Shown here: positions 1 through 64,000 of the stretch, piece by piece | How the letters are laid out: every line of letters begins with the position of its first letter | How positions within the stretch are numbered: the stretch's first letter is position 1 | DNA from: Haloarcula salinisoli | Lineage (GTDB): Archaea; Halobacteriota; Halobacteria; Halobacteriales; Haloarculaceae | Length of the DNA stretch: 64,000 nt | Assembly (NCBI RefSeq): GCF_019599405.1 | Contig: NZ_RKLQ01000002.1 | Coordinates: 1,059,677-1,123,676, forward strand | Direction: 5' to 3' | Position numbers and translations under genes: made by a program | The notes under the pieces: model-generated | Told to the model about the DNA's origin: nothing | What the model saw: only the letters and a program-made list of their open reading frames with translations | Database searches by the model: none

Positions 1-48
1 GGTGACCGAAGGAACCGCGAGTAGTGCGATGCGGCCCGGTCGGTCACG

Positions 49-405
49 GTGTACAGTAACGGCAAAGAGTCTCGCCGCCCTACGGCCGGTATGGTCAGCG
101 CTGTCGCCATCGCCGGACTTGTCGTTATCGTGCTGGTCAACAGCGCCGTGACGGCACTGATGACACGATTCTTCAGGGTTCGGCTCAACACACGCTGGGG
201 CGGGCTGCTCTACTCCCTGTTGCTCTGTCCGCTCGCGCTTCTCATCCTCGGAGTGGTACTGTCGGTCCCCATCGGCTCGTTCATCGACCTCGGCACCGTC
301 ACGTTCCTGACGCTAGCGGTGATGCTCCCGCTCGCACTGGGGATGACGTTCGACTACGTCTGGATGCCCTCGCCCGACGAGGTCGAGTTGCCGACGTCGA
401 CGTAG
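49..405 (+). CDS. Small membrane protein, function unknown
   Basis: This is a 118-residue protein with about three hydrophobic segments (roughly residues 16-37, 53-76 and 82-103) and a short acidic C-terminal tail. It begins with GTG at 49; an ATG at 91 would start directly before the first membrane segment and is an equally good choice. Its stop codon abuts the stop of the convergent tmk gene. I do not recognise the family. No catalytic motif is visible, so nothing beyond an integral membrane location can be supported. Confidence 0.6.
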   Translation: MYSNGKESRRPTAGMVSAVAIAGLVVIVLVNSAVTALMTRFFRVRLNTRWGGLLYSLLLCPLALLILGVVLSVPIGSFIDLGTVTFLTLAVMLPLALGMTFDYVWMPSPDEVELPTST

Positions 406-984
406 CTACGCCAGCGCGTCGCGGACCTGCTCGTAGACAGTCTCGGGGTCCTGGGTGGCGTCGACCCGGACGAAGCGGTCTGGCTCAGCGTCTATGAGTC
501 GTTCGTAGTTCGCACGGACGTCGGCGAGGTACTCCGCCGTCTCGAACTTGTTCGTGGCGCCGCTGCGGCGGGCGGCCGTCTCCGGGTCGAGGTCGAGATA
601 CACCGTCAGGTCCGGCGGTCGCGTCCAGGGCTCGTGGACCTGCTTGACGTACGCCAGTGGGTCGTCGAAATGGTCGCTGTCGGCCAGCGTCGCACCCTGG
701 TAGGCGTATCTGGAGTCGGAGTAGCGGTCTGAGACCACCAGCGAGTCGTCTTCGAGAGCAGGCCGAACGGTGTCGGCCAGGTGGGCCGCGTGGTCGGCCG
801 TGTAGAGAAAGAGCTCGGCCAGCGAGTCGGCGCCGTCGTTCTGGATAGAGCGCATGACGGCCTCGCCGTACCAGCTGTCGGTCGGTTCGCGGGTGAAGGT
901 CGCTTCGACCTCGTCGTCGGCCCGTAGCCGCTCCCACACCGTCGTCTTCCCGCTGCCGTCGAGCCCCTCCAGCGTAACGAGCAT
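406..984 (-). CDS. tmk: Thymidylate kinase (dTMP kinase)
   Basis: The enzyme phosphorylates dTMP to dTDP with ATP in dTTP synthesis. The 192-residue protein has the P-loop [10 protein letters not shown] at residues 6-15, a DRY motif at 86-88 for nucleotide binding, YQGA at 95-98, and a C-terminal region with the short LID seen in TMPKs. The ATG at 984 was chosen because it places the P-loop at the usual distance from the N-terminus; upstream codons in the frame are Arg/Ser-rich and noncoding in character. It is convergent with the membrane protein at 49-405. Confidence 0.93.
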
Positions 985-1093
985 ACCGGAGCGTCGGCGG
1001 CCGGGTACGTAAGCGCCCCGAACCCCGCGCTCACTCCCGTGGCCCAACTGGTTTCGCCCTATCTTTACGTTTGTTCGGCGGGAAGGAAAGCGT

Positions 1094-1996
1094 ATGGACG
1101 TACTTGTAGTCGGCGGCAGTGGTTTCGTTGGACAGCATCTCTGTCGGGAACTCGACGACCGCGACCACGACGTGACCGCTCTGTCACGGGACCCCCACGA
1201 CGCCGAGCTACCCGACGGCGTCACCCGCAAGGAGGGTGACGTGACCGACTACGACAGCATCGCCGGCGCCTTCGAGGGCCGTGACGCCGTCGTCTTCCTC
1301 CCGGCGCTGTCACCGCTGTTCAAGCCCGACGGCGGCGACGAGATGCACGAGGTGGTCCATCTGGGCGGCACCGAGAACTGCGTCAAGGCGGCCGAAGAAC
1401 ACGGCGTGGACCGCTTCCTCCAGATGAGCGCGCTGGGCGCGGACCCCGACGGTGGGACCCATTACCTCCGGGCGAAGGGGAAAGCCGAAGCCGTCGTCAA
1501 GAACTCGGAGCTGGACTGGACCATCTTCCGCCCGTCGGTCGTCTTCGGAGACGGCGGCGAGTTCGTCTACTTCACCAAGCGCCTCAAGGAGATATTCGCC
1601 CCTGCGGTGCCGCTGTACCCGCTACCCGGCGGCGGCAAAAAGGCCCACTTCCAGCTCATCTGGATAGACGACCTCGTGCCGATGCTCGCCGACGCGCTGG
1701 AGGGCGAGGAACACGTCGGCCAGACCTACGAGGTCGGCGGGCCCGAGACGCTGAGTCTCCGGGAGGCCACCGAACTGGTCTTCGCGGCTGAGGGCAAGTC
1801 CATCACTATCGTCCCGCTGCCGATGCCCCTGGCCAAAATCGGGCTCCCGGTGCTTGGCTCACTCGGGTTCCCGATGGGGAGCGACCAGTACGAGGGGCTG
1901 GACTTCGACAACACGCCCACCACCAACGACGTCGAGGTGTTCGGTCGCGACCCGGCGTCTTTGCGGTCGTTCCGCTCGTATCTCGGGGTGGCCTAG
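1094..1996 (+). CDS. NAD(P)-binding atypical SDR (complex I NDUFA9-like / NmrA-like)
   Basis: This 300-residue protein has an N-terminal Rossmann fold with GGSGFVG at residues 7-13 and a following acidic strand end. The middle carries an FLQMSALGA-type strand and an [10 protein letters not shown] segment typical of extended or atypical short-chain dehydrogenases of the NDUFA9/NmrA group. The usual YxxxK is replaced by YLRAKGKAE, as in several atypical members. The substrate is unknown; related haloarchaeal proteins are annotated as NADH-ubiquinone oxidoreductase-like subunits or NAD-dependent epimerases. It is a monocistronic-looking gene facing tmk across a short intergenic gap. Confidence 0.8.
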
Positions 1997-2187
1997 ACAC
2001 CTTTCATTGTCAGGGCAAATAATCGAGGCGGCCGTTCCTGTCGGGAATCGCCACAGTCCGAGCGCGAGCCGAACCTCCGTCAAACGACTGTAGCCGTCCC
2101 GTCGCGCCCGCTTGCGATTTCAGGGCTCACTGTACGTCAAGTAGCTTTTGTTTTTGCGTCGAGCTTTCATCGCTGAGATTTGGGCAA

Positions 2188-2200
2188 AAAACTTATACGC
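2188..2200 (+). promoter_or_regulatory. Probable promoter (TATA box) of cetZ
   Basis: The AT-rich stretch CTTATAC, preceded by an A-tract, lies about 45 nt before the cetZ ATG. This places a likely transcription start near 2222 and leaves a short leader with GGAG just upstream of the start codon. The assignment rests on motif and spacing only. Confidence 0.5.
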
Positions 2201-2239
2201 ACTATCCTACTTACCACTTTCAACCGGAGAACTATATCA

Positions 2240-3424
2240 ATGAAACTCGCGATGATCGGCTTCGGGCAGGCCGGTGGCAAAATCGTGGACAAATTCCTCG
2301 AGTACGACGAGAAGACGGGCTCGGGAATCGTCCGCTCGGCCGTGGCGGTCAACACGGCCAAAGCTGACCTGCTGGGGCTAGAACACATTCCGGAGGAGAA
2401 TCGGGTGCTAATCGGACAGGCCCGCGTCAAGGGCCACGGCGTGGGCGCCGACAACGAACTGGGCGCTGAAATCGCCGAGGAGGACATCGACGAGGTCCAG
2501 GGGGCCATCGACAACATCCCCGTCCACGAGGTCGACGCGTTCCTCGTCGTCGCCGGGCTGGGCGGCGGGACCGGGTCCGGTGGGTCGCCGGTCGTCGCGA
2601 AACACCTCAAACGCATCTACACCGAACCCGTCTACGGGCTCGGCGTCCTGCCGGGCAGCGACGAGGGTGGTATCTACACCCTCAACGCCGCCAGGTCGTT
2701 CCAGACGTTCGTCCGCGAGGTGGACAACCTCATGGTGTTCGACAACGACGCCTGGCGCCAGACCGGCGAGTCCGTCGAGGGCGGCTACGACCACATCAAC
2801 GAGGAGATCGTCCGCCGCTTTGGCGTCCTCTTCGGCGCGGGCGAAGTCGAAGCCGGCGACAACATCGCCGAGAGCGTCGTCGACTCCTCCGAGATCATCA
2901 ACACGCTCGACGGCGGCGGCGTCTCCACCGTCGGCTACGCCTCCGAGGACGTCGAGGTCGACTCCAGCGGTGGCGGACTGCTCTCGCGGTTCAAGGGCGA
3001 CAGCGACGGCGGCGACGACGGGATGGACACGGCCAACACCACCAACCGCATCACCTCGCTTGTCCGCAAGGCCGCCCTCGGGCGGCTGACGCTGCCCTGT
3101 GAAATCGAGGGCACCGAGCGCGCGCTGCTCGTGATGGCCGGGCCGCCCAAACACCTCAACCGGAAGGGTATCGAGCGGGGCCGCAAGTGGCTCGAAGAGC
3201 AGACCGGCTCGATGGAAGTGCGTGGCGGGGACTACCCGACCAACGCCCCGAAGGTCGCCGCCTCCATTCTGCTTGCTGGCGTCCACAACGTTCCCCGCAT
3301 CAAGGAGCTCCAGCAGGTCGCCATCGAAGCCCAGGACAACATCGACGACATCCGCCAGCAAAGCGAAGATAACTTAGAGAACTTGGTTGAAGACGATGAA
3401 GATGAACTCGATCCACTATTCTAG
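2240..3424 (+). CDS. cetZ: CetZ, tubulin/FtsZ-superfamily cytoskeletal GTPase
   Basis: CetZ proteins are haloarchaeal tubulin-superfamily GTPases that polymerise under the membrane; in Haloferax volcanii CetZ1 controls rod shape and motility. The 394-residue protein starts MKLAMIGFGQAGGK, the diagnostic CetZ N-terminus, and has the tubulin signature GGGTGSGGSP at 108-117. The C-terminal end is acidic (DDEDELDPLF). The ATG at 2240 matches the family start and has GGAG upstream. It overlaps the next gene, which encodes a secreted or anchored protein, so the two are probably co-translated. It could correspond to CetZ1 or another paralogue; I cannot tell which. Confidence 0.94.
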   Translation: MKLAMIGFGQAGGKIVDKFLEYDEKTGSGIVRSAVAVNTAKADLLGLEHIPEENRVLIGQARVKGHGVGADNELGAEIAEEDIDEVQGAIDNIPVHEVDAFLVVAGLGGGTGSGGSPVVAKHLKRIYTEPVYGLGVLPGSDEGGIYTLNAARSFQTFVREVDNLMVFDNDAWRQTGESVEGGYDHINEEIVRRFGVLFGAGEVEAGDNIAESVVDSSEIINTLDGGGVSTVGYASEDVEVDSSGGGLLSRFKGDSDGGDDGMDTANTTNRITSLVRKAALGRLTLPCEIEGTERALLVMAGPPKHLNRKGIERGRKWLEEQTGSMEVRGGDYPTNAPKVAASILLAGVHNVPRIKELQQVAIEAQDNIDDIRQQSEDNLENLVEDDEDELDPLF

Positions 3425-4187
3425 GGCGACGGTCGCATTGCTCTGTGTCGTCGGGCTGGTGGCCGTTGCGGGCACAGCGGGTGCCTTCAGCTTCTCGACA
3501 GAGGGCGATGTGCCCAACGAGACCGCCGTCGACAGCGAGGTGTCGGCCACGTACGTCATCGACGACCCGTACACGGACGTTCCGAGCGAATGGACGCTCC
3601 GGGGTGAGACCGAGCTCGAGGACGTTAGCTGGACCATCGAGGTACTCGACCGCGGCAACGTCGTCTACGACGATACCTACGGGACCCAGTCGTTCAACCA
3701 GACGATGGACGGCGAGGGCGCCCAGGACGGTGACGAGGTCCGTATCGTCCTCGAGGGGACCGCGCCAGCCGTCGAGAACTACACCTACGAGCCCAGGGAG
3801 AACTACACGGTCGCGGCTCTCTCGCGGGTGACCGGCAGCAACGAGAACGAGTTCCACACCGACTCGGCTCACCACTACACGAACCAGAGCCGTGAGGCCC
3901 GGCAGGCTATCGACGACGCCGGCGCGGCTATCGACGAGGCCGGCGGCAACAGCGAGGCCGAGAACCTGCGAGGTAACGCCATCTCCGCCTATGAGAACGG
4001 TAACTTCGAGAACGCTATCGACCTCGCGAACCAGGCCCAGAACACGGCCGAACAGGCCCAGCAGAGCCAGCAGACCACCCAGACGCTGCTGTACGCAGCT
4101 GGCGCGGTCGTGCTCTTGCTCCTGCTCGGTGGCGGGGGCTTCTACCTCTACAGCCAGTCCCAAGAGGACGACTACAGCAAGCTGTAA
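3402..4187 (+). CDS. Secreted, C-terminally membrane-anchored protein in the cetZ operon
   Basis: This 261-residue protein has an N-terminal signal peptide-like hydrophobic segment (about residues 8-27, ending AGTAGA), then an extracellular region of about 130 residues that looks beta-rich. A Gln/Asn/Ala-rich helical stretch with TPR-like spacing (IDDAGAAIDEAGG...) follows, then a single C-terminal transmembrane helix and a short charged cytoplasmic tail. The start is ambiguous (ATGs at 3396 and 3402, GTG-like options upstream). The gene overlaps the 3' end of cetZ by about 23 nt and its stop overlaps the cofC start. I do not recognise the family; the anchor and tail make it a candidate cell-surface partner of the CetZ operon. 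Confidence 0.8.
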   Translation: MNSIHYSRATVALLCVVGLVAVAGTAGAFSFSTEGDVPNETAVDSEVSATYVIDDPYTDVPSEWTLRGETELEDVSWTIEVLDRGNVVYDDTYGTQSFNQTMDGEGAQDGDEVRIVLEGTAPAVENYTYEPRENYTVAALSRVTGSNENEFHTDSAHHYTNQSREARQAIDDAGAAIDEAGGNSEAENLRGNAISAYENGNFENAIDLANQAQNTAEQAQQSQQTTQTLLYAAGAVVLLLLLGGGGFYLYSQSQEDDYSKL

Positions 4188-4798
4188 TGCGACTCGTCGT
4201 CCCCGTCTCGGGGTCCGACCCGAAAACCCGCCTCTCCTCCCTTCTCACGCCTGACGAGCGCCGCGAGTTCACCGAAGCGATGCTCGCGGACGTCATCGGG
4301 GCTCTCGACGCGGCGGGCCACAGTCCGGCGGTCGTCGCGACCGCGCCGGTCACGTGTGACGCGCCCGTCACCGTCGACGAGCGGGGGCTCGATTCGCTCG
4401 TCAACGGGCTGCTCGCCGAGACGAACGGTGAACTGGCCGTCGTGATGGCCGACCTCCCGCTGCTCACGCCAGCAACCGTCGAGCGGCTATTCGCCCCCGA
4501 CGCCGACGTGGTGCTGGCGCCCGGCACCGGCGGCGGGACGAACGCCTTCGTCTCCTGCCACCCCGACTTTCGTGTCGACTACCACGGCGCGTCGATTCGG
4601 GACCACCGCCGGATTGCCCGCGAGGTCGGCGCGACTGTCGCCGAAGTTGACTCGCGCCGACTGGCGACGGATATCGACGAGCCCGACGACCTCCCGGAAG
4701 TCCTGCTTCACAGCAACGGCGCCGCCGCCGACTGGCTCCGCGACGCCGGCTTCGAACTCGTCACCGACGGCGGCCGCGTGACGGTCGAACGGGCCTGA
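4187..4798 (+). CDS. cofC: 2-phospho-L-lactate guanylyltransferase (CofC)
   Basis: CofC activates 2-phospho-L-lactate with GTP for coenzyme F420 synthesis. The 203-residue protein has the nucleotidyltransferase N-terminus VVPVSGSDPKTRLSS, the metal-binding strand VVMADLPLL, and the APGTGGGTNAF segment characteristic of CofC. The ATG overlaps the TAA of the upstream membrane-protein gene, so it is the last gene of the cetZ operon. F420 is used by haloarchaea; the Mch gene at 10.4-11.3 kb belongs to a different C1 cofactor pathway. Confidence 0.92.
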   Translation: MRLVVPVSGSDPKTRLSSLLTPDERREFTEAMLADVIGALDAAGHSPAVVATAPVTCDAPVTVDERGLDSLVNGLLAETNGELAVVMADLPLLTPATVERLFAPDADVVLAPGTGGGTNAFVSCHPDFRVDYHGASIRDHRRIAREVGATVAEVDSRRLATDIDEPDDLPEVLLHSNGAAADWLRDAGFELVTDGGRVTVERA

Positions 4799-4842
4799 GT
4801 GATTGTCGGGGTGGTGTTTCGCTACGAGCATAGAATTCGAAG

Positions 4843-5028
4843 AGCCAGAAAGCCCCCACGTTCTCGGCTTTGGCTCGCGGGCCGCGCGAGGCGGTTTCAC
4901 CGCCTCGGTTTCGCGGCGCGTAGCGCCGCGCAAGGCCCGCTCGCCAAGACGAGGGACCTCCGGTCCCTCGCGACCCGCGACTCGCTGTCGAACCACCCCC
5001 GAGTTTAGCTGGCCGGGGCTTTCTGGCT
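4843..5028. repeat. Nested-palindrome element, copy A (deletion form)
   Basis: The 186-bp element is bounded by inverted ends AGCCAGAAAGCCCC (4843-) and GGGGCTTTCTGGCT (-5028). Inside are three consecutive perfect mini-hairpins: GAGGCGG/CCGCCTC, GCGGCGC/GCGCCGC and GAGGGACC/GGTCCCTC. It lacks the central CCCCTTTCAGTCCC hairpin found in copies B and C, so it looks like a deleted version. Parts of its core reappear in the opposite orientation in copy C near 62080-62150. No open reading frame with coding character is present. This explains the gene-free stretch between cofC and the J-domain gene. Confidence 0.75.
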
Positions 5029-5104
5029 ATTGACGGCTGATTTCACCTATCAAAACACTGCTAGAGGCGAGACGCTTACAGTGCTCTGGCCCGAACCAGA
5101 GAAC

Positions 5105-5677
5105 GTGCAGTACGACCGGCTTACCAAGGGAATCGCGGTCGTCTTCGGCGTCCTCACAGCCGTGCTGACCGTGGTGGGATTGCTGTCCAGCCCGGCCGTG
5201 CTCTTTCTGGCGCTGATGTTCGGGGCCTCGACGTACCTGATGTACTACCACCTCAGCGGACGGATGGCCGCGAGCGTCTACGAGCGCGTCGAGCAACGGG
5301 CTGCGACCGACGGTCGTGGCGCCCCAGGCGACGGCCGCGGCGGCTTCGGCGCGGGGCCCCGCGAGGAGTGGGAGCCACCCCGGGACGGCCGGGCGCGCCG
5401 CACCGCAGAGCGGGTCCGTCAGGAACGAGCCCGCCGTCAGCAGGCTCGGGGCGGACGCCAGGGGACGGGGCGACGACGCCAGCCCGTTCAGCAGGCGTCG
5501 GGGCCCACCCCAGCGGAGGCCTACGACAGGCTCGACCTGGACCCTAGTGCCGACGAGAGCGACGTCAAGCAGGCCTACCGCGAGCGGGTCAAGGAGACCC
5601 ATCCGGACACTGACAGCGGGAACGAACGGGAGTTCAAGCGCGTGAAGGCGGCCTACGAGACGCTGACCGACGAATAG
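5105..5677 (+). CDS. Membrane-anchored J-domain (DnaJ-like) protein
   Basis: The protein is about 190 residues. Two N-terminal membrane helices (about 8-45) are followed by a basic, Arg/Gly-rich linker and a C-terminal J domain (about 137-190) with the HPD tripeptide in KETHPDTD, the DnaK-stimulating motif. J domains stimulate the ATPase of DnaK; here the membrane helices would place the domain at the inner face. I chose GTG at 5105 because the reading begins VQYDRL directly before the first helix; TTG at 5030 and GTG at 5081 are alternatives, but 5030 would start inside the last bases of the repeat element. There is no G/F or zinc region, so it is a type III J protein. Confidence 0.85.
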   Translation: MQYDRLTKGIAVVFGVLTAVLTVVGLLSSPAVLFLALMFGASTYLMYYHLSGRMAASVYERVEQRAATDGRGAPGDGRGGFGAGPREEWEPPRDGRARRTAERVRQERARRQQARGGRQGTGRRRQPVQQASGPTPAEAYDRLDLDPSADESDVKQAYRERVKETHPDTDSGNEREFKRVKAAYETLTDE

Positions 5678-5716
5678 GACCGCAACGACCAAATCCGCCC
5701 CGGCGCCAGTTCCTGT

Positions 5717-6394
5717 ATGACCGAGACGCCGCCGCTGGTGGTCGATATCGACGGCACGCTCACCGACGAAACCCGGGCCGTCGACCCGCGCGTGTTTCCC
5801 GTGCTCTCGGAGTGGCCCGAGCCGGTCGTCGTCGCGACGGGCAAGGCGATGCCGTATCCCATCGCCCTCTGTGAGTTCGTCGGCATCGACTACACTGTCA
5901 TCGCGGAGAACGGCGGGGTGGTGTTCGTCGAGGCCACGGACACGCTCCAGATAGAGGGCGACAAGGCGGCGTGTCTCGCTGTCGCCGAGGCGTACCGAGA
6001 TATGGGCTACGAGATGGGCTTTGGCGAGGTCGACCTGGCGAACCGGTGGCGCGAGACCGAGGTCGTCGTCGACCTGTCCCAGCCCGAGGAACCGCTGCGC
6101 CGCCTCGCAGAGGAGCACGGACTGGAATTTCTGGACACTGGTTTTGCCTACCACGTCACCGACGCCAGTATCGACAAGGGCACCGGACTGGACGCTGTCT
6201 GTGCCGAGCTGGGTCTCGAACCGGCCGACTTTCTCGCGGTCGGTGACTCCGAGAACGACGCCGAGCTGTTCGACGTGGCCGGTGAGTCGGTGGCGGTCGC
6301 CAACGCCGACGAGACGGCGCTTGCTCGGGCGGACCGCGTGACCGAGGCGAGCTACGCCGACGGCTTCCTCGAAGCGGTCGAACCGTACCGATAA
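5717..6394 (+). CDS. Phosphoglycolate phosphatase, archaeal HAD family
   Basis: The enzyme hydrolyses 2-phosphoglycolate to glycolate. The 225-residue HAD protein has the nucleophile motif VDIDGTLTD (Asp10, Asp12), a conserved Lys in DKGTG, and the Mg-binding GDSEND motif near residue 177. Cap type and length match the archaeal Pgp/Cof-like subfamily. The gene begins about 40 nt after the J-domain gene and is followed by a hairpin that may terminate transcription. Assignment to phosphoglycolate specifically is by subfamily resemblance. Confidence 0.87.
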   Translation: MTETPPLVVDIDGTLTDETRAVDPRVFPVLSEWPEPVVVATGKAMPYPIALCEFVGIDYTVIAENGGVVFVEATDTLQIEGDKAACLAVAEAYRDMGYEMGFGEVDLANRWRETEVVVDLSQPEEPLRRLAEEHGLEFLDTGFAYHVTDASIDKGTGLDAVCAELGLEPADFLAVGDSENDAELFDVAGESVAVANADETALARADRVTEASYADGFLEAVEPYR

Positions 6395-6404
6395 GGGCGA
6401 ACTG

Positions 6405-6441
6405 GCGACACCGGCACTCTGAACAGCGGGGCTGGTGTCGC
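6405..6441 (+). terminator. Inverted repeat after the phosphatase gene
   Basis: A perfect 8-bp inverted repeat, GCGACACC/GGTGTCGC, encloses a 21-nt loop and begins about 10 nt after the phosphatase stop. A terminator or RNA-stability role is plausible; there is no T-tract. Confidence 0.35.
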
Positions 6442-6606
6442 ACGACGGCTGGGCCCCGCTGGCGAGTGGCCTACATAGAACGCGCTGGCCCCGGCTTCGC
6501 CTATGAACCTTCGCTGTGAGAGATAGAGACACCCACCGTACATAACAGGGCGCAGGGGCGCCATACCCGGGGAAAGCTTTTGTTTGCCCCTCCGTTACGG
6601 ACGGTC

Positions 6607-8232
6607 ATGAGCCCCGACCGGGCCGTCCTCCAGCGCGCGCTGGACCGCGGCGAACAGGAGGGTGGCAGCGTCGAGTTCAAGGAGCGGCTCACCGAGGATC
6701 TCCATCTCTCGGAGGGGCGGCTGGAATCGCTGGCCGCACAGCTTCGCCACCGTGTCCTCTCCGGAGAGGGCGAGGCGACCTACGTCGTCGGCGTGACCGA
6801 CGAGGGCGGGCTGGCCGGTATCTCTCCCGCCGAGTTCTCCGAGTCGATGGACGTACTGAGCCTGCTCGCCGAGGAGGCTGGCGCCCACATCGAAGAGGTC
6901 CAGACGTGGGGTGTCGACGGCGTCGCCGACGACGGCGACGGCCCGACCAAGGGCATCGTCGGCGTCGCCACTATCCGCGAAGGCGCGGTGCTGGAGGACG
7001 ACGACCACATCGTCGTGGGCACGGCGGGCCACGTCGACCACGGCAAGTCCACGCTCGTGGGGTCGCTCGTCACGGGTGAGGCCGACGACGGTGAGGGCAA
7101 CACGCGAGGCTTCCTGGACGTGCAACCCCACGAGGTCGAACGCGGTCTCTCCGCTGACCTCTCGTATGGCGTCTACGGCTTCGACGACGACGGTCCCGTG
7201 CGGATGGACAATCCCCATCGCAAGACTGACCGGGCCCGCGTCGTCGAGGAGTCCGACCGGCTGGTGAGCTTCGTCGATACCGTGGGCCACGAGCCCTGGC
7301 TTCGGACCACGATTCGCGGGCTGGTGGGCCAGAAACTGGACTACGGTCTGCTCACCGTGGCTGCCGACGACGGCGTCACGGAGACGACCCGCGAGCATCT
7401 GGGCATCCTGCTGGCGACCGAGCTTCCGACCATCGTCGCGCTCACGAAGACAGACCTCGTGTCCGACGACCGGGTCAGCGAGGTCGAGCGGGAGGTCGAG
7501 CGGGCCCTGCGTGAGGTCGACAAGACGCCGCTTCGGGTCGAACGCCACGGTATCGACGCCGCTATCGAGGAGATATCCGAAACCGTGGTCCCCGTGGTGA
7601 CGACCAGTGCCGTCACACAGCGCGGGCTGGACACGCTGGACGAGATGTTCGAACGGCTGCCCAAGACCGGCGGCGAGGTCGGCGAGTTCCGGATGTACAT
7701 CGACCGGACCTACAACGTCCAGGGCGTGGGCGCCGTCGCGTCCGGGACGGTCAAATCCGGCGAAGTAGAGGCCGGCGACGAACTCCTGCTGGGCCCGATG
7801 CAGGACGGCCAGTTCCGCGAGGTCGAGGTCCGCTCTATCGAGATGCACTACCACCGCGTCGACGAGGCCAAGGCCGGCCGTATCGTCGGTATCGCGCTCA
7901 AGGGGGTGCGAGAGGCCGACATCGAGCGCGGAATGGTGTTGCTCCCCCGGGACGCAGACCCCGAGCCAGTCCGGGAGTTCGAGGCCGAGGTGATGGTGCT
8001 CAACCACCCGACACGAATCGGCGACGGCTACGAGCCGGTCGTCCACCTAGAGACCATCAGCGAGGCCGCGAAGTTCTACCCGGCCGAGGGCCAGCTGTTG
8101 CCGGGCGACGCCGGCCAGACCAGGGTTCGGTTCAAATTCCGGTCGTACCTGGTCGAGGAAGGACAGAAGTTCGTCTTCCGCGAGGGCCGCTCGAAGGGCG
8201 TCGGGACGGTCACCGACGTGGGGACGGAGTAA
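6607..8232 (+). CDS. GTPBP1-family translational GTPase
   Basis: The 541-residue protein has an N-terminal extension of about 130 residues before an EF-1alpha-like GTPase domain. G1 is GHVDHGKS at 141-148, the DTVGHE motif serves as G3, and TKTD serves as G4. Two beta-barrel domains follow. This matches the archaeal GTPBP1/GTPBP2 family, a relative of EF-1alpha linked to translation or mRNA surveillance in eukaryotes; the archaeal role is not established. The ATG at 6607 follows a T-rich promoter-like stretch (near 6579) at leaderless or short-leader distance. Confidence 0.9.
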   Translation: MSPDRAVLQRALDRGEQEGGSVEFKERLTEDLHLSEGRLESLAAQLRHRVLSGEGEATYVVGVTDEGGLAGISPAEFSESMDVLSLLAEEAGAHIEEVQTWGVDGVADDGDGPTKGIVGVATIREGAVLEDDDHIVVGTAGHVDHGKSTLVGSLVTGEADDGEGNTRGFLDVQPHEVERGLSADLSYGVYGFDDDGPVRMDNPHRKTDRARVVEESDRLVSFVDTVGHEPWLRTTIRGLVGQKLDYGLLTVAADDGVTETTREHLGILLATELPTIVALTKTDLVSDDRVSEVEREVERALREVDKTPLRVERHGIDAAIEEISETVVPVVTTSAVTQRGLDTLDEMFERLPKTGGEVGEFRMYIDRTYNVQGVGAVASGTVKSGEVEAGDELLLGPMQDGQFREVEVRSIEMHYHRVDEAKAGRIVGIALKGVREADIERGMVLLPRDADPEPVREFEAEVMVLNHPTRIGDGYEPVVHLETISEAAKFYPAEGQLLPGDAGQTRVRFKFRSYLVEEGQKFVFREGRSKGVGTVTDVGTE

Positions 8233-8280
8233 CCGCCGTTAGGTACCCCTGCTTTATCCGTCGGGCGCTTCCCGTGACGT

Positions 8281-8895
8281 ATGGAGCTGCTCGTCTTCGG
8301 TGCCAGTGGTCGCGTCGGGCGCCGGGTCTGTGCGTACGCAGTGTCCGACGGCCACAGTGTGACGGCGTTCGTTCGTGACGCCGCGCGGGCCCCCGACGGC
8401 GTCTCGATTATCGAGGGTGACGTGACCGATCCAGAGACCGTTGGGGCCGCAGTCAGCGGTCAGGACGCCGTCTGTAGCGCGCTCGGACCCGGCGACGAGG
8501 GTGATCTCGCGGCGCTCGACACCGGTATCGAGAACCTTGTCGCCGCGATGGAAGCCAGCGGCGTCGAGCGACTGGTCGCCGTCGGCACCGCAGGAATCCT
8601 TCAGGCCACGCCGGGACGACTCCGGCTCGACGTGGACGACTTTCCCGCGGGATTGGGACCGCTCGCCGCCGCCCACCGGGCTGTGTACGACAGCCTCAGG
8701 CCCTCGGGGCTCGACTGGACACTCGTCTGCCCGCCCCGGATGCCCGACGGCCCGCCGACGAATCACTATCGCACTGCGGTCGATTACCTCCCGGAAGGCG
8801 GTCAGTCCGTCTCGACCGGCGACGTGGCGGCGTTCGTCTACGACGCGCTCGTCAACGACAGGCACAGCTGCGAGCGCGTCGGTATCGCCTACTGA
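8281..8895 (+). CDS. NAD(P)-binding oxidoreductase, SDR/NmrA-like
   Basis: This 204-residue atypical short-chain dehydrogenase has FGASGRVGRRV at the N-terminus (glycine-rich dinucleotide loop) and the GD(V/L)TD strand end. It has no YxxxK catalytic pair, as in the NAD(P)H-binding BVR-B/YwnB subgroup. It probably binds NADP; the substrate is unknown. It stands alone between the GTPBP1 gene and a convergent small gene. Confidence 0.82.
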   Translation: MELLVFGASGRVGRRVCAYAVSDGHSVTAFVRDAARAPDGVSIIEGDVTDPETVGAAVSGQDAVCSALGPGDEGDLAALDTGIENLVAAMEASGVERLVAVGTAGILQATPGRLRLDVDDFPAGLGPLAAAHRAVYDSLRPSGLDWTLVCPPRMPDGPPTNHYRTAVDYLPEGGQSVSTGDVAAFVYDALVNDRHSCERVGIAY

Positions 8896-8941
8896 GCGCT
8901 GAACCGACTGTTCTCCTCCGTGTGACGGTCGAGCAGCGACA

Positions 8942-9214
8942 TCAGGACGACAGCTTCTCGACTATCTGGTCGGCCTGTTGGGCTGCCTCGTCCCGGTCGG
9001 CGACCCTGTCCACGGGGACGAGCACGCTCTGGACCGTCCAGTTCTCGTTACCGTGTTCGTCGCCAGTTCGGACCTGCGCGCCTTCGACCACGGAACCCGC
9101 CGGGTTCTCGGCCCAGTCCGGCGTGCGTATCTCGTCGAACTGTTCGGGGTCCCGGTATCGGACGTGGTAGTAGTCGTCGCCCGCTTCGACCGTTTCGGGA
9201 GTGATATCGGGCAT
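8942..9214 (-). CDS. Conserved small acidic protein, unknown
   Basis: This 90-residue soluble protein begins MPDITPETVEAGDDYYHVRY and is rich in acidic residues. The ATG at 9214 gives a compact product; upstream codons in frame lack coding character. The sequence suggests a small beta-rich domain (SVVEGAQVRTGDEHG, WTVQSVLVP). I do not recognise a named family, although it resembles conserved haloarchaeal hypotheticals. Confidence 0.7.
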   Translation of the reverse strand: MPDITPETVEAGDDYYHVRYRDPEQFDEIRTPDWAENPAGSVVEGAQVRTGDEHGNENWTVQSVLVPVDRVADRDEAAQQADQIVEKLSS

Positions 9215-9297
9215 GTACGAGTCTTGCTCATCGGTCAACAAAAGTCGGTGGCTGGCGGGCGAAAGCCAGCTTTCCGCGGCCACCGAGCGCCCTCTCC

Positions 9298-9534
9298 TCA
9301 CGCCAGCAGGGACCCGAGGAGTGTCGACTCGGCCTTCCGAAGGTGTTCGGCTGCCGTGCTGGGCGCACACCCGATGTGGTCGGCGACGTCCTCGTGGCTC
9401 ACTGCCCGCGGAATCTCGTAGTAGCCAAGCTCCAGCGCTGTCTGAATCGCTTCCTGCTGGCGGTCACTCAGCAGCGACGCCACAGCGTCCGTCGCCCGGT
9501 CGAGCCCACCTATCTCCTCGACCTGCACCGACAC
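9298..9534 (-). CDS. Bat-type HTH protein, probably an N-terminally truncated remnant
   Basis: The 78 residues are an HTH_10 (Bat-type) DNA-binding domain: SLLSDRQQEAIQTAL, then GYYEIPR, then the recognition region DVADHIGCAPSTAAEHL. Full-length haloarchaeal Bat-type regulators are typically about 210-230 residues with a sensory N-terminus, which is missing here. The only start is a GTG at 9534, about 10 nt from where the divergent membrane-protein reading begins, leaving no room for two promoters. It is either a free-standing HTH protein or the C-terminal stub of a deleted regulator; I favour a stub. Confidence 0.6.
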   Translation of the reverse strand: MSVQVEEIGGLDRATDAVASLLSDRQQEAIQTALELGYYEIPRAVSHEDVADHIGCAPSTAAEHLRKAESTLLGSLLA

Positions 9535-9563
9535 CGGGTCCGGCGTGGCGACTCTCGCTCGTC

Positions 9564-9866
9564 GTGCTGTGCCTGTTCGTCGGGCCCGTCGTCGGCCTCG
9601 CGTTACTCGCCGTAGGTCGACGACTCGCCGGGGTGTGGACGCTGCTGCTGACGGGCGTCGCTGGCCTCTCGTTAGAGGGGCTCTTGCACTATATCATCGA
9701 CAACTCCGACAACGTCGCGACGGTAGACCAGGGCCACGCCCTGTTTGCGAACACCGCCGCGCTCACGACTGCCGGTGACGTGGCCCTGGTGTTGGCTGCC
9801 GGGTGGGTGGTCTGGCACGTCACTCGCGATTCCTCGCAGCGCTCGTCACTCACGTCGAACAGTTGA
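9564..9866 (+). CDS. Small membrane protein, start uncertain, possibly truncated
   Basis: The reading encodes about 100 residues with three hydrophobic segments (VLCLFVGPVVGLALLAVG, VWTLLLTGVAGLSLEGLL, AGDVALVLAAGWVVW) and a polar C-terminus. The frame stays open upstream to 9201, but upstream codons are antisense to the HTH gene and lack membrane character. The GTG at 9564 is only a guess. With the opposing HTH stub it looks like a deletion joint at about 9535-9550 where both genes lost their 5' ends. Confidence 0.5.
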   Translation: MLCLFVGPVVGLALLAVGRRLAGVWTLLLTGVAGLSLEGLLHYIIDNSDNVATVDQGHALFANTAALTTAGDVALVLAAGWVVWHVTRDSSQRSSLTSNS

Positions 9867-9892
9867 GCCCGGAACTGGAACCGCGCCCCTGG

Positions 9893-10375
9893 TCACGGGT
9901 CCAGAAGCCGGTACTCGCCGCTCTGGCGACGGACCAGCCCGAACTCGACGGCCCACCCGAGCAGGCGTTCGCTCCGTTCGCGCCACTCGGCCTCCCAGTC
10001 GGTGACGTGTTCGCGTTCCCAGCGGGGGACAGACTCTCGGATTGCTTCGAAACACTCCGCCGGCGTCTGGGGGCCGTCTTCCAGGGCCTGAAGGGTCTCC
10101 TGCGCGCCCAGGATGTTCTCGCGGAACTGCGCTCCCAGCTCGCCGTCGGCCGGCCCGTCGTGTACCTGGCTGTATCCGCGGTCACTCTCGGTTGCGAGGC
10201 CCAGCGCCTGGACGAACGTCAGGTACTCCCTGGCGTCGTCGCGAGCCCCCAGGTCTGTGCGGTCCAGTATTCGGGCACAGCAGTCATCGACGCTACCGGG
10301 AACCAGCGGGAGTGCCGACTGGACGTCACGGAGGAACGCCACGGACCGCGGCGCTGGGACGACCTTGTAGCGCAT
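9893..10375 (-). CDS. Conserved haloarchaeal protein downstream of mch
   Basis: This is a soluble, helix-rich 160-residue protein beginning MRYKVVPAPRS. The C-terminal part (WAVEFGLVRRQSGEYRLLDP) resembles the wing of a winged-helix fold, but no clear DNA-binding signature is visible. It starts 2 nt after the mch stop codon on the same strand, so the two are almost certainly cotranscribed. I do not recognise its function. Confidence 0.75.
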   Translation of the reverse strand: MRYKVVPAPRSVAFLRDVQSALPLVPGSVDDCCARILDRTDLGARDDAREYLTFVQALGLATESDRGYSQVHDGPADGELGAQFRENILGAQETLQALEDGPQTPAECFEAIRESVPRWEREHVTDWEAEWRERSERLLGWAVEFGLVRRQSGEYRLLDP

Positions 10376-10377
10376 CC

Positions 10378-11313
10378 TCAGAGCCCGAAGCTCTCGACCA
10401 GCACGTCCTCGTGGGTCTCGCCGACGACGTGGGTCTCCCCGCCCACGACGTCGATGGTCACCTTCGCCGGGCCGAACAGCTCGACCGGCAGCTCCGCGAA
10501 GTCCCAGTCGACGTCCTCGAAGACGCCGTCGAGCGGTCGGCCGTACTCCGCGCCGGCGATGGAGGGGACCTCGTCGACGACATCGCCGACTGGCTCGTCG
10601 ACCGTGAGATGGACCTCGCTGCCGTAGGCTAATGCGTCAGTGGTTCGAGCCATCGCCGTCGCCTCGTCGGCCGCGACGGGGGCGACCGGCGCCCGACCGT
10701 TCGCCGAGAGCACTTCCGCCGGGTCGTAGCCCAGCTCGGCCAGCCGGAAGACGGCGATTTCGGCGGCCCGCGCCGCGCTCACGACGCTGCCGGTGACGCT
10801 CGCGGTGGCGAAGGCGGGCAGGAAGACCCCGGTTTCGGGGACGCCAGTGCGTTCGGCCACCTGCGCGGCGACGGCCTGGTCGGGCAGCTGGTCGGTCTCG
10901 ACGGCGAGGACGGCAAACTGCTCCTCTTCCCGGTAGCCGATTCGGCCGAAGATGTCCTCTTCGGCGACCAGCGCACGGGCCGGGCCGCTGCCCAGTCCTT
11001 CGAAGTCATCCGTGGTCAGCTCCCAGCCGCCCTTCTGGGAACACAGCAGCGCCAGCGCCGGGTGGTCCGTCCCGAGCTCGACGTGTGTCAGCGGAGCTGC
11101 CCCGACCTGCTCCATCCCGGTCTGGACCGTCGCCAGCCCGGCCGTCTGGAGCTCCGCGAGCACCAGGCCGGCCTCGACGGCGCCGGGGACCTCGACACCG
11201 AAGTCGAGTACCGCGGCGTCACCGTCCAGCGCGTGGACGTCTATCGTCAGTTCGTCGGCGAAGTCGATGGCCTCGTCGACCAGCTCTGTGGCCATCCGGT
11301 TGAGCGTATCCAT
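10378..11313 (-). CDS. mch: Methenyltetrahydromethanopterin cyclohydrolase
   Basis: Mch interconverts N5,N10-methenyl- and N5-formyl-tetrahydromethanopterin. In haloarchaea, which do not make methane, the homologue is thought to act in folate- or pterin-linked C1 metabolism. The 311-residue length and the segments NRMATELVDEAID, VETDQLPDQAV and VFLPAFATASVTGSVV fit the family. It heads a two-gene minus-strand unit with the 160-residue protein. Confidence 0.92.
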   Translation of the reverse strand: MDTLNRMATELVDEAIDFADELTIDVHALDGDAAVLDFGVEVPGAVEAGLVLAELQTAGLATVQTGMEQVGAAPLTHVELGTDHPALALLCSQKGGWELTTDDFEGLGSGPARALVAEEDIFGRIGYREEEQFAVLAVETDQLPDQAVAAQVAERTGVPETGVFLPAFATASVTGSVVSAARAAEIAVFRLAELGYDPAEVLSANGRAPVAPVAADEATAMARTTDALAYGSEVHLTVDEPVGDVVDEVPSIAGAEYGRPLDGVFEDVDWDFAELPVELFGPAKVTIDVVGGETHVVGETHEDVLVESFGL

Positions 11314-11337
11314 ACCACGCTTTCGCCAGCCGGGCCT

Positions 11338-11670
11338 TTAATCTCCATCGTCCGAGCCGCCGCTTCGCGCCTCCCGGCCCAGTTCCTCCTCTACTCGGCT
11401 AACCTTCTCGCTGGCACGCTGGTCGACGCCGCGCTTGTCGTCGATTTTCAGGAACGTCTCCACGCGGTCGGACTGGGCGCCGACGGCCTCGTGGGCGGCG
11501 TGGGCCGCCGCGAACAGCTCCGCGCTGTCCTCGGCCTCGATGACGGTGCCCATCGGCGTGGTCTCGTACTCGACGTCGAACTCCTCCAGCGCGGCGACCG
11601 CGTCGGCGACGTAGGGCGCCATGCTCTCCTCGACGACCGGTGCGACCGACAGGAACCCGATACAGGTCAT
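11338..11670 (-). CDS. MTH1187-family thiamine-binding-like protein
   Basis: This 110-residue protein has the MTH1187/YkoF-like pattern: a first strand, a helix with PYVADAVAALEEF, the ETTPMGTVIEA strand and a second strand-helix unit. Members form tetramers; some bind thiamine or related pyrimidines. A polar Ser/Gly/Asp tail follows. It lies just upstream of mch on the same strand with a short gap, so it may share its transcript. Confidence 0.85.
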   Translation of the reverse strand: MTCIGFLSVAPVVEESMAPYVADAVAALEEFDVEYETTPMGTVIEAEDSAELFAAAHAAHEAVGAQSDRVETFLKIDDKRGVDQRASEKVSRVEEELGREARSGGSDDGD

Positions 11671-11709
11671 GCTCGAACGTGGGAGCCCGCGGCTCCTAAG
11701 CGTGGCCCA

Positions 11710-12087
11710 TCACTGGTCCGTCTCGACGTCCAGATAGGTCTCGTACGTGTCGACGACGACCGTCGGCGTTCGGTAGCTCCGGCGTTCGGCGACGAGGGTG
11801 GTCAGGATGAAGCCGGACAGAAGGACTGCCGCCACCGTGTTCGAGTCTGTCGCGTCGAGCGTATCCAGCGTCCGGTGGAACCAGAACAGGTCGGCCCACG
11901 GCGAGCTGTGGAACTCGAAGAGGGCCTCGCGCGCGACCGGACTCACCTGATGGAAGTCGGGACCCATCGCCCACCCGCCGCCCGCGAGCACGATGGTCCG
12001 CGGATAGCTGACCCCCGGAACGAAGAGCGTGACCACGACGGTCGTCAGGGCCGCACCGACCACAAAGTGGCCGATTGCAATCGACAT
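11710..12087 (-). CDS. Membrane protein, unknown
   Basis: The protein has about 125 residues, with an N-terminal membrane helix (GHFVVGAALTTVVVTLFVP), a second hydrophobic stretch around PRTIVLAGGGWAMGP, and a third near the C-terminus (SNTVAAVLLSGFILTTLVA). It contains conserved-looking aromatic and His residues (FHQVSP, FWFHRTLD). The ATG at 12087 is preferred over an earlier start at 12096. It is divergent from the response-regulator gene, with a shared AT-rich promoter region between them. Confidence 0.72.
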   Translation of the reverse strand: MSIAIGHFVVGAALTTVVVTLFVPGVSYPRTIVLAGGGWAMGPDFHQVSPVAREALFEFHSSPWADLFWFHRTLDTLDATDSNTVAAVLLSGFILTTLVAERRSYRTPTVVVDTYETYLDVETDQ

Positions 12088-12104
12088 ATGGGTCACTGGG
12101 CCCC

Positions 12105-12173
12105 GTTCGATATGAAGCTTATACGAGTCACAATATGAACATTTATTATCATGTCCTGCGGGGATTATATCAA
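12105..12173. promoter_or_regulatory. AT-rich divergent promoter region
   Basis: This 69-nt AT-rich gap separates two divergent genes. It contains GCTTATACGA near 12118 and TTTATTAT near 12141, either of which could serve as a TATA element. The contrast with the GC-rich surroundings supports a promoter; the exact transcription start sites cannot be read. Confidence 0.4.
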
Positions 12174-12725
12174 ATGGGGGACGGGACTCGTGTTCTCGTC
12201 GTCGAGGACGACGCCGAACACCGGGCGGTGTACGACCGCGTGCTCTCCGAGTTCTACGCGGTCTCGACGGTCGCCAGCGGGGCCACCGCCGTCGAGACGA
12301 TGACCGACGACACCGACGTCGTCGTCCTCGACCGGCCCCTCCCGGAGCTGTCGGTGGCCAGGCTCGTCGATGAACTCACGAACCGACACCACGACTGCTG
12401 TGTGGGGCTGGTGACCCGCAGCGAGCCCTACTTCGATGTCACCCGGTGGCTGGGCGTCGACGACTACCTGGTCAAGCCCGTGACTACCGAGGGGTTGCGC
12501 GACACCGTCGACGGGCTTCTCGCGCTGGCCGAATACGACGCTACCTACCGAACGCTGAGTCAGAAGCGCGTCAGAAAGAGCGTGCTGGCCCAGGAACAGC
12601 GGTCCACGAGACGCCCACAGAACCCGGATTGTGCACGCCTCCGTGCCGATATCGAACGCCTAGAGCGCGACCTCGAAGAGTTAGCCGAGCAACTCGACGG
12701 GACGGCGCGGGCACTGGAACGGTGA
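12174..12725 (+). CDS. Response regulator with HalX domain
   Basis: The 183-residue protein has a CheY-like receiver domain (acidic cluster EDD at 11-13, phospho-acceptor Asp53 in VVLDRPLP, Lys101 in YLVKPV) followed by a C-terminal HalX coiled-coil-like domain (about 118-183, Arg/Glu-rich). HalX response regulators are specific to haloarchaea and lack a recognisable DNA-binding output. ATG at 12174 gives MGDGTRVLVVEDD. No histidine kinase is adjacent. Confidence 0.9.
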   Translation: MGDGTRVLVVEDDAEHRAVYDRVLSEFYAVSTVASGATAVETMTDDTDVVVLDRPLPELSVARLVDELTNRHHDCCVGLVTRSEPYFDVTRWLGVDDYLVKPVTTEGLRDTVDGLLALAEYDATYRTLSQKRVRKSVLAQEQRSTRRPQNPDCARLRADIERLERDLEELAEQLDGTARALER

Positions 12726-13060
12726 GTTGGCGTCACAGGCATCGGGCCGGGAGCGCCTCCGGGCCGCGACTCGCCGTCAGAGCTTCGCTCTGACGAGCTC
12801 TCGCTCGCTTCGCTCACGAGAACGGGGGAGGGCAGGGCTGCCGACATTGATGAGCAAGTATATGAGAGGGCGCGAGCGAAGCGAGCGCGGTTCACCGAAT
12901 CCGAACGCAGTGAGGATTCGGCCTTTTTCGCCCACGTTTTTCGAGGAGTCGGTTGCGGGCCAGTGGCCCGCAACCGAACGACGTGGCGGCTTCGCCGCCA
13001 CGCTCTTCGCGCAGTGAGCCGTAGGCTCACGAGGAAGGGTGACGATGAAAAAGGTGGTAA
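12726..13060. repeat. Mini-hairpin island with paired T-tracts
   Basis: The stretch has no gene. It contains perfect palindromes, among them CGTCAGAG-cttcg-CTCTGACG (12775-12795), CCGAATCC/GGATTCGG (12895-12921), GGTTGCGGGCC-agt-GGCCCGCAACC (12951-12975) and GTGGCGGC-ttc-GCCGCCAC (12983-13001). Two T5 tracts at 12924-12928 and 12937-12941 are 13 nt apart. Stem sequences are unrelated but the form is the same as in islands near 41.0, 42.0 and 51.4 kb. Confidence 0.7.
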
Positions 13061-13418
13061 CGGAATGCGCTGGCTGGGAGTGAGCAATCGCGAAGCGATT
13101 GCGAGTCTCGACGGACGAAGTCCGTCGGTGTTTGAACCGGACTCAGACGTTCGTCCTCACTCGCTACGCTCGTTGCGGACGCTGCGACTGATAGGGTTCA
13201 AATCCAGGGCGGTTTCGCCTCGAAACGCGACTCGCTACGCTCGTCGGTTTGCTTCGGCAGAAATGCGCTGGCTGGGATTTGAACCACGGGAAGACGGTCC
13301 TGCTCGCTTCGCTGCGCGGGCTGCGACTTCCCTGATTCAAACCCAAGTACGATTTCACGACTCACAGATGCCGAGCACACGCTACACGGTGCTCGGCGGA
13401 ATTGTTCGTCGTAGAAAT
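13061..13418 (-). repeat. Degenerate tandem copies of the tRNA-Gly 3' end
   Basis: AATGCGCTGGCTGGGA occurs at 13064, at 13262 (extended by TTTGAACC) and at 13416, where it is the 3' end of the intact tRNA-Gly on the minus strand. Between the copies are imperfect inverted repeats whose arms are T-arm-like: TTTGAACCGGACTCAG (13131-13146) against CTGATAGGGTTCAAA (13188-13202), and TTTGAACCACGGGAAG (13278-13293) against CTTCCCTGATTCAAAC (13327-13342). The fragments lack D- and anticodon arms and are not functional tRNAs. They suggest past integration or duplication events at this tRNA. Confidence 0.65.
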
Positions 13419-13489
13419 GCGCTGGCTGGGATTTGAACCCAGGTTGTGACCATGGCAAGGTCACGTGATACCAACTACACTACCAGCGC
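13419..13489 (-). tRNA. tRNA-Gly (anticodon GCC)
   Basis: Read on the minus strand, the acceptor stem GCGCTGG pairs with CCAGCGC. The anticodon stem TGACC/GGTCA encloses TTGCCAT with anticodon GCC, and the T-stem CTGGG/CCCAG encloses TTCAAAT. The 71-nt gene has no intron and no encoded CCA. It is adjacent to partial copies of its own 3' end. Confidence 0.95.
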
Positions 13490-13699
13490 GCCCTTCGCAT
13501 TCCAAAGTGGCGAGGGTGATAGTAAAAAGCCTTGCGTTTCACGGGGAAAATTCGGGGGCCGCGTGGGTATCGGACCCCCAGCTGGTATGCACACTGTGTG
13601 CACACCGCCAGCTTTCGAAAGCGGCAATCGGCGTGCGGGCCGTTCCCAGGGCACGAGCCTCGAGGGGGCGTGTGAACGCGTGCCATCGCGTGCGCGAAG

Positions 13700-13745
13700 C
13701 GGGGTCTTTTTACCGTAGGGCCGGAGTAGTATCGCTACAGTCTAG
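13700..13745 (+). promoter_or_regulatory. Probable promoter of the ribosomal-protein operon
   Basis: The T-rich box CTTTTTACCG at about 13706-13715 is a reasonable haloarchaeal TATA-like element ahead of the first gene of the S10 cluster. It would give a leader of roughly 30 nt before the ATG at 13771. It is the only AT-rich stretch immediately upstream of the operon. Confidence 0.45.
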
Positions 13746-13770
13746 TGGCGCGACGTGGAAGCGTCACGGC

Positions 13771-14616
13771 ATGACGACCAGCGTACTCGTGCCCGACTCC
13801 CTCACACGGGAAGCCGAGGACCGACGCGAGGCAACTCGCAAAATCGGATACGTGGCCCGCGCGGCCACCGTGTTCAACGTCGACCGGCTGACGGTGTTTC
13901 CGGACCCAGACGGGGCCGGCAAGTGGGAAGACGGGTTCGTCGAAACCGTGCTGCGGTACGCCGCGACGCCGCCACACCTCCGAAAAGAGATGTGGGGCAA
14001 GCGGGACGAACTAGAGTACGTCGGCGTCCTGCCGCCGCTCCGCGTGCGTTCACAGACCGGCTCCGGATCCGAGGGTTCGGGGTCGTTAAGACAGGGAATC
14101 GTGACCGAGGTCGGAGCTGATGGGCGCGTCCGGGTCAATTGCGGAATGCAACACCCGATCTCTCTGCCCGTTCCAGACGGACTGGACGTGGGTAAGGGGG
14201 AGCGCGTGACCGTCAGGGTCTCTTCGCGACGGCCGGTCCGGGCGAAACTCGTCGACGCCCCCATATCGGGGTTCGACGTCGTTTCCGCGGACCTCAACAT
14301 GGCACTCTCGCGTGACGACGCCGGACTCACTATCGCCTCATCGCGATACGGTGAGCTGGCAACGACTCGTCGCCTGGGCGAACTGGCCCAACGACGGGCC
14401 CGCGAGGGCGGCATGACAGTCGCCTTCGGGGCACCCGAGCGTGGGTTACCGTCCATACTCGACGTGGACCCGGACGCCGTCCGGGGAGACCAGCGGAACG
14501 ACGAATCCACAGGGTTCGACCTCTGGCTGAATACGGTTCCGAACCAGGGCAGCGAGGTCGTGCGAACTGAAGAAGCGATGTTCGCCTCCCTCGCCTGTCT
14601 AACCCTCACGGAGTAA
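13771..14616 (+). CDS. SPOUT-type RNA methyltransferase (DUF171 family) heading the S10 operon
   Basis: This 281-residue protein begins MTTSVLVPDSLTREAEDRREATRKIG. The N-terminal half carries the fold of the archaeal SPOUT methyltransferases (IGYVARAATVFNVDRLTVF), a central OB-like insert (GIVTEVGADGRVRVNCG) and a C-terminal knot region (GAPERGLPSIL, FDLWLNTVPNQGSEVVRTEEAM). Homologues precede rpl3 in many archaeal S10 clusters and are annotated as putative RNA methyltransferases; the target is not certain. It ends 4 nt before rpl3. Confidence 0.85.
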   Translation: MTTSVLVPDSLTREAEDRREATRKIGYVARAATVFNVDRLTVFPDPDGAGKWEDGFVETVLRYAATPPHLRKEMWGKRDELEYVGVLPPLRVRSQTGSGSEGSGSLRQGIVTEVGADGRVRVNCGMQHPISLPVPDGLDVGKGERVTVRVSSRRPVRAKLVDAPISGFDVVSADLNMALSRDDAGLTIASSRYGELATTRRLGELAQRRAREGGMTVAFGAPERGLPSILDVDPDAVRGDQRNDESTGFDLWLNTVPNQGSEVVRTEEAMFASLACLTLTE

Positions 14617-14620
14617 ACGA

Positions 14621-15637
14621 ATGCCACAACCAAGCAGACCACGCAAAGGCTCGCTGGGCTTCGGCCCGCGCAAGCGCTCGACGAGCGAGACGCCTCGCTT
14701 CAACAGCTGGCCGTCCGACGACGGGCAGCCGGGCGTCCAGGGGTTCGCCGGCTACAAGGCGGGCATGACACACGTCGTGCTCGTCAACGACGAACCCAAC
14801 TCCCCCCGCGAAGGGATGGAGGAGACTGTCCCGGTGACAGTCGTCGAGACGCCACCGATGCGCGCCGTCGCCCTGCGTGCGTACGAAGACACGCCGTACG
14901 GTCAGCGTCCGCTGACGGAGGTATGGACCGACGAGTTCCACTCGGATCTCGACCGGACCCTCAACCTGCCGGAGGACCACGACCCGGACGCTGCTGAGGA
15001 ACAGATACGCGACGCTCACGACGACGGTCGGCTGGGCGACGTGCGTCTCATCACGCACACCGTCCCCGACGCCGTCCCGAGCGTCCCGAAGAAAAAGCCC
15101 GACGTGATGGAGACTCGCGTCGGCGGTGGGTCCGTTTCGGACCGCCTCGAGCACGCCCTCGAGCTCGTCGACGACGGTGGCGAGCACTCGATGAACGACG
15201 TCTTCCGCGCCGGTGAGTACACCGACATCGCGGGCGTCACCAAGGGCAAAGGGACGCAGGGTCCCGTCAAGCGGTGGGGCGTCCAGAAGCGGAAGGGCAA
15301 ACACGCCCGCCAGGGCTGGCGCCGACGCATCGGCAACCTCGGCCCGTGGAACCCATCTCGCGTGCGCTCGACGGTCCCCCAGCAGGGCCAGACCGGCTAC
15401 CACCAGCGCACGGAGCTGAACAAGCGCCTCATCGACATCGGCGAGGGCGACGACGCCTCCGTCGACGGCGGCTTCGTCAACTACGGCGAGGTCGACGGGC
15501 CGTACACGCTCGTCAAAGGTTCGGTCCCCGGTCCGGACAAGCGCCTGGTGCGCTTCCGGCCCGCGGTCCGACCGAACGACCAGCCGCGCCTCGACCCCGA
15601 GGTGCGCTTCGTCTCCACGGAATCGAACCAGGGATAA
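14621..15637 (+). CDS. rpl3: 50S ribosomal protein L3
   Basis: This 338-residue archaeal/eukaryal-type L3 has the N-terminal PRKGSLGFGPRKR motif and the central W-loop region near the peptidyl-transferase centre (GVTKGKGTQGPVKRWG). It binds 23S rRNA early in assembly. It is the second gene of the cluster, with only 4 nt to the methyltransferase gene and 3 nt to rpl4. Confidence 0.98.
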   Translation: MPQPSRPRKGSLGFGPRKRSTSETPRFNSWPSDDGQPGVQGFAGYKAGMTHVVLVNDEPNSPREGMEETVPVTVVETPPMRAVALRAYEDTPYGQRPLTEVWTDEFHSDLDRTLNLPEDHDPDAAEEQIRDAHDDGRLGDVRLITHTVPDAVPSVPKKKPDVMETRVGGGSVSDRLEHALELVDDGGEHSMNDVFRAGEYTDIAGVTKGKGTQGPVKRWGVQKRKGKHARQGWRRRIGNLGPWNPSRVRSTVPQQGQTGYHQRTELNKRLIDIGEGDDASVDGGFVNYGEVDGPYTLVKGSVPGPDKRLVRFRPAVRPNDQPRLDPEVRFVSTESNQG

Positions 15638-15640
15638 TCC

Positions 15641-16381
15641 ATGCAGGCAACTATCTACACTCTGGACGGCGAGGCCGACGGCGAGGTCGAGCTCCCCGAT
15701 GTCTTCGAGACACAGGTTCGCTCGGACCTCATCGCCAAGGCCGTACACGCCGCCCAGGCAAACCGAAAGCAGGACTACGGTACCGACGAGTACGCCGGCC
15801 TCCGAACGCCGGCCGAGTCGTTCGGTAGCGGCCGCGGTCAGGCACACGTCCCACAGCAGGACGGTCGTGCCCGCCGCGTCCCGCAGGCGGTCAAGGGCCG
15901 CGCGGCCCACCCGCCGAAAGCCGAGAAAGACCGCTCTATCGACATCAACGACAAGGAGCGCCAGCTCGCCGTCCGGTCGGCACTCGCCGCCACGACGGAC
16001 GCCGAACTCGTCGCCGAGCGCGGCCACGAGTTCGACCGCGAGGAGGTTCCCGTCGTCGTCTCCGACGACTTCGAGGACCTGGTCAAGACCCAGGAGGTCC
16101 TGGGGCTGCTGGAAGAACTCGGCCTCGACGCCGACATCGAGCGCGCCGACGAGACGAAGATCAAGGCCGGGAAGGGCTCGATGCGCGGTCGGAAGTACCG
16201 CCGCCCCTCCTCGGTCCTCTTCGTGACCAGCGGCGAGCCGTCGAAGGCCGCCCGCAACCTCGCGGGCGTCGACGTGGCCACCGCACGGGAGGTCAACACG
16301 GAAGACCTCGCGCCAGGCGCCGCGCCCGGTCGGCTCACTGTCTTCACCGAGTCCGCAGTCGAGGAGGTGGGTGACCGATGA
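15641..16381 (+). CDS. rpl4: 50S ribosomal protein L4
   Basis: This 246-residue archaeal L4 (L4p/L1e) carries the long basic loop that lines the exit tunnel ([19 protein letters not shown] and following Arg/Gly-rich residues) and the conserved [13 protein letters not shown] segment. It overlaps the start of rpl23 by 4 nt (ATGA), a sign of translational coupling. Confidence 0.98.
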
Positions 16382-16635
16382 GCTGGGACGTCATCAAGTA
16401 CCCACACGTCACCGAGAAGGCCATGAACGACATGGACTTCCAGAACAAGCTCCAGTTCGTCGTCGACGACGCCGCTGGGAAACCCGAGGTCGCCGAGGCC
16501 GTCGAGTCCCAGTACGACGTCACCGTCGTCGGTGTGAACACGCAGAACACGATGGACGGCAACAAGAAGGCCGTCGTCCGCCTCTCCGAGGACGACGACG
16601 CCCAGGAAGTCGCCTCCAGAATCGGGGTGTTCTAA
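16378..16635 (+). CDS. rpl23: 50S ribosomal protein L23
   Basis: The 85-residue L23p ([13 protein letters not shown] start) is located at the exit-tunnel rim, where SRP and SecY dock. Length and the [16 protein letters not shown] segment are as expected for archaea. Its ATG overlaps the rpl4 stop. Confidence 0.97.
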
Positions 16636-16637
16636 CC

Positions 16638-17360
16638 ATGGGACGACGAATTCAGGGACAACGACGCGGTCGCGGGACGTCCACGTTCCGGGCGCCCTCG
16701 CACCGCTACAAAGCAGACCTGGAGCACCGCAAAGTCGAAGACGGCGACGTTATCGCCGGCGAAGTCGTCGACATCGAACACGACCCGGCCCGCTCGGCGC
16801 CCGTCGCGGCCGTCGAGTTCGAGGACGGCGACCACCGCCTCGTGCTCGCGCCGGAAGGCGTGGGCGTGGGCGACGAACTGCAGGTCGGCGTCAGCGCCGA
16901 GATCGCCCCCGGGAACACGCTCCCACTCGCGGAGATTCCCGAGGGGGTTCCGGTGTGTAACGTCGAGTCCAGCCCCGGTGACGGTGGCCGCTTCGCCCGC
17001 TCGTCGGGCGTCAACGCCACGCTGCTCACCCACGACCGCAACGTCGCGGTCGTGAAGCTCCCCTCCGGGGAGATGAAGCGACTGGACCCGCAGTGCCGTG
17101 CGACCATCGGCGTCGTCGCCGGTGGCGGCCGGACGGACAAGCCGTTCGTCAAGGCCGGCAAGAAGCACCACAAGATGAAAGCCCGCGGGACGAAGTACCC
17201 ACGCGTCCGTGGTGTCGCGATGAACGCCGTCGACCACCCCTTCGGTGGCGGTGGCCGACAGCACCCGGGCAAGCCCAAGTCCATCTCCCGCAACGCCCCA
17301 CCGGGCCGCAAAGTCGGGGACATCGCCTCGAAGCGGACCGGTCGAGGTGGTAACGAATGA
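16638..17360 (+). CDS. rpl2: 50S ribosomal protein L2
   Basis: The 240-residue L2p begins [14 protein letters not shown]. The C-terminal signature [16 protein letters not shown] contains the conserved histidine near the peptidyl-transferase centre. The ATG at 16638 is 2 nt after the rpl23 stop; an earlier in-frame start would overlap rpl23 entirely. The stop overlaps rps19. Confidence 0.98.
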
Positions 17361-17779
17361 GTTCAGAGTATCAAATCGGCCACGAGGGAGAGTTTACCTT
17401 CCGAGGCCACACGCTCGACGAGCTGCAGGACATGGAGCTCGAGGAAGTCGCGGAACTGCTCCCCGCTCGCCAGCGGCGAAGTATCGAACGCGGTCTGACC
17501 GAGGAAAAGCAGAAGCTCCTCGCGAAGGCCCGCGACGCCGAGGAGGAGGCGACGGCCAACAACCCCATCCGCACGCACCTGCGCGACATGCCGGTGCTGC
17601 CGGTGATGGTCGACCTCACCTTCGCCGTCCACAACGGTCAGGAGTTCGAGCGCGTGCGCGTCGAGCCGGAGATGCTCGGCCACTACCTCGGTGAGTTCCA
17701 GCTCACCCGCAGCTCGGTCGAACACGGTCAGGCCGGTATCGGGGCGACACGCTCCTCGAAATTCGTACCGCTCAAGTAA
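17357..17779 (+). CDS. rps19: 30S ribosomal protein S19
   Basis: The 140-residue archaeal S19p has an N-terminal extension ([21 protein letters not shown]) and the conserved C-terminal core [10 protein letters not shown]...[10 protein letters not shown]. It sits on the 30S head, where it contacts the subunit bridge. It overlaps rpl2 by 4 nt. Confidence 0.97.
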
Positions 17780-17781
17780 TC

Positions 17782-18243
17782 ATGGGAATCAGCTACTCAG
17801 TCGACGCCGACCCGGACGCCACCGCGAAAGCGATGCTTCGGGAGCGGCAGATGAGCTTCAAGCACAGCAAGGCTATCGCCCGCGAAATCAAGGGCAAGAC
17901 GGCCGGCGAGGCCGTCGAGTTCCTCGATAGCGTTATCGCCGGCGACCAGCCGGTCGCGTTCAAACAGCACAACTCCGGTGTCGGCCACAAGTCGAAGGTC
18001 GACGGGTGGGACGCCGGTCGGTTCCCGAAGAAGGCCAGCGAGGCCTTCCAGGACCTGCTCGAGAACGCCATCGGCAACGCCGACCACCAGGGCTTCGACG
18101 GTGAAGCCATGGAGATCATGCACGTCGCCGCCCACAAGGTCGGCGAGTCGCAGGGTCGAAAACCGCGTGCGATGGGTCGGGCCTCGGCGTGGAACTCCAC
18201 GCAGGTCGACGTCGAACTCATCCTCGAGGAGGTCGAAGGCTAA
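17782..18243 (+). CDS. rpl22: 50S ribosomal protein L22
   Basis: The 153-residue archaeal L22p contains the tunnel-loop region SQGRKPRAMGRAS and the N-terminal MGISYSVDADPDATAKAM typical of halophiles. It lies 2 nt after rps19 and its stop overlaps the ATG of rps3. Confidence 0.97.
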   Translation: MGISYSVDADPDATAKAMLRERQMSFKHSKAIAREIKGKTAGEAVEFLDSVIAGDQPVAFKQHNSGVGHKSKVDGWDAGRFPKKASEAFQDLLENAIGNADHQGFDGEAMEIMHVAAHKVGESQGRKPRAMGRASAWNSTQVDVELILEEVEG

Positions 18244-19148
18244 TGGCCGACGAACAGCAGTTCATCGAGGACGGCCTCCAGCGGACCCAGATCGACGAGT
18301 TCTTCGCGGACGAACTCGGTCGCGCCGGCTACGGCGGCATGGACGTCGCCAAGACGCCGATGGGTACCCAGATCGTCCTCAAAGCCGAGAAGCCAGGGAT
18401 GGTCATCGGCAAGGGCGGGAAGAACATCCGGAAGATCACGACGGAACTCGAGGAGCGGTTCAACCTCGACGACCCGCAGGTCGACGTCCAGGAAGTCGAG
18501 GAGCCGGACCTCAACGCCCGCATCGTCGCGGACCGCCTGGGCAACGCCCTCGAACGTGGCTGGTACTTCCGCAAGGCCGGCCACACCACCATCGACCGCA
18601 TCATGGAGTCCGGTGCGCTCGGTGCCGAGATCGTCCTCTCAGGGAAGGTCACGGGCGCCCGCTCGCGTGTGGAGAAGTTCAACCGCGGCTACATCAAGCA
18701 CAACGGTGAACCCGCCGAGGACATCGTCGACAGCGGCGTCGGCGTCGCGGTGATGAAGCTGGGCACCATCGGTGTCCAGGTGAAGATCATCCCGCCGAAC
18801 GCGGAACTCCCCGACGACTTCGAGGTCTACGACGACGTCGAGGTCGAGGACTACGTCGCCGACACGGACGGCGAGTCCGTCGAGGAGCTGCTCGAAGGCG
18901 AGCCCGAGGAGGCCACCGAGGCAGAGGTTGCGGCCGACGAGGCCGCTGCCGCCGAGCCAGCCGACGACGCTCCCGACGAAGAGGTCATCGAAGAAGAAGT
19001 CGACGTCCCCACCGACGACGACGTCGAGGACGTCGACGTCGACGAACTCGAAGAGGCCGTCGACGAGGAACTCGACGAGGAGACCGAGGCGGAAGCCGAG
19101 GAGCTCATGGACGAGATGGACGACGACGAAGAGGAGGCTGAGCAGTAA
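18243..19148 (+). CDS. rps3: 30S ribosomal protein S3 with long acidic tail
   Basis: The 301-residue S3p has a KH domain with [12 protein letters not shown] at residues 52-63 and the S3 C-terminal domain to about residue 205. A tail of about 95 residues made almost entirely of Asp, Glu and Ala follows. Such acidic tails are a halophile adaptation and vary among haloarchaea. The ATG at 18243 overlaps the rpl22 stop. Confidence 0.97.
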
Positions 19149-19366
19149 TGGCCGTCCTCCACGTCCAGGAGATTCGCGACATGACCCCCGCCGAGCGAGA
19201 GGCGGAGTTAGAGGACCTCAAGACGGAGCTGCTCAACGCTCGCGCCACGCTGGCGGCGGGCGGCGCCCCGGACAACCCGGGTCGCATCAAGGAACTGAAG
19301 AAGGCCATCGCCCGAATCAAGACGATTCAGGGCGAAGAAGGCGACCTCCAGTCGGAGGACGAATAA
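19148..19366 (+). CDS. rpl29: 50S ribosomal protein L29
   Basis: The 72-residue two-helix L29p has the [14 protein letters not shown] motif and a short acidic end. It forms part of the SRP docking site beside L23. ATG overlaps the rps3 stop, and its own stop overlaps the next ATG. Confidence 0.96.
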
Positions 19367-19650
19367 TGCCACTGACACCCGAGACGCTCACACGACACGA
19401 ACTCGTCGGCCTCGACGTCGAGGTCGTCGCGGCGTCCAACCCGGACGCTATCGGTATCAGCGGCAGCGTCGTCATGGAGACGACACAGCTGCTGACTGTC
19501 GAGAGAGACACTCGGGTGTGGCACGTGCCGAAGGACAGCGCGACGTTCGCGTTCGACCTGGACGGACAGACCGTTCGGGTGGAGGGCGAGCGACTCGTCG
19601 ACCGTCCCGCTCGACGCACAGCGAACGCAGGTGATTCCAAATGGCGCTAG
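19366..19650 (+). CDS. rnp1: Ribonuclease P protein component 1 (Rpp29/Pop4)
   Basis: This 94-residue protein has the Rpp29 barrel pattern (HELVGLDVEVVAASNPDAIGI, then VVMETTQLLTV, then FAFDLDGQTVRVEGERLVDRP). Rpp29 binds the specificity domain of RNase P RNA, which matures tRNA 5' ends. The gene lies between rpl29 and rps17 as in many archaeal S10 clusters and overlaps rps17 by 10 nt. Confidence 0.95.
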   Translation: MPLTPETLTRHELVGLDVEVVAASNPDAIGISGSVVMETTQLLTVERDTRVWHVPKDSATFAFDLDGQTVRVEGERLVDRPARRTANAGDSKWR

Positions 19651-19967
19651 GACTGAACGTACAGGAACCGGAGACGGCCTGTTCCGACCAGAACTGCCCC
19701 TTCCACGGAGAGCTCTCCGTGCGGGGCCAGACACTGGACGGAGAGGTCGCTTCCACTGACATGGAGAAGACCGTCGTCGTCGAACGCGAGTACGACGTGA
19801 AGGTGCCCAAATACGACCGCTTTATGAAGCGGCGGAGCCGCGTCCCGGCTCACGCACCCGATTGTCTCGACCTCGCGGTCGGTGACACGGTCACGATAGC
19901 AGAGTGTCGACCGCTCTCGAAGACGAAGAGCCACGTCGTTGTGGCTATCGAGGACGGTGAGCAATAA
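19641..19967 (+). CDS. rps17: 30S ribosomal protein S17
   Basis: The 108-residue archaeal S17p is an OB-fold protein ([20 protein letters not shown], then [21 protein letters not shown]) with an N-terminal extension holding two cysteines in CPFHGELSV. It binds 16S rRNA helices 7 and 11. It overlaps rnp1 at its 5' end and rpl14 at its 3' end. Confidence 0.97.
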
Positions 19968-20365
19968 TGGAGGCAATGAACGCCGACGTCACCCAGGGCC
20001 TGGAGAAGGGCTCGCTGATCACGTGTGCCGACAACACCGGCGCACGCCAGCTGAAGGTCATCTCCGTTCACGGCTACTCGGGGACGAAGAACCGCCACCC
20101 GAAGGCGGGGCTGGGCGACAAGATCACGGTCTCGGTCACCAAGGGGACGCCCGAAATGCGTCGCCAGGTGCTCGAAGCCGTCGTCGTCCGCCAGCGCAAA
20201 CCCATCCGCCGTCCCGACGGCACCCGCGTCAAGTTCGAAGACAACGCGGCTGTCATCGTGGACGAGAACGAGGACCCGCGCGGGACCGAACTCAAGGGTC
20301 CCATCTCGCGGGAAGTCGCGGAACGGTTCGGGAGTGTCGCCTCCGCAGCGACGATGATCGTATAG
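19967..20365 (+). CDS. rpl14: 50S ribosomal protein L14
   Basis: The 132-residue L14p has the [17 protein letters not shown] core and the conserved [16 protein letters not shown] end. It forms part of the bridge to the 30S subunit and the IF6-binding surface. An internal ATG at 19976 is an alternative start; the first ATG gives [15 protein letters not shown], the usual haloarchaeal N-terminus. Confidence 0.97.
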
Positions 20366-20369
20366 AACC

Positions 20370-20732
20370 ATGACAACGCAACCAGACAAACAGCGAAAGA
20401 GCGACCGAGACGCTCCGCTGCACGAGCGACACAAGCAGGTGCGGGCCACGCTGGACGAGGACCTCCGCGAGGAGTACGACCAGCGCAACGTCCGCGTCAA
20501 CGCCGGGGACACCGTCGAGGTGCTCCGTGGCGACTACGCCGGCGAGTCGGGCGAGGTCCTCACTGTCGACCTCTCGGATGCCGTCATCCACGTGGAGGAC
20601 GTCACCCTGGAGACCACCGACGGCGAGGAAGTCCCCCGTCCACTCGACACCTCGAACGTTCGGGTCACGGACCTGAACACCGAGGACGACCGACGCGTGG
20701 AGCGCCTCGAATCGGAGGATGATACCGCATGA
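20370..20732 (+). CDS. rpl24: 50S ribosomal protein L24
   Basis: The 120-residue archaeal L24p has a KOW motif ([23 protein letters not shown]) near residue 45 and an acidic C-terminus. It is an assembly-initiating protein. It overlaps the rps4e start by 4 nt. Confidence 0.97.
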
Positions 20733-21433
20733 GCAAACATCAGAAACGCCTGTCGGTGCCAAACAGCTGGCCCGTCGAGCGCAAGACGGCAACGTTTACG
20801 GTCAAGGCCGGTGCCGGCCCGCACGGTGAGTCGGGGGTCCCCCTCCTCATCGTCCTGCGGGACGTGCTGGGCTACGCCGACAACCGCAAGGAAGCGCGCT
20901 ATGCGCTCAACGAGGACAACGTCCTCATCAACGGGAAGGCGGTCTCCGACGAGGAACGGCCCGTCGGGATGTTCGACATCATGGCCTTCACCCAGCGCGA
21001 GGAGTACTACCGCGTCTTCCCCGGCGAGGGTGGACGGCTGGCGCTGACGGCCATCGAGGCCGACGCCGCCGAGTCCAAGCTCGGGAAGATCGTCAACAAG
21101 ACCCACGTCGCCGGTGGCGACGTCCAGCTCGCTCTCCACGACGGTGAGACCCTCATCGTCGAGGACGCCGACGACTACTCCGGCGGCGACTCCATCGTCG
21201 TCGACAACGAGGAAAGCGACATCATCGCCCACTTCGAGTACGAAGAGGGCGCGCTCGTCACCGCCGTCGACGGTGCCCACGCGGGCGAGATCGGCACGGT
21301 CGACGAGATTCAGGTCACCCCCGGCTCGGCCCAGAACAACGTGCTCGTCGAACAGGAAGACGGTGGCTTCGAGACGGTCGAAGAGTACGTCGTCGTCATC
21401 GACGAGAACTTCACGGGTGATGATGATGAGTAG
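20729..21433 (+). CDS. rps4e: 30S ribosomal protein S4e
   Basis: The 234-residue S4e is an archaeal/eukaryal protein with an N-terminal [14 protein letters not shown] motif, an S4-like RNA-binding domain ([18 protein letters not shown]) and a C-terminal KOW-type region ([12 protein letters not shown]). Its absence from bacteria confirms the archaeal cluster type. It overlaps rpl5. Confidence 0.97.
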
Positions 21434-21956
21434 TGACGCCGACTCGGCCGACTTCCACGAGATGCGCGAACCGAGCATCGAGAAGGTCGTCGTCCACATG
21501 GGTATCGGCCACGGTGGTCAGGACCTGGCAAACGCCGAGGACATCATCACGGAGATTACCGACCAGAGCCCGGTTCGAACGCGAGCGAAACGAACCGTCG
21601 GCGAGTTCGACATCCGCCAGGGCGACCCCATCGGCGCGAAGGTCACGCTGCGTGGCGACGACGCCGAGGCGTTCCTCGAGACCGCGCTGCCACTCGCCGA
21701 GCTGGCCGAGAGCCAGTTCGACGACACCGGCAACTTCAGTTTCGGCGTCGAGGAACACACGGAGTTCCCGAGCCAGGAGTACGACCCGAGCATCGGAATC
21801 TACGGGCTGGACGTCACGGTCAACCTCGTCCGGCCGGGCTACCGCGTCGCCAAGCGGGACAAGGCGTCCCGTTCGATTCCCTCGAACCATCGACTCAACC
21901 CCGAGGACGCGACCGCGTTCATCGAGTCGACCTTCGACGTTGAGGTGAGCGAATGA
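21426..21956 (+). CDS. rpl5: 50S ribosomal protein L5
   Basis: The 176-residue L5p contacts 5S rRNA and the P-site tRNA. Motifs [17 protein letters not shown] and [16 protein letters not shown] are typical. Three consecutive ATGs (21420, 21423, 21426) are possible starts, overlapping the end of rps4e; the last gives [20 protein letters not shown], close to homologues. Confidence 0.96.
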
Positions 21957-22120
21957 GCGAAAGTGAAACCCAACAGGCCAACGACGAGCGTACGGGCCAG
22001 CTAGAGTCCTGCCAGCGCTGCGGGCGCGAGCAGGGACTCGTCGGCAAGTACGACATCTGGCTGTGTCGCCAGTGCTTCCGGGAGATCTCCCGGGGCATGG
22101 GCTTCAAGAAGTACAGCTAA
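21953..22120 (+). CDS. rps14: 30S ribosomal protein S14, zinc-binding type
   Basis: This short gene encodes 55 residues beginning [15 protein letters not shown] and ending GFKKYS. Four cysteines form the zinc ribbon: CQRC and CRQC, about 15 residues apart. Zinc-binding S14 is the archaeal/eukaryal (S29) type. The ATG overlaps the rpl5 TGA and the stop is 2 nt before rps8, in the invariant position of the spc cluster. Confidence 0.95.
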
Positions 22121-22122
22121 CC

Positions 22123-22515
22123 ATGACAGGAAACGACCCATTCGCCAACGCACTGTCGGCACTCAACAACGCCGAGAGCGTCGGGCATCTGGAGCAGACG
22201 GTATCGCCCGCCTCGAACGAGATCGGTAGCGTACTCGAGGTCTTCTACGACCGCGGGTACATCGACGGATTCAGCTTCGTCGACGACGGCAAAGCCGGTG
22301 AGTTCGAGGTCGAACTGAAAGGAGCCATCAACGAGTGTGGCCCGGTCAAGCCCCGTTACTCTGCGGGCGCAGACGAGTTCGAGAAGTGGGAGAAGCGGTT
22401 CCTCCCTGCCCGTGACTACGGGACCCTCGTCGTGACGACCAGCCACGGCATCATGAGCCACTACGAGGCTCGTGAGGAAGGCGTCGGTGGCCAAGTAATC
22501 GCGTACGTGTACTAA
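22123..22515 (+). CDS. rps8: 30S ribosomal protein S8
   Basis: The 130-residue S8p starts at the ATG at 22123 (MTGNDPFANALSALNNAE). The conserved end TTSHGIMSHYEAREEGVGGQVIAYVY carries the rRNA-binding Ser/Thr motif. It is a central-domain assembly protein of the 30S subunit. Confidence 0.97.
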   Translation: MTGNDPFANALSALNNAESVGHLEQTVSPASNEIGSVLEVFYDRGYIDGFSFVDDGKAGEFEVELKGAINECGPVKPRYSAGADEFEKWEKRFLPARDYGTLVVTTSHGIMSHYEAREEGVGGQVIAYVY

Positions 22516-22517
22516 CA

Positions 22518-23054
22518 ATGCCACGAGTAGAACTGGAGATTCCGGAGGACGTGTCTGTCTCCCAGGACCATCTCGACCTCACGGTCGAGGGTCCGGAAGG
22601 GACAGTCACACGTCGGCTCTGGTATCCCGACATCGACGTCACAGTCGCGGACGACGTCGTCGCGGTCGAGTCCGACGAGGACGACGCCAAGACGATGTCG
22701 ACCATCGGGACCTTCGAGAGCCACATAGAGAACATGTTCCACGGCGTCGTCGAGGGGTGGGAGTACGAGATGGAAGTCTTCTACTCTCACTTCCCGATGC
22801 AGGTCAACGTCGAAGGCGACGAAGTCGTCATCGAGAACTTCCTCGGCGAGAAGGCCGCGCGTCGGACCACCGTCCACGGTGACACCGACGTGTCGGTCGA
22901 CGGCGAGGAGCTGACCGTCACCGGCCCCGACATCGAGGCCGTTGGCCAGACCGCCGCGGACATCGAACAGCTCACACGCATCAACGACAAGGACGTGCGT
23001 GTGTTCCAGGACGGGGTGTACATCACCCAGAAACCCTCCCGAGGTGACGCCTGA
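22518..23054 (+). CDS. rpl6: 50S ribosomal protein L6
   Basis: The 178-residue L6p is a duplicated-domain protein near the GTPase-associated centre. The archaeal variant ends with [17 protein letters not shown]. The stop overlaps the rpl32e ATG. Confidence 0.97.
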
Positions 23055-23776
23055 TGGCAGATGACGAATCCAACGACGAGACAGTCGAAGCCGAGGAACT
23101 GACCGACATCAGCGGCGTCGGTGCGGCCAAGGCCGACGCGCTTCGCGATGCCGGCTTCCAGACTGTCGACGACGTCCGTGCGGCGGACCAGTCGGAACTG
23201 GCCGAGGCAAAGGGCGTCGGCAACGCGCTGGCGGCCCGAATCAAAGCCGACGTCGGCGGTCTCGAAGTCGAGACCGAGACGGAGGCCGAGGTCGAAGAGG
23301 AAGGCGAGGAGGAGGCCGAGACCGAGGACGTGGAGACGGAGCTCCAGCCCCGCGGTCTCGCCGACAAGACGCCGGACCTCGACGACGAGACGGCCCGACA
23401 GCTGGCCCAGCGACACCGCGTCGGTGGCCCGCAGTTCAACCGACAGGACCACCACAAGAAAAAACGCGTCTCGACCTCCTGGCGACGCCCCCGCGGCCAG
23501 CTCTCGAAGCAGCGCCGCGGTATCAAGGGCAAGGGTGCCACCGTCGAAGCCGGCTTCCGAACGCCGAAGGCGGCCCGTGGCAAACACCCCTCGGGCTTCG
23601 AGGAAGTCCGCGTCCACAACGTGGACGACCTGGAGGGCGTCGACGGCGACGTCGAGGCCGTCCGCATCGCCTCGAAAGTCGGTGCCCGCAAGCGCGAGCG
23701 CATCGAGGAGGAAGCGGAGGACGCGGGCATCCGCGTGCTCAACCCAACCTACGTCGAAGTCGAGGTGAGTGAGTAA
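23054..23776 (+). CDS. rpl32e: 50S ribosomal protein L32e with N-terminal helix-hairpin-helix extension
   Basis: This 240-residue protein has its L32e core in the C-terminal half ([20 protein letters not shown] onward). The N-terminal half holds an HhH/SAM-like segment ([20 protein letters not shown], about residues 14-65) and then a Glu-rich linker. The extension is known from haloarchaeal L32e and is absent from the eukaryotic protein. ATG overlaps the rpl6 stop; the stop overlaps rpl19e. Confidence 0.96.
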
Positions 23777-24225
23777 TGACGGATCTGTCCGCACAGAAGC
23801 GACTCGCATCGGACATCCTCGACGTCGGGAAGGACCGCGTCTGGTTCAACCCCGACCGCCAGGGTGACATCGCCGACGCCATCACTCGCGAGGACGTTCG
23901 CGAGCTGGTCGAGGAAGGTGCCATCACGGCCAAAGACAAGAAGGGCAACTCCCGCGGTCGCGCTCGCGAGCGCAAGGAGAAGCAGGCTTACGGTCACCAG
24001 AAGGGAGCCGGTTCCCGGAAGGGCAAGGCCGGGGCCCGACAGAACGAGAAGAAGAACTGGGAATCGCGCATCCGCGCACAGCGAAAGAAGCTGCGCGAAC
24101 TGCGTGACGACGGCACGCTGTCGAAGTCCGTCTACCGCGACCTGTACGACAAGGCCGGCGGTGGCGAGTTCGACAGCGTCGCCGACCTCGAACGATTCAT
24201 CGAAGCAAACCACGGTGACGCATAA
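23776..24225 (+). CDS. rpl19e: 50S ribosomal protein L19e
   Basis: The 149-residue L19e is a largely helical archaeal/eukaryal protein beginning TDLSAQKRLASDILDVGKDR with a very basic middle (KGNSRGRARERKEKQAYGH). It spans several rRNA domains in the 50S. It overlaps both neighbours by one base. Confidence 0.97.
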   Translation: MTDLSAQKRLASDILDVGKDRVWFNPDRQGDIADAITREDVRELVEEGAITAKDKKGNSRGRARERKEKQAYGHQKGAGSRKGKAGARQNEKKNWESRIRAQRKKLRELRDDGTLSKSVYRDLYDKAGGGEFDSVADLERFIEANHGDA

Positions 24226-24788
24226 TGGCGACAGGACCACGATACAAGGTGCCGATGCGGCGACGCCGCGAGGCCCGAACGGATTACCATCAGCGGTTGC
24301 GCCTGCTGAAATCCGGCAAGCCCCGCCTTGTCGCTCGAAAGAGCAACAAGCACACCAGGGCGCAGCTGGTGACTCTCGGACCAAACGGCGACCGCACGCT
24401 GGCGGCAGCAGAGTCCGGTGACCTCGAGGAGTACGGCTGGGAGGCGCCGACGGGCAACATGCCCGCGGCCTACCTCACCGGGCTGCTCGCAGGCCTCCGC
24501 GCGCTCGACGCTGGCGTCGAGGAAGCGGTGCTCGACATCGGCCTTAACACCCCGACCCCCGGAAGCAAAGTATTCGCAATACAGGAAGGCGCAATCGACG
24601 CCGGCCTGGAAGTGCCGCACAACGACGACGTACTCGCCGACTGGCAGCGCACGCGCGGCAGCCACATCGCCGAGTACGCCGAGATGCTGGACGAACCGCT
24701 GTACAGCGGGGAGTTCGACGCGGCAGACCTCCCGGAGCACTTCGACGAGACCCGGGAGACCCTACTGGAAGGTGACATCGAACTATGA
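24225..24788 (+). CDS. rpl18: 50S ribosomal protein L18
   Basis: The 187-residue archaeal L18p (L5e-like) has the 5S-binding N-terminus [20 protein letters not shown] and an acidic C-terminal region. It overlaps rps5 by 4 nt. Confidence 0.97.
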
Positions 24789-25423
24789 GTGGTAATAACG
24801 GCTGGGAACCCCGCACACGCCTCGGCAAGCAGGTTGTCGAAGGCGAGATCGACTCCATGCAGGAGGCGCTCAACTCCGGGCTTCCCCTGAAAGAATCGGA
24901 AGTCGTCGACCAGCTCGTTCCCGATCTGGAAGACGAAGTGCTGGACATCAACATGGTCCAGCGGATGACCGACTCCGGCCGGCGGGTGAAGTTCCGCTGT
25001 GTCGTCGCAGTCGGCAACCGCGACGGGCTGGTCGGCTACGCAGAAGGGCGTGACGACCAGGTCGGCGGTGCCATCCAGAAGGCCATCGACGTGGCCAAAC
25101 TGAACATCATCGACGTCTCCCGTGGCTGTGGGTCCTGGGAGTGTGGCTGTGGCCGTCCGCACACGGTCGCGCTGCGCACCGAGGGCAAGGCCGGGAGCGT
25201 CGAGGTCGAGCTCCAGCCCGCCCCGCGCGGACTGGGTCTTGCCGGCGGGGAGACCGTCCGCAAGGTGCTCGAACTCGCCGGTATCGAGGACATCTGGACC
25301 CGCTCCAGCGGGAACACGCGTACCACGGTCAACTTCGCGAAGGCTACCTTCAACGCGCTCCAGAACACGGCCGAAGCCCGTGTCCCCGAGCGTACCTTCG
25401 AGAAACGTGAGGTGATCGAGTGA
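24785..25423 (+). CDS. rps5: 30S ribosomal protein S5
   Basis: The 212-residue S5p has the dsRNA-binding-like N-domain ([18 protein letters not shown]) and the C-terminal fold with [19 protein letters not shown]. It lies at the mRNA entry channel. Overlap with rpl18 suggests coupling. Confidence 0.97.
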
Positions 25424-25887
25424 TGCAAGCACTCGTCCAGCTTCGTGGCGACGTGAACATGGATACGGACATCCACGACACGCTGAAGATGCTGAACATC
25501 CACCACGTCAACCACTGTACGCTCGTCCCCGACACGGAGACGTACAACGGCATGGTGTCGAAGGTCAACGACTTCGTCGCCTTCGGCGAACCCAGCCAGG
25601 AGACCATCGAACTCCTGCTTTCGACGCGCGCCGAGCCCGCCGAGGGCGACGCCGACGTCGACGACGAGTGGGTCGCAGAGAACACCGAGTTCGACGACAT
25701 CGAGGGGCTGGCCTGGGCGCTGGTCTCCGAGGAGACGACGCTGCAGGAGCAGGGTCTCTCCCCCACACTCCGTCTGCATCCGCCACGTGGCGGCCACGAC
25801 GGCATCAAACACCCGACCAAGGAGGGCGGTGAACTCGGTCGACACGACACCGAGGGCATCGACGCGCTCCTGGAGGCGATGCGATAA
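25423..25887 (+). CDS. rpl30: 50S ribosomal protein L30
   Basis: The 154-residue archaeal L30p has the LRGDVNMDTDIHDTLKMLNI motif and is longer than bacterial L30. The ATG at 25423 overlaps the rps5 stop; a GTG one codon earlier is possible. Confidence 0.96.
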   Translation: MQALVQLRGDVNMDTDIHDTLKMLNIHHVNHCTLVPDTETYNGMVSKVNDFVAFGEPSQETIELLLSTRAEPAEGDADVDDEWVAENTEFDDIEGLAWALVSEETTLQEQGLSPTLRLHPPRGGHDGIKHPTKEGGELGRHDTEGIDALLEAMR

Positions 25888-26381
25888 TGACGAGCAAGAA
25901 ACGACGACAGCGCGGCTCCCGTACGCACGGTGGCGGCTCGCACAAGAACCGACGCGGCGCCGGTCACCGCGGTGGTCGCGGGGCCGCCGGCCGCGACAAG
26001 CACGAGTTCCACAACTACGAGCCGCTCGGCAAGAGCGGCTTCAAGCGCCCCCAGCAGGTCCAGGAAGAGGTCGCGACGGTCGACGTCCGCGAGCTCGACG
26101 AGAACGCCGTGCTGTACGCGGCCGACGGCCTCGCAGAGGAGGCCGGCGACGGCTACATCATCGACGCCCGCGAGGTCGTCGACGAGGCCGAGGACGCCGA
26201 CGTGGTGAAGGTGCTCGGTGCGGGCCAGGTCCGCAACGAACTCACCCTCATCGCCGACGAGTTCTCGGCGGGCGCCATCGAGAAAGTCGAGGACGCTGGC
26301 GGCACCGCAAAGTTGACGGACTTCGGTGAGGAACGGCAGGCAGATGCCGACACCGAAGGCGACGCGGAAGACGAGGAATAA
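25887..26381 (+). CDS. rpl15: 50S ribosomal protein L15
   Basis: The 164-residue L15p has a basic N-terminus (TSKKRRQRGSRTHGGGSHKN) with the Gly-rich RGAGHRGGRGAAGR region that penetrates the rRNA core. An acidic tail follows the conserved VLGAGQ segment. It is the last ribosomal gene, 9 nt before secY. Confidence 0.97.
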   Translation: MTSKKRRQRGSRTHGGGSHKNRRGAGHRGGRGAAGRDKHEFHNYEPLGKSGFKRPQQVQEEVATVDVRELDENAVLYAADGLAEEAGDGYIIDAREVVDEAEDADVVKVLGAGQVRNELTLIADEFSAGAIEKVEDAGGTAKLTDFGEERQADADTEGDAEDEE

Positions 26382-26390
26382 GGATACACA

Positions 26391-27869
26391 ATGAGCTGGA
26401 AGGACACCGCCGAACCACTGCTCGTGCGGATGCCGGCAGTTCGCCGTCCGGAAGGACACGTCCCGTTCAAGCGCAAGCTCGCCTGGACGGGTGGCGTGTT
26501 GATACTGTACTTCTTCCTGACGAACGTGGGACTGTTTGGCCTCGACATCGGCTCGGACTCGAACCCGCTCGGACGATTCGCGTCGATTCTGGCCTCCGGT
26601 CAGGGAAGTGTCATGCAGCTGGGTATCGGACCCATCGTCACCGCCTCCATCGTCTTGCAGTTGCTCGGTGGGGCGAACTTGCTCGGGTTGAACACGCAGG
26701 ACGACCCGCGGGACCAGATCCTCTACCAGGGGCTCCAGAAGCTGCTGGTGCTCGTGATGATCTGCCTGACGGGTATCCCGATGGTGTTCGCTGCGGACTT
26801 CCTGCCGCCGGACCCGGCGGTCGCGCAGTCGCTCGGCATCGGGACGACCGGCGTGCAAGCGCTCATCTTCGCCCAGATGTTCGTCGGCGGTGTCCTCATC
26901 CTCTTCATGGACGAGGTCATCTCGAAGTGGGGCGTCGGCTCCGGTATCGGCCTGTTCATCATCGCCGGCGTCAGCCAGCGACTGCTGGGCGGCCTGCTGT
27001 CGACCCCGTTCATCGGTAACCAGAGCGGGATCATCCACACCTGGTATCTGTACATCACGGGCCAGCAGGCGACCGGGTCGCTGTTTACGGCCTCGGGTAT
27101 CGAGACGCTGTTCCTCTCGCCCGGTGGTGGCCGGCTGCTCGCGCTGGTGACGACGGTGCTCATCTTCTCTATCGTCGTCTACGCAGAGTCGGTGCGGGTC
27201 GAGATTCCGCTCTCGAACGCCCGGGTCAAGGGCGCGCGTGGTCGCTTCCCCGTGAAGCTCATCTACGCCAGCGTCCTGCCGATGATTCTCGTCCGCGCGC
27301 TGCAGGCAAACGTCCAGTTCCTGGGGCGCATCCTCGACCAGCAACTCGCGAATATGCCGGGCTGGCTGGGTACCTACAACAACGCCGGCCAGCCGGTGGG
27401 CGGCCTGTTCTACTACCTGGCGCCCATCCAGTCGCCCGGTGACTGGATGTGGTTCCTGCAGGGGACGACCACGAACGAGGTCTGGCAGATACTCCTCCGC
27501 ATCGGCGTGGACCTGACCTTCATGCTGATCGGCGGGGCTATCTTCGCCGTCTTCTGGGTCGAGACCACCGACATGGGCCCCGAGGCGACGGCGAAGCAGA
27601 TTCACAACTCCGGGATGCAGATTCCCGGCTTCCGCCAGAACGTCGGCGTCATCGAGAAGGTCCTGGAGCGGTACATCCCGCAGGTCACCGTCATCGGCGG
27701 TGCCCTCGTCGGACTGTTGGCCGTCATGGCCAACATGATGGGCACCATCGGGAACGTCTCCGGGACGGGGCTGCTGCTGACGGTCTCTATCACGTACAAG
27801 CTGTACGAGGAGATCGCCGAGGAGCAGCTCATGGAGATGCACCCGATGATGCGCCAGATGTTCGGCTGA
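26391..27869 (+). CDS. secY: Preprotein translocase subunit SecY
   Basis: The 492-residue SecY (Sec61alpha) has ten predicted membrane helices and forms the protein-conducting channel. Recognisable features are the plug-side LGIGPIVTASIVLQLL segment, the basic cytoplasmic loop SVRVEIPLSNARVKGARGRFP that contacts the ribosome, and the C-terminal EEIAEEQLMEMHPMMRQMFG. It closes the spc cluster; no adk or cmk gene follows here. Confidence 0.97.
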   Translation: MSWKDTAEPLLVRMPAVRRPEGHVPFKRKLAWTGGVLILYFFLTNVGLFGLDIGSDSNPLGRFASILASGQGSVMQLGIGPIVTASIVLQLLGGANLLGLNTQDDPRDQILYQGLQKLLVLVMICLTGIPMVFAADFLPPDPAVAQSLGIGTTGVQALIFAQMFVGGVLILFMDEVISKWGVGSGIGLFIIAGVSQRLLGGLLSTPFIGNQSGIIHTWYLYITGQQATGSLFTASGIETLFLSPGGGRLLALVTTVLIFSIVVYAESVRVEIPLSNARVKGARGRFPVKLIYASVLPMILVRALQANVQFLGRILDQQLANMPGWLGTYNNAGQPVGGLFYYLAPIQSPGDWMWFLQGTTTNEVWQILLRIGVDLTFMLIGGAIFAVFWVETTDMGPEATAKQIHNSGMQIPGFRQNVGVIEKVLERYIPQVTVIGGALVGLLAVMANMMGTIGNVSGTGLLLTVSITYKLYEEIAEEQLMEMHPMMRQMFG

Positions 27870-27880
27870 CCCGTCTCGAA

Positions 27881-27892
27881 CGACTTTTTTTG
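27881..27892 (+). terminator. T7 terminator of the S10-spc operon
   Basis: A run of seven T (27885-27891) lies 16 nt after the secY stop in an otherwise GC-rich context. T-tracts of this length are typical archaeal terminators. Confidence 0.65.
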
Positions 27893-27970
27893 CGGTCGCT
27901 CCGTCCGTCGAGCAGCGGCGCGCCGGGCTGGCTCATGCCACCGACACGGACGACGGCGACCCGGGAGGAG

Positions 27971-28102
27971 TTACTCGACTCGGTAGCAGGCGATGCTGTC
28001 GGTCCCGCAGTGGGGACACTGGTCCGTACCCGACGAGACGGCGGTGCCACACCGTCGACACTCGTGGACGACTTCCGACCCGGTCAGGATGCCCTCAAAC
28101 AT
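27971..28102 (-). CDS. 43-residue double-CxxC zinc-ribbon microprotein
   Basis: The minus-strand reading begins MFEGILTGSEVVHECRRCG and ends SIACYRVE. It carries CRRC and CPHC spaced as a complete zinc ribbon, which is not expected by chance in antisense DNA. It is convergent with secY and lies in the gap between secY and the chemotaxis-fusion gene. Haloarchaeal genomes contain many short zinc-finger proteins of this type, several linked to transcriptional control or motility. The function of this one is unknown. Confidence 0.7.
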   Translation of the reverse strand: MFEGILTGSEVVHECRRCGTAVSSGTDQCPHCGTDSIACYRVE

Positions 28103-28310
28103 CGGTCACACCGCAGTTCGTCGGCTGGCATTGTGCGCTCGGTCGCGCCGACACGGGACTCGTGCCACCGGCCGGACCCAGCGAACCTGTGGTGGAGTCG
28201 TATTCGACTTGCTGCATTTGAACGCGTTCAACTGCCAGTGGCTCACAATAAAAACCAGTACCTAACAAAACGAAAGACCCTGAAGGATACGACCGGTCGA
28301 CAGCCCCGAA

Positions 28311-30854
28311 CTACTGACCGGCGTCCCAGCTGAACAGCTCAGCCTCGACCTCGTTGTTCAGCGCTCGCAGACTGTCGCCGATGTCTTCGCCGACGGGCAT
28401 CTCCGCGCGGGCCTGTTCGATGATGCCACGGACCTCGGGGAACGGCCCCATCTGTGCGCCGTTGGTCGCGGGCGTGTCCGAGGACTCCTGGAACTGATCG
28501 AAGGCGGTGGCGAAGTGGGGGTTCTCCTCGAACCACCCCTCGCGCTTGAGCAGGTCGGCGGCGCCGTCACAGACCGGGAAGTAGCCGGTCTCGCGGTGCC
28601 AGCGGGCCTGCTGTTCCGGTTCGAGCAGCCACGCGAGGAACTCCCCGGCGGCATCTTCGACCTGCGGGTCGAGGTCGTCGCCGATCCACAGCGACGCTCC
28701 GCCGACGAGGACGCCGTTGCGCTCGTCGAGCACGGGGAGGTAGCCGGTCTTCAGGTCGAACTCGGCGCCCGACTCGATGGAGCCCAGCGACGACGTCGAG
28801 CCGATGAGCATGGCGGCTCGCTCGTCGTGGAACGTCTTTTTCGCCTTGCCGCGGGCCTTGATACCGCTGTTGTGGTATAAGCCGTCTGCCTCCATGTCGG
28901 TCCACCACTGGAAGAAGTCGTGGCCGAAGTCGCTGTCGAGGTAGGCCTTGTCGGGGACCCCGGCGCGGCCGTTCTGCTCGTTGACCAGTTCCTGGCCGGC
29001 CTCGGCGAACCACTGCTCGACGAACCAGGAGTAGTTCGCGAAGGTGATGCCGTAGTCGACCACGCCCGCGCTGACGAGTTGCTCGCTGGCCTCCCGGACC
29101 TCCGCGAAGGTCTCGGGCGGGTTCTCCGGGTTCAGGCCGGCGGCCTCGAAGGCATCTCTGTTGATACACAGCACGGGATTCGAGGAGTTGAACGGGACCG
29201 ACTGCAACTCGCCGTCGACGGTGTAGTAGTCCGAGACGGAGTCGGTCAGTGACGATTTCGAGTTCCCCGGGAGGATACGCTCGGCGGGCTTGAACGCCCC
29301 CGAGAGCCGCGCTTTCATGCTCCCGATCTCGTTTATCTGGGCGATGGCGGGCATCTCCTCGGTCCCGGCGGCGGCCAGGCTCTCGTCTAAGACCCCATCG
29401 TAGCTCCCCAGCGAGGACAGTCGGAAGTGCACCGAGCCGTGTTGGGCCTCGAACTCACGGGCGAAGTCGTGCAGGAGCAGCGACTTCGAGCCGCCCATCG
29501 CGTGCCAGAAGTCGATGACGGTGTCCCCTTTCGACATCGTGTGTTTCTGGCGCTCGCCGGTCGTGAACTGTGCGGCCGTCGACCCGAGCTCCTCGGCCCG
29601 CTCGGACATCACCCCGACCTCCTGGGTGACGTCGGTGAGCGACTCGGCCTGGCTCTCGGCGGCCTCGGCGACCGTCTCCGCTTCTGCGGTGGTCTCCTCG
29701 CTGACCGCACTGACCTCGTCGACCATCGAGACGACCGACTGCGTCGTCTCCGCCTGCTGGTCGACGGCGTTGTCTATCTCCTTGATCGAGGAGTTGACCT
29801 GGTCGATCATGTGGACCACGTCGTCGAGCCCGTCGATGGTCGAGTCCACCGCCGTGCTCGCCTGCGAGACGACGTCCTGGGTCTCGTACATATTCTCGAC
29901 GGTCGTCTCGGTCTGTTCGCGAACGTCCGAGACTGTCGAACTGATCTCGTCGGTCGCGTCCTTGGTCTCGTTGGCCAGGTCTTTGACCTCGTTGGCGACG
30001 ACGGCAAAGCCCGCGCCCGCTTCGCCGGCACGGGCCGCCTCGATGTTGGCGTTCAGCGCGAGCATATTCGTGTCGTCGGCCACGTCGTTGATGAACTCGG
30101 TAATCTCCTCGATGTCGCTCATCAGGTCAGAGAGCTGTTCGACCTGCTGGACCATCTCCTCGGTCTTGTCCTCCATCGCTTCGAGGTCCTCGATGGCCTG
30201 GGTCGCGGCCTCCTGGGCGCTGTCGCCGCTCTCGACGGAGTCTTCCGCGGTGTTTGCCACCTCCGTCGCCGAGGCTGCGACCTCTTCGATGGTCGCCGAA
30301 ATCGAGCGCATCTCGTCGCCGACCTGCTGGAGGTGTTCGTTCTGTTCGTGAGCCCCGTCGGCGATCTCGCTGATGGACTGGCTCACCTGCTCGCCTTCCT
30401 GCTCGACCTTCTCGACCTCCTGCTCGACGTCGGAGGTGGAATCGTCGACGGACGTGCTGACCTCCTTGACCTGCTTGAGCATCGTGTTCCACTCGTCGAG
30501 CATCCGGTTGTAGCTAGAGACGAAATCGACGACGGAGTCGACGTTGGAGTCGATATCTGCACGGCGAGTCAGGTCGCCCGAGGCGTTGGCGTTGACGACG
30601 CCCTGGAGCTCGGCCAGTGACCCCTCGAGGTCGTACAGTCGGTGTTGCTGGTCCTCGACGGTATCTTCGAGCTCTTCGACCCGGTTCTGGGCCTGGTCGC
30701 GCTCGTTCTCGACCTCCCTGAACTTCGCACGTAGTTCGCTGTCCGACAACGACTCGATATCCAGCGCCTCGCCGCTCTCGGATGGGGGCTCGACCACGCC
30801 ACCGTCAGGCTCCGGGTCGCCACCCGTGTTCTCACCACTGCGATTATCGCTCAT
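28311..30854 (-). CDS. Soluble MCP chemotaxis transducer fused to a UgpB-like solute-binding domain
   Basis: The protein has 847 residues and no signal peptide or membrane helix. In order: an acidic start; a coiled coil (about 36-80); a HAMP-like segment (GDLTRRADIDSN through SYNRMLDEW, about 93-123); a methyl-accepting signalling hairpin (about 140-430) with its tip at NMLALNANIEAARAGEAGAG (263-282) and GFAVVANEVKDLANET (282-297). A family-1 solute-binding domain follows (about 445-845), resembling glycerol-3-phosphate-binding UgpB: VIDFWHAMGG, SVPFNSSNPVLCINRDAF, AAMLIGSTSSLGSI. Such sensors normally sit N-terminal and outside the cell; here the domain follows the signalling domain and should be cytosolic. 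Ligand identity is inferred only from family resemblance. Confidence 0.92.
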   Translation of the reverse strand: MSDNRSGENTGGDPEPDGGVVEPPSESGEALDIESLSDSELRAKFREVENERDQAQNRVEELEDTVEDQQHRLYDLEGSLAELQGVVNANASGDLTRRADIDSNVDSVVDFVSSYNRMLDEWNTMLKQVKEVSTSVDDSTSDVEQEVEKVEQEGEQVSQSISEIADGAHEQNEHLQQVGDEMRSISATIEEVAASATEVANTAEDSVESGDSAQEAATQAIEDLEAMEDKTEEMVQQVEQLSDLMSDIEEITEFINDVADDTNMLALNANIEAARAGEAGAGFAVVANEVKDLANETKDATDEISSTVSDVREQTETTVENMYETQDVVSQASTAVDSTIDGLDDVVHMIDQVNSSIKEIDNAVDQQAETTQSVVSMVDEVSAVSEETTAEAETVAEAAESQAESLTDVTQEVGVMSERAEELGSTAAQFTTGERQKHTMSKGDTVIDFWHAMGGSKSLLLHDFAREFEAQHGSVHFRLSSLGSYDGVLDESLAAAGTEEMPAIAQINEIGSMKARLSGAFKPAERILPGNSKSSLTDSVSDYYTVDGELQSVPFNSSNPVLCINRDAFEAAGLNPENPPETFAEVREASEQLVSAGVVDYGITFANYSWFVEQWFAEAGQELVNEQNGRAGVPDKAYLDSDFGHDFFQWWTDMEADGLYHNSGIKARGKAKKTFHDERAAMLIGSTSSLGSIESGAEFDLKTGYLPVLDERNGVLVGGASLWIGDDLDPQVEDAAGEFLAWLLEPEQQARWHRETGYFPVCDGAADLLKREGWFEENPHFATAFDQFQESSDTPATNGAQMGPFPEVRGIIEQARAEMPVGEDIGDSLRALNNEVEAELFSWDAGQ

Positions 30855-30875
30855 ACTGGGAGTATCTATGATGCG

Positions 30876-30890
30876 GGTCTTAAGCGTCGC
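30876..30890 (-). promoter_or_regulatory. TATA-like box for the chemotaxis-fusion gene
   Basis: CTTAAG at 30879-30884 is centred 27 nt before the ATG at 30854. That is the spacing expected if transcription starts at the start codon (leaderless mRNA, common in haloarchaea). This also supports the chosen start over the one at 30896. Confidence 0.5.
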
Positions 30891-30950
30891 GTCCACATTT
30901 CATAGATTAATAATCGGGTACGGCACAGGCGACCGTCGGTGCGGAACTGT

Positions 30951-30982
30951 GGCGGCGGGTCGTCGCTTTTCGACCTGCCGCC
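30951..30982. terminator. Stem-loop between the K+ channel and chemotaxis genes
   Basis: GGCGGCGGGTCG pairs with CGACCTGCCGCC (12 bp, one G-T) around an 8-nt loop. It lies downstream of the K+ channel gene on the minus strand and upstream of the transducer promoter, so it may separate the two transcripts. Confidence 0.4.
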
Positions 30983-31036
30983 GTCTTCGACGTCGGGGCG
31001 AGTCACTGGCCCTCCGTGTGTCCGGAATTCAGCCCG

Positions 31037-32722
31037 TCAGGCTTCCGGCTCCATCGGGGTGACGTCGAACTGTTTCCTGAACTGCTGGACCGCCTCGTCG
31101 GAGCCGACGAGGACGATTCGCTCGTCCCCGGTGAACCGCCGCTGGGGGTCGACCGTGCTGGTGAACCCGGACTCGTCTTCGACGGCGATGACGCGACAGC
31201 CGGTCTTCTCGTAGATACCCGACCCGGCGAGTGTCGACCCCGAAAGCGGTGTCGCGGGCACGCGGAGCAACCGTATCTGGCTCGCTGGCGCGAGGACGTC
31301 CTCGCCCCGGAGCTCCATGGCGACCATCCGGGCGCTCACCTGGGGGACCGAGAGGACGTAGTCCGCCCCGGCACTCAGCGCCTTCCGTGTCGCGTCGGTG
31401 TCGCTAACCCGTGCGAGTATCTCGATATCGGGGTTCAGTGACCGCGCCAGCACGGTCGTCAGGAGCGAGGCCGAGTCGTCGGGCAGGCCGACGATGATTG
31501 CACCGGCGGTTTCGACTCCGGCTTCTTCCAGTACCTCCTCTGACCCCGCATCACCGACGATATCGACGTCCTCGCCGTCTTCGACGTCGATGGTCACGAC
31601 GTCGAGCCCCGCCTCGGAGACGACCTCCAGTGCGGCCTCACCGACCTCGCCCTGCCCGGCGATGACGATGCGCTCGTGTCTGCGGAGTGTGCGGGCCGGC
31701 TGGATGAAGTCACTGAACGCCTCCAGGGCGTCGTGTGCGCCGGAGACGAGCAACACCGTGTTCGACCGGATAATCGCGTCCGGGTCGGGCGGGAGCTGGA
31801 GTTCGCCGTCGATCCACGCACCGATGATGTTCGCGCCCGTCTTTTCCCTGATGTTGGAGTTGCGGATTCGGGTCCCGATGAGCGGGTTCCCCTGCTGAAT
31901 CGGTACTTCCGTGACCTCCAGCTCGCCGCCGAGGTCGATGGTGTCGGTCAGCTCCGAACTGAACGAGGAGACGGCCTTCTCGGCGAGGCGCTGGCCGAGC
32001 ACACCGTGGGGCGAGAGGACGCTATCCGCGCCCGTTTCGAGCAGGACGTCCCGCATATCGCTGTCGTCGGTGAGCGTGATGATTTCGATGTCGGGGTCTA
32101 CCGACCGAACCGTCAGAATCGTGTTGACGTTCGCGTCGCCGGCGTCCGTGATAACCGCCCGTGCCGAGTCGATGCTGGCTCGTTCGAACGCCGTCGCGTC
32201 CTGTGGCGAGCCGTCGATGACGGAGTAGCCGTCGTCGGCGAGGTCCTTGGCGTTCTCTTCGGACGACGAGATGAGGACGTAGTCGATACCGAGCTCCCGT
32301 AACTCGTCCAAGAGCACGGCCGAGTCACGCCGGTACTCACAGATGATGACGTGGTCTTGCTTCGGGGTGAGTCGGTTGTCCAGGTTGACTTCGGCCCCCG
32401 TAAACAGCGGGATGATGATGAGCCGGAGCGTGAAGAAACCGAGCGCGATACCGGAAATCTGCGTCCCGGCGACGAAGAGGAACATCAGCGGGTGGGTCCA
32501 GATACCCGAGTCCTGGCCGTAACCGGTCGTGGTCATCGTCTGGACGATGAACTCGAAGGACGCGAATATCGACTGGTCGACCCCCTCGAGCTGTGCCAGC
32601 GCGAGGTTGTAGGTGACGGTGTAGGCGAGGACCAGCAGTACCAGGCCGGTGAGGTAGTACGCGACGAGACGGTCCCGTCGAGAGAGCTGGATATCGGATA
32701 ACTGGTCGGGTAGGTCCACCAT
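31037..32722 (-). CDS. Two-TM potassium channel with duplicated RCK (TrkA-N/TrkA-C) modules
   Basis: In this 561-residue protein, two N-terminal membrane helices flank the K+ selectivity filter TTTGYGQ (64-70). Two RCK-type cytoplasmic modules follow: the first (about 125-330) has DHVIICEYRRDSAVLLDEL; the second (about 345-560) has ERIVIAGQGEVGEAALEVV, a full GxGxxG NAD-binding loop. The first loop reads CEYRRDS, so it may not bind NAD. It probably mediates gated K+ flux for the high-K+ osmotic strategy. The next gene upstream on the same strand encodes the UspA-APC transporter. Confidence 0.9.
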   Translation of the reverse strand: MVDLPDQLSDIQLSRRDRLVAYYLTGLVLLVLAYTVTYNLALAQLEGVDQSIFASFEFIVQTMTTTGYGQDSGIWTHPLMFLFVAGTQISGIALGFFTLRLIIIPLFTGAEVNLDNRLTPKQDHVIICEYRRDSAVLLDELRELGIDYVLISSSEENAKDLADDGYSVIDGSPQDATAFERASIDSARAVITDAGDANVNTILTVRSVDPDIEIITLTDDSDMRDVLLETGADSVLSPHGVLGQRLAEKAVSSFSSELTDTIDLGGELEVTEVPIQQGNPLIGTRIRNSNIREKTGANIIGAWIDGELQLPPDPDAIIRSNTVLLVSGAHDALEAFSDFIQPARTLRRHERIVIAGQGEVGEAALEVVSEAGLDVVTIDVEDGEDVDIVGDAGSEEVLEEAGVETAGAIIVGLPDDSASLLTTVLARSLNPDIEILARVSDTDATRKALSAGADYVLSVPQVSARMVAMELRGEDVLAPASQIRLLRVPATPLSGSTLAGSGIYEKTGCRVIAVEDESGFTSTVDPQRRFTGDERIVLVGSDEAVQQFRKQFDVTPMEPEA

Positions 32723-32856
32723 GGTCGATTACCCCCACGTTCCTCGGCGATAGGTAAAAATGATTCCCGCTGTCCGTGCTGGGGTACCGACCGTCTGTCC
32801 GGCGTGTCCCGGACGGCGCGTCGTCGCCGACGTCGTGCGTTCGAAACCCGTCCCGC

Positions 32857-35094
32857 TTAGAACAGCCGTTCGAGCAGGCCGCGGTCGCGGTGTTTCTCCG
32901 CGAGCAGCACCGAACAGTCCACGTCGTCGACGACGTCCAGCACGAGCGAACTGGAGACGAGCCGACGGAGGAGCCCCTCTTCGGTGGCACCGATGATGAG
33001 CATCGTCGCGTCCTCGGCGGCCGTCTCGATGGCCGTCTCGACGTCGCCCGACTCGATGCGGAGGCTGGCGTCTTCGAGCCCGTGTTCGACCGCCCACTCC
33101 TGGAGGAACTGCTGGGCGTTTGCCTCGTCGTCGGCGACGTTCAGCAGCGTCACCTCCGAGTCGTACTCGGCCTGGAGCAGTTTCGCGATAGCTGCCGATA
33201 GCTCGGAGTCGGGGCCGCCGGCGGTCGGTAGCAAGATGCGCGAGGGGTCGAAGCCACGGTCCCGGAGGACGAGGAAGTCACACGGGACAGCCTCGGTGAG
33301 TTCGTCGATAGCCGACTCGGCCCGGCCGGGCGAGCCGTGCGAGTCCGGCCCCCATCCCATCACGACCTGGTCCACGTTGTGGGTGCGTGCGGCGTCGAAG
33401 ATGGCCTCGAAGGACTTGTGGGAGATGATGGTGTGGGTCTCGACCTCGACGCCGAACGTCTCGGCGTCCTCGCGAGCGCTCTCGAGCAGTCGCTCGGAGG
33501 TAGCGTCGAGCTCGTCGGCTCGTTCGGCCGCACCCGCAAGCGCCGTCTGGTCGGGGACAGTCACGATGTGGGTCGCGACGACGGTCCCCCCGCGCTGTTT
33601 CGCGATGGCGCTGGCGAGCGTGATGAGTTCCTGCTCGTTTTCCGGGTTCGCGAGCGGCACCATCACGCGGTACTGCCCGCCGTCAGGCTGGACGCCCGCG
33701 GCGGCGCTGACGGCTGCGTCGGGCATGTCCTCGGAGCGTTCGACGATGTGCTTCGAGAGGATACCCTGTTTCTCGGTGCGCGAGCGGGCGTACAGCAGAT
33801 ACCACACGACCGCCGCCGCCGCGATGCCGAATGTGAGCAGGAGGGCGTCGGTGGCGACGAACACCAGCAGCGCGAAAGAGAGGATAGCGCCCAGAATCGG
33901 CATGAGCGGGTACAGCGGGACGGTGAAGTCTGGCTGGTACTCTTCGGGGGCGACGTAGCGCATCACGATGAGCGCGAGGTTCAGCAGGCCGTAGATGATG
34001 AGGTGCAGCCCCGATGCGGCACCTGACAGCAGGGTCAGGTCGCCGACCATGATAAAGAGGAGGATGAGTCCGCCCGTGATGGCGATAGCGCGGTACGGCG
34101 TCCCGAAGCGGTCGTGAATCTCGTTGAGCGCGGGCGTGACGATGCGGTCACGGCCCATCGCGAAGTTGATTCGCGAGGAGGCGAGGATGGAGGCGTTCGC
34201 GCTGGAGGCCGTCGCCAGCAGCCCACCGAACAGCAGTGCACCGCCCATCAGCGCCCCCTGGAGATACTGGCCGACCTCGACGACGGCGATGGGGTTCTCC
34301 TGGTCACTCGTGATGACGTCCGCGATAAAGCCCTCCGGCACCGCGGCGCTCATCAGCACCAGCACCAGGGCGTAGATGACCGTCACGATGACGACGCTGC
34401 CGATGACCGCCCGCGGGAGGTTCTTGCCGGGGTCTTTGATCTCCTCTGCGACGCTGGTAATCTGGACGAAGCCCAGATACGAGACGAAGATGAGGCCGGT
34501 CGTCTCCAGCGTCGTGACCACGTCGCTGGCCGGCGGGAGGTTCCCGGGCTCGGCCCGGAGTGTCCCCAGCAGCGTGAACACTGCGAGGATACCCACGAGG
34601 ATGACGACGATGACGTTCTGGAGCCGTCCGGTCTCCTTCGCGCCGACGTAGTTTATGAGCACGAAGAAGGCCGCGCCGACCAGCGCGACGATTTTGACCA
34701 CGGACATCGACACCGGCCCGAGGCCGACCGAGCCAGAGAGGCCGAAGATGCGGGCGATATACCGACCGAATCCAACCATATAGAAGGCGCTGGCGAAGGC
34801 CAGCCCGAGCCAGTTGGCCCAGCCGGCGACCGAGCCAAAGAGTGGGCCCAGCGCGTGGTTGACGTAGTAGTACGCCCCGCCGGATTTGGGCATCGCTGTC
34901 CCCAGCTCGCTGGCCGACAGCGCGGTGAACATGGCGATGACACCACCGAGAACGAACGCGACAGACGCCATCGAGCCGGCCTTGAGGATGGCCTCACCGG
35001 GCAGGACGAAGATGCCGGCGCCGATCATCGTCCCGACGCCGATGGTCAGTGCCGCGAGGGGACCGAGGTCTTTCGCGAGTTCCTCGTCACTCAT
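32857..35094 (-). CDS. APC-family amino acid transporter with C-terminal UspA domains
   Basis: This is a 745-residue protein. Residues about 1-440 are an APC-superfamily permease with 12 membrane helices (GVGTMIGAGIFVLPGEAI is the TM1 signature). The C-terminal 280 residues contain two universal stress protein domains in tandem; neither shows a clean G-2X-G-9X-G ATP loop, so nucleotide binding is uncertain. The substrate is unknown (amino acid or polyamine). It overlaps the adjacent uspA gene by 8 nt, so uspA and this gene form an operon. Confidence 0.9.
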   Translation of the reverse strand: MSDEELAKDLGPLAALTIGVGTMIGAGIFVLPGEAILKAGSMASVAFVLGGVIAMFTALSASELGTAMPKSGGAYYYVNHALGPLFGSVAGWANWLGLAFASAFYMVGFGRYIARIFGLSGSVGLGPVSMSVVKIVALVGAAFFVLINYVGAKETGRLQNVIVVILVGILAVFTLLGTLRAEPGNLPPASDVVTTLETTGLIFVSYLGFVQITSVAEEIKDPGKNLPRAVIGSVVIVTVIYALVLVLMSAAVPEGFIADVITSDQENPIAVVEVGQYLQGALMGGALLFGGLLATASSANASILASSRINFAMGRDRIVTPALNEIHDRFGTPYRAIAITGGLILLFIMVGDLTLLSGAASGLHLIIYGLLNLALIVMRYVAPEEYQPDFTVPLYPLMPILGAILSFALLVFVATDALLLTFGIAAAAVVWYLLYARSRTEKQGILSKHIVERSEDMPDAAVSAAAGVQPDGGQYRVMVPLANPENEQELITLASAIAKQRGGTVVATHIVTVPDQTALAGAAERADELDATSERLLESAREDAETFGVEVETHTIISHKSFEAIFDAARTHNVDQVVMGWGPDSHGSPGRAESAIDELTEAVPCDFLVLRDRGFDPSRILLPTAGGPDSELSAAIAKLLQAEYDSEVTLLNVADDEANAQQFLQEWAVEHGLEDASLRIESGDVETAIETAAEDATMLIIGATEEGLLRRLVSSSLVLDVVDDVDCSVLLAEKHRDRGLLERLF

Positions 35095-35527
35095 CGCTGT
35101 CCTCGTCCGGGAGTGCGAGTACCGGGATATCGGCGTTCGTGACCAGTTTCAGGGTGATGTCGCCGGAGAGGAACTGCAGGAGCCGGCTGCCACCGCGGGC
35201 GTGGAAGGCGATGGCGGAGGCACCGACGTCGTCTGCGGCCTCGAAGATGGCCTCGACGACGTGGCGGTCGTAGGCGGTGTGTTCGTCGGCGTCGGGGAAG
35301 ACCGACCGAACCGCCGCGTACGATTCCTCGGCCAGTTCCTCGGACTGCTCGACCGGCGTCTTGTCGGGGACGCCTTCCCCTTTCTCCACGACGTGGAGCG
35401 CGGTGACGTGGTCCGGGTCGTACGGTGCCAGCCCTCTCGCAGTGGCCAGCGCGTCGGCCTCGTTGGCCACCGGGAGGAGGACGTGGTCGAGGAGGCCCCG
35501 CTGGTCCGCCTCGGAATCACTGCTCAT
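35087..35527 (-). CDS. Universal stress protein, UspA family
   Basis: The protein has 146 residues. It has the UspA core (HVLLPVANEADALATARGL, then VTALHVVEKGEG, then the C-terminal VGASAIAFHARGGSRLLQFLSGDITLKLVTNADIPVLAL). The ATP-loop region is divergent (HARGGSRLLQF). It is the first gene of the uspA/APC operon. ATG at 35527 was chosen because the earlier one gives only three more residues. Confidence 0.88.
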   Translation of the reverse strand: MSSDSEADQRGLLDHVLLPVANEADALATARGLAPYDPDHVTALHVVEKGEGVPDKTPVEQSEELAEESYAAVRSVFPDADEHTAYDRHVVEAIFEAADDVGASAIAFHARGGSRLLQFLSGDITLKLVTNADIPVLALPDEDSDE

Positions 35528-35709
35528 ACTCCCCACTCTGTGTGCACTCTGTTAAGAGTGTGTATCCACCACCACGGTGGGCCGGCGGTCGTGTCGCCCA
35601 TCCAGAGACACGCGAGGGGGCCCAGTCGGCCGAACACTGTTGTGAGATGGAAATACACTTGTCCGGGCCGACTGAACGGACGGGATATGTCTACGCCGGA
35701 GGGGCGCCG

Positions 35710-37041
35710 ATGTACGTCGTAATCGTGGGCGCCGGTGAGGTCGGGTCGAGTATCGCGGCCAGCCTCGCAGACGCTCACGAGGTCGCCGTCATCGATATCG
35801 ACGGCCAGCGAGTCGAGGAACTGGTGTACGCGACGGACGTCCTTGGCGTCGAGGGTGACGGTGCGGACCTGGAGACGCTCAGGGACGCCAACATCCAGAA
35901 GGCCGATATCCTCATCGCCAGTACCGACGACGACGAGACGAACATCGTCACCTGTGGGACCGCCAACACGGTGACGGACGTGTTCACCATCTCCCGGGTC
36001 AAGAGCGCGAAGTTCCTGCGCACCTGGCAGGGGTCACAGCGGGCCTTCGGCGTCGACCACATGGTCGCGACGAACCTGCTGACGGCCGAGAGCATCACGC
36101 GGGTCGTCGGGATGCCCGCAGCCCAGGACGTGGAGACGTTCGCCGAGGGCGCCGTCCAGATGGCCGAGTTCGAGATACCCGAGGCGAGCCCCATCGCCGG
36201 CCAGACCGTCCGGGAGGCCGACCGCTACGAGTCGCTCACGTTCGCGGCGCTCATCCGCGACGACGACGTCGTTATCCCGACCGGGGAGACGGAGCTGCGA
36301 CCCGGCGACGACGTGGTCGTCATCGGTAGCTCCGAGAGCGTCCACACCTTCGCCGAGGAGATTGCCCCCGACGTCCAGGGGGCCCGCGACGTGCTCGTCG
36401 TCGGTGGCAGCGACATCGGCTACCACACCGCCCGACTGCTGGGCGAGCGCGGCCTCAAACCGCGCCTCATCGAGCGTGACCACGACCGGGCCCGCGAGAT
36501 AGCCGAGGCGCTCCCTGGGACGACCGTCCTCGAGAGCGACGCGACCGACCGGGAGTTCCTCAAGACCGAACACGTCGAGGACGTCGACGTCGTCGTGGCG
36601 GCGCTGGACAACGACGAGAAGAACCTGCTCGCGAGCCTGCTGGCCAAGCGCCTGGGCGCCGAGCGGGCCGTCGCCGTCGTCGACTCGGGGGAGTACGTCA
36701 AACTGTTCGAGGCGGTCGGTGTCGACGTGGCGGTCAACCCCCGCGAGGCCACCGCCGAGGAGATAACCCGTTTCACCCGCGAACACCAGGCCGAGAACGT
36801 CGCCATCATCGAGTCCGACCGCGCGGAAGTCCTCGAAATCGAGGTCGACGGCGACAGCGTGCTGGTCGACCGCCCCATCCGTGAGTCGGTGGCGGAGCTC
36901 CCGGACGGCGTCGTCATCGGGGCGATAACTCGGAACGGCGAGCGGGTCATCCCCCGCGGTGACACCGTCGTCGAGCGCGGGGACCACGTCGTCGTCTTCG
37001 TCGACACCGATGTGCTGGAATCAGCCAGCAGCAAGCTGTAA
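35710..37041 (+). CDS. trkA: Trk potassium uptake regulatory protein TrkA
   Basis: The 443-residue protein has two TrkA-N/TrkA-C units. The first starts YVVIVGAGEVGSSIA (NAD-binding GxGxxG at 7-12), the second VLVVGGSDIGYHTARLL. TrkA gates the TrkH channel in response to NAD(H)/ATP. The ATG at 35710 places the glycine loop at the usual distance; the frame is open upstream but not coding-like. It precedes trkH by about 90 nt in the same direction. Confidence 0.93.
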   Translation: MYVVIVGAGEVGSSIAASLADAHEVAVIDIDGQRVEELVYATDVLGVEGDGADLETLRDANIQKADILIASTDDDETNIVTCGTANTVTDVFTISRVKSAKFLRTWQGSQRAFGVDHMVATNLLTAESITRVVGMPAAQDVETFAEGAVQMAEFEIPEASPIAGQTVREADRYESLTFAALIRDDDVVIPTGETELRPGDDVVVIGSSESVHTFAEEIAPDVQGARDVLVVGGSDIGYHTARLLGERGLKPRLIERDHDRAREIAEALPGTTVLESDATDREFLKTEHVEDVDVVVAALDNDEKNLLASLLAKRLGAERAVAVVDSGEYVKLFEAVGVDVAVNPREATAEEITRFTREHQAENVAIIESDRAEVLEIEVDGDSVLVDRPIRESVAELPDGVVIGAITRNGERVIPRGDTVVERGDHVVVFVDTDVLESASSKL

Positions 37042-37134
37042 CCCCGCACGTGCCGGTAGTTTCGTTCCGAACTACATAGCGGGGGATTTTTCGTGGTCGG
37101 GGTGAGAGCCTACGTCAATGCACGGTGGTCGGTG

Positions 37135-38670
37135 ATGTCGGTCCGCGTCGACTGGCGACAAGCCGTCGCGTTTACCGGCACAGTCATCAAGTATCTCGCC
37201 GTCGCGATGCTGATTCCCCTCGCGGTGAGTATCGTCTACGGCGACGACATCCTCACGTTCCTCGCCTCTATCGTCATCACGGTCGCCGTCGGCGTCGCGC
37301 TGGAGCGACTCGACGACGACCCCGAGCTGGGTCCACGAGAGGCCCTGCTGCTGGTCGCGCTCTCGTGGGGCGCCGTCGCCATCATCGGCGCCATCCCGTA
37401 CGTTATCGCGGGCTACGGCACCGAGTCGACGTTGCGCCACCCCATCAACGCCCTGTTCGAGTCCACCTCCGGTTTTACTACTACAGGGGCAACAGTGCTC
37501 GGTGAAATCTCGCTGGACCGCCACTCCCACGCCATCCTCATGTGGCGCCAGCTCAGCCAGTGGCTGGGCGGGATGGGTATCATCGTCCTGATGGTCGCCA
37601 TCCTCCCCGAAGCGGCGGTCAACGGCGCCCAGCTCATCGATTCGGAGGCCCCCGGCCCGGAGCTACAGAAGCTCACCCCGAAAATCGCCGAGACCGCACG
37701 CCTGCTCTGGCTCTTCTATCTCGGCTTTACGGTCCTGCTGATGGCCCTCCTGGTCGCGCTCCACTACGCCGGCCTGGCGCCGAATATGAACGTCTACAAC
37801 GCCATCGCCCACGGGTTCTCGACGCTCCCGACGGGTGGGTTCTCCCCGCAATCGGAGAGCATCGCGGCGTTCTCACCGGCAGTCCAGTGGGTCATCATCC
37901 CCTTCATCCTCGTCGCCGGGACCAACTTCGCGCTGTTTTTCTTCCTGCTGCGTGACGAGTACGCCGCGGTGCTGGAAGACCGCGAGTTCCAGGTCTACCT
38001 CGGCGCGAACGCCGGCCTCGCGCTCATCCTCTGGGGACTGCTGTTTACCGGGTCGGCGCCCCCGCTCGACATCGGCGGGGCGACACAGGGTGCCCTCGAG
38101 AATTCCCTGCGGCAGGCCACGTTCCAGATTGCCTCGCTGCTGAACTCCACTGGCTACGCGACCAGTGACTTCGCCCAGTGGGGCGACACCGCCAAGGTCG
38201 TCCTCTTGCTGGCGATGTTCATCGGCGGCTCCGCCGGTTCGACCGGTGGGGGCATCAAGATAGTCCGCTGGCTCGTCGTTTTCAAGGGCATCCGCCGCCA
38301 GCTCTTCACGACCGCGCATCCGAGCGCCGTCAAACCGGTCCGGCTGGGTGGCACCGTCATCGACGAGGACGTCGTCCAGGCTATCTACGGGTTCACGATG
38401 CTGTATATCCTCGTGTTCGGCCTCGCGACTGTCCTCCTGGCACTCGACGCCGGGCGCGTCGGGCTCGAAATCACAGTGCTGGAAGCGGCCAGCGCGAGCC
38501 TGGCGACTATCGGTAACATCGGTCCCGGTTTCGGCTTTCTGGGCCCCTTCGGGAGCTACCTCGACTTCCCGTCGACCAGCAAGCTCCTGATGATATTCCT
38601 GATGTGGTTCGGCCGCCTGGAGATAATCCCCGTCTTCGTCATCTTCACCGGGGCGTTCTGGAACGAATGA
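37135..38670 (+). CDS. trkH: TrkH potassium transporter (channel subunit)
   Basis: In this 511-residue integral membrane protein, selectivity-loop motifs typical of the four MPM repeats are visible: TSGFTTTGAT, FSTLPTGGFSPQS, NSTGYATSDF and ATIGNIGPGFG. It forms the K+ pore gated by TrkA. The TGA stop at 38668-38670 coincides with the right end of the adjacent IS element, so the last residues (FWNE) may have been altered by the insertion. ATG at 37135 gives MSVRVDWRQAV; an upstream GTG at 37093 is possible. Confidence 0.92.
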   Translation: MSVRVDWRQAVAFTGTVIKYLAVAMLIPLAVSIVYGDDILTFLASIVITVAVGVALERLDDDPELGPREALLLVALSWGAVAIIGAIPYVIAGYGTESTLRHPINALFESTSGFTTTGATVLGEISLDRHSHAILMWRQLSQWLGGMGIIVLMVAILPEAAVNGAQLIDSEAPGPELQKLTPKIAETARLLWLFYLGFTVLLMALLVALHYAGLAPNMNVYNAIAHGFSTLPTGGFSPQSESIAAFSPAVQWVIIPFILVAGTNFALFFFLLRDEYAAVLEDREFQVYLGANAGLALILWGLLFTGSAPPLDIGGATQGALENSLRQATFQIASLLNSTGYATSDFAQWGDTAKVVLLLAMFIGGSAGSTGGGIKIVRWLVVFKGIRRQLFTTAHPSAVKPVRLGGTVIDEDVVQAIYGFTMLYILVFGLATVLLALDAGRVGLEITVLEAASASLATIGNIGPGFGFLGPFGSYLDFPSTSKLLMIFLMWFGRLEIIPVFVIFTGAFWNE

Positions 38671-40285
38671 CATCCTCCGCGCGGTGACCCGCGCGGTTTC
38701 CTCCGTGGGAATCTCAGTCGGTCTGACAGTCCCTAGAGGCAACATTCCCGTCACTGTGGACGGTACTCGGGTCTGTGCGCTGTTCTTTGGGACTTGCCCT
38801 CTCGGGAGAGTGTGATAACTCCGACCAGGTGTGGTCGTCCCACTCGAACCGCACGGGCCGTGCCATCGGCCTGACTGCCTGTTCTGCGTGCCGTCTCAGG
38901 AACGTCTCTGAGGCTGTGATGTCAGCGTGCCCTTTGAACCCGCAGGGACAGGTGAGCGTGTCTTGGTGCCGTGTCGTCCGGTCTGTCGAACCGCACTGTG
39001 GACACTCTTGGCTGGTCCACGCTTCAGACCGCACTTCGACCGAGATACCGTATTCCTCGGCAGTACAAACCAGCCGCTCGGTGAATTTCTTGAACGACCA
39101 GAAGTTGTGGGTCTTGGCGTTCGTTTCGACCGACCAGTGCGTCTCCAGCACGTCGGTCAAGCCACCGATATACACCATGTCCACGCCCTCGGCGTACAGT
39201 CGGTCTAGCAGGTCACGACACAGTGCCTCTTGCGCGTGATCGCGGCGACGGGTCCGCTTGCGGTACAGTCGCCGGATACGCTCGCTACTGTATCGGCCTT
39301 CTTCAAGTTTGGACTGTAATCGGGCAATTTCTCTCGTCGTCTCGCGGAATCGCTGGAACAACTTATGGCCTTCGTACAGATATTGCTCGCCAGTCGTGGT
39401 GGTACAGGCAATGAGATTGTTCGCACCAATATCCAGAGCGGCCTTCTCGTCAGCCAGTGGAGTGTCCCGTGCATCAGTAATAGTCACGGGTTGCGAAGCT
39501 CGGAAGGTGCTATCAGTCTCGTCATACCACAGTTCGAGGCGGCCTTGGTCCTCGTAGTCAGGCCAGTTCGGGTCACCAACGATTTCCAATCGGAGACGAC
39601 TTTTCGGGCTGTTGTGGTCGTCTCGCAAGTTTTCACCGACAACAATCTCAAGTCGGGAGCGGTCACCCCATTCGACAGTGTATGCGTCCTTTCGGACGAC
39701 GCCTTTGAGGACACGTCCGTCGTCCTCGTTGTCGAGGCGAATCTACGATTCGCCGACCATTGGAAATCTCCGATTTCCAAGACCACGGAATCCCGGCGGT
39801 TCCGGGTGTTCCGTGACCGACCTATTAGACTCATCGTGATACTTGTCTTTGAGCGTGAAAAACGACTCCCACGCTTCGCTATTCTTCTGTATCACCTGTT
39901 GGGCAGTGGACGCACCGAGAACGCCTTTGTACTTGCCTTCGAGGCAGCCTGTATCGGCATCCCACACGTCGCCCTCGAAACCGTCTTCCTTGTTGTACCG
40001 CATAAGGCGCTGGTAATTTATCTCGTTCCAGAGAGCGGCGGAAGCGTCCAACAGTTTCCGTAGCACCTGCTCTCCATCGTCGGAGAGGGGTCGCACGGCG
40101 AACGTGTTGGTGCGCTTCATCAGCCAGTCCTGGCCACGTTCGCTTCGGACTTGAACGTCAGCCATCCACAGTGAAAGTAGAATTCAGTCAGCCTCGCTGG
40201 AGACTCAAGACCAGCAGTAACACGTGGTTTCTCATCGGAGTGTACGCGATTCACACCCGGCCTGAAAGCCGGGATTCTCTCGCTG
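38671..40285 (-). mobile_element. IS1341-type (IS200/IS605 group) element carrying a nonfunctional tnpB
   Basis: The element holds tnpB alone, without tnpA. The right end on the minus strand carries a CCGCGCGG/CCGCGCGG stem just before GGATGTCA, abutting the trkH stop. Near the other end is the palindrome CCCGGC-ctgaaa-GCCGGG at 40256-40273, followed by ATTCTCTCGCTGA, a frequent left-end feature of haloarchaeal IS605-group elements. Exact borders cannot be fixed without an empty-site comparison. Confidence 0.65.
38714..40165 (-). pseudogene. tnpB: TnpB-family RNA-guided nuclease gene interrupted by an in-frame TAG
   Basis: Two readings in the same frame, 39743-40165 and 38714-39742, are separated only by an amber codon at 39743-39745 (after GNRRFPMVGES, before [12 protein letters not shown]). 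Together they make a normal-length TnpB of about 480 codons with RuvC motif I (AALDIGANN), a zinc ribbon (CPQC...CPCG) and the last acidic motif (GHADITAS). Motif II reads VYIGGLTDV, without the usual Glu. The start may be ATG 40120. The stop probably replaced a sense codon, so the protein is truncated in the N-terminal third; I call it a pseudogene. Confidence 0.8.
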
Positions 40286-40338
40286 ACTCAAGATAGTCGA
40301 CACCTCTTTGGAACGCTACACCCACACTACACTCGCAC

Positions 40339-41004
40339 ATGCCGCGTGACACGTTCGAGGCACGCCTCGACGCCCTGCGGACCGACGTCTGTGCGATGGG
40401 CCGGGACGTCACCGAACGGCTCGACCGGGCGGTCACCGCGTACGAACAGCGCGACCCCGAAGCGGGGCGGGCCGTCGCCGACGCCGACGGCGAGATAAAC
40501 GAGCGGTATCTGGACCTCGAAGCGGAGTGTATCGACCTGCTGGCGCTCCACCAGCCCGTGGCGTCGGACCTCCGGCTCGTCGTCGCCTCGTTCAAGATTC
40601 TGACCGACCTCGAGCGCGTCGGCGACCTGGCCGCCAACCTCGGCGGCTACGTCGATGCGATGGCCGGCGACACCGTCCCGTCGGTCCCCATCACCGACAT
40701 CGGCGAGATGACGCTGGCCCAGCTCAGGGACGCTATCGCCGCCTACGAGACCGGCGACGCCCAGCGCTGTCGCGACGTCGCCGCCGCCGACACCGACCTC
40801 GACGAGCGCTGTGGCGCCGCCACGAACGACCTCGTGCGCTCGCTGGTCAACCACACCCCGGACGACGACGTGGCCCCGACGCTTGCCGACACCAGACGGT
40901 ATCTGCTCACCGTCAGGGACCTCGAACGCGCCGGCGACCACGCCGTCAACATCGCCGCCCGCACGCTGTACATGGTCGAAAACGACGCCGGGCTCATCTA
41001 TTGA
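40339..41004 (+). CDS. PhoU-family regulator (first of a tandem pair)
   Basis: The 221-residue protein has two PhoU three-helix repeats. Each carries the metal-binding signature: DLRLVVASFKILTDLERVGD in the first and RRYLLTVRDLERAGDHAVNI in the second. PhoU proteins repress phosphate uptake and tune phosphate signalling, usually beside pstSCAB. No pst gene is in this window; neighbours are K+ transport genes across the IS element. It is about 60 percent identical by eye to the next gene. Confidence 0.92.
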   Translation: MPRDTFEARLDALRTDVCAMGRDVTERLDRAVTAYEQRDPEAGRAVADADGEINERYLDLEAECIDLLALHQPVASDLRLVVASFKILTDLERVGDLAANLGGYVDAMAGDTVPSVPITDIGEMTLAQLRDAIAAYETGDAQRCRDVAAADTDLDERCGAATNDLVRSLVNHTPDDDVAPTLADTRRYLLTVRDLERAGDHAVNIAARTLYMVENDAGLIY

Positions 41005-41319
41005 GAGTACCTTTTTACTGCGGGGGGTGTCCTCGCTCGCGGTGCTCGCTGCGGGCACCCCCACTTGCAAAAATCTACGCTAAAAACTTCCTTCACGCTC
41101 CCTTCGGTCGCGTGAAGTGAAACGGCTCGCTCCGCTCGCCGTATGCTCCCTGTCCGCACCACCCTCGGCCGTTCGTCGCTCTCTCCGGCGTCACTTCTGG
41201 CCCTTCGACTGTCGGTGCCCGTCGCCGGTCGATTGGCCCCCGAATGTCAATATATCCCACAAGAGGACTTTATTAACCCAATGGAAAAGCTGATACGGCC
41301 AGCCAAGTGAGAGCGGACA
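41005..41319. repeat. Mini-hairpin island between the phoU paralogues
   Basis: This gene-free gap has GGGGGTG/CACCCCC (41023-41062), CTTCACGC/GCGTGAAG (41090-41116), a T5 tract just after the phoU stop, and two A5 tracts at 41069-41073 and 41082-41086 (13 nt apart). The string GAAACGGCTCGCTCCGCTCG is shared with the island after the second phoU. Confidence 0.6.
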
Positions 41320-42000
41320 ATGCCACGCGAATCCTATCAGGAACTGCTGGAGTCGCTTCGGGAGGACGTCCTCTACATGTCCGAACTCGTTCTGGACCGA
41401 CTGCGGCTGGGGCTGTCGGCTATCGAACAGAAAGACGAGGACCTCGCCTGGGAGGTCATCGACGGCGACGACGAGATCAACCAGCTGTATCTCGACCTCG
41501 AACAGGACTGTATCGACCTGCTGGCGCTCCAACAGCCCGTCGCCTCGGACCTGCGCTTTATCGCCGCCTCGTTCAAGATCATCACCGACCTCGAACGCAT
41601 CGGCGACCTGGCGACGAACCTCGGGGAGTACTCTCTGGAGGCCGAACGCGATGTCTTCCCGGAGGTCGACATCCAGGAGGTCGCCGAGGTCGTCATCGAG
41701 ATGGTCGAGCAGGCGATGGACGCCTACGACCGGGAAGACCCCGAGCTGTGTTACACCATCAGCGAGACCGACGACGAGGTCGACGAGCGCTGTGAAGCGG
41801 CCTCCGAGACTGTCGTCCGGGACCTCATCGAGCGCGAGATCGACGCCGACTCCAGCGACTCGGACATCGAACAACTGATGGCCGACGTCTCGCGGCTCCT
41901 GCTGACGATTCGGGACATCGAACGCGTGGGCGACCACGCGGTCAACATCGCCGCCCGCACGCTGTACATGATAGAGAACGACGACGCGCTCATCTACTGA
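41320..42000 (+). CDS. PhoU-family regulator (second of a tandem pair)
   Basis: This 226-residue paralogue of the preceding gene has the same two metal-binding repeats (DLRFIAASFKIITDLERIGD and SRLLLTIRDIERVGDHAVNI). The central region is more acidic. The sequence before it (TTTATTAACCCAATGG near 41268-41283) gives it its own promoter-like box, so the two copies are probably transcribed separately. Duplication followed by divergence is the simplest origin. Confidence 0.92.
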   Translation: MPRESYQELLESLREDVLYMSELVLDRLRLGLSAIEQKDEDLAWEVIDGDDEINQLYLDLEQDCIDLLALQQPVASDLRFIAASFKIITDLERIGDLATNLGEYSLEAERDVFPEVDIQEVAEVVIEMVEQAMDAYDREDPELCYTISETDDEVDERCEAASETVVRDLIEREIDADSSDSDIEQLMADVSRLLLTIRDIERVGDHAVNIAARTLYMIENDDALIY

Positions 42001-42324
42001 ACCTTTTTCATCGTCGGGTTCGCGCTCCGCGCGAATCACTCCTCGAAAAACGTTCATGAAAAAGGCCGGAATCGCGCGGCAGCGCGCGATTCCGGGGAAA
42101 CGGCTCGCTCCGCTCGCCGCACATTCCCGGCGACAGCCACACCCTCCCCAGCCGACTGCGTTGCTCGGCTCGCGATACTCGCCTGCGCTACTCATCCCTC
42201 GCACAGTGCCGTCGCGCCACGCAGGGCGCGACAGCGCGCGCCGACCGCCCGCTCGGAACCCCGTGACCGTTGTGACACGCGCCGGCCGCCAGCTCGGGGT
42301 GGCCGTGACCGCCCTGGCCCGCAC
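42001..42324. repeat. Mini-hairpin island between phoU2 and mscS (convergent)
   Basis: The region contains TTCGCGC/GCGCGAA near 42019 and the 12-bp perfect palindrome CCGGAATCGCGC/GCGCGATTCCGG (42066-42095). A T5 tract follows the phoU stop, and two A5 tracts lie at 42046-42050 and 42059-42063 (13 nt apart). CCTCGAAAAACG...GAAAAAGGCC here matches the reverse strand of 12919-12948. It may act as a bidirectional terminator. Confidence 0.65.
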
Positions 42325-43524
42325 CTACTGTCCGTTCGACTGCTCGATGCCCTCTGCCGGGGGGCGGGCCGCTCCGGCCTCGCCCTGCGCGACCTGGAAG
42401 CCGCCCGACTCCCCGCGGCCCGTGAGTTCCCGCTGTGGGAACGGAATCTTGACGCCGTTCTCCTCGAGGGCCTGCTTGACCTCCCGGACCACTGCGGCCG
42501 TCGTCATCGCTCGCTTCGCGGCGCTCGGGTGGTCGATCCAGAACCGGCACTCGAGGACCACAGCCGAGTCCCCCAGCGACTTGGGAACCACCTGCGGGGT
42601 CGGGTTCGAGAGCACGTGTTTGACGTCGCCGAGTACCTCCTCGATGATGGCTTCGGCCCGCTCTACGTCCGCGTCGTAATCGACGCCGACGTCGACGGAC
42701 AGCCGCAGCCGTTCGAGGCTCGTTCTATTGGTGACGGTGGCGTTTGCAACGTTGTCGTTCGGGATGACGACCTCTTCGCCGTCGGCGTTGCGCATCCGGG
42801 TGTTGATTATCGTGATGTCGGTGATGATACCCTCGTCGTCGTTGATTTCGACCCAGTCACCGATCTCGAACGGACGGGCGAACATCAGCACGAACCCGGC
42901 GATGAGCGAGCCGATGGTCGACCGGGCAGCCGTCCCGACGACGATGCCGAGGAAGCCGGCACCGACGAGGAGGTTCCCGAGTCCGATGCCCCAGACGGAG
43001 AGGGCCGCGATGCCGGCCCCGAGCAAGACTGCGACCTGCAGGACACGGAAGACGATACCTTGCTGGTGCTGGTTCAGCTGGTCCGATTCCTCGGCGTACT
43101 GCTCGATGGCCGTATCGAGCATGTCGATACCGGCCAGCGTCCCACCGACGACCCCGATAGTGAGGAGCCCGCGGACGAGCAGCGGAATCCAGCTGGCCAT
43201 GACCGTGACTGCTGCCAGCGCGAGGTCGACGAACCCCCAGACCACCAGTACGGCCAGGCCGGTCGCGATGAACACCGCGAGCTGGAACGTTCGGACCAGC
43301 GCCGTCACGGGAAGCTTCCAGTCGAACTCCGGGGGGTCGACCGGTACCCGCTCGTGGCTGAATACCAGATACTTCACCGTCCGGTGGGCAGCCGTGACGA
43401 CTCGCGGCGCGAGGACGATTGCCGTCACGACAGCGGCCAGTGTCAGGACGACTGTCGCTGCCACCCGCGCTTCCGTCGTGACGAGGCCGCTGAGGAAGGC
43501 CTGTAGTTGCCGGGCGTAGTTCAT
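42325..43524 (-). CDS. Small-conductance mechanosensitive channel, MscS family
   Basis: The 399-residue protein has an N-terminal membrane part with about five helices, the pore helix region (LLVGAGFLGIVVGTAARSTIGSLIAG) and the MscS beta domain (FEIGDWVEINDDEGIITDITIINTR). A C-terminal alpha/beta domain and a polar tail follow. It opens under membrane tension to release solutes on hypo-osmotic shock. ATG at 43524 (MNYARQLQAFL) is preferred over 43563. Confidence 0.92.
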   Translation of the reverse strand: MNYARQLQAFLSGLVTTEARVAATVVLTLAAVVTAIVLAPRVVTAAHRTVKYLVFSHERVPVDPPEFDWKLPVTALVRTFQLAVFIATGLAVLVVWGFVDLALAAVTVMASWIPLLVRGLLTIGVVGGTLAGIDMLDTAIEQYAEESDQLNQHQQGIVFRVLQVAVLLGAGIAALSVWGIGLGNLLVGAGFLGIVVGTAARSTIGSLIAGFVLMFARPFEIGDWVEINDDEGIITDITIINTRMRNADGEEVVIPNDNVANATVTNRTSLERLRLSVDVGVDYDADVERAEAIIEEVLGDVKHVLSNPTPQVVPKSLGDSAVVLECRFWIDHPSAAKRAMTTAAVVREVKQALEENGVKIPFPQRELTGRGESGGFQVAQGEAGAARPPAEGIEQSNGQ

Positions 43525-43622
43525 CGTGCCGGAAAATGCTTGTTCGGCGTGAAAAACGCACACACCCGATTATCAGATACGGAACTCGGACTCCACAGAC
43601 AGCGTCGTCCCCACTCGCCGTC

Positions 43623-44333
43623 TCATCGCGTCGGCTCGACGGCCTCCTCGCCAGCCAGTCCGTCGTCGGTAATCGAGAACTGGACGGTGTCGCCGGCGGG
43701 TTTCGCGCGGTGTTTCTCAAGCGTCGCACGGCGGTTCCCGCCGCGAAAGCGGTCCAGTCGGAGGATCGCGCCGGACCAGTGGTTGAGGGTGTGTCCGCCC
43801 AGCGCCGTCGAACGGTCGCTGTCGGGGTCCGTGAACACCTGGTTGGTGAAGACGACGGCGAGGTCGTGTTTCCTGGCCAGCGAGAGCAGGTGGGTAATCT
43901 GTCGGGCCACGTCCCGCAGTGTCTCGCCGCCGTCGTCGTCGTCGCGGCGCAGGCGATAGAAGCCGGTGGCGCTGTCCAGCACGATGAGTTCGACCTCCGG
44001 GGCGAACTCCGCGGCGTCCTGGACTGCTTCGGTCTGTTCGTCGTAGTCGTACACTTCCGAGACGATGAGGCGGCCGGCCAGGTCGTCGACGGTCTGGCTG
44101 GTCCCTTCGGCGCGGCCGCGGGCTATCTGGGCCATCCGGTCGGGCGAGAGCCCCTCGGTGTCGATGTAGAGGGCGGCGTCGCCGGCCGCCGCGACCTCGA
44201 TGGCCGACGAAAGCGCCAGATTCGTCTTGCCGGCCGCGGGCGGGCCATACACCTGCGTGACGGTGCCGCGTTCGAGCCCCCCACCGAGTAGCTCGTCGAC
44301 CGGGCCACAGCCGGTCGGCACGTAGTCGCTCAC
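43623..44333 (-). CDS. radB: DNA repair and recombination protein RadB
   Basis: This 236-residue RecA/Rad51-like paralogue lacks the N-terminal DNA-binding domain of RadA. Walker A is GPPAAGKT and Walker B is ELIVLDSATG; the L2-like region and TNQVFTDPDSD are typical of RadB. RadB assists RadA in homologous recombination. The GTG at 44333 is supported by a TATA-like TTTATA centred 27 nt upstream, implying a leaderless mRNA; 44339 and 44387 are alternatives. Confidence 0.92.
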   Translation of the reverse strand: MSDYVPTGCGPVDELLGGGLERGTVTQVYGPPAAGKTNLALSSAIEVAAAGDAALYIDTEGLSPDRMAQIARGRAEGTSQTVDDLAGRLIVSEVYDYDEQTEAVQDAAEFAPEVELIVLDSATGFYRLRRDDDDGGETLRDVARQITHLLSLARKHDLAVVFTNQVFTDPDSDRSTALGGHTLNHWSGAILRLDRFRGGNRRATLEKHRAKPAGDTVQFSITDDGLAGEEAVEPTR

Positions 44334-44355
44334 GGACACGGGTTGGACGTATTCG

Positions 44356-44365
44356 GGTATAAACG
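44356..44365 (-). promoter_or_regulatory. TATA box of radB
   Basis: TTTATA on the minus strand (44358-44363), about 27 nt before the GTG at 44333, fits a leaderless transcript. It lies inside the coding end of no other gene. Confidence 0.5.
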
Positions 44366-44383
44366 CTCGCACCTGTGCCGGCG

Positions 44384-45214
44384 TCACGACGGGCGGAGAT
44401 GCTCCGCTATCGCCCGCTCGACAGACGCAGCATCGTCCAGGTCATCGAGTGCGAGCCGGATATCCAGCCGCCACTGTCGATGGAGGACCAGGGCGTCCGC
44501 AGTTCTGGTGTAGCCGCTGAACCCGTCCCAGGGGAGCAGTTTTCTGACGACGCGATTCCCCCGCCCGATACCGGCAGCAGTCACCGTGTACGACCGCGGT
44601 TCGGTGTTGGCGACGAGGTACGTCCCGGTCGGGAGGAGCATCTGTATCGGCCAGAGGGCCCACCCGAACTGGTCGAGATACACAAGCCCGAACCCGGCCA
44701 TTCCGACGACGAACAGCGGGACTGCAGCGACGATAGCGCGCCGCCGAGCGCCGGCCGGCCAGCCGGCTTCGAACTCACACAGTATCTCTGTGGCGGCCGT
44801 CACCGCGTCCGTGTATCTGGTCCGGGCCATCATGCCGAGCGCGTACCCCAGCCCCATCGCGCCGAGACCGAAGAACATGGCGAGTAGGCTCACGACACCG
44901 AGGTGACCGAGCGAGGCCACGCCACCGAACGCGTAGCACAGCCCGACGGTTCCGGGGAGCCACCGGATAGGGGAACTCCCCAGCCGTTCGGCGGCCCGTT
45001 CGGTCCGAGCGGTCAGTCGCCAGCCCACCGTCGTCAGCACGGCGAGCGTCGCGATGACCAGCATGTAGGTGCGACCCGCGCCACGCAGTCCGAACTGAAT
45101 CGCGAGCAAGACCGCGGGCGGTGTCAGGAGGACAGCCAGGTAGAGCCCAGTAACGAGTGGAAAGAGCGGGTCACTCGTTCGGTCGGATTCGAGCTCCACC
45201 GAGGCGGGCTGCAT
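44384..45214 (-). CDS. Integral membrane protein with PH-like C-terminal region
   Basis: The protein has about 276 residues and five to six membrane helices from residue 20 to about 205. A 70-residue soluble end follows (YLVANTEPRSYTVTAAGIGRG, then LLPWDGFSGYTRTADALVL), which resembles bacterial PH-like domains of YcxB type. The start is ATG 45214; upstream codons are unconvincing and a T5 tract lies just before it. Function is unknown. It lies upstream of radB on the same strand, with about 50 nt between them. Confidence 0.7.
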   Translation of the reverse strand: MQPASVELESDRTSDPLFPLVTGLYLAVLLTPPAVLLAIQFGLRGAGRTYMLVIATLAVLTTVGWRLTARTERAAERLGSSPIRWLPGTVGLCYAFGGVASLGHLGVVSLLAMFFGLGAMGLGYALGMMARTRYTDAVTAATEILCEFEAGWPAGARRRAIVAAVPLFVVGMAGFGLVYLDQFGWALWPIQMLLPTGTYLVANTEPRSYTVTAAGIGRGNRVVRKLLPWDGFSGYTRTADALVLHRQWRLDIRLALDDLDDAASVERAIAEHLRPS

Positions 45215-45318
45215 ACGGACAGGGTTCGACTGACAGAAGTAAAAATCTTCAGTTCTGCGGACAGGTCGCCGCGCGACGAGCCAGCACTCGTAAGTGCGCA
45301 CCCGACAAACGTCGACTA

Positions 45319-46089
45319 GTGATAGTCGTTGCCACGGACGACTTCGAACTGTATCACGGCGTGGTCACGGAGCTACGCGACCGTGGCGTCGACTTTACCA
45401 CCATCGAGCCGGCCGAGGAGTGGCCCGACGACACCGACGTCGCCGTCGTCGCGGCCGGCGAGCGCGTCGAGATTCCCGACGGCGTCGAACTGGTGTCGGC
45501 CGACCCCGAACGCCCCCGCCGGGCGGTCGAGGCCGCCATCGACGCCCTGCGGGGTGAGTCGGGCCGGACCGTCGTCGGTATCGACCCCGGCGAGCGGCCG
45601 GGCATCGCCGTCCTCCACGGTGAGACGGTCGTGGCGGCGTTTCAGGTGCCCGCCGCCGAGGCCGCCGAGGTGGTCCGCCGGGAAGTCGAGGACGCCGCCG
45701 ACCCGGTCGTGCGTATCGGCGACGGCGCTCGGCTGGTCGGCTCGCGGGTCATCGACGACATCGAGGACGTCCCCGTGGAACTGGTCGACGAGACCGGAAC
45801 GACGCCGTATCTGGGCAGCGGCGCCCGCGGGATGGGCGACGTGCTGGCGGCGGCCAACATCGCCCGCCGCGAGGGCGAGGCGATAGCCAGCCGCGACATC
45901 GAGCCGACGGCCGGCGAACTCACGCGCATCAAAGACCGCTCCCGGGAGGCGAGCGACACCAACCGCGCCATCGACGCTGAACTCGCCCGGCGAGTCGCGG
46001 CCGGCGAACTCACCATCGAGGAGGCGCTGGCCGAACACGGTGAGGAGTCGGTGCAGGAGGATAGCGGGCCGGACCCGACCGACCGCTGA
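45319..46089 (+). CDS. Conserved archaeal protein with RNase H-fold-like motif
   Basis: This 256-residue protein starts with GTG (VIVVATDDFELYHGVV). The N-terminal 85 residues look like a receiver-like or Rossmann-like alpha/beta unit. From residue about 92 it reads VVGIDPGERPGIAVLHG, the first strand motif of RuvC/RNase H-fold nucleases (Asp in GIDPG). The C-terminal part is helical and charged. A second acidic residue of a possible active site is unclear. Divergent neighbour: the membrane protein before radB. A nuclease role is inferred, not shown. Confidence 0.72.
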   Translation: MIVVATDDFELYHGVVTELRDRGVDFTTIEPAEEWPDDTDVAVVAAGERVEIPDGVELVSADPERPRRAVEAAIDALRGESGRTVVGIDPGERPGIAVLHGETVVAAFQVPAAEAAEVVRREVEDAADPVVRIGDGARLVGSRVIDDIEDVPVELVDETGTTPYLGSGARGMGDVLAAANIARREGEAIASRDIEPTAGELTRIKDRSREASDTNRAIDAELARRVAAGELTIEEALAEHGEESVQEDSGPDPTDR

Positions 46090-46113
46090 CTGTATCGAGC
46101 CGTCCGCTCGCTC

Positions 46114-47415
46114 TTACTCGCGAACCGACCGCTCGGCTCGGCGGATGACTTCCCGAACGGCGAGACCCGATGCGTCCGCGACGGCCGCCGCGTCGTCGAA
46201 TTCGCAGCTCACGTCGTACACCTCGCCGTCGGTGTCGCTGGCTAGCTTCACGGTGACCTCGTAGCTGTCGCCGTCGACCTCGAGCGTGACCGTCTCGAAG
46301 GCCCGCTCGGCTATCCACCGGTGGCCCGCGCCGTGCTCCCGGATGCCCAGCGTCCCGGTCTCCTCGGCGAGCCGACGGGCGACCCTGTCTGCGTCGTCGG
46401 GCTTGCAGATGACCTTCACCAGGTGGCCGGGCCGGGACTTCTTCATCGTCAGCGGGACGATAGAGACATCGCGCGCTCCCGCTGCCGACAGCGAGCGTTG
46501 CAGGTCACCCAGCACCTCGGGCGGCGCGTCGTCGAGGTTCGTCTCGAGGACGGTGATGTCGTCCCGGCGGAGCCCGCCCGCGCCGTCGCCGACCATCGCC
46601 CGCAGGACGTTCGGGTGAGCCTCGAACTCCCGTGCTCCGGCGCCGTAGCCCGAGCCGTCCACCGTCAGCGACGGGAGCCGGTCGACACCGTCGGCGACGT
46701 GGGCGAGGATTGCCGCACCCGTCGGCGTCAGCAGTTCGGTGTCGACGGGACCGCCCTGCAGCGCCCAGTCGGCTCGCTCGGCTATCTCGACGACCGCCGG
46801 CGTCGGCACGGGGTAGGTCCCGTGGCTCATCGAGACGGTGCCGCCGCCGGCCGACAGCGGCGTCGTCACGACTCGCTCGACGTCGAGGTCCGCGAGCAGC
46901 AGCGCCGCCCCGACCACGTCCGCGATGGCGTCGTCGGCCCCGACCTCGTGGAAGTGGGTCTCGCCGAGGTCGGTGCCGTGGACTGCCGCCTCCGCTTCAC
47001 CGAGAATCTCGAAGATGGCGAGCGCATCTGCCTCGACGGCCTCGGGCAGGGCCATCCCCTCGACGATGTCGACGACTTCCGGGTAGCTCCGGTGTGGACC
47101 GTGCCCTTCGGCGTGGGTGTGGTCGTCGTGGCTGTGGTCGTGGTCGTCGCCGTCGTGACTGTGAGCTTCGTCGCTATGGCTGTGCTCGTGACCGTGGTCG
47201 TCCTCGTCCCCGCCATCCGTTGTCGGGTCCGTCAGAATAACCTCGACGCCAGTGGCGCTGATACCGTTCCGGTCGACCGTCGAGACGACGTACTCGACGT
47301 CGAGTGCCTGCTCGACGGGCGCGAGCGCGTCGCGGTCGGCACCCGCGGCCAGCAGCGCCCCCAGAATCATGTCACCGGCCGCGCCCATCCGGCCGTCGAA
47401 GGCGAGTGTTCGCAT
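46114..47415 (-). CDS. larC: Nickel-pincer cofactor biosynthesis protein LarC
   Basis: LarC inserts nickel into the pincer nucleotide cofactor of lactate racemase-type enzymes. The 433-residue protein starts TLAFDGRMGAAGDMILGALLA, the family signature, and contains ETHFHEVGADDAIADVVGA and LLTPTGAAILAHV. A His/Asp-rich insert (about residues 70-110, roughly 18 His) is a probable nickel store. In some bacteria larC is split by a programmed frameshift; here it is one continuous frame. larA, larB and larE are not in the window. Confidence 0.93.
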   Translation of the reverse strand: MRTLAFDGRMGAAGDMILGALLAAGADRDALAPVEQALDVEYVVSTVDRNGISATGVEVILTDPTTDGGDEDDHGHEHSHSDEAHSHDGDDHDHSHDDHTHAEGHGPHRSYPEVVDIVEGMALPEAVEADALAIFEILGEAEAAVHGTDLGETHFHEVGADDAIADVVGAALLLADLDVERVVTTPLSAGGGTVSMSHGTYPVPTPAVVEIAERADWALQGGPVDTELLTPTGAAILAHVADGVDRLPSLTVDGSGYGAGAREFEAHPNVLRAMVGDGAGGLRRDDITVLETNLDDAPPEVLGDLQRSLSAAGARDVSIVPLTMKKSRPGHLVKVICKPDDADRVARRLAEETGTLGIREHGAGHRWIAERAFETVTLEVDGDSYEVTVKLASDTDGEVYDVSCEFDDAAAVADASGLAVREVIRRAERSVRE

Positions 47416-47482
47416 ACCTGCATCTCGCTCTATAGGCTGAAAAGTCTACCACAACGCAGGTTTTGAGAGCAATACTGTAAAC

Positions 47483-47738
47483 AGCCAGAAAGCCCCCGCA
47501 CTCTGGACTCCCGCGACTCGCTGCGCTCCTCACTTCGTTGCGGTGCTTGCTTCGTCGGGGTTCGTCCAGAGTGCGGCCCCTTTCAGTCCCACCCATGCCG
47601 GTTGGTCATAGGGGCTGGGTGGGTCTGAAAGGGGCGCTTGGCTAAACGAAGGCGGGCGAAGCAAGCACCGAAGCCGACCAGCGGGAGGCGAGGAGCGCAG
47701 CGAGCCCCCCGAGTTTAGCCAAGCGGGGCTTTCTGGCT
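47483..47738. repeat. Nested-palindrome element, copy B (complete)
   Basis: Ends AGCCAGAAAGCCCC and GGGGCTTTCTGGCT bound 256 bp; pairing extends outward by AAC/GTT. From outside in: GCACTCTGGAC/GTCCAGAGTGC (left arm); the central hairpin, a 20-bp stem GCCCCTTTCAGTCCCACCCA paired with 47616-47635 (one mismatch) around a 20-nt loop; GTGCTTGCTTCG/CGAAGCAAGCAC; and GCTTGGCTAAAC/GTTTAGCCAAGC (right arm, perfect). No coding capacity. It lies immediately upstream of larC. Confidence 0.8.
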
Positions 47739-47785
47739 GTTCACGGCTGGAGTCAGGCTATCCAAACCCTCGCTCACTCAAACTC

Positions 47786-48202
47786 CTAGGTTCGGCGGAC
47801 GATGTGGACGTCGTAGGCGTCCGCGTCGTCGAGTTCCGAGATGGGGACGACGACGTCGTCGGTGTCGGCGCTGCCGAGGAACACGACGTCGGCTTCGACG
47901 TCGCGGGCCACGCGGCGGATGGTCTCGGAGAGCTCGTTGGCCGAGTAGGCGCTGACGTCCTCGTAGTTGAGTTCGGCGTCGTCGGTCGCCTCCTCTATCT
48001 TCCGGCGGAGGTCGCTCGCGGCGGTCTCGGCGGCGAAGTCCTCGCTGGGGTCGACACGCAGGCGGCGAACGGCGTAGTCCGCGCCGGTCGGGACCAGACT
48101 GACAGCCACCACGTCGGTGTCCATCGCCGCGGCGTAGTCGACCGCGCGGTCGAGGGCGGCGTCTGCGAGTGGCGAGCCGTCGAAGGGAACGAGAAATACC
48201 AT
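47786..48202 (-). CDS. Universal stress protein-like domain protein
   Basis: The 138-residue protein starts MVFLVPFDGSPLADAALDRA, the first strand and helix of UspA. The middle has VVAVSLVP and the end VEADVVFLGSADTDDVV, a strand and turn where the ATP loop would be. The glycine loop is not intact. Start ATG 48202 was chosen because the UspA strand begins there; the frame upstream is basic and out of character. Role unknown. Confidence 0.82.
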   Translation of the reverse strand: MVFLVPFDGSPLADAALDRAVDYAAAMDTDVVAVSLVPTGADYAVRRLRVDPSEDFAAETAASDLRRKIEEATDDAELNYEDVSAYSANELSETIRRVARDVEADVVFLGSADTDDVVVPISELDDADAYDVHIVRRT

Positions 48203-48314
48203 ACCGCGGCTTCTGTGGCCAGCCTTATCAAACGCGGCGGTGGCGGCAGACGGCGTCGGTTTCCGAAACCGAAAGAGCAAATTATCGGCAAATCGGATAT
48301 TCTCGACATCTGGG

Positions 48315-48968
48315 ATGTCTTCGCCTGCCCTGTCGCCGACGACCGAGAACGTTCAGACCGTCGCCCGCTGCGTTCGCGAGGGGGGCGTCGTCGTCGCCCC
48401 CAGCGACACGAACATGGCGCTGACGGTTGCGCCCGACCAACCCGGGGCTATCGACCGCGTCTACGCTATCAAGGGCCGGCCGACCCACAAGCCGCTGACG
48501 CTGTTCGTCCGGGACCCGCGCGACTGGCGTCGCTTCGCTCGCCACGACGACCCGGAGACTGTCGACGCCCTGGCCGAGGCGTTCTGGCCGGGGCCGCTGA
48601 ACCTGGTGCTCGAACTTGCCAGTCCGGCACTTGACGACCGATGCGCGATGGACGGCACGGTCAGCGTCGGCTGTCTCGCCAACCCTGTGTGGCGCGAGCT
48701 GGCCGAAGCGGTCGGTGGACCGGTCGCGATGACCTCCGCCAACCAGTCGGGGACGGTGCCCGACGACCGCCTGGTCGACGTCGAGCTGGCGGCCGACCAC
48801 GTCGGCGACGCGGTAGACTACATCCTCGGAGGCGAGCCGGAGGGCACCACCCGCGCCTCGACTATCCTCTCGCTCGCCCACGGCGATGTCGGCGAGGCAC
48901 GGATTCTGCGCCGGGGTGACCTGACGGCGAACGATATCGAGCGCGCAACGTCGCTGACCGTCGCGTGA
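48315..48968 (+). CDS. Sua5/YciO/YrdC-family protein (threonylcarbamoyl-AMP synthase-like)
   Basis: This 217-residue protein has the YrdC fold: VVAPSDTNMALTVAPDQ, IKGRPTHKPLTLFV (the KxR...K binding motif for ATP and carbamoyl-threonine), FWPGPLNLVLE and MTSANQSG. Family enzymes make threonylcarbamoyl-AMP for t6A on tRNA. The typical PTET in strand 1 is PSDT, and the protein lacks the C-terminal Sua5 domain, so it is closer to YrdC/YciO. Start ATG 48315. Confidence 0.85.
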   Translation: MSSPALSPTTENVQTVARCVREGGVVVAPSDTNMALTVAPDQPGAIDRVYAIKGRPTHKPLTLFVRDPRDWRRFARHDDPETVDALAEAFWPGPLNLVLELASPALDDRCAMDGTVSVGCLANPVWRELAEAVGGPVAMTSANQSGTVPDDRLVDVELAADHVGDAVDYILGGEPEGTTRASTILSLAHGDVGEARILRRGDLTANDIERATSLTVA

Positions 48969-49049
48969 CCTTCGCCGGCGGTGAGTACGGTCGGTCGAAC
49001 GGTGGCCAGGTGGCCCGAATCTGGCGTGGACGTGGCGTGTGATAGCAGT

Positions 49050-49097
49050 ACGCATATAAACCCGTCGCTGCTCGTCGCACCCGCCGGTAGCATAAAG
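49050..49097 (+). promoter_or_regulatory. Promoter region of the CDC48 gene
   Basis: Two TATA-like boxes, CATATAAAC (49053-49061) and GCATAAAGC (49089-49097), lie upstream of the ATG at 49139. One could set the main start; the other could be an alternative. Confidence 0.4.
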
Positions 49098-49138
49098 CAT
49101 ATCTCCCGGGATGACGGACCTTCTCATAGTCTCACTCT

Positions 49139-51364
49139 ATGAACGAAGTGCAACTAGAAGTGGCGAAAGCGTACCCGAACGACTCGGGTCGTGGCATCGC
49201 CCGTCTTGACCCCGATACGTTGTTGCATCTCAAGCTCTCGCCCGGTGATATCATCGAAATCGAGGGTAGCGATACGACGGCTGCGAAGGTGTGGCGTGCG
49301 GACCGGCAGGACTGGAACACGGATACGGTGCGCATCGACGGGTTCACTCGGCAGAATGCCGACGTGGGCATCGGCGAACGCGTGACCATCCGGAAAGCGG
49401 AAGCGGAGAAGGCAGACAAGCTCGTCCTCGCCCCGCCCGAGGAGGCGTCGGTGCAGTTTGGCTCCGACGCCGCTGGCATGGTCAAACGCCAGATTCTGAA
49501 ACGGCCGGTCGTCGAGCGCGACATCGTCCCCGTGATGAGTTCGACGAACCACCCGTTCATGCGCTCGCCCGGCCAGGCCATCCCGCTCATCGCGGTCGAG
49601 ACCGAGCCAGAGGGCGTCTGTCTCATCACCGAGGACACCGAAGTCGAGCTCCGCGAGGAGCCCATCTCGGGCTTCGAGAAGACCGGCGGCGGCATCACCT
49701 ACGAGGACATCGGTGGGCTCCAGAACGAGATTCAGCGGGTCCGCGAGATGGTCGAACTGCCGATGAAACACCCCCAGATATTCAAGAAACTCGGCATCGA
49801 GCCGCCACAGGGGGTCCTGCTGCACGGCCCACCGGGCACCGGGAAGACGTTGCTTGCGAAAGCGGTCGCCAACGAGACCTCCGCCAGTTTCTTCTCTATC
49901 GCCGGACCGGAGATTATCTCGAAGTACTACGGCGAGTCCGAACAGCAGCTACGAGAGATATTCGAGGACGCGAGCGAGGAGTCCCCGGCTATCATCTTCA
50001 TCGACGAACTGGACTCCATCGCGCCCAAGCGCGAGGACGTCACCGGCGAAGTCGAGCGCCGCGTCGTCGCCCAGCTCCTGACGATGATGGACGGGCTGGA
50101 ATCCCGTGGCCAGGTCATCGTCATCGCCGCGACCAACCGCGTCGACAGCGTCGACCCCGCGCTGCGTCGCCCGGGCCGGTTCGACCGCGAGATCGAGATC
50201 GGCGTGCCGGACGAGGTCGGCCGTGAGGAAATCCTCCAGATTCACACCCGCGGGATGCCCCTCTCGGACGACGTCACCCTCTCGAAGCTGGCGACCGACA
50301 CCCACGGCTTCGTCGGCGCCGACATCGAGAGTCTGACCAAGGAGGCCGCGATGAAGGCACTGCGCCGGTACCTCCCCGAGATAGACTTAGACGAGGAGGA
50401 CATCCCGCCCAGTCTCATCGACCGGATGATAATCAAGCGGGAGGACTTCAAGGGCGCGCTCAACGAGGTGAGTCCATCGGCGATGCGGGAGGTCCTCGTC
50501 GAGCTGCCGAAGATGTCCTGGGACAGCGTCGGCGGCCTCAACGAGGCCAAAGAGCAGGTCCAGGAGGCAGTGGAGTGGCCGATGAGTTCCCCCGAGAAGT
50601 TCGAGCGCATGGGCGTCACGCCGCCCTCGGGCGTGTTGCTCTATGGCCCACCCGGGACCGGCAAGACGCTGATGGCCAAGGCCGTCGCCAACGAGACCGA
50701 CGCCAACTTCATCTCGGTGCGTGGCCCGCAGCTACTCTCGAAGTGGGTCGGTGAATCGGAGAAGGCCATCCGCCAGACCTTCCGCAAGGCGCGGCAGGTC
50801 GCCCCGACCATCATCTTCTTCGACGAGCTCGACTCCCTGGCACCGGGCCGGGGCGGCGAGATGGGGTCGAACGTCTCGGAACGGGTCGTCAACCAGCTCC
50901 TGACGGAGCTAGACGGGCTCGAAGAGATGGAGGACGTCATGGTCATCGGCGCGACCAACCGCCCCGACATGATAGACCCCGCGCTCATCCGCTCGGGCCG
51001 GTTCGACCGTCTGGTGATGATCGGCGAGCCCGACGTCGACGGCCGCGAGCAGATTCTGCGCATCCACACCGACGACACGCCGCTGGCCCCCGACGTGAGC
51101 CTGCGCGAGCTGGCCGAACGCTCCAGTGGCTTCGTCGGTTCGGACCTCGAATCCATCACCCGCGAGGCGGCCATCGAGGCCCTGCGCGAGTCCGACGACG
51201 CCGAGGAAGTCGAGATGCGTCACTTCCGCCAGGCCATGGAGAGTGTCAGGCCGACGATTACCGACGACATCCGGGACTACTACGAGCAGATGCAAGAGGA
51301 GTTCAAGGGCGGCTCCAGCCCGCAGCGCCAGCCCGGCGGTAGCGGTCGTATCGGCTTCCAATAA
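49139..51364 (+). CDS. CDC48/VCP-family AAA+ ATPase
   Basis: This 741-residue protein has an N-terminal double-psi barrel and four-stranded barrel (about 1-185) and two AAA modules. D1 has GPPGTGKT at 230-237 with FIDELDSI as Walker B; D2 has GPPGTGKT at 503-510 with FFDELDSL. The arginine-finger regions are RRPGRFDRE and RSGRFDRL. It unfolds ubiquitin-like (SAMP)-tagged or proteasome-bound substrates; the C-terminus lacks a clear HbYX motif. It is transcribed alone, convergent with the Bat-type HTH gene. Confidence 0.96.
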
Positions 51365-51706
51365 GCCCACTTTTTGCACCGTCACTCGCGCGCCTTCGGC
51401 GCGCTCGCTCGGGCAAAAACTTGGGGAAAAATCGCGGCTTCACTTCCTGTCGCGCGCCTCCGGCGCGCGGTAGTCAGTTCGCCGCGGTCGAACCGGCGCC
51501 CTCGGCGCCGGATGCTCACTTCGACAGCCCTGCCCTTCCCCGTCCTCGCGAGCCTAGCGAACGAGGGCTCGTCAGAGCGGAGCTCTGACGGTGGTTCGCG
51601 CGACGGAGCGCGCTCACGGCCCATAGCCCGCGAAACCTACAGCCACGGATTCGGATTGCTGGGTCTGCTGTCTCGACTCTCGCAGCAAACGCTCCGAGCG
51701 TGGACG
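51365..51706. repeat. Mini-hairpin island between the convergent CDC48 and HTH genes
   Basis: GCGCGCC-ttc-GGCGCGC (51388-51404), a similar GCGCGCC/GGCGCGC stem near 51453 and CCGGCGCC/GGCGCCGG near 51493 are perfect. A T5 tract follows the CDC48 stop, and A5 tracts at 51415-51419 and 51427-51431 are 12 nt apart. No gene is seen. Confidence 0.6.
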
Positions 51707-52378
51707 CTACTCCTCTATCTCGGACTCGGCTTCCATGGCGGCGACCAGCGAGTTGTCCACGAGCGTGAGTATCGCGCGCCGTAACCGCTCGGTGACCGCC
51801 TGGTCCGAGATGTCAAACTCCTCGGCCAGGTCCTTCGTCGATAGCCCCCGCGGAATGGAGTAGTAACCGCCCTCGACTGCCCGCAGCAGGGCCTCCCGCT
51901 GTGGCTGTGTAAGTCCGTAGAAGGGGCCGGTTTCGGGTCTGGATGGGTTGTAGATGCGTTCGACTTCGACGGGGACGCTCCGCTCCGAACAGTGCTCGCG
52001 GAACATCTCCAGGCTCTCGTAGGTGGTGAACCGAAGCTCGAACTCCCAGCTGTCGGGCCCGCCAGTCGCGGAGAGGATGGTCGCTCCGGTCTCGGCGATG
52101 GTTCGAAAGAAGGTGTCCGCGCCTACCCCCCAGTCCAGGGCATACAGGATACTGTCGTCGTGTGCGCTGACCTCGGTGATGCTGGTCACGGACTCGTGGG
52201 CCCTGACGTTTTTTTCGAAGGCCGGCGCGACGGTCCCGTGCACGGAGAAGAAGGGGACTGCTTTCTCACCGACCGGGACGAGCGTCTCGAGTTTGATGGT
52301 GGCGCCCTCGGTCATATCGAGTATCTGACCCAGCTCGAAAGTGGAAGCGGGAATCCGAAGATGCGCGAGGACAGCCAT
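51707..52378 (-). CDS. Bat-type HTH transcriptional regulator
   Basis: The 223-residue protein has a sensory-type N-terminal region (residues 1-150) and a C-terminal HTH_10 domain (about 158-215: LTQPQREALLRAVEGGYYSIPR, then DLAEEFDISDQAVTERLRRAI). Bat-like regulators control haloarchaeal bacterioopsin and redox-linked genes; the target here is unknown. Unlike the stub at 9298-9534, this one has the full length. Confidence 0.9.
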   Translation of the reverse strand: MAVLAHLRIPASTFELGQILDMTEGATIKLETLVPVGEKAVPFFSVHGTVAPAFEKNVRAHESVTSITEVSAHDDSILYALDWGVGADTFFRTIAETGATILSATGGPDSWEFELRFTTYESLEMFREHCSERSVPVEVERIYNPSRPETGPFYGLTQPQREALLRAVEGGYYSIPRGLSTKDLAEEFDISDQAVTERLRRAILTLVDNSLVAAMEAESEIEE

Positions 52379-52570
52379 TATCGTGTCTACTGTGGCCTGT
52401 CATGTAAATATGGCTCGTCCGCTCCACCGGCTCTCGAAATGAAACTTGGTGCACCATGCTGAACGATAGTTCTTTTACCCCACGGTCCAACGGATAACCA
52501 TATTGCACGCCCTCGGAGTCTGGTTCGTTTCTGACCATGTGACCGCGTCACGGCCGGACGGCCACCAGCT

Positions 52571-52759
52571 ATGACAGGAGATATCAACAGCGCCGCAGAG
52601 TTCGAGTCCGCCCTCGCGGACATCGTCGAATCGGCTATCGAGAACAACGTCGACGTCCGCGGCGCCTGGGAGTTCGAGACAGACGGCTCGACTCACTACT
52701 GGGAGCTCAACGTCGTCGAACTGGCGCGGGAATCCGACGAAGCTGACGAGACCGACTGA
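52571..52759 (+). CDS. Small conserved haloarchaeal protein
   Basis: The 62 residues begin MTGDINSAAEFESALADIVESAIENNVDV and contain RGAWEFETDGSTHYWELNVVEL. The pattern suggests a helix followed by two strands. Similar short proteins are common in haloarchaea, but I do not know a function. It is convergent with the cupin gene. Confidence 0.72.
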   Translation: MTGDINSAAEFESALADIVESAIENNVDVRGAWEFETDGSTHYWELNVVELARESDEADETD

Positions 52760-52804
52760 CTGCGGTCCCGTTTGGAACAAGCCCCTCGCCGGAAAGCGAC
52801 CCTT

Positions 52805-53191
52805 TCAGGACTCCATCTTCGCGGCCATGTGGTCGAAGACGTCCCGGTGGTCCTCCTGCGGGCTGAACAGGACGACTTCGGTGTCTTGCTCTGCTCGGGC
52901 GGTGTGGCCCGGCGGCCAGTAGACCACGTCGCCGCCGCGGTCGGTCTCCTCGCTGCCGTCGACGTAGGAGATGGTAATCTCGCCGTCGATGACGTAGCCC
53001 CAGTGAGGGACCGGGCAGTGGTCGTCCGGGAGCCCCTCAAGCAGCGGGGTGATGTCAGTCCCGGCCGAAAAGTGCATGTGTTCCGCGCTCAGCGTGGTGT
53101 CGGCCGGGAGTTCGCCGAAGTCCATCTGCTGCTGGACTACGGCGTCCGGTGTCTCCATCAGTGTCGGGAGTTCTTCTTTTGTCGTGTTCAT
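52805..53191 (-). CDS. Cupin-domain protein
   Basis: This is a 128-residue single-cupin protein. The first cupin motif region is CPVPHWGYVIDGEITISYVDG, the second is GGDVVYWPPGHTARAEQDTEVV. Histidines in both segments could bind a metal. The product may be an oxygenase, isomerase or binding protein; the substrate cannot be read. Confidence 0.85.
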   Translation of the reverse strand: MNTTKEELPTLMETPDAVVQQQMDFGELPADTTLSAEHMHFSAGTDITPLLEGLPDDHCPVPHWGYVIDGEITISYVDGSEETDRGGDVVYWPPGHTARAEQDTEVVLFSPQEDHRDVFDHMAAKMES

Positions 53192-53471
53192 TCTATGTCA
53201 CTATCGGGACCGTACAGCATGGGTGGGTAAAGCTGGGTAGTACCAACTGCTGGTCGGTGCCGCGGCCGGTGCGTGCCCGATACTCAAGTGGGTCCGTCGG
53301 TGGCAACTGCAAACGGTGTTCCCTCGGGTCGCAAGGGCGGCTCACTGCGGGTGGGCGCGCCTCGCACCGCTGTCACTGTGGCTGCGTTCCCCGGCCACGC
53401 GGCGGGACGGCGGTTGGAGGGCCGCAACTGCAGGGCCAGTGCTCACCCCGAAAAATCCGCTATGGACCCAC

Positions 53472-53482
53472 GGAGGATTAGT
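53472..53482 (+). promoter_or_regulatory. Ribosome-binding site deciding the start of the Tat-exported protein
   Basis: GGAGG at 53472-53476 is 6 nt before the ATG at 53483, a good Shine-Dalgarno spacing. It supports this start over the in-frame ATG at 53462. Confidence 0.55.
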
Positions 53483-54070
53483 ATGACCGACGACACCAGT
53501 GAGACACTGCTCGACCGTATCGACGACTCCCGACGGGACTTCATGAAGAAAGGCGCGCTCGCCACGGGGGCCCTCGCGCTCGGGGCGTCCGGCACTGCCG
53601 CTGCACAGGAGGACGACGACGGCCTCCTCGAAGAGGACTGGCAGGCGCTCATCTTCATCTCGAACTTCCACCCGAACGGCCGATTCGTCTTCGTCTCGGA
53701 TGTGGTCGAGTTCACCCCGAACTACGGTGACGTCCAGGACAGCTTCTTCACCGACTACAACACCTACCAGATTCGGTGGCTCGACACCGACGAGGTCGTC
53801 CCGCTGTTCGTGGCCGAGGACGCTCCCATCGGGTCGTACGACGAGGACCTCGGGTTCATTCCGGACGACGACCAGAACCAGCCACAGGTGTACGAGGTCG
53901 ACCAGGAGTGGTCGCCCTTCGGCGACAACGAACGGCTCGTCACGCTCGACGTCAGCCCCCTCGACGAAGACGACGAGGACGCGCTCCTCGATACACAGGA
54001 CTGGTGGCAGGAATCCGACGACGCGACGAACGGCACGCCGACCGACGACAACACCACGAACGGCACGTGA
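53483..54070 (+). CDS. Tat-exported acidic protein, unknown
   Basis: The 195-residue protein has a twin-arginine signal: SRRDFMKK at about 16-23, a hydrophobic GALATGALALGASG core and an AAA cleavage site. The mature part is acidic with predicted strands (DWQALIFISNFHPNGRFVFV) and ends in a low-complexity Asp/Thr/Gly tail (SDDATNGTPTDDNTTNGT). Relatives in haloarchaea are sometimes labelled calcium-binding proteins. No catalytic motif is seen. Confidence 0.82.
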   Translation: MTDDTSETLLDRIDDSRRDFMKKGALATGALALGASGTAAAQEDDDGLLEEDWQALIFISNFHPNGRFVFVSDVVEFTPNYGDVQDSFFTDYNTYQIRWLDTDEVVPLFVAEDAPIGSYDEDLGFIPDDDQNQPQVYEVDQEWSPFGDNERLVTLDVSPLDEDDEDALLDTQDWWQESDDATNGTPTDDNTTNGT

Positions 54071-54116
54071 CGCTCACGCCGTCCCGACCGACGACGACTG
54101 GCCTGGGCGGTCTCGG

Positions 54117-54434
54117 CTAGAGCACCCGCAGCCGGTAGCCCTCGATAGCCGTCTCGTCGGCCACGCGCCCGGTTTCGACCGCGGTGTCGACGATGTCCGC
54201 GACGAACGCCTTCGGGACCTCGACGCTGATGAAATCCGACTCGCCGGGGACGGTCAGGCGGGCCATCGTCCGTTCGGTCCCGTCGTCGTTGTAGATGCTT
54301 CCAACCTTCTCGCCGTCCCGCAAGAACCGCAGCGTCACGTCCGTCGCGTCTAGTTCGTCGAAGCTGACCTCGAACACCATCTGGTCGTCCTCGATACGGG
54401 CGAGCAGTCGGCCGTCGTGTTCTGTGACCAACAT
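54117..54434 (-). CDS. Conserved small protein, unknown
   Basis: The 105 residues suggest a beta-rich fold: MLVTEHDGRLLARIEDDQMVFEVSFDEL, then VTLRFLRDGEKVGSIYN, then the C-terminal helix with VPKAFVADIVDTAVETGR. No named family is recognised. Convergent with the Tat-exported protein gene. Confidence 0.72.
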   Translation of the reverse strand: MLVTEHDGRLLARIEDDQMVFEVSFDELDATDVTLRFLRDGEKVGSIYNDDGTERTMARLTVPGESDFISVEVPKAFVADIVDTAVETGRVADETAIEGYRLRVL

Positions 54435-54596
54435 GACTGCCCGTTGGAACCGACGACGTATAGACGTCGTGTCCCTGTTGTATCATGACGGCACCGTCCA
54501 TATATAGCCCTATATACTGACTGAACGTTCCTGAACTAGACCGGTTTTTATCTCGAAAAACATTTTTAGCGGTGGAAACGAAACGGTCGATACAGT

Positions 54597-54704
54597 ATGC
54601 AACTCGACTCGTTCGCAGTCGGTGGCGCCGTCGCCGCCGACCAGTCGGTCCCTCTCGCCCCCGTGGCGCCGGTCGCCGTCGACCCGGCCGCCACCGCATC
54701 GTGA
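54597..54704 (+). CDS. Putative 35-residue peptide
   Basis: The reading starts MQLDSFAVGGAVAADQ and ends DPAATAS. It lies under T-rich promoter-like boxes (GTTTTTATC near 54544 and CATTTTTAG near 54561) and ends 25 nt before the zinc-ribbon gene. It is Ala/Val/Pro-rich and without charge patterning. It could be a true microprotein or only a leader sequence for the next gene. Confidence 0.4.
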   Translation: MQLDSFAVGGAVAADQSVPLAPVAPVAVDPAATAS

Positions 54705-54729
54705 ACGCGGCGACGCCCTACCCACTCCA

Positions 54730-55002
54730 ATGACTCCTGATACCCCAACAGCCGATAGTCCGCCGAAAGCCACGCTCTTCTGTCCGGAGTGTAGCCACAG
54801 CAGTCGGTACGACGGTGACTGGACGCGAGCCAGAAGCGGCCAGACCGTCCACTACAGCTGTCCGGACTGTCACACGGAGATTACGACCCGTCCGGCGTCG
54901 GCCGAACCGACGGCGGCCCCTGTCACCGAGTTCTTTACCCGCTGGACCGACACCGTCCAGACGCTCCAGAGCGCCTGGCTGAAAACGTTTTTCCGGGCCT
55001 GA
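54730..55002 (+). CDS. Small zinc-ribbon protein
   Basis: The 90 residues carry CPEC and CPDC pairs (FCPECSHSSRYDGDW and YSCPDCHTEIT) about 30 residues apart, forming a treble-clef or ribbon zinc site. The C-terminus is a helix with Trp (WTDTVQTLQSAWLKTFF). Probably binds nucleic acid or a protein partner; no known target. Confidence 0.75.
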   Translation: MTPDTPTADSPPKATLFCPECSHSSRYDGDWTRARSGQTVHYSCPDCHTEITTRPASAEPTAAPVTEFFTRWTDTVQTLQSAWLKTFFRA

Positions 55003-55022
55003 AACGGCCGGTCAACGGGCGA

Positions 55023-56159
55023 CTACAGCTCGCCCAGCTTCCGCAGCAGCTGTCCGCGGTACTCTTCGTCTGCCTGGACGCCCTTGCGTTCGAGGACGTT
55101 CCGCTCTAGTTTGTCCAGCGCGACGTTGAAGGCCATCTCTGCGCCGTACCCCTCGCCGGAGCCGGCGGCCTGGCCCTTGTTGGTCCGGAGCCGAATCTGG
55201 CACTGGATGAGTGGGGTGCCACGGAGCTTCTCCTTGTGTTCGTGGAAGCGGACGTGGGCGTGCTGGACCTGCATCGCCTGGTACTTGTCGGCCACGCTGC
55301 TGATGTCCTCACGGATGTCCGCCCGGGAGATGGTGTCCAGCAGGGAGATGTTCGTGATCTGGACGTCCATGTGGTCCTCCTCGGTGTAGGTCAGCGCCCG
55401 GAGCACGTCGGTCTTCGTGACGATACCGATGACGTGGTTCACGTCGTCGGTCACCACGAGGCCGGCGAAGTCGTGCTCCAGCATCCGGGACACGGCATCG
55501 CGCACCGAGTCGCTCGGGTCGGCCGTCTCGACCGGGCTGTTCATGATGTCGTAGACGGGCATATCGAGCACCCGCTCGATTTCGCCCGAGCGGTCGCCGC
55601 GGGTGGCCTTGTTCATGTCCCGGACCACGACGTCGACAATGTCGTGGCGGGTGACCATCCCGGTTAGCCCCTCGGTTTCGTCTAACACCGGGAGCCGGGA
55701 GATGCTGTGTTTCCGCAGCAGGTTGACGATCTGGCCGACGTTGGTATCCTCTCGGACGGTGATGACGTCTTCCGTGTAGATTTGCTCGATGGTCAGGGCG
55801 TCGAGGTTCTCGATGACCGCCTCCAGGATAGCGTCCTCGGTGATGATACCCCAGAGCTCCTCCCCCTGGAACACCGGCGCTACCTTGGTCCCGCCTTCCA
55901 CGAGGACGCGGGCGACCTTGCGCACGTCCGCGGTGCGTTCGACCTTGGGCGCCGAGCGGACCATCGCCCCCGCCTTCGCGTCGTCCTCGACGTGGGACTG
56001 CACCAACTGCTTCTGCGTGATGATGCCGACGTACTCACCGTCCTCGGTGACGATGATGCCTTTCGGGTTCTCCCGCTCGAAGATAGCGCGGACCTTCCCG
56101 AGCCGCTTGTTAGCGTCGACCTCGACAAACTCTCTCGTGGCAATGTCAGAAATATCCAT
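55023..56159 (-). CDS. Four-CBS-domain protein with HPF-like ribosome-hibernation tail
   Basis: This 378-residue protein has four CBS motifs (about 1-250, as two Bateman modules, e.g. GIITQKQLVQSHVED, TGMVTRHDIVDVVV, IGIVTKTDVLRAL). The tail from about 270 reads VADKYQAMQVQHAHVRFHEHK, then LIQCQIRLRTNKG, then EMAFNVALDKLERNVLERK, like hibernation-promoting factor / YfiA. CBS pairs bind adenylates, so the protein may couple energy status to ribosome dormancy. Function is inferred. Confidence 0.85.
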   Translation of the reverse strand: MDISDIATREFVEVDANKRLGKVRAIFERENPKGIIVTEDGEYVGIITQKQLVQSHVEDDAKAGAMVRSAPKVERTADVRKVARVLVEGGTKVAPVFQGEELWGIITEDAILEAVIENLDALTIEQIYTEDVITVREDTNVGQIVNLLRKHSISRLPVLDETEGLTGMVTRHDIVDVVVRDMNKATRGDRSGEIERVLDMPVYDIMNSPVETADPSDSVRDAVSRMLEHDFAGLVVTDDVNHVIGIVTKTDVLRALTYTEEDHMDVQITNISLLDTISRADIREDISSVADKYQAMQVQHAHVRFHEHKEKLRGTPLIQCQIRLRTNKGQAAGSGEGYGAEMAFNVALDKLERNVLERKGVQADEEYRGQLLRKLGEL

Positions 56160-56329
56160 CGTGCTTCCCAGGCGGAGGTAGTACGTGAAGGATTATAAAG
56201 AACAAGGAGGATTTCCACCCGTCGGGCACAGGATGAATCCGACAACCAGTTTCACGAACTACCGTCGATAGTGGGAGCGGATATTGCACACCGACCTGTC
56301 GAATTTAACACTTATTTGCCTGTATATTA

Positions 56330-57655
56330 ATACGAAACAAATGGATGTTGGAGACAACCCGTACTTACATCGCACAAATTACTAACCACAGTGAAGTTCG
56401 TGACGTCCTTGACCAGTGCGGGTTCTCGGCATCCAAACTGTGGAACGTCGGACGCTACTTTATCCAAGAACGGTGGGAAGAAGACGGTGAGATACCCGAC
56501 GAGAAAGATATGAAATCGGAGTTGAAAGCCCACGAACGCTACAGTGACCTGCATTCTCAGTCAAGTCAGCGAGTTCTCGAAGAACTTGCTGAGGCGTTTA
56601 CCGCCTGGTACAACTCCGATGACGACAACAACCCGCCGGGCTACCGAAAACGTGGTGACCGACACCCACGCTCCACTGTGACGTGGAAGCAGAAAGGCAT
56701 CAAACACGATGACAAACACGGTCAACTCCGTCTCTCAAAAGGCTGGAACCTGAAGGACGGGCAGTCTGACTTCATCCTCGCCGAGTACGAAACCCGTCCT
56801 GACGTACAGGTCGAGAGCATTCAACAGGTACGTGCTGTCTGGAACGGTGACCAGTGGGAACTCCACCTCGTCTGCAAGAAGGAAATCCCAGTCGAGGACG
56901 CGCCCGGCGACAAGACGGCGGGCATCGACCTCGGCATCAGCAACTACCTCGCCATCGACTACGAAGATGGTACAAGCGAGCTATATCCGGGGAACGTGCT
57001 GAAAGAGGATAAGCACTATTTTACCCGCGAGGAGTACCAGACCGAGGGAGAGAATGGGCCGTCGAAGCGTGCGTTGAAAGCTCGGCGGAAACTCTCCCGA
57101 CGCAAAGACCACTTCCTCCACACTCTCTCGAAATGCATTGTGCAACGGTGTGTCGAAGAAGGGGTGGAGAAGATAGCAGTTGGTGACCTCAGTGATATTC
57201 GAGAAGGTGACAACGGTGGCCCTCGAGATTGGGGTTCTTCGGGGAACAAGAGGTCCACGGATGGGAGTTCGACCGATTCACTCGTCTACTCGAATACAAG
57301 GCCGAAGAACACGGGATACTCGTTGACCGTGTAGACGAGGAAAATACGAGCAGGATGTGTTCATATTGTGAACAGATTCGAGACGCGAACCGTGTGGAGC
57401 GTGGGCTGTACGTCTGTGAATCGTGTGAGACGACAATGAATGCAGATGTGAACGGTGCGGTGAATATCCGCCGAAAGATAACTCAGAGTCCCTCATCGGG
57501 GGATATGAGTAACGGCTGCGTGGCACAGCCCGGAGTCTTCCTGTTCAACCGCGAAAGCGGACGGTTCACACCGAGAGAACAGGGCGTCTGCAAACCCTAA
57601 TATCCCAACGCTGGGGATTCCTCCGAATTCAGGCGGAGGAGGATGTCAACAAGGT
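56330..57655 (+). mobile_element. Second IS1341-type element with a frameshifted tnpB
   Basis: The element consists of tnpB only, preceded by an AT-rich stretch (GCCTGTATATTAATACG near 56318). It ends with the hairpin CCTCCG-aattcagg-CGGAGG and GGATGTCAA at about 57650, like other haloarchaeal IS605-group right ends. Borders are approximate. It is in the opposite orientation to the element at 38.7-40.3 kb. Confidence 0.65.
56345..57600 (+). pseudogene. tnpB: TnpB-family gene disrupted by a frameshift
   Basis: Frame 1 runs 56345-57334 and frame 2 continues 57229-57600. The homologous protein passes from DWGSSGNK to VHGWEFDRF near 57245-57255, so one base was lost or two gained. RuvC motif I is AGIDLGISN; the zinc ribbon is CSYC...CESC; the last motif is MNADVNGAVNI. 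Motif II is IAVGDLSDI, again without the usual Glu. No evidence points to programmed frameshifting. Confidence 0.78.
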
Positions 57656-57719
57656 TGGTTTAGTTCCCGTCGCGTGGAGTCGGGGACAACGTTTAGGATG
57701 GTCGAGCCGTCTGTGGGAT

Positions 57720-58019
57720 ATGCTCCCCGACATCGGCGTGTTCGGTCCCTACACCTATCTCGTGACGGAAGTCGTCTGGGGGACCGTCGCGCTGGCGCTC
57801 CTGTGGCGGGCCGACGCGCTTCGGATGGCCGGCAAGACCATCGTCGCGCTCTACCCCATCGCGTACGTCTGGGACTGGTACACCCTCGAAGTGGGCGTCT
57901 TCGCTATCCAGCTGCGAACCGGCGTCGACCTGCTGGGTATTCCCATCGAGGAACATATCTTCATGGTCGTCGTCCCCGCCCTGGTCATCGGTCTGCACGA
58001 GACGCTCCACGGCGACTAA
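57720..58019 (+). CDS. Lycopene-cyclase-domain protein (single short domain)
   Basis: This 99-residue membrane protein has three helices and the segments FGPYTYLVTEVVWG and LGIPIEEHIFMVVVPALV. The second resembles the PxE(E/Q) catalytic motif of CrtY-cd/CarR lycopene cyclases. Full cyclases have two such domains (about 240 residues), so this is a half-size member, possibly a dimer or a non-enzymatic relative. It stands apart from carotenoid genes. Confidence 0.72.
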   Translation: MLPDIGVFGPYTYLVTEVVWGTVALALLWRADALRMAGKTIVALYPIAYVWDWYTLEVGVFAIQLRTGVDLLGIPIEEHIFMVVVPALVIGLHETLHGD

Positions 58020-58133
58020 GGGTCCATGACGAGGGGCCTACCGGGCCAGGTTCTAGGTGATTATATCCTCCCGAGAGGTTCATACACACGCCACCGAACG
58101 TATATGTAGTCCTATCTTCATATCTCGGATACC

Positions 58134-58622
58134 ATGAACCAGACCGAACCCTACGTCGAACTGTACGTCCGCTCGATGCTGCCCGACGGTGCCGGGTCGC
58201 GCCAGGAGACCGTCATCGACAAACTCGAGAAACTGGAGCGTCGCGAGGAGATAGCGGGCTACAACGTCGTCGTCTGGGGCAAGCAAATCGCCCCCGAGTC
58301 GGCGGCCGCCAACACGGAAGAGGGCCGGTACATCCTCAACCGCGTCGCCGAGTTCAAGCAGTGGGCGCTCTCGAACAACGTCTCTCTGGAGTCGTTCTAC
58401 CAGCGGACCACCGTCGACTCCGAGGCGACCGAGTCGGCGTACGATGCGATGGTGCTCCCGGTGATGGGGCTGGCCGAGTACGACGGGAACGAACTCGCAC
58501 ACGTCGCCCCCTGCACCGCCGGCGAGACCGTCCACACTATCACTGACCGACTGGAGCGGCTGGACGCCGGCGAGCCGTCGGCGCTCGACCAGCAGGCCCA
58601 GACCCCGATATCGTCCGACTAG
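58134..58622 (+). CDS. Conserved haloarchaeal protein, unknown
   Basis: The 162-residue protein begins MNQTEPYVELYVRSMLPDGAGSRQ. The N-terminal half has a short HTH-like helix pair (TVIDKLEKLERREEI) and a strand GYNVVVWGKQIA. The C-terminal half holds a possible small beta sheet. Similar haloarchaeal proteins are sometimes labelled HTH-domain proteins. Its stop overlaps that of the convergent gene. Confidence 0.72.
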   Translation: MNQTEPYVELYVRSMLPDGAGSRQETVIDKLEKLERREEIAGYNVVVWGKQIAPESAAANTEEGRYILNRVAEFKQWALSNNVSLESFYQRTTVDSEATESAYDAMVLPVMGLAEYDGNELAHVAPCTAGETVHTITDRLERLDAGEPSALDQQAQTPISSD

Positions 58623-58969
58623 GCGTCTAGCGACCGGGCGTAGGCGCCGATGTCTTCGTCCTCGGACAGCAACGCAACCACGTCGTCGGCCGCGACGGCG
58701 AGTTCGTAGGCCGGGCGACCCTTCCCGACCGCGTCCTCCGTCTCCGCCTTCGCGAGCAGGTTCGCCTCGGTCAGGTTCCCCAGTGCCGTGATGACCTCCC
58801 GGCGCTCGATGCCACCGAAGGGCGGGCGTTCGAGCTCGTCCATGCGCGCCTTGGCCGTCTCGGTCACGTCGTAGGAGTGGGCCGGCGTCTCCCCGTCTTC
58901 CGACAGCTCGGCGACGGACAGCAGGACGAACTGTTCGAACGACTGGACCGAACCGAGTGCATCGTTCAT
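58619..58969 (-). CDS. Small winged-helix-like protein
   Basis: The 116 residues start MNDALGSVQSFEQFVLLSVAEL. The motifs EVITALGNLTEANLLAKAET and GKGRPAYELAVAADDV resemble a winged-helix domain. Probably a small regulator. Its stop overlaps the stop of the convergent gene at 58134-58622. Confidence 0.72.
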   Translation of the reverse strand: MNDALGSVQSFEQFVLLSVAELSEDGETPAHSYDVTETAKARMDELERPPFGGIERREVITALGNLTEANLLAKAETEDAVGKGRPAYELAVAADDVVALLSEDEDIGAYARSLDA

Positions 58970-59586
58970 ACATATAAGTCCGCTGGCCGGTGTAAGAAGC
59001 TACTGAAACTGACCGGAATTGCGGGACTTGATACGGGAATGCGGTCCCAGACCGCCCCGGAGAACAGGGACGCCGACTTTCACAGGGGACGGGACGTCGA
59101 GGCGGGGCAGTCAGCGAGCGACATCGCCGAAGCGTGTGGTGTCACGAGGCCGAACGCAGTGAAGTCTACCGACCCACGCGCTGTGGGCGTGACAGATGGC
59201 CCGGAATTCACGACGAGTAATCCGTGATTTCACGCCTTGCTCGCGGACCTTCTCGCACGGGTATATAGTACCATTTTACACAGTAACGTCTCGCGAGAAT
59301 ATCTCAGAGTTCCTTTCTGAAGTTACTGACACCAGACCACGATATTATCAAGAGGGCCTGATTCCCATAGCTGGTCAGACAGATTCTTGTCGCTGCGTAT
59401 TGGTAATCGGCCGGAAGCCGGCTGGCGTGATGATGATTCAACACTGTACCTGTGCTTGCCAGAAGTGACGAACGGGCTACAATATACTAGTTCTAATATG
59501 AATCTTAAAGAACTGCAACTTTTGCTAACTGCATAGCTATCATTATACAAAAATTTGATACATCTTCTCAAAATTGTCAATATTGC
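58970..59586. other. Gene-poor, AT-richer boundary region
   Basis: From about 59230 the base composition drops in G+C relative to neighbours. The frames in this stretch are short, lack coding character and give no recognisable family. It looks like the left border of the amidase island. A TATAGTACC near 59261 and ACTAGTTCTAATATG near 59486 could be promoter elements. Confidence 0.45.
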
Positions 59587-61368
59587 ATGCAAAATAGAAA
59601 ACATGATGGCAATTCTGGTAGCGAGCCCGCAGAAAGTAACGAGCATCTCAAACGGAGGGGCTTCCTCGGATCATTGGGTGTTCTGGGCGCTGCTGCCGTC
59701 GTGCCAGGGAGTGGACTTTTTGGTTCCCAATCCTCCGATGTGCCGGACGACGACTTCGATCCTCTGGAGGTCACTGCCCGAGATGTCGTGAAAAAATATC
59801 GGACGGGACAGCTAACCGTCCAAGAGGTCGTCGTTCGGTATCTCGAACGCATAGAAGAGTTCGAGGACGAACTGAACGCGATTATACGGATCAATCCACA
59901 TGTCCTGGATCGGGCTGGGGAACTGGACGCGGCACTTGAAGCGGGTGAAGACGTGGGTCCACTTCACGGCGTCCCGATAATACTGAAAGACAATCACGAT
60001 ACGGCAGACATCCCGACGACCGCTGGTTCTGTTTCGATGGCCGAATCGAACCCGACTGACGACGCGACCATCGTCTCCGAGATACGGGATGCAGGTGGAC
60101 TTGTGCTTGCGAAAGCGAATCTCAGCGAGTTCGCGTTTAGTTATGAGACGATCAGCTCGTTCGGTGGGACCACTACCAACCCGTATGATACCGAGAGACA
60201 CGCCGGGGGGTCCAGCGGCGGAAGTGCAGCTGCGATGGCAGCGAATCTCGGAGTTCTCAGCACTGGTTCCGACACCGGCGGCTCCGTCCGTGTCCCATCA
60301 GCGGCATGCTCGCTCGTCGGCCTTCGTCCCTCGACTGGACTCATCAGCCGGGACGGAATTATCCCGCTCGCATTGACGGAAGACACGTCCGGACCGATGA
60401 CTCGAACGGTCGCTGACACAGCCATGCTCCTGGACGTTGTCGTCGGTTACGATTCAGCGGATCCCGAAACCAGTGAGAGCATCGGTGAGACCCCACATGC
60501 TGATGGTCGCAGCTACACCGACTACTTGCGACTCGACGGGCTGGAGTCCGCCCGTATCGGGGTTTATCGGGATTGGGTAGGGCCCACGGAAGAAGAAAAA
60601 GAGGAATCGGATTCCGACATCGTTGCCGACGCCAACGCGGTGGCGGACGTCTTCGACGATGCGCTTACCGAACTCGAAGAAGCAGGCGCAACGGTTGTTG
60701 ACCCGGTCGATGCCCCATCCTGGGACTTCGTTTACAGTGCCAACGTTAGTTCCGGGGACGAGTTCAATCGTGATATCAACTCGTACCTCTCAGAGGTAGA
60801 GGATTCTGACGCTCCCGAAAATCTCGCGGAGATTGTCGAATCCGGTGAATATTCCCCGGCGATTAGCTATATCAAGGAACGCGAGGAAGTCGACGAGGAT
60901 GCAGTCAACGAGAACGTCGAGTATTTACAGACGCTCAGTCGACGCGACGATCTCCAGCAGTCGGTGTTGAGCACCTTCGCCGAGAACGATCTTGATGCGA
61001 TCGTCTATCCGGCGACCAGACACACCGCACCGCATATTGACAGCGATGAGCCATGGGGATCGAACGCACAGTTGACCCCTGCGCTGGAGTTCCCGTCAAT
61101 GACGGTCCCCGCAGGATTCACGGACGAGAGTGAGATGCCAGTCGGTATCGAGTTCGCTGTCCCCGAGTTCGAGGAGGAGAGGCTCATTGAACTGGGCTAC
61201 GCATACGAACAGCAAAGTCAGGCACGTCGCCTACCGGACAGTTTTGGTCGCCTCGAGTCGTCCCCTGACGAGTGGACCAGTGACAAGATCGAATCCTGGA
61301 ACGAGAGTCAGCACAAACGTCAAACCGCCGAGAGCCAAAGCGAGGAGACGACCCAGAGTGACGACTAA
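59587..61368 (+). CDS. Amidase-signature-family enzyme, exported
   Basis: This 593-residue protein begins with a Tat-like signal (KRRGFLGSLGVLGAAAVVPG). The amidase signature follows with the Ser-cisSer-Lys triad: Lys in GVPIILKDNHD and the serines in the GGSSGGSAAAMAANLG / TGSDTGGSVRVPSA region. These enzymes hydrolyse amide bonds (aliphatic or aryl amides, peptides); the substrate is unknown. The codon usage is less GC-rich than neighbours, suggesting recent acquisition. It is followed closely by tRNA-Val. Confidence 0.88.
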   Translation: MQNRKHDGNSGSEPAESNEHLKRRGFLGSLGVLGAAAVVPGSGLFGSQSSDVPDDDFDPLEVTARDVVKKYRTGQLTVQEVVVRYLERIEEFEDELNAIIRINPHVLDRAGELDAALEAGEDVGPLHGVPIILKDNHDTADIPTTAGSVSMAESNPTDDATIVSEIRDAGGLVLAKANLSEFAFSYETISSFGGTTTNPYDTERHAGGSSGGSAAAMAANLGVLSTGSDTGGSVRVPSAACSLVGLRPSTGLISRDGIIPLALTEDTSGPMTRTVADTAMLLDVVVGYDSADPETSESIGETPHADGRSYTDYLRLDGLESARIGVYRDWVGPTEEEKEESDSDIVADANAVADVFDDALTELEEAGATVVDPVDAPSWDFVYSANVSSGDEFNRDINSYLSEVEDSDAPENLAEIVESGEYSPAISYIKEREEVDEDAVNENVEYLQTLSRRDDLQQSVLSTFAENDLDAIVYPATRHTAPHIDSDEPWGSNAQLTPALEFPSMTVPAGFTDESEMPVGIEFAVPEFEEERLIELGYAYEQQSQARRLPDSFGRLESSPDEWTSDKIESWNESQHKRQTAESQSEETTQSDD

Positions 61369-61546
61369 CGCGATGGTGTGGGGTAGTAACGGTTAGTGCT
61401 CGCTCCACGGTGCCGACACGAGCGCTCTACTCAGTCTCACAGTCCCACACGCCGGCCCGGAGTACGATACCGGAACAGACCCAGTATTTGCTCACTCTGT
61501 GACTGTCACTGCCCGGTGATTCCCCAGCGGCGATAATTCGAGAAAT

Positions 61547-61620
61547 GGGTTCGGGCGGATTTGAACCGCCGGCCTCCTCCATGTCAAGGAGGTGTCATAA
61601 CCGACCTAGACCACGAACCC
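61547..61620 (-). tRNA. tRNA-Val (anticodon GAC)
   Basis: On the minus strand the acceptor stem GGGTTCG pairs with CGAACCC. The anticodon stem CCTCC/GGAGG holds TTGACAT with anticodon GAC, and the T-stem GGCGG/CCGCC encloses TTCAAAT. The 74-nt gene has its 3' end facing the amidase island, a common integration site arrangement. Confidence 0.95.
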
Positions 61621-61764
61621 TCGCTGCCTCGTGCAACCAATCCTTGCCGGGGGGTATAATTGAAGGTTTCGAATTCCGGACCCGCACGGCGTCTGTTGAT
61701 TCGGCACACACTTCGTGATCGTAATGTCGTAGTCGTGGCTACTCCGACTGCTGGGGAGCCAAAG

Positions 61765-62211
61765 AGCCAGAAAGCCCCGGCTGGCTCCGGTCGGGGGCCT
61801 CGCTGTCGTCCGAGAGGGCGAAGCCCTCTCGTGATCACGAAAGACGCTTCGCGTCTTTCGAACGACGGTCCTCACTGCGTTGCGGTCCTTGCGGCGGCCG
61901 CCTTCCCGGAGCCAGCCGCCCCTTTCAGTCCCGCCCAACGCTGTTTGACCAACTGGCAGGGTGGGACTGAAAGGGGCCGAGCTATCGACGAACCCCGGCG
62001 TCCGCGGCTTCGCCGCGTGGCTCGGGAGAGCTTCGCTCTCCCCGTGACGCAAGCACGCGAAGCGCGCGCAGCGAGTCGCGGGTCGCGAGGGACCGGAGGT
62101 CCCTCGTCTTGGTGAGCGGGCCTACGGCCCGCGAACCAAAGCCGATAGCTCGGGGGCTTTCTGACTGTTCGCTGTGCCGTTGTCAATCGTTGCTAGCGGG
62201 GCTTTCTGGCT
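61765..62211. repeat. Nested-palindrome element, copy C (with duplicated right end)
   Basis: The left end AGCCAGAAAGCCCC is at 61765. Right ends GGGGCTTTCTGACT (to 62166) and GGGGCTTTCTGGCT (62198-62211) are both present. Inner structures: CGGCTGGCTCCG/CGGAGCCAGCCG, the central hairpin CCCCTTTCAGTCCCGCCC (61919-61936) with 61959-61976, and CCGAGCTATCG/CGATAGCTCGG. Many mini-hairpins are packed in the loops (e.g. GAAAGACGC/GCGTCTTTC). It fills the gap before trpD. Confidence 0.78.
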
Positions 62212-62235
62212 GTTAGAGCTACAATTCGCTCAGGT

Positions 62236-62275
62236 GAACACCACTGGTGGGACCCCGATAGGCTTAAGTCAGTGT
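62236..62275 (+). promoter_or_regulatory. Promoter and palindrome upstream of trpD
   Basis: CACCA-c-TGGTG (62238-62248) is a short dyad just upstream of GGCTTAAGTC (62261-62270), a TATA-like box. A GGTGA sequence at 62311-62315 can serve as ribosome-binding site for the ATG at 62321. The dyad is a candidate operator, but regulation of this operon is not established. Confidence 0.45.
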
Positions 62276-62320
62276 GCAGATTTGTACATCACAACACGAA
62301 AAAGACCATTGGTGACCACT

Positions 62321-63316
62321 ATGCAGGCATACATCGAGCGCGTTACTGACGGCGAGGACCTGACACAGGACGAGGCACGCGAGGTCGCGACGCTCGTCTT
62401 CGAAGACGCCACCGAGGCCCAGATTGGAGCGCTGCTGTCGGCGCTGCGGGCCAAGGGGGAGACAGAGGCCGAGATAGCGGGCTTCGCCCAGGGGATGCGT
62501 GACGCGGCCCGGACCATCCAGCCAGACCGCGAGGGGCTGGTCGACACCTGTGGGACGGGCGGGGACGACTACAACACGATCAACGTCTCGACGACGAGCG
62601 CTATCGTCGCGGCGGGGGCGGGCGTCCCCATCGCGAAACACGGCAACTACTCGGTCTCCTCGTCGTCGGGCAGCGCCGACGTGCTGGAGGTCGCCGGGGT
62701 CGACGTCGACGCGGAGCCGCCGGCCGTCGAGGCGCGCATCGAGCGGGACGGTATCGGGTTCATGCTCGCGCCCGTCTTCCACCCGGCGATGAAGGCCGTC
62801 ATCGGCCCGCGCAAGGAACTGGGGATGCGCACCGTCTTCAACATCCTCGGGCCGCTGACGAACCCCGCCGGCGCCGAGGCACAGGTGCTCGGGGTGTACG
62901 ACCCCGACCTCGTCCCGGTGCTCGCCGAGGCGCTGGCTCGTCTGGAGACCGAGCGAGCGCTCGTCGTCCACGGGAGCGGGCTGGACGAGATAGCCATCCA
63001 CGACGAGACCACCGTCGCGGAGGTCACCGGTGACTCCATCTCGGAGTACACCATCACGCCCGCTGACATGGGGCTCGAACAACACGACATCGACGCCGTC
63101 GCCGGCGGCTCGCCGGAGGCAAACGCCGAGGACCTCCGGGGTATCGTCTCCGGCGAGGTCACCGGCGCGAAGCGTGACATCATCCTCGCGAACGCGGGCG
63201 CGGCCATCTACGTCGCGGGCGTCGCCGAGAGCCACGAGGCGGGGGTCGAGCACGCCCGAGCGGCCATCGAGTCGGGCGACGCCGCCGCGAAGCTGGAGGA
63301 CCTGATCGGGGAATGA
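62321..63316 (+). CDS. trpD: Anthranilate phosphoribosyltransferase
   Basis: TrpD transfers phosphoribose from PRPP to anthranilate. The 331-residue protein has the PRPP-binding DTCGTGGDD motif, KHGNYSVSS for the anthranilate/PRPP site and GPLTNPA. It is the first gene of the trpD-trpF-trpE unit; its stop overlaps trpF (ATGA). Confidence 0.96.
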   Translation: MQAYIERVTDGEDLTQDEAREVATLVFEDATEAQIGALLSALRAKGETEAEIAGFAQGMRDAARTIQPDREGLVDTCGTGGDDYNTINVSTTSAIVAAGAGVPIAKHGNYSVSSSSGSADVLEVAGVDVDAEPPAVEARIERDGIGFMLAPVFHPAMKAVIGPRKELGMRTVFNILGPLTNPAGAEAQVLGVYDPDLVPVLAEALARLETERALVVHGSGLDEIAIHDETTVAEVTGDSISEYTITPADMGLEQHDIDAVAGGSPEANAEDLRGIVSGEVTGAKRDIILANAGAAIYVAGVAESHEAGVEHARAAIESGDAAAKLEDLIGE

Positions 63317-63966
63317 CGCGCGTGAAGATTTGCGGCGTGACGAACGAGGCGGACCGCGACGCCATCGTCGCGGCGGGCGCCGACGCCGTCGGTGTCATCC
63401 ACGGGGTCCCGGTCGAGACGCCCCGAGAGGTCGACGCGGACACCGCCGCGTCGCTCGTCGCCGGCGTGGCGCCACTCGTGACGAGCGTGCTGGTGACCAT
63501 GCCACGGACCGTCCAGCAGGCGGTCAAGCGCGTCGACGAAATCGAGCCCGACGCCGTGCAGATTCACGATGGGCTGGAACCCGCGGAGCTGGGCGCGCTT
63601 GCTCGGCGCGTCACCCAGCAGATAGTCGCCGTGGTCGATGCCGAGGCCGACGATATCGCCGAGTACGCCAACCACGCCGACGCCCTGCTGGTGGACTCGG
63701 TCGACGACGAGGGTGCGGGTGGCACCGGCGAGACCCACGACTGGGAGCGCACGCGTGAGGTTGTGGCCTCGCTCGACGTCCCCGTGATTCTGGCCGGCGG
63801 CCTCACTCCTGAAAACGTCGACGAGGCCGTCCGTACCGTCGGGCCGTTCGCGGTAGATACGGCCAGTGGGGTCGAATCCAGCGGGGGCCAGAAGGACCAC
63901 GACGCGGTCCGTCGGTTCGTCTCGAACGCCACCGCGGCGAACGCTGACACGGGGGTATCGGCGTGA
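63313..63966 (+). CDS. trpF: Phosphoribosylanthranilate isomerase
   Basis: TrpF catalyses the Amadori rearrangement of phosphoribosylanthranilate. The 217-residue TIM barrel has the start TRVKICGVTNEADRDA with the catalytic Cys (in KICG), the catalytic Asp region LLVDSVDD and VILAGGLTPENVDEAV. It overlaps trpD by 4 nt and trpE by 4 nt, so the three are coupled. Confidence 0.96.
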   Translation: MTRVKICGVTNEADRDAIVAAGADAVGVIHGVPVETPREVDADTAASLVAGVAPLVTSVLVTMPRTVQQAVKRVDEIEPDAVQIHDGLEPAELGALARRVTQQIVAVVDAEADDIAEYANHADALLVDSVDDEGAGGTGETHDWERTREVVASLDVPVILAGGLTPENVDEAVRTVGPFAVDTASGVESSGGQKDHDAVRRFVSNATAANADTGVSA

Positions 63967-64000
63967 ACATCGATATCTCCCGCGAGGAGTTCATCGAGCA
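63963..64000 (+). CDS. trpE: Anthranilate synthase component I, 5' end only
   Basis: Only 12 codons (GTG start, MNIDISREEFIE) are present before the window ends. The start overlaps the trpF stop. The trpE identity is inferred from position and from the N-terminus seen in haloarchaeal trpE; it cannot be confirmed here. Confidence 0.55.
   Translation, partial: MNIDISREEFIE

Follow-up and report, generated by a model that had tools for sequence, protein, structure and literature searches.

The window, a 64,000-nucleotide stretch of a Haloarcula salinisoli contig, carries on its minus strand a gene that joins a chemoreceptor (MCP) signalling domain to a UgpB-type solute-binding domain (Table 1). 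The frame starts with an ATG at 30854 and ends with a stop codon at 28313–28311, and an alternative in-frame GTG upstream of the ATG would give an 861-residue product. Open reading frame analysis, Pfam and NCBIfam bear out the earlier note in reading here one continuous 847-residue frame with an MCP hairpin and a complete UgpB-type domain. The domain search which that note proposed returned, besides the MCPsignal match, significant hits to SBP_bac_8 (residues 465–783, E = 1e-34) and SBP_bac_1 (residues 536–750, E = 2e-17), but only a weak hit to HAMP, a domain matched at E ≤ 0.01 in 14 of 53 aligned proteins. The product of the neighbouring gene at 31037–32722 has two TrkA_N and two TrkA_C domains and, in the membrane part at its N terminus, a filter-like TTGYG motif; it resembles a potassium channel equipped with regulatory domains. 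Beyond it, 32857–35094 encodes an amino-acid permease to which a universal stress protein domain is fused; this gene adjoins the receptor gene in the closest relatives too.

Table 1 Features of the fused receptor gene, in coordinates of the window
Feature	Residues	Position	Strand	Basis or remark
Whole gene, MCP signalling domain then UgpB-type solute-binding domain	1–847	28311..30854	-	847 aa; same fusion in 43 aligned relatives
Disordered acidic N-terminus	1–32	30759..30854	-	AF2 pLDDT <50; no RR motif, no signal peptide
N-terminal coiled-coil helix	38–91	30582..30743	-	AF2 secondary structure
HAMP-like segment (weak)	80–120	30495..30617	-	Pfam HAMP, E 0.24
Long receptor helical hairpin	106–428	29571..30539	-	AF2 helix; arms of ~22 and ~21 heptads flanking tip E278
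SATIEEVAAS	186–195	30270..30299	-	Pattern scan against methylation-site consensus
MCPsignal kinase-control tip	213–384	29703..30218	-	Pfam, E 5e-42
Hairpin tip motif NMLALNANIEAARAGEAGAG	263–282	30009..30068	-	Sequence; tip residue E278
Flexible linker from receptor arm to binding domain	429–444	29523..29570	-	AF2 pLDDT <50 at 432–441
UgpB-type binding domain	445–847	28314..29522	-	Predicted pocket Y485, E509, S558, W610, S686, G719, Y758, R809; N607 replaces first clamp Trp

The signalling tip is of the ordinary MCP type, with the conserved hairpin and its tip motif both present, and a pattern scan of the protein found one match to the methylation-site consensus. An AlphaFold2 (AF2) model of the whole chain built on 53 aligned sequences, a further check that had been proposed, places a break at the HAMP position between the coiled coil and the hairpin, and ends in a two-lobed domain whose pLDDT is mostly about 85–98. 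In Foldseek searches the top matches of this domain are the UgpB proteins of E. coli and Phaeobacter, at TM scores of up to 0.92 of the target. The overall pTM is 0.54, and the placement of the sensor relative to the receptor is therefore not predicted. By general receptor structure, a chemoreceptor hairpin returns to its start, and a domain that follows its second arm shares the end of the rod at which HAMP or a sensor ordinarily feeds in. The sensor here would accordingly sit at that HAMP end, the usual point of entry for signals. The inverted architecture proposed in the earlier note thus holds for the order of the domains in the sequence and gives way in their geometry.

The protein has the layout of cytosolic receptors with a C-terminal sensor, namely the lack of a membrane helix and a sensor placed after the MCP domain. 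The maximum 19-residue hydropathy mean along the chain is 0.89, below what a membrane helix needs, and the first 60 residues contain no RR (twin-arginine) motif; these two results rule out a hidden export signal or membrane anchor and agree with the earlier reading that neither signal peptide nor membrane helix is present. A UgpA gene lies beside none of the genes for fused proteins and is found beside exported haloarchaeal relatives. Fused binding domains contain ~0.9 cysteines on average versus zero in the exported haloarchaeal ones (n = 7), a content that fits cytosolic life. In the Halohasta, Halonotius and Natronocalculus members of the fused set (loci L022, L026, L027, L035 and L046), use of the first start codon would add a hydrophobic N-terminal stretch, which suggests a membrane-anchored variant in which the sensor is tethered and not exported.

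Kinship of the sensor with UgpB extends from fold to ligand contacts. The NCBIfam UgpB model matches residues 442–815 (E = 2.6e-59) with 201 bits, below its equivalog cut-off of 411, and among solved structures the binding domain comes closest to UgpB of E. coli and Phaeobacter (E = 1e-50 to 3e-50). Pfam assigns the SBP_bac_1/8 fold, and UgpB is the best match in the NCBIfam, PDB and Foldseek comparisons. In Phaeobacter UgpB, glycerol-1-phosphate (G1P) or glycerol-3-phosphate (G3P) is contacted by Tyr64, Glu88, Ser143, Trp191, Ser266, Gly303, Tyr342 and Arg393 (PMC12718374). These residues align, in order, with Y485, E509, S558, W610, S686, G719, Y758 and R809 of the fused protein, the pairing of Ser266 with S686 allowing a one-residue shift, as the neighbouring motif is Ser/Thr-rich and the aligned line ran one letter long. 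The phosphate contacts Y485, S558, S686 and Y758, the glycerol-hydroxyl contacts E509, G719 and R809 and the clamp tryptophan W610 are each invariant in 44/44 fused proteins. Eight of nine UgpB ligand contacts are kept, whereas only 19% of all binding-domain positions are invariant across the same 44 proteins. The exception is the two-tryptophan clamp: UgpB Trp188 corresponds to N607 here and to Asn or Thr in all fused members, a swap that may alter affinity or ligand size. All fused proteins carry Y608 and R/Q801, and all exported haloarchaeal UgpB proteins carry H608 and V/L801, at positions that adjoin pocket contacts. The pair is a ready marker separating the two groups, which may differ in ligand preference. 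Solved UgpB structures do not separate G1P from G3P, so the exact metabolite is unreadable from sequence.

These differences near the pocket bear on a less likely second reading, in which the same cytosolic receptor binds another ligand such as a glycerophosphodiester, dihydroxyacetone phosphate (DHAP), a sugar phosphate or a polyol without phosphate. Replacement of the clamp Trp188, as occurs in proteins with larger pockets (PMC12718374), and the split between fused and exported proteins at residues 608 and 801 both speak for it, but none of the phosphate ligands (two Tyr, two Ser) or glycerol-hydroxyl ligands (Glu, Gly, Arg) has been lost. Conservation of the cleft speaks against the improbable idea that the binding domain is not itself a small-molecule sensor and instead serves as a structural tail or docks a protein partner such as GlpK, HPr or DhaM. 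Exported solute-binding proteins do dock on transporters or transducers, separate haloarchaeal binding proteins act with the transducers BasT and CosT (Kokoeva 2002, cited in PMC3579733), and HPr and glpK are immediate neighbours of the fusion in many relatives; yet every retained pocket residue is invariant, which would be unexpected for an unused cleft.

The fusion is widespread among haloarchaea. A scan of one-genome-per-species contigs, with patterns drawn from one query and thus liable to miss distant cases, found more than 40 haloarchaeal homologues with the same two-domain fusion, in Haloarcula, Halomicrobium, Halorubrum, Haloferax, Halonotius, Halohasta, Natronocalculus and Halobiforma. 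Among the matches listed, about 70 of 391 genomes of the class Halobacteria carry the fusion, 67 as a long open frame and 3 cut or broken, in a survey of the kind suggested in the earlier note; the same one-query scan saw no fused protein outside Halobacteria. In plasmid records the only matches were to separate ABC binding proteins, at 45–47% coverage. Fused proteins form one clade (support 95/91) that is sister to exported haloarchaeal UgpB proteins, which carry signal sequences and have permease genes nearby. As part of the best explanation, we infer that the sensor domain was acquired from an exported protein that binds glycerol phosphate, and that it was retained inside the cell. Comparison of the window protein with three relatives gives dN/dS values of 0.05–0.34 across the MCP and binding parts, indicating that both halves are under purifying selection. 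An artefact or inert chimera, whether from the erroneous joining of two genes or from the decay of a fusion, is hardly credible: the gene is frame-broken at two loci (L012 and L042, a MAG contig and Halorubrum distributum), but the fusion is intact in most of the genomes listed, forms one clade and is constrained in both parts. Its recurrence in so many listed genomes and its single clade rule out a joining error, and none of the findings named in the earlier note as fatal to its reading (such an error, a hidden membrane segment or homologues always encoded as separate genes) appeared.

Gene context is the strongest new clue to function. In 18 of the 43 aligned fused relatives, glpK, glpA, a predicted glycerol transporter or dhaKLM lies within 5 kb; assignment of the transporter is itself a prediction from genome context (PMC3102087). 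Haloarcula and Halomicrobium share the layout glpCBA<-|fusion->glpK, with the fusion divergent to glpABC and ~130 bp upstream of glpK, and with the predicted glycerol transporter and an Orc/Cdc6-like gene after glpK. In Halohasta, Halonotius and Natronocalculus the order is glpK-transporter-orc-fusion-HPr(-PtsI, dhaMLK), with HPr immediately downstream of the fusion; in several copies PtsI and dhaMLK, which encode dihydroxyacetone kinase, adjoin as well. A third layout, in genome G076, sets the fusion ~2.3 kb from glpK. Because two or more different arrangements place the fusion beside the same genes, they argue for a functional association over mere inheritance. Copies in Halorubrum and most of those in Haloferax are not beside glycerol genes, and no shared metabolic theme was seen around the Halorubrum, Haloferax and Halobiforma copies. 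All 70 fusion genomes contain glpK versus 343 of 391 overall (88%), a comparison uncorrected for kinship of the genomes and, with glpK so common, nearly uninformative as evidence. The Orc1/Cdc6-like protein (L013, 9026–10198, and its equivalents), which scores below its family cut-off, is consistently part of the glpK-transporter cluster.

Neighbourhoods also bear on the choice of ligand. With glpK directly downstream and glpA divergent, the position of the fusion speaks for G3P; a ligand other than glycerol phosphate would gain from the dihydroxyacetone PTS genes beside the fusion in Haloferacaceae and from the glycerophosphodiesterase (GDPD) genes near exported relatives (L044, 4054–4752; L058, 9280–9945), which suggest that the exported proteins import glycerophosphodiester products.

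The window copy itself lies beside secY, away from glycerol genes, and the copies of its nearest relatives lie beside secY or trkA. Elsewhere in the window genome, glpA and glpK stand head to head across a 1.09-kb gap (G000:C1:1030000-1049000, L119), the site at which most Haloarcula relatives carry the fusion gene, and we found no receptor-gene remnant in this gap. Since the fusion is present as a single copy and groups with Haloarculaceae fusions in the tree, the simplest account of the position of the window copy is relocation. The genome has three glpK genes, two of them further full-length copies at G000:C2:838000-851000 (L120) with a second Orc-like gene and a transporter gene between them.

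Chemosensory arrays may serve roles other than swimming. That the receptor is functional but feeds another output, for instance a regulatory array for a different process, is nevertheless very unlikely here: the window genome carries archaellin genes, CheW-domain genes and seven MCP genes (six besides the fusion), and the signalling tip is an ordinary one.

Our preferred reading, to which we assign a probability of roughly 0.6, is that the gene encodes a soluble chemoreceptor that steers the archaellum and uses a cytosolic UgpB-type flytrap to sense intracellular glycerol phosphate, so reporting glycerol catabolism. In outline, glycerol would enter the cell and GlpK would convert it to sn-glycerol-3-phosphate, the most likely ligand, with the related G1P or DHAP as other candidates. 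Binding would close the Venus-flytrap pocket, and closure would act through the 429–444 linker on the receptor dimer's C-terminal arm, beside the HAMP-like segment, altering how the arms pack. CheA activity at the tip would then change and the archaellum switch rate would follow, so that swimming would be biased by how fast glycerol is taken up and phosphorylated, and not by external glycerol as such. The components and their conservation are read directly from the sequence, and from them we infer the ligand, the closure, the coupling and the direction of the response. The proposal in the earlier note of a cytosolic receptor for an internal solute, perhaps a glycerol phosphate, gains from the pocket, the glp/dha linkage and the presence of the fusion in ~70 genomes among the matches listed, and its ligand remains a prediction.

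Because the gene sits among glycerol-catabolism genes in many relatives, cells probably steer by the amount of glycerol being metabolised. We give about even odds to the wider proposition that haloarchaea steer by intracellular glycerol-3-phosphate, having moved a binding protein into the cytosol, fused it to a receptor and placed it in the glycerol regulon as a sensor of catabolic flux. If true, the receptor would read that flux directly and not a nutrient outside the cell, and a binding fold of the periplasmic type would have been put to new use in sensing a metabolite inside the cell. The candidate makes metabolism-dependent glycerol taxis directly testable, since its ligand is predicted, its pocket is mapped and some of its relatives belong to motile genera and are in culture.

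Comparison with known systems sets the fusion among familiar parts. It shares its fold (TM 0.92), 27–30% sequence identity and 8 of 9 ligand contacts with UgpB, which binds G3P for the Ugp ABC transporter (E. coli 4aq4/6x84, Phaeobacter 9lff). Unlike UgpB, it is not exported, has no adjacent transporter genes, is fused to a receptor and has Asn in place of the first clamp Trp (Thr in some relatives). BasB and CosB of Halobacterium are separate proteins that work with the membrane transducers BasT and CosT. The fusion resembles BasT/BasB and CosT/CosB in making a solute-binding protein part of haloarchaeal chemotaxis (Kokoeva 2002, cited in PMC3579733) and differs in that the binding protein is fused and internal. 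Car, named in PMC3579733 as the cytosolic arginine transducer of Halobacterium salinarum, is likewise a haloarchaeal soluble transducer that reads an internal nutrient, although its signal differs. The earlier note knew of no experimental description of the architecture, which does have precedents. C-terminal sensors on cytosolic receptors are established in TlpD of Helicobacter pylori (PMC12871147), and SBP_bac is one of the sensor families in a published archaeal MCP census, which also records some sensors at the C terminus and whose main text gives no protein, ligand, gene context or mechanism for the SBP_bac entries (PMC9680633). Like TlpD and other such receptors, the fused protein is soluble and carries its sensor after the second hairpin arm; the TlpD sensor is a zinc-binding CZB domain, whereas here it is a two-lobed solute-binding domain of ~400 residues. 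The open-licence literature yielded no account of the fused receptor, of the class of its ligand or of its linkage to glycerol genes. What is new here is an intracellular UgpB sensor tied to glycerol catabolism, with the glycerol-gene linkage in 18 relatives.
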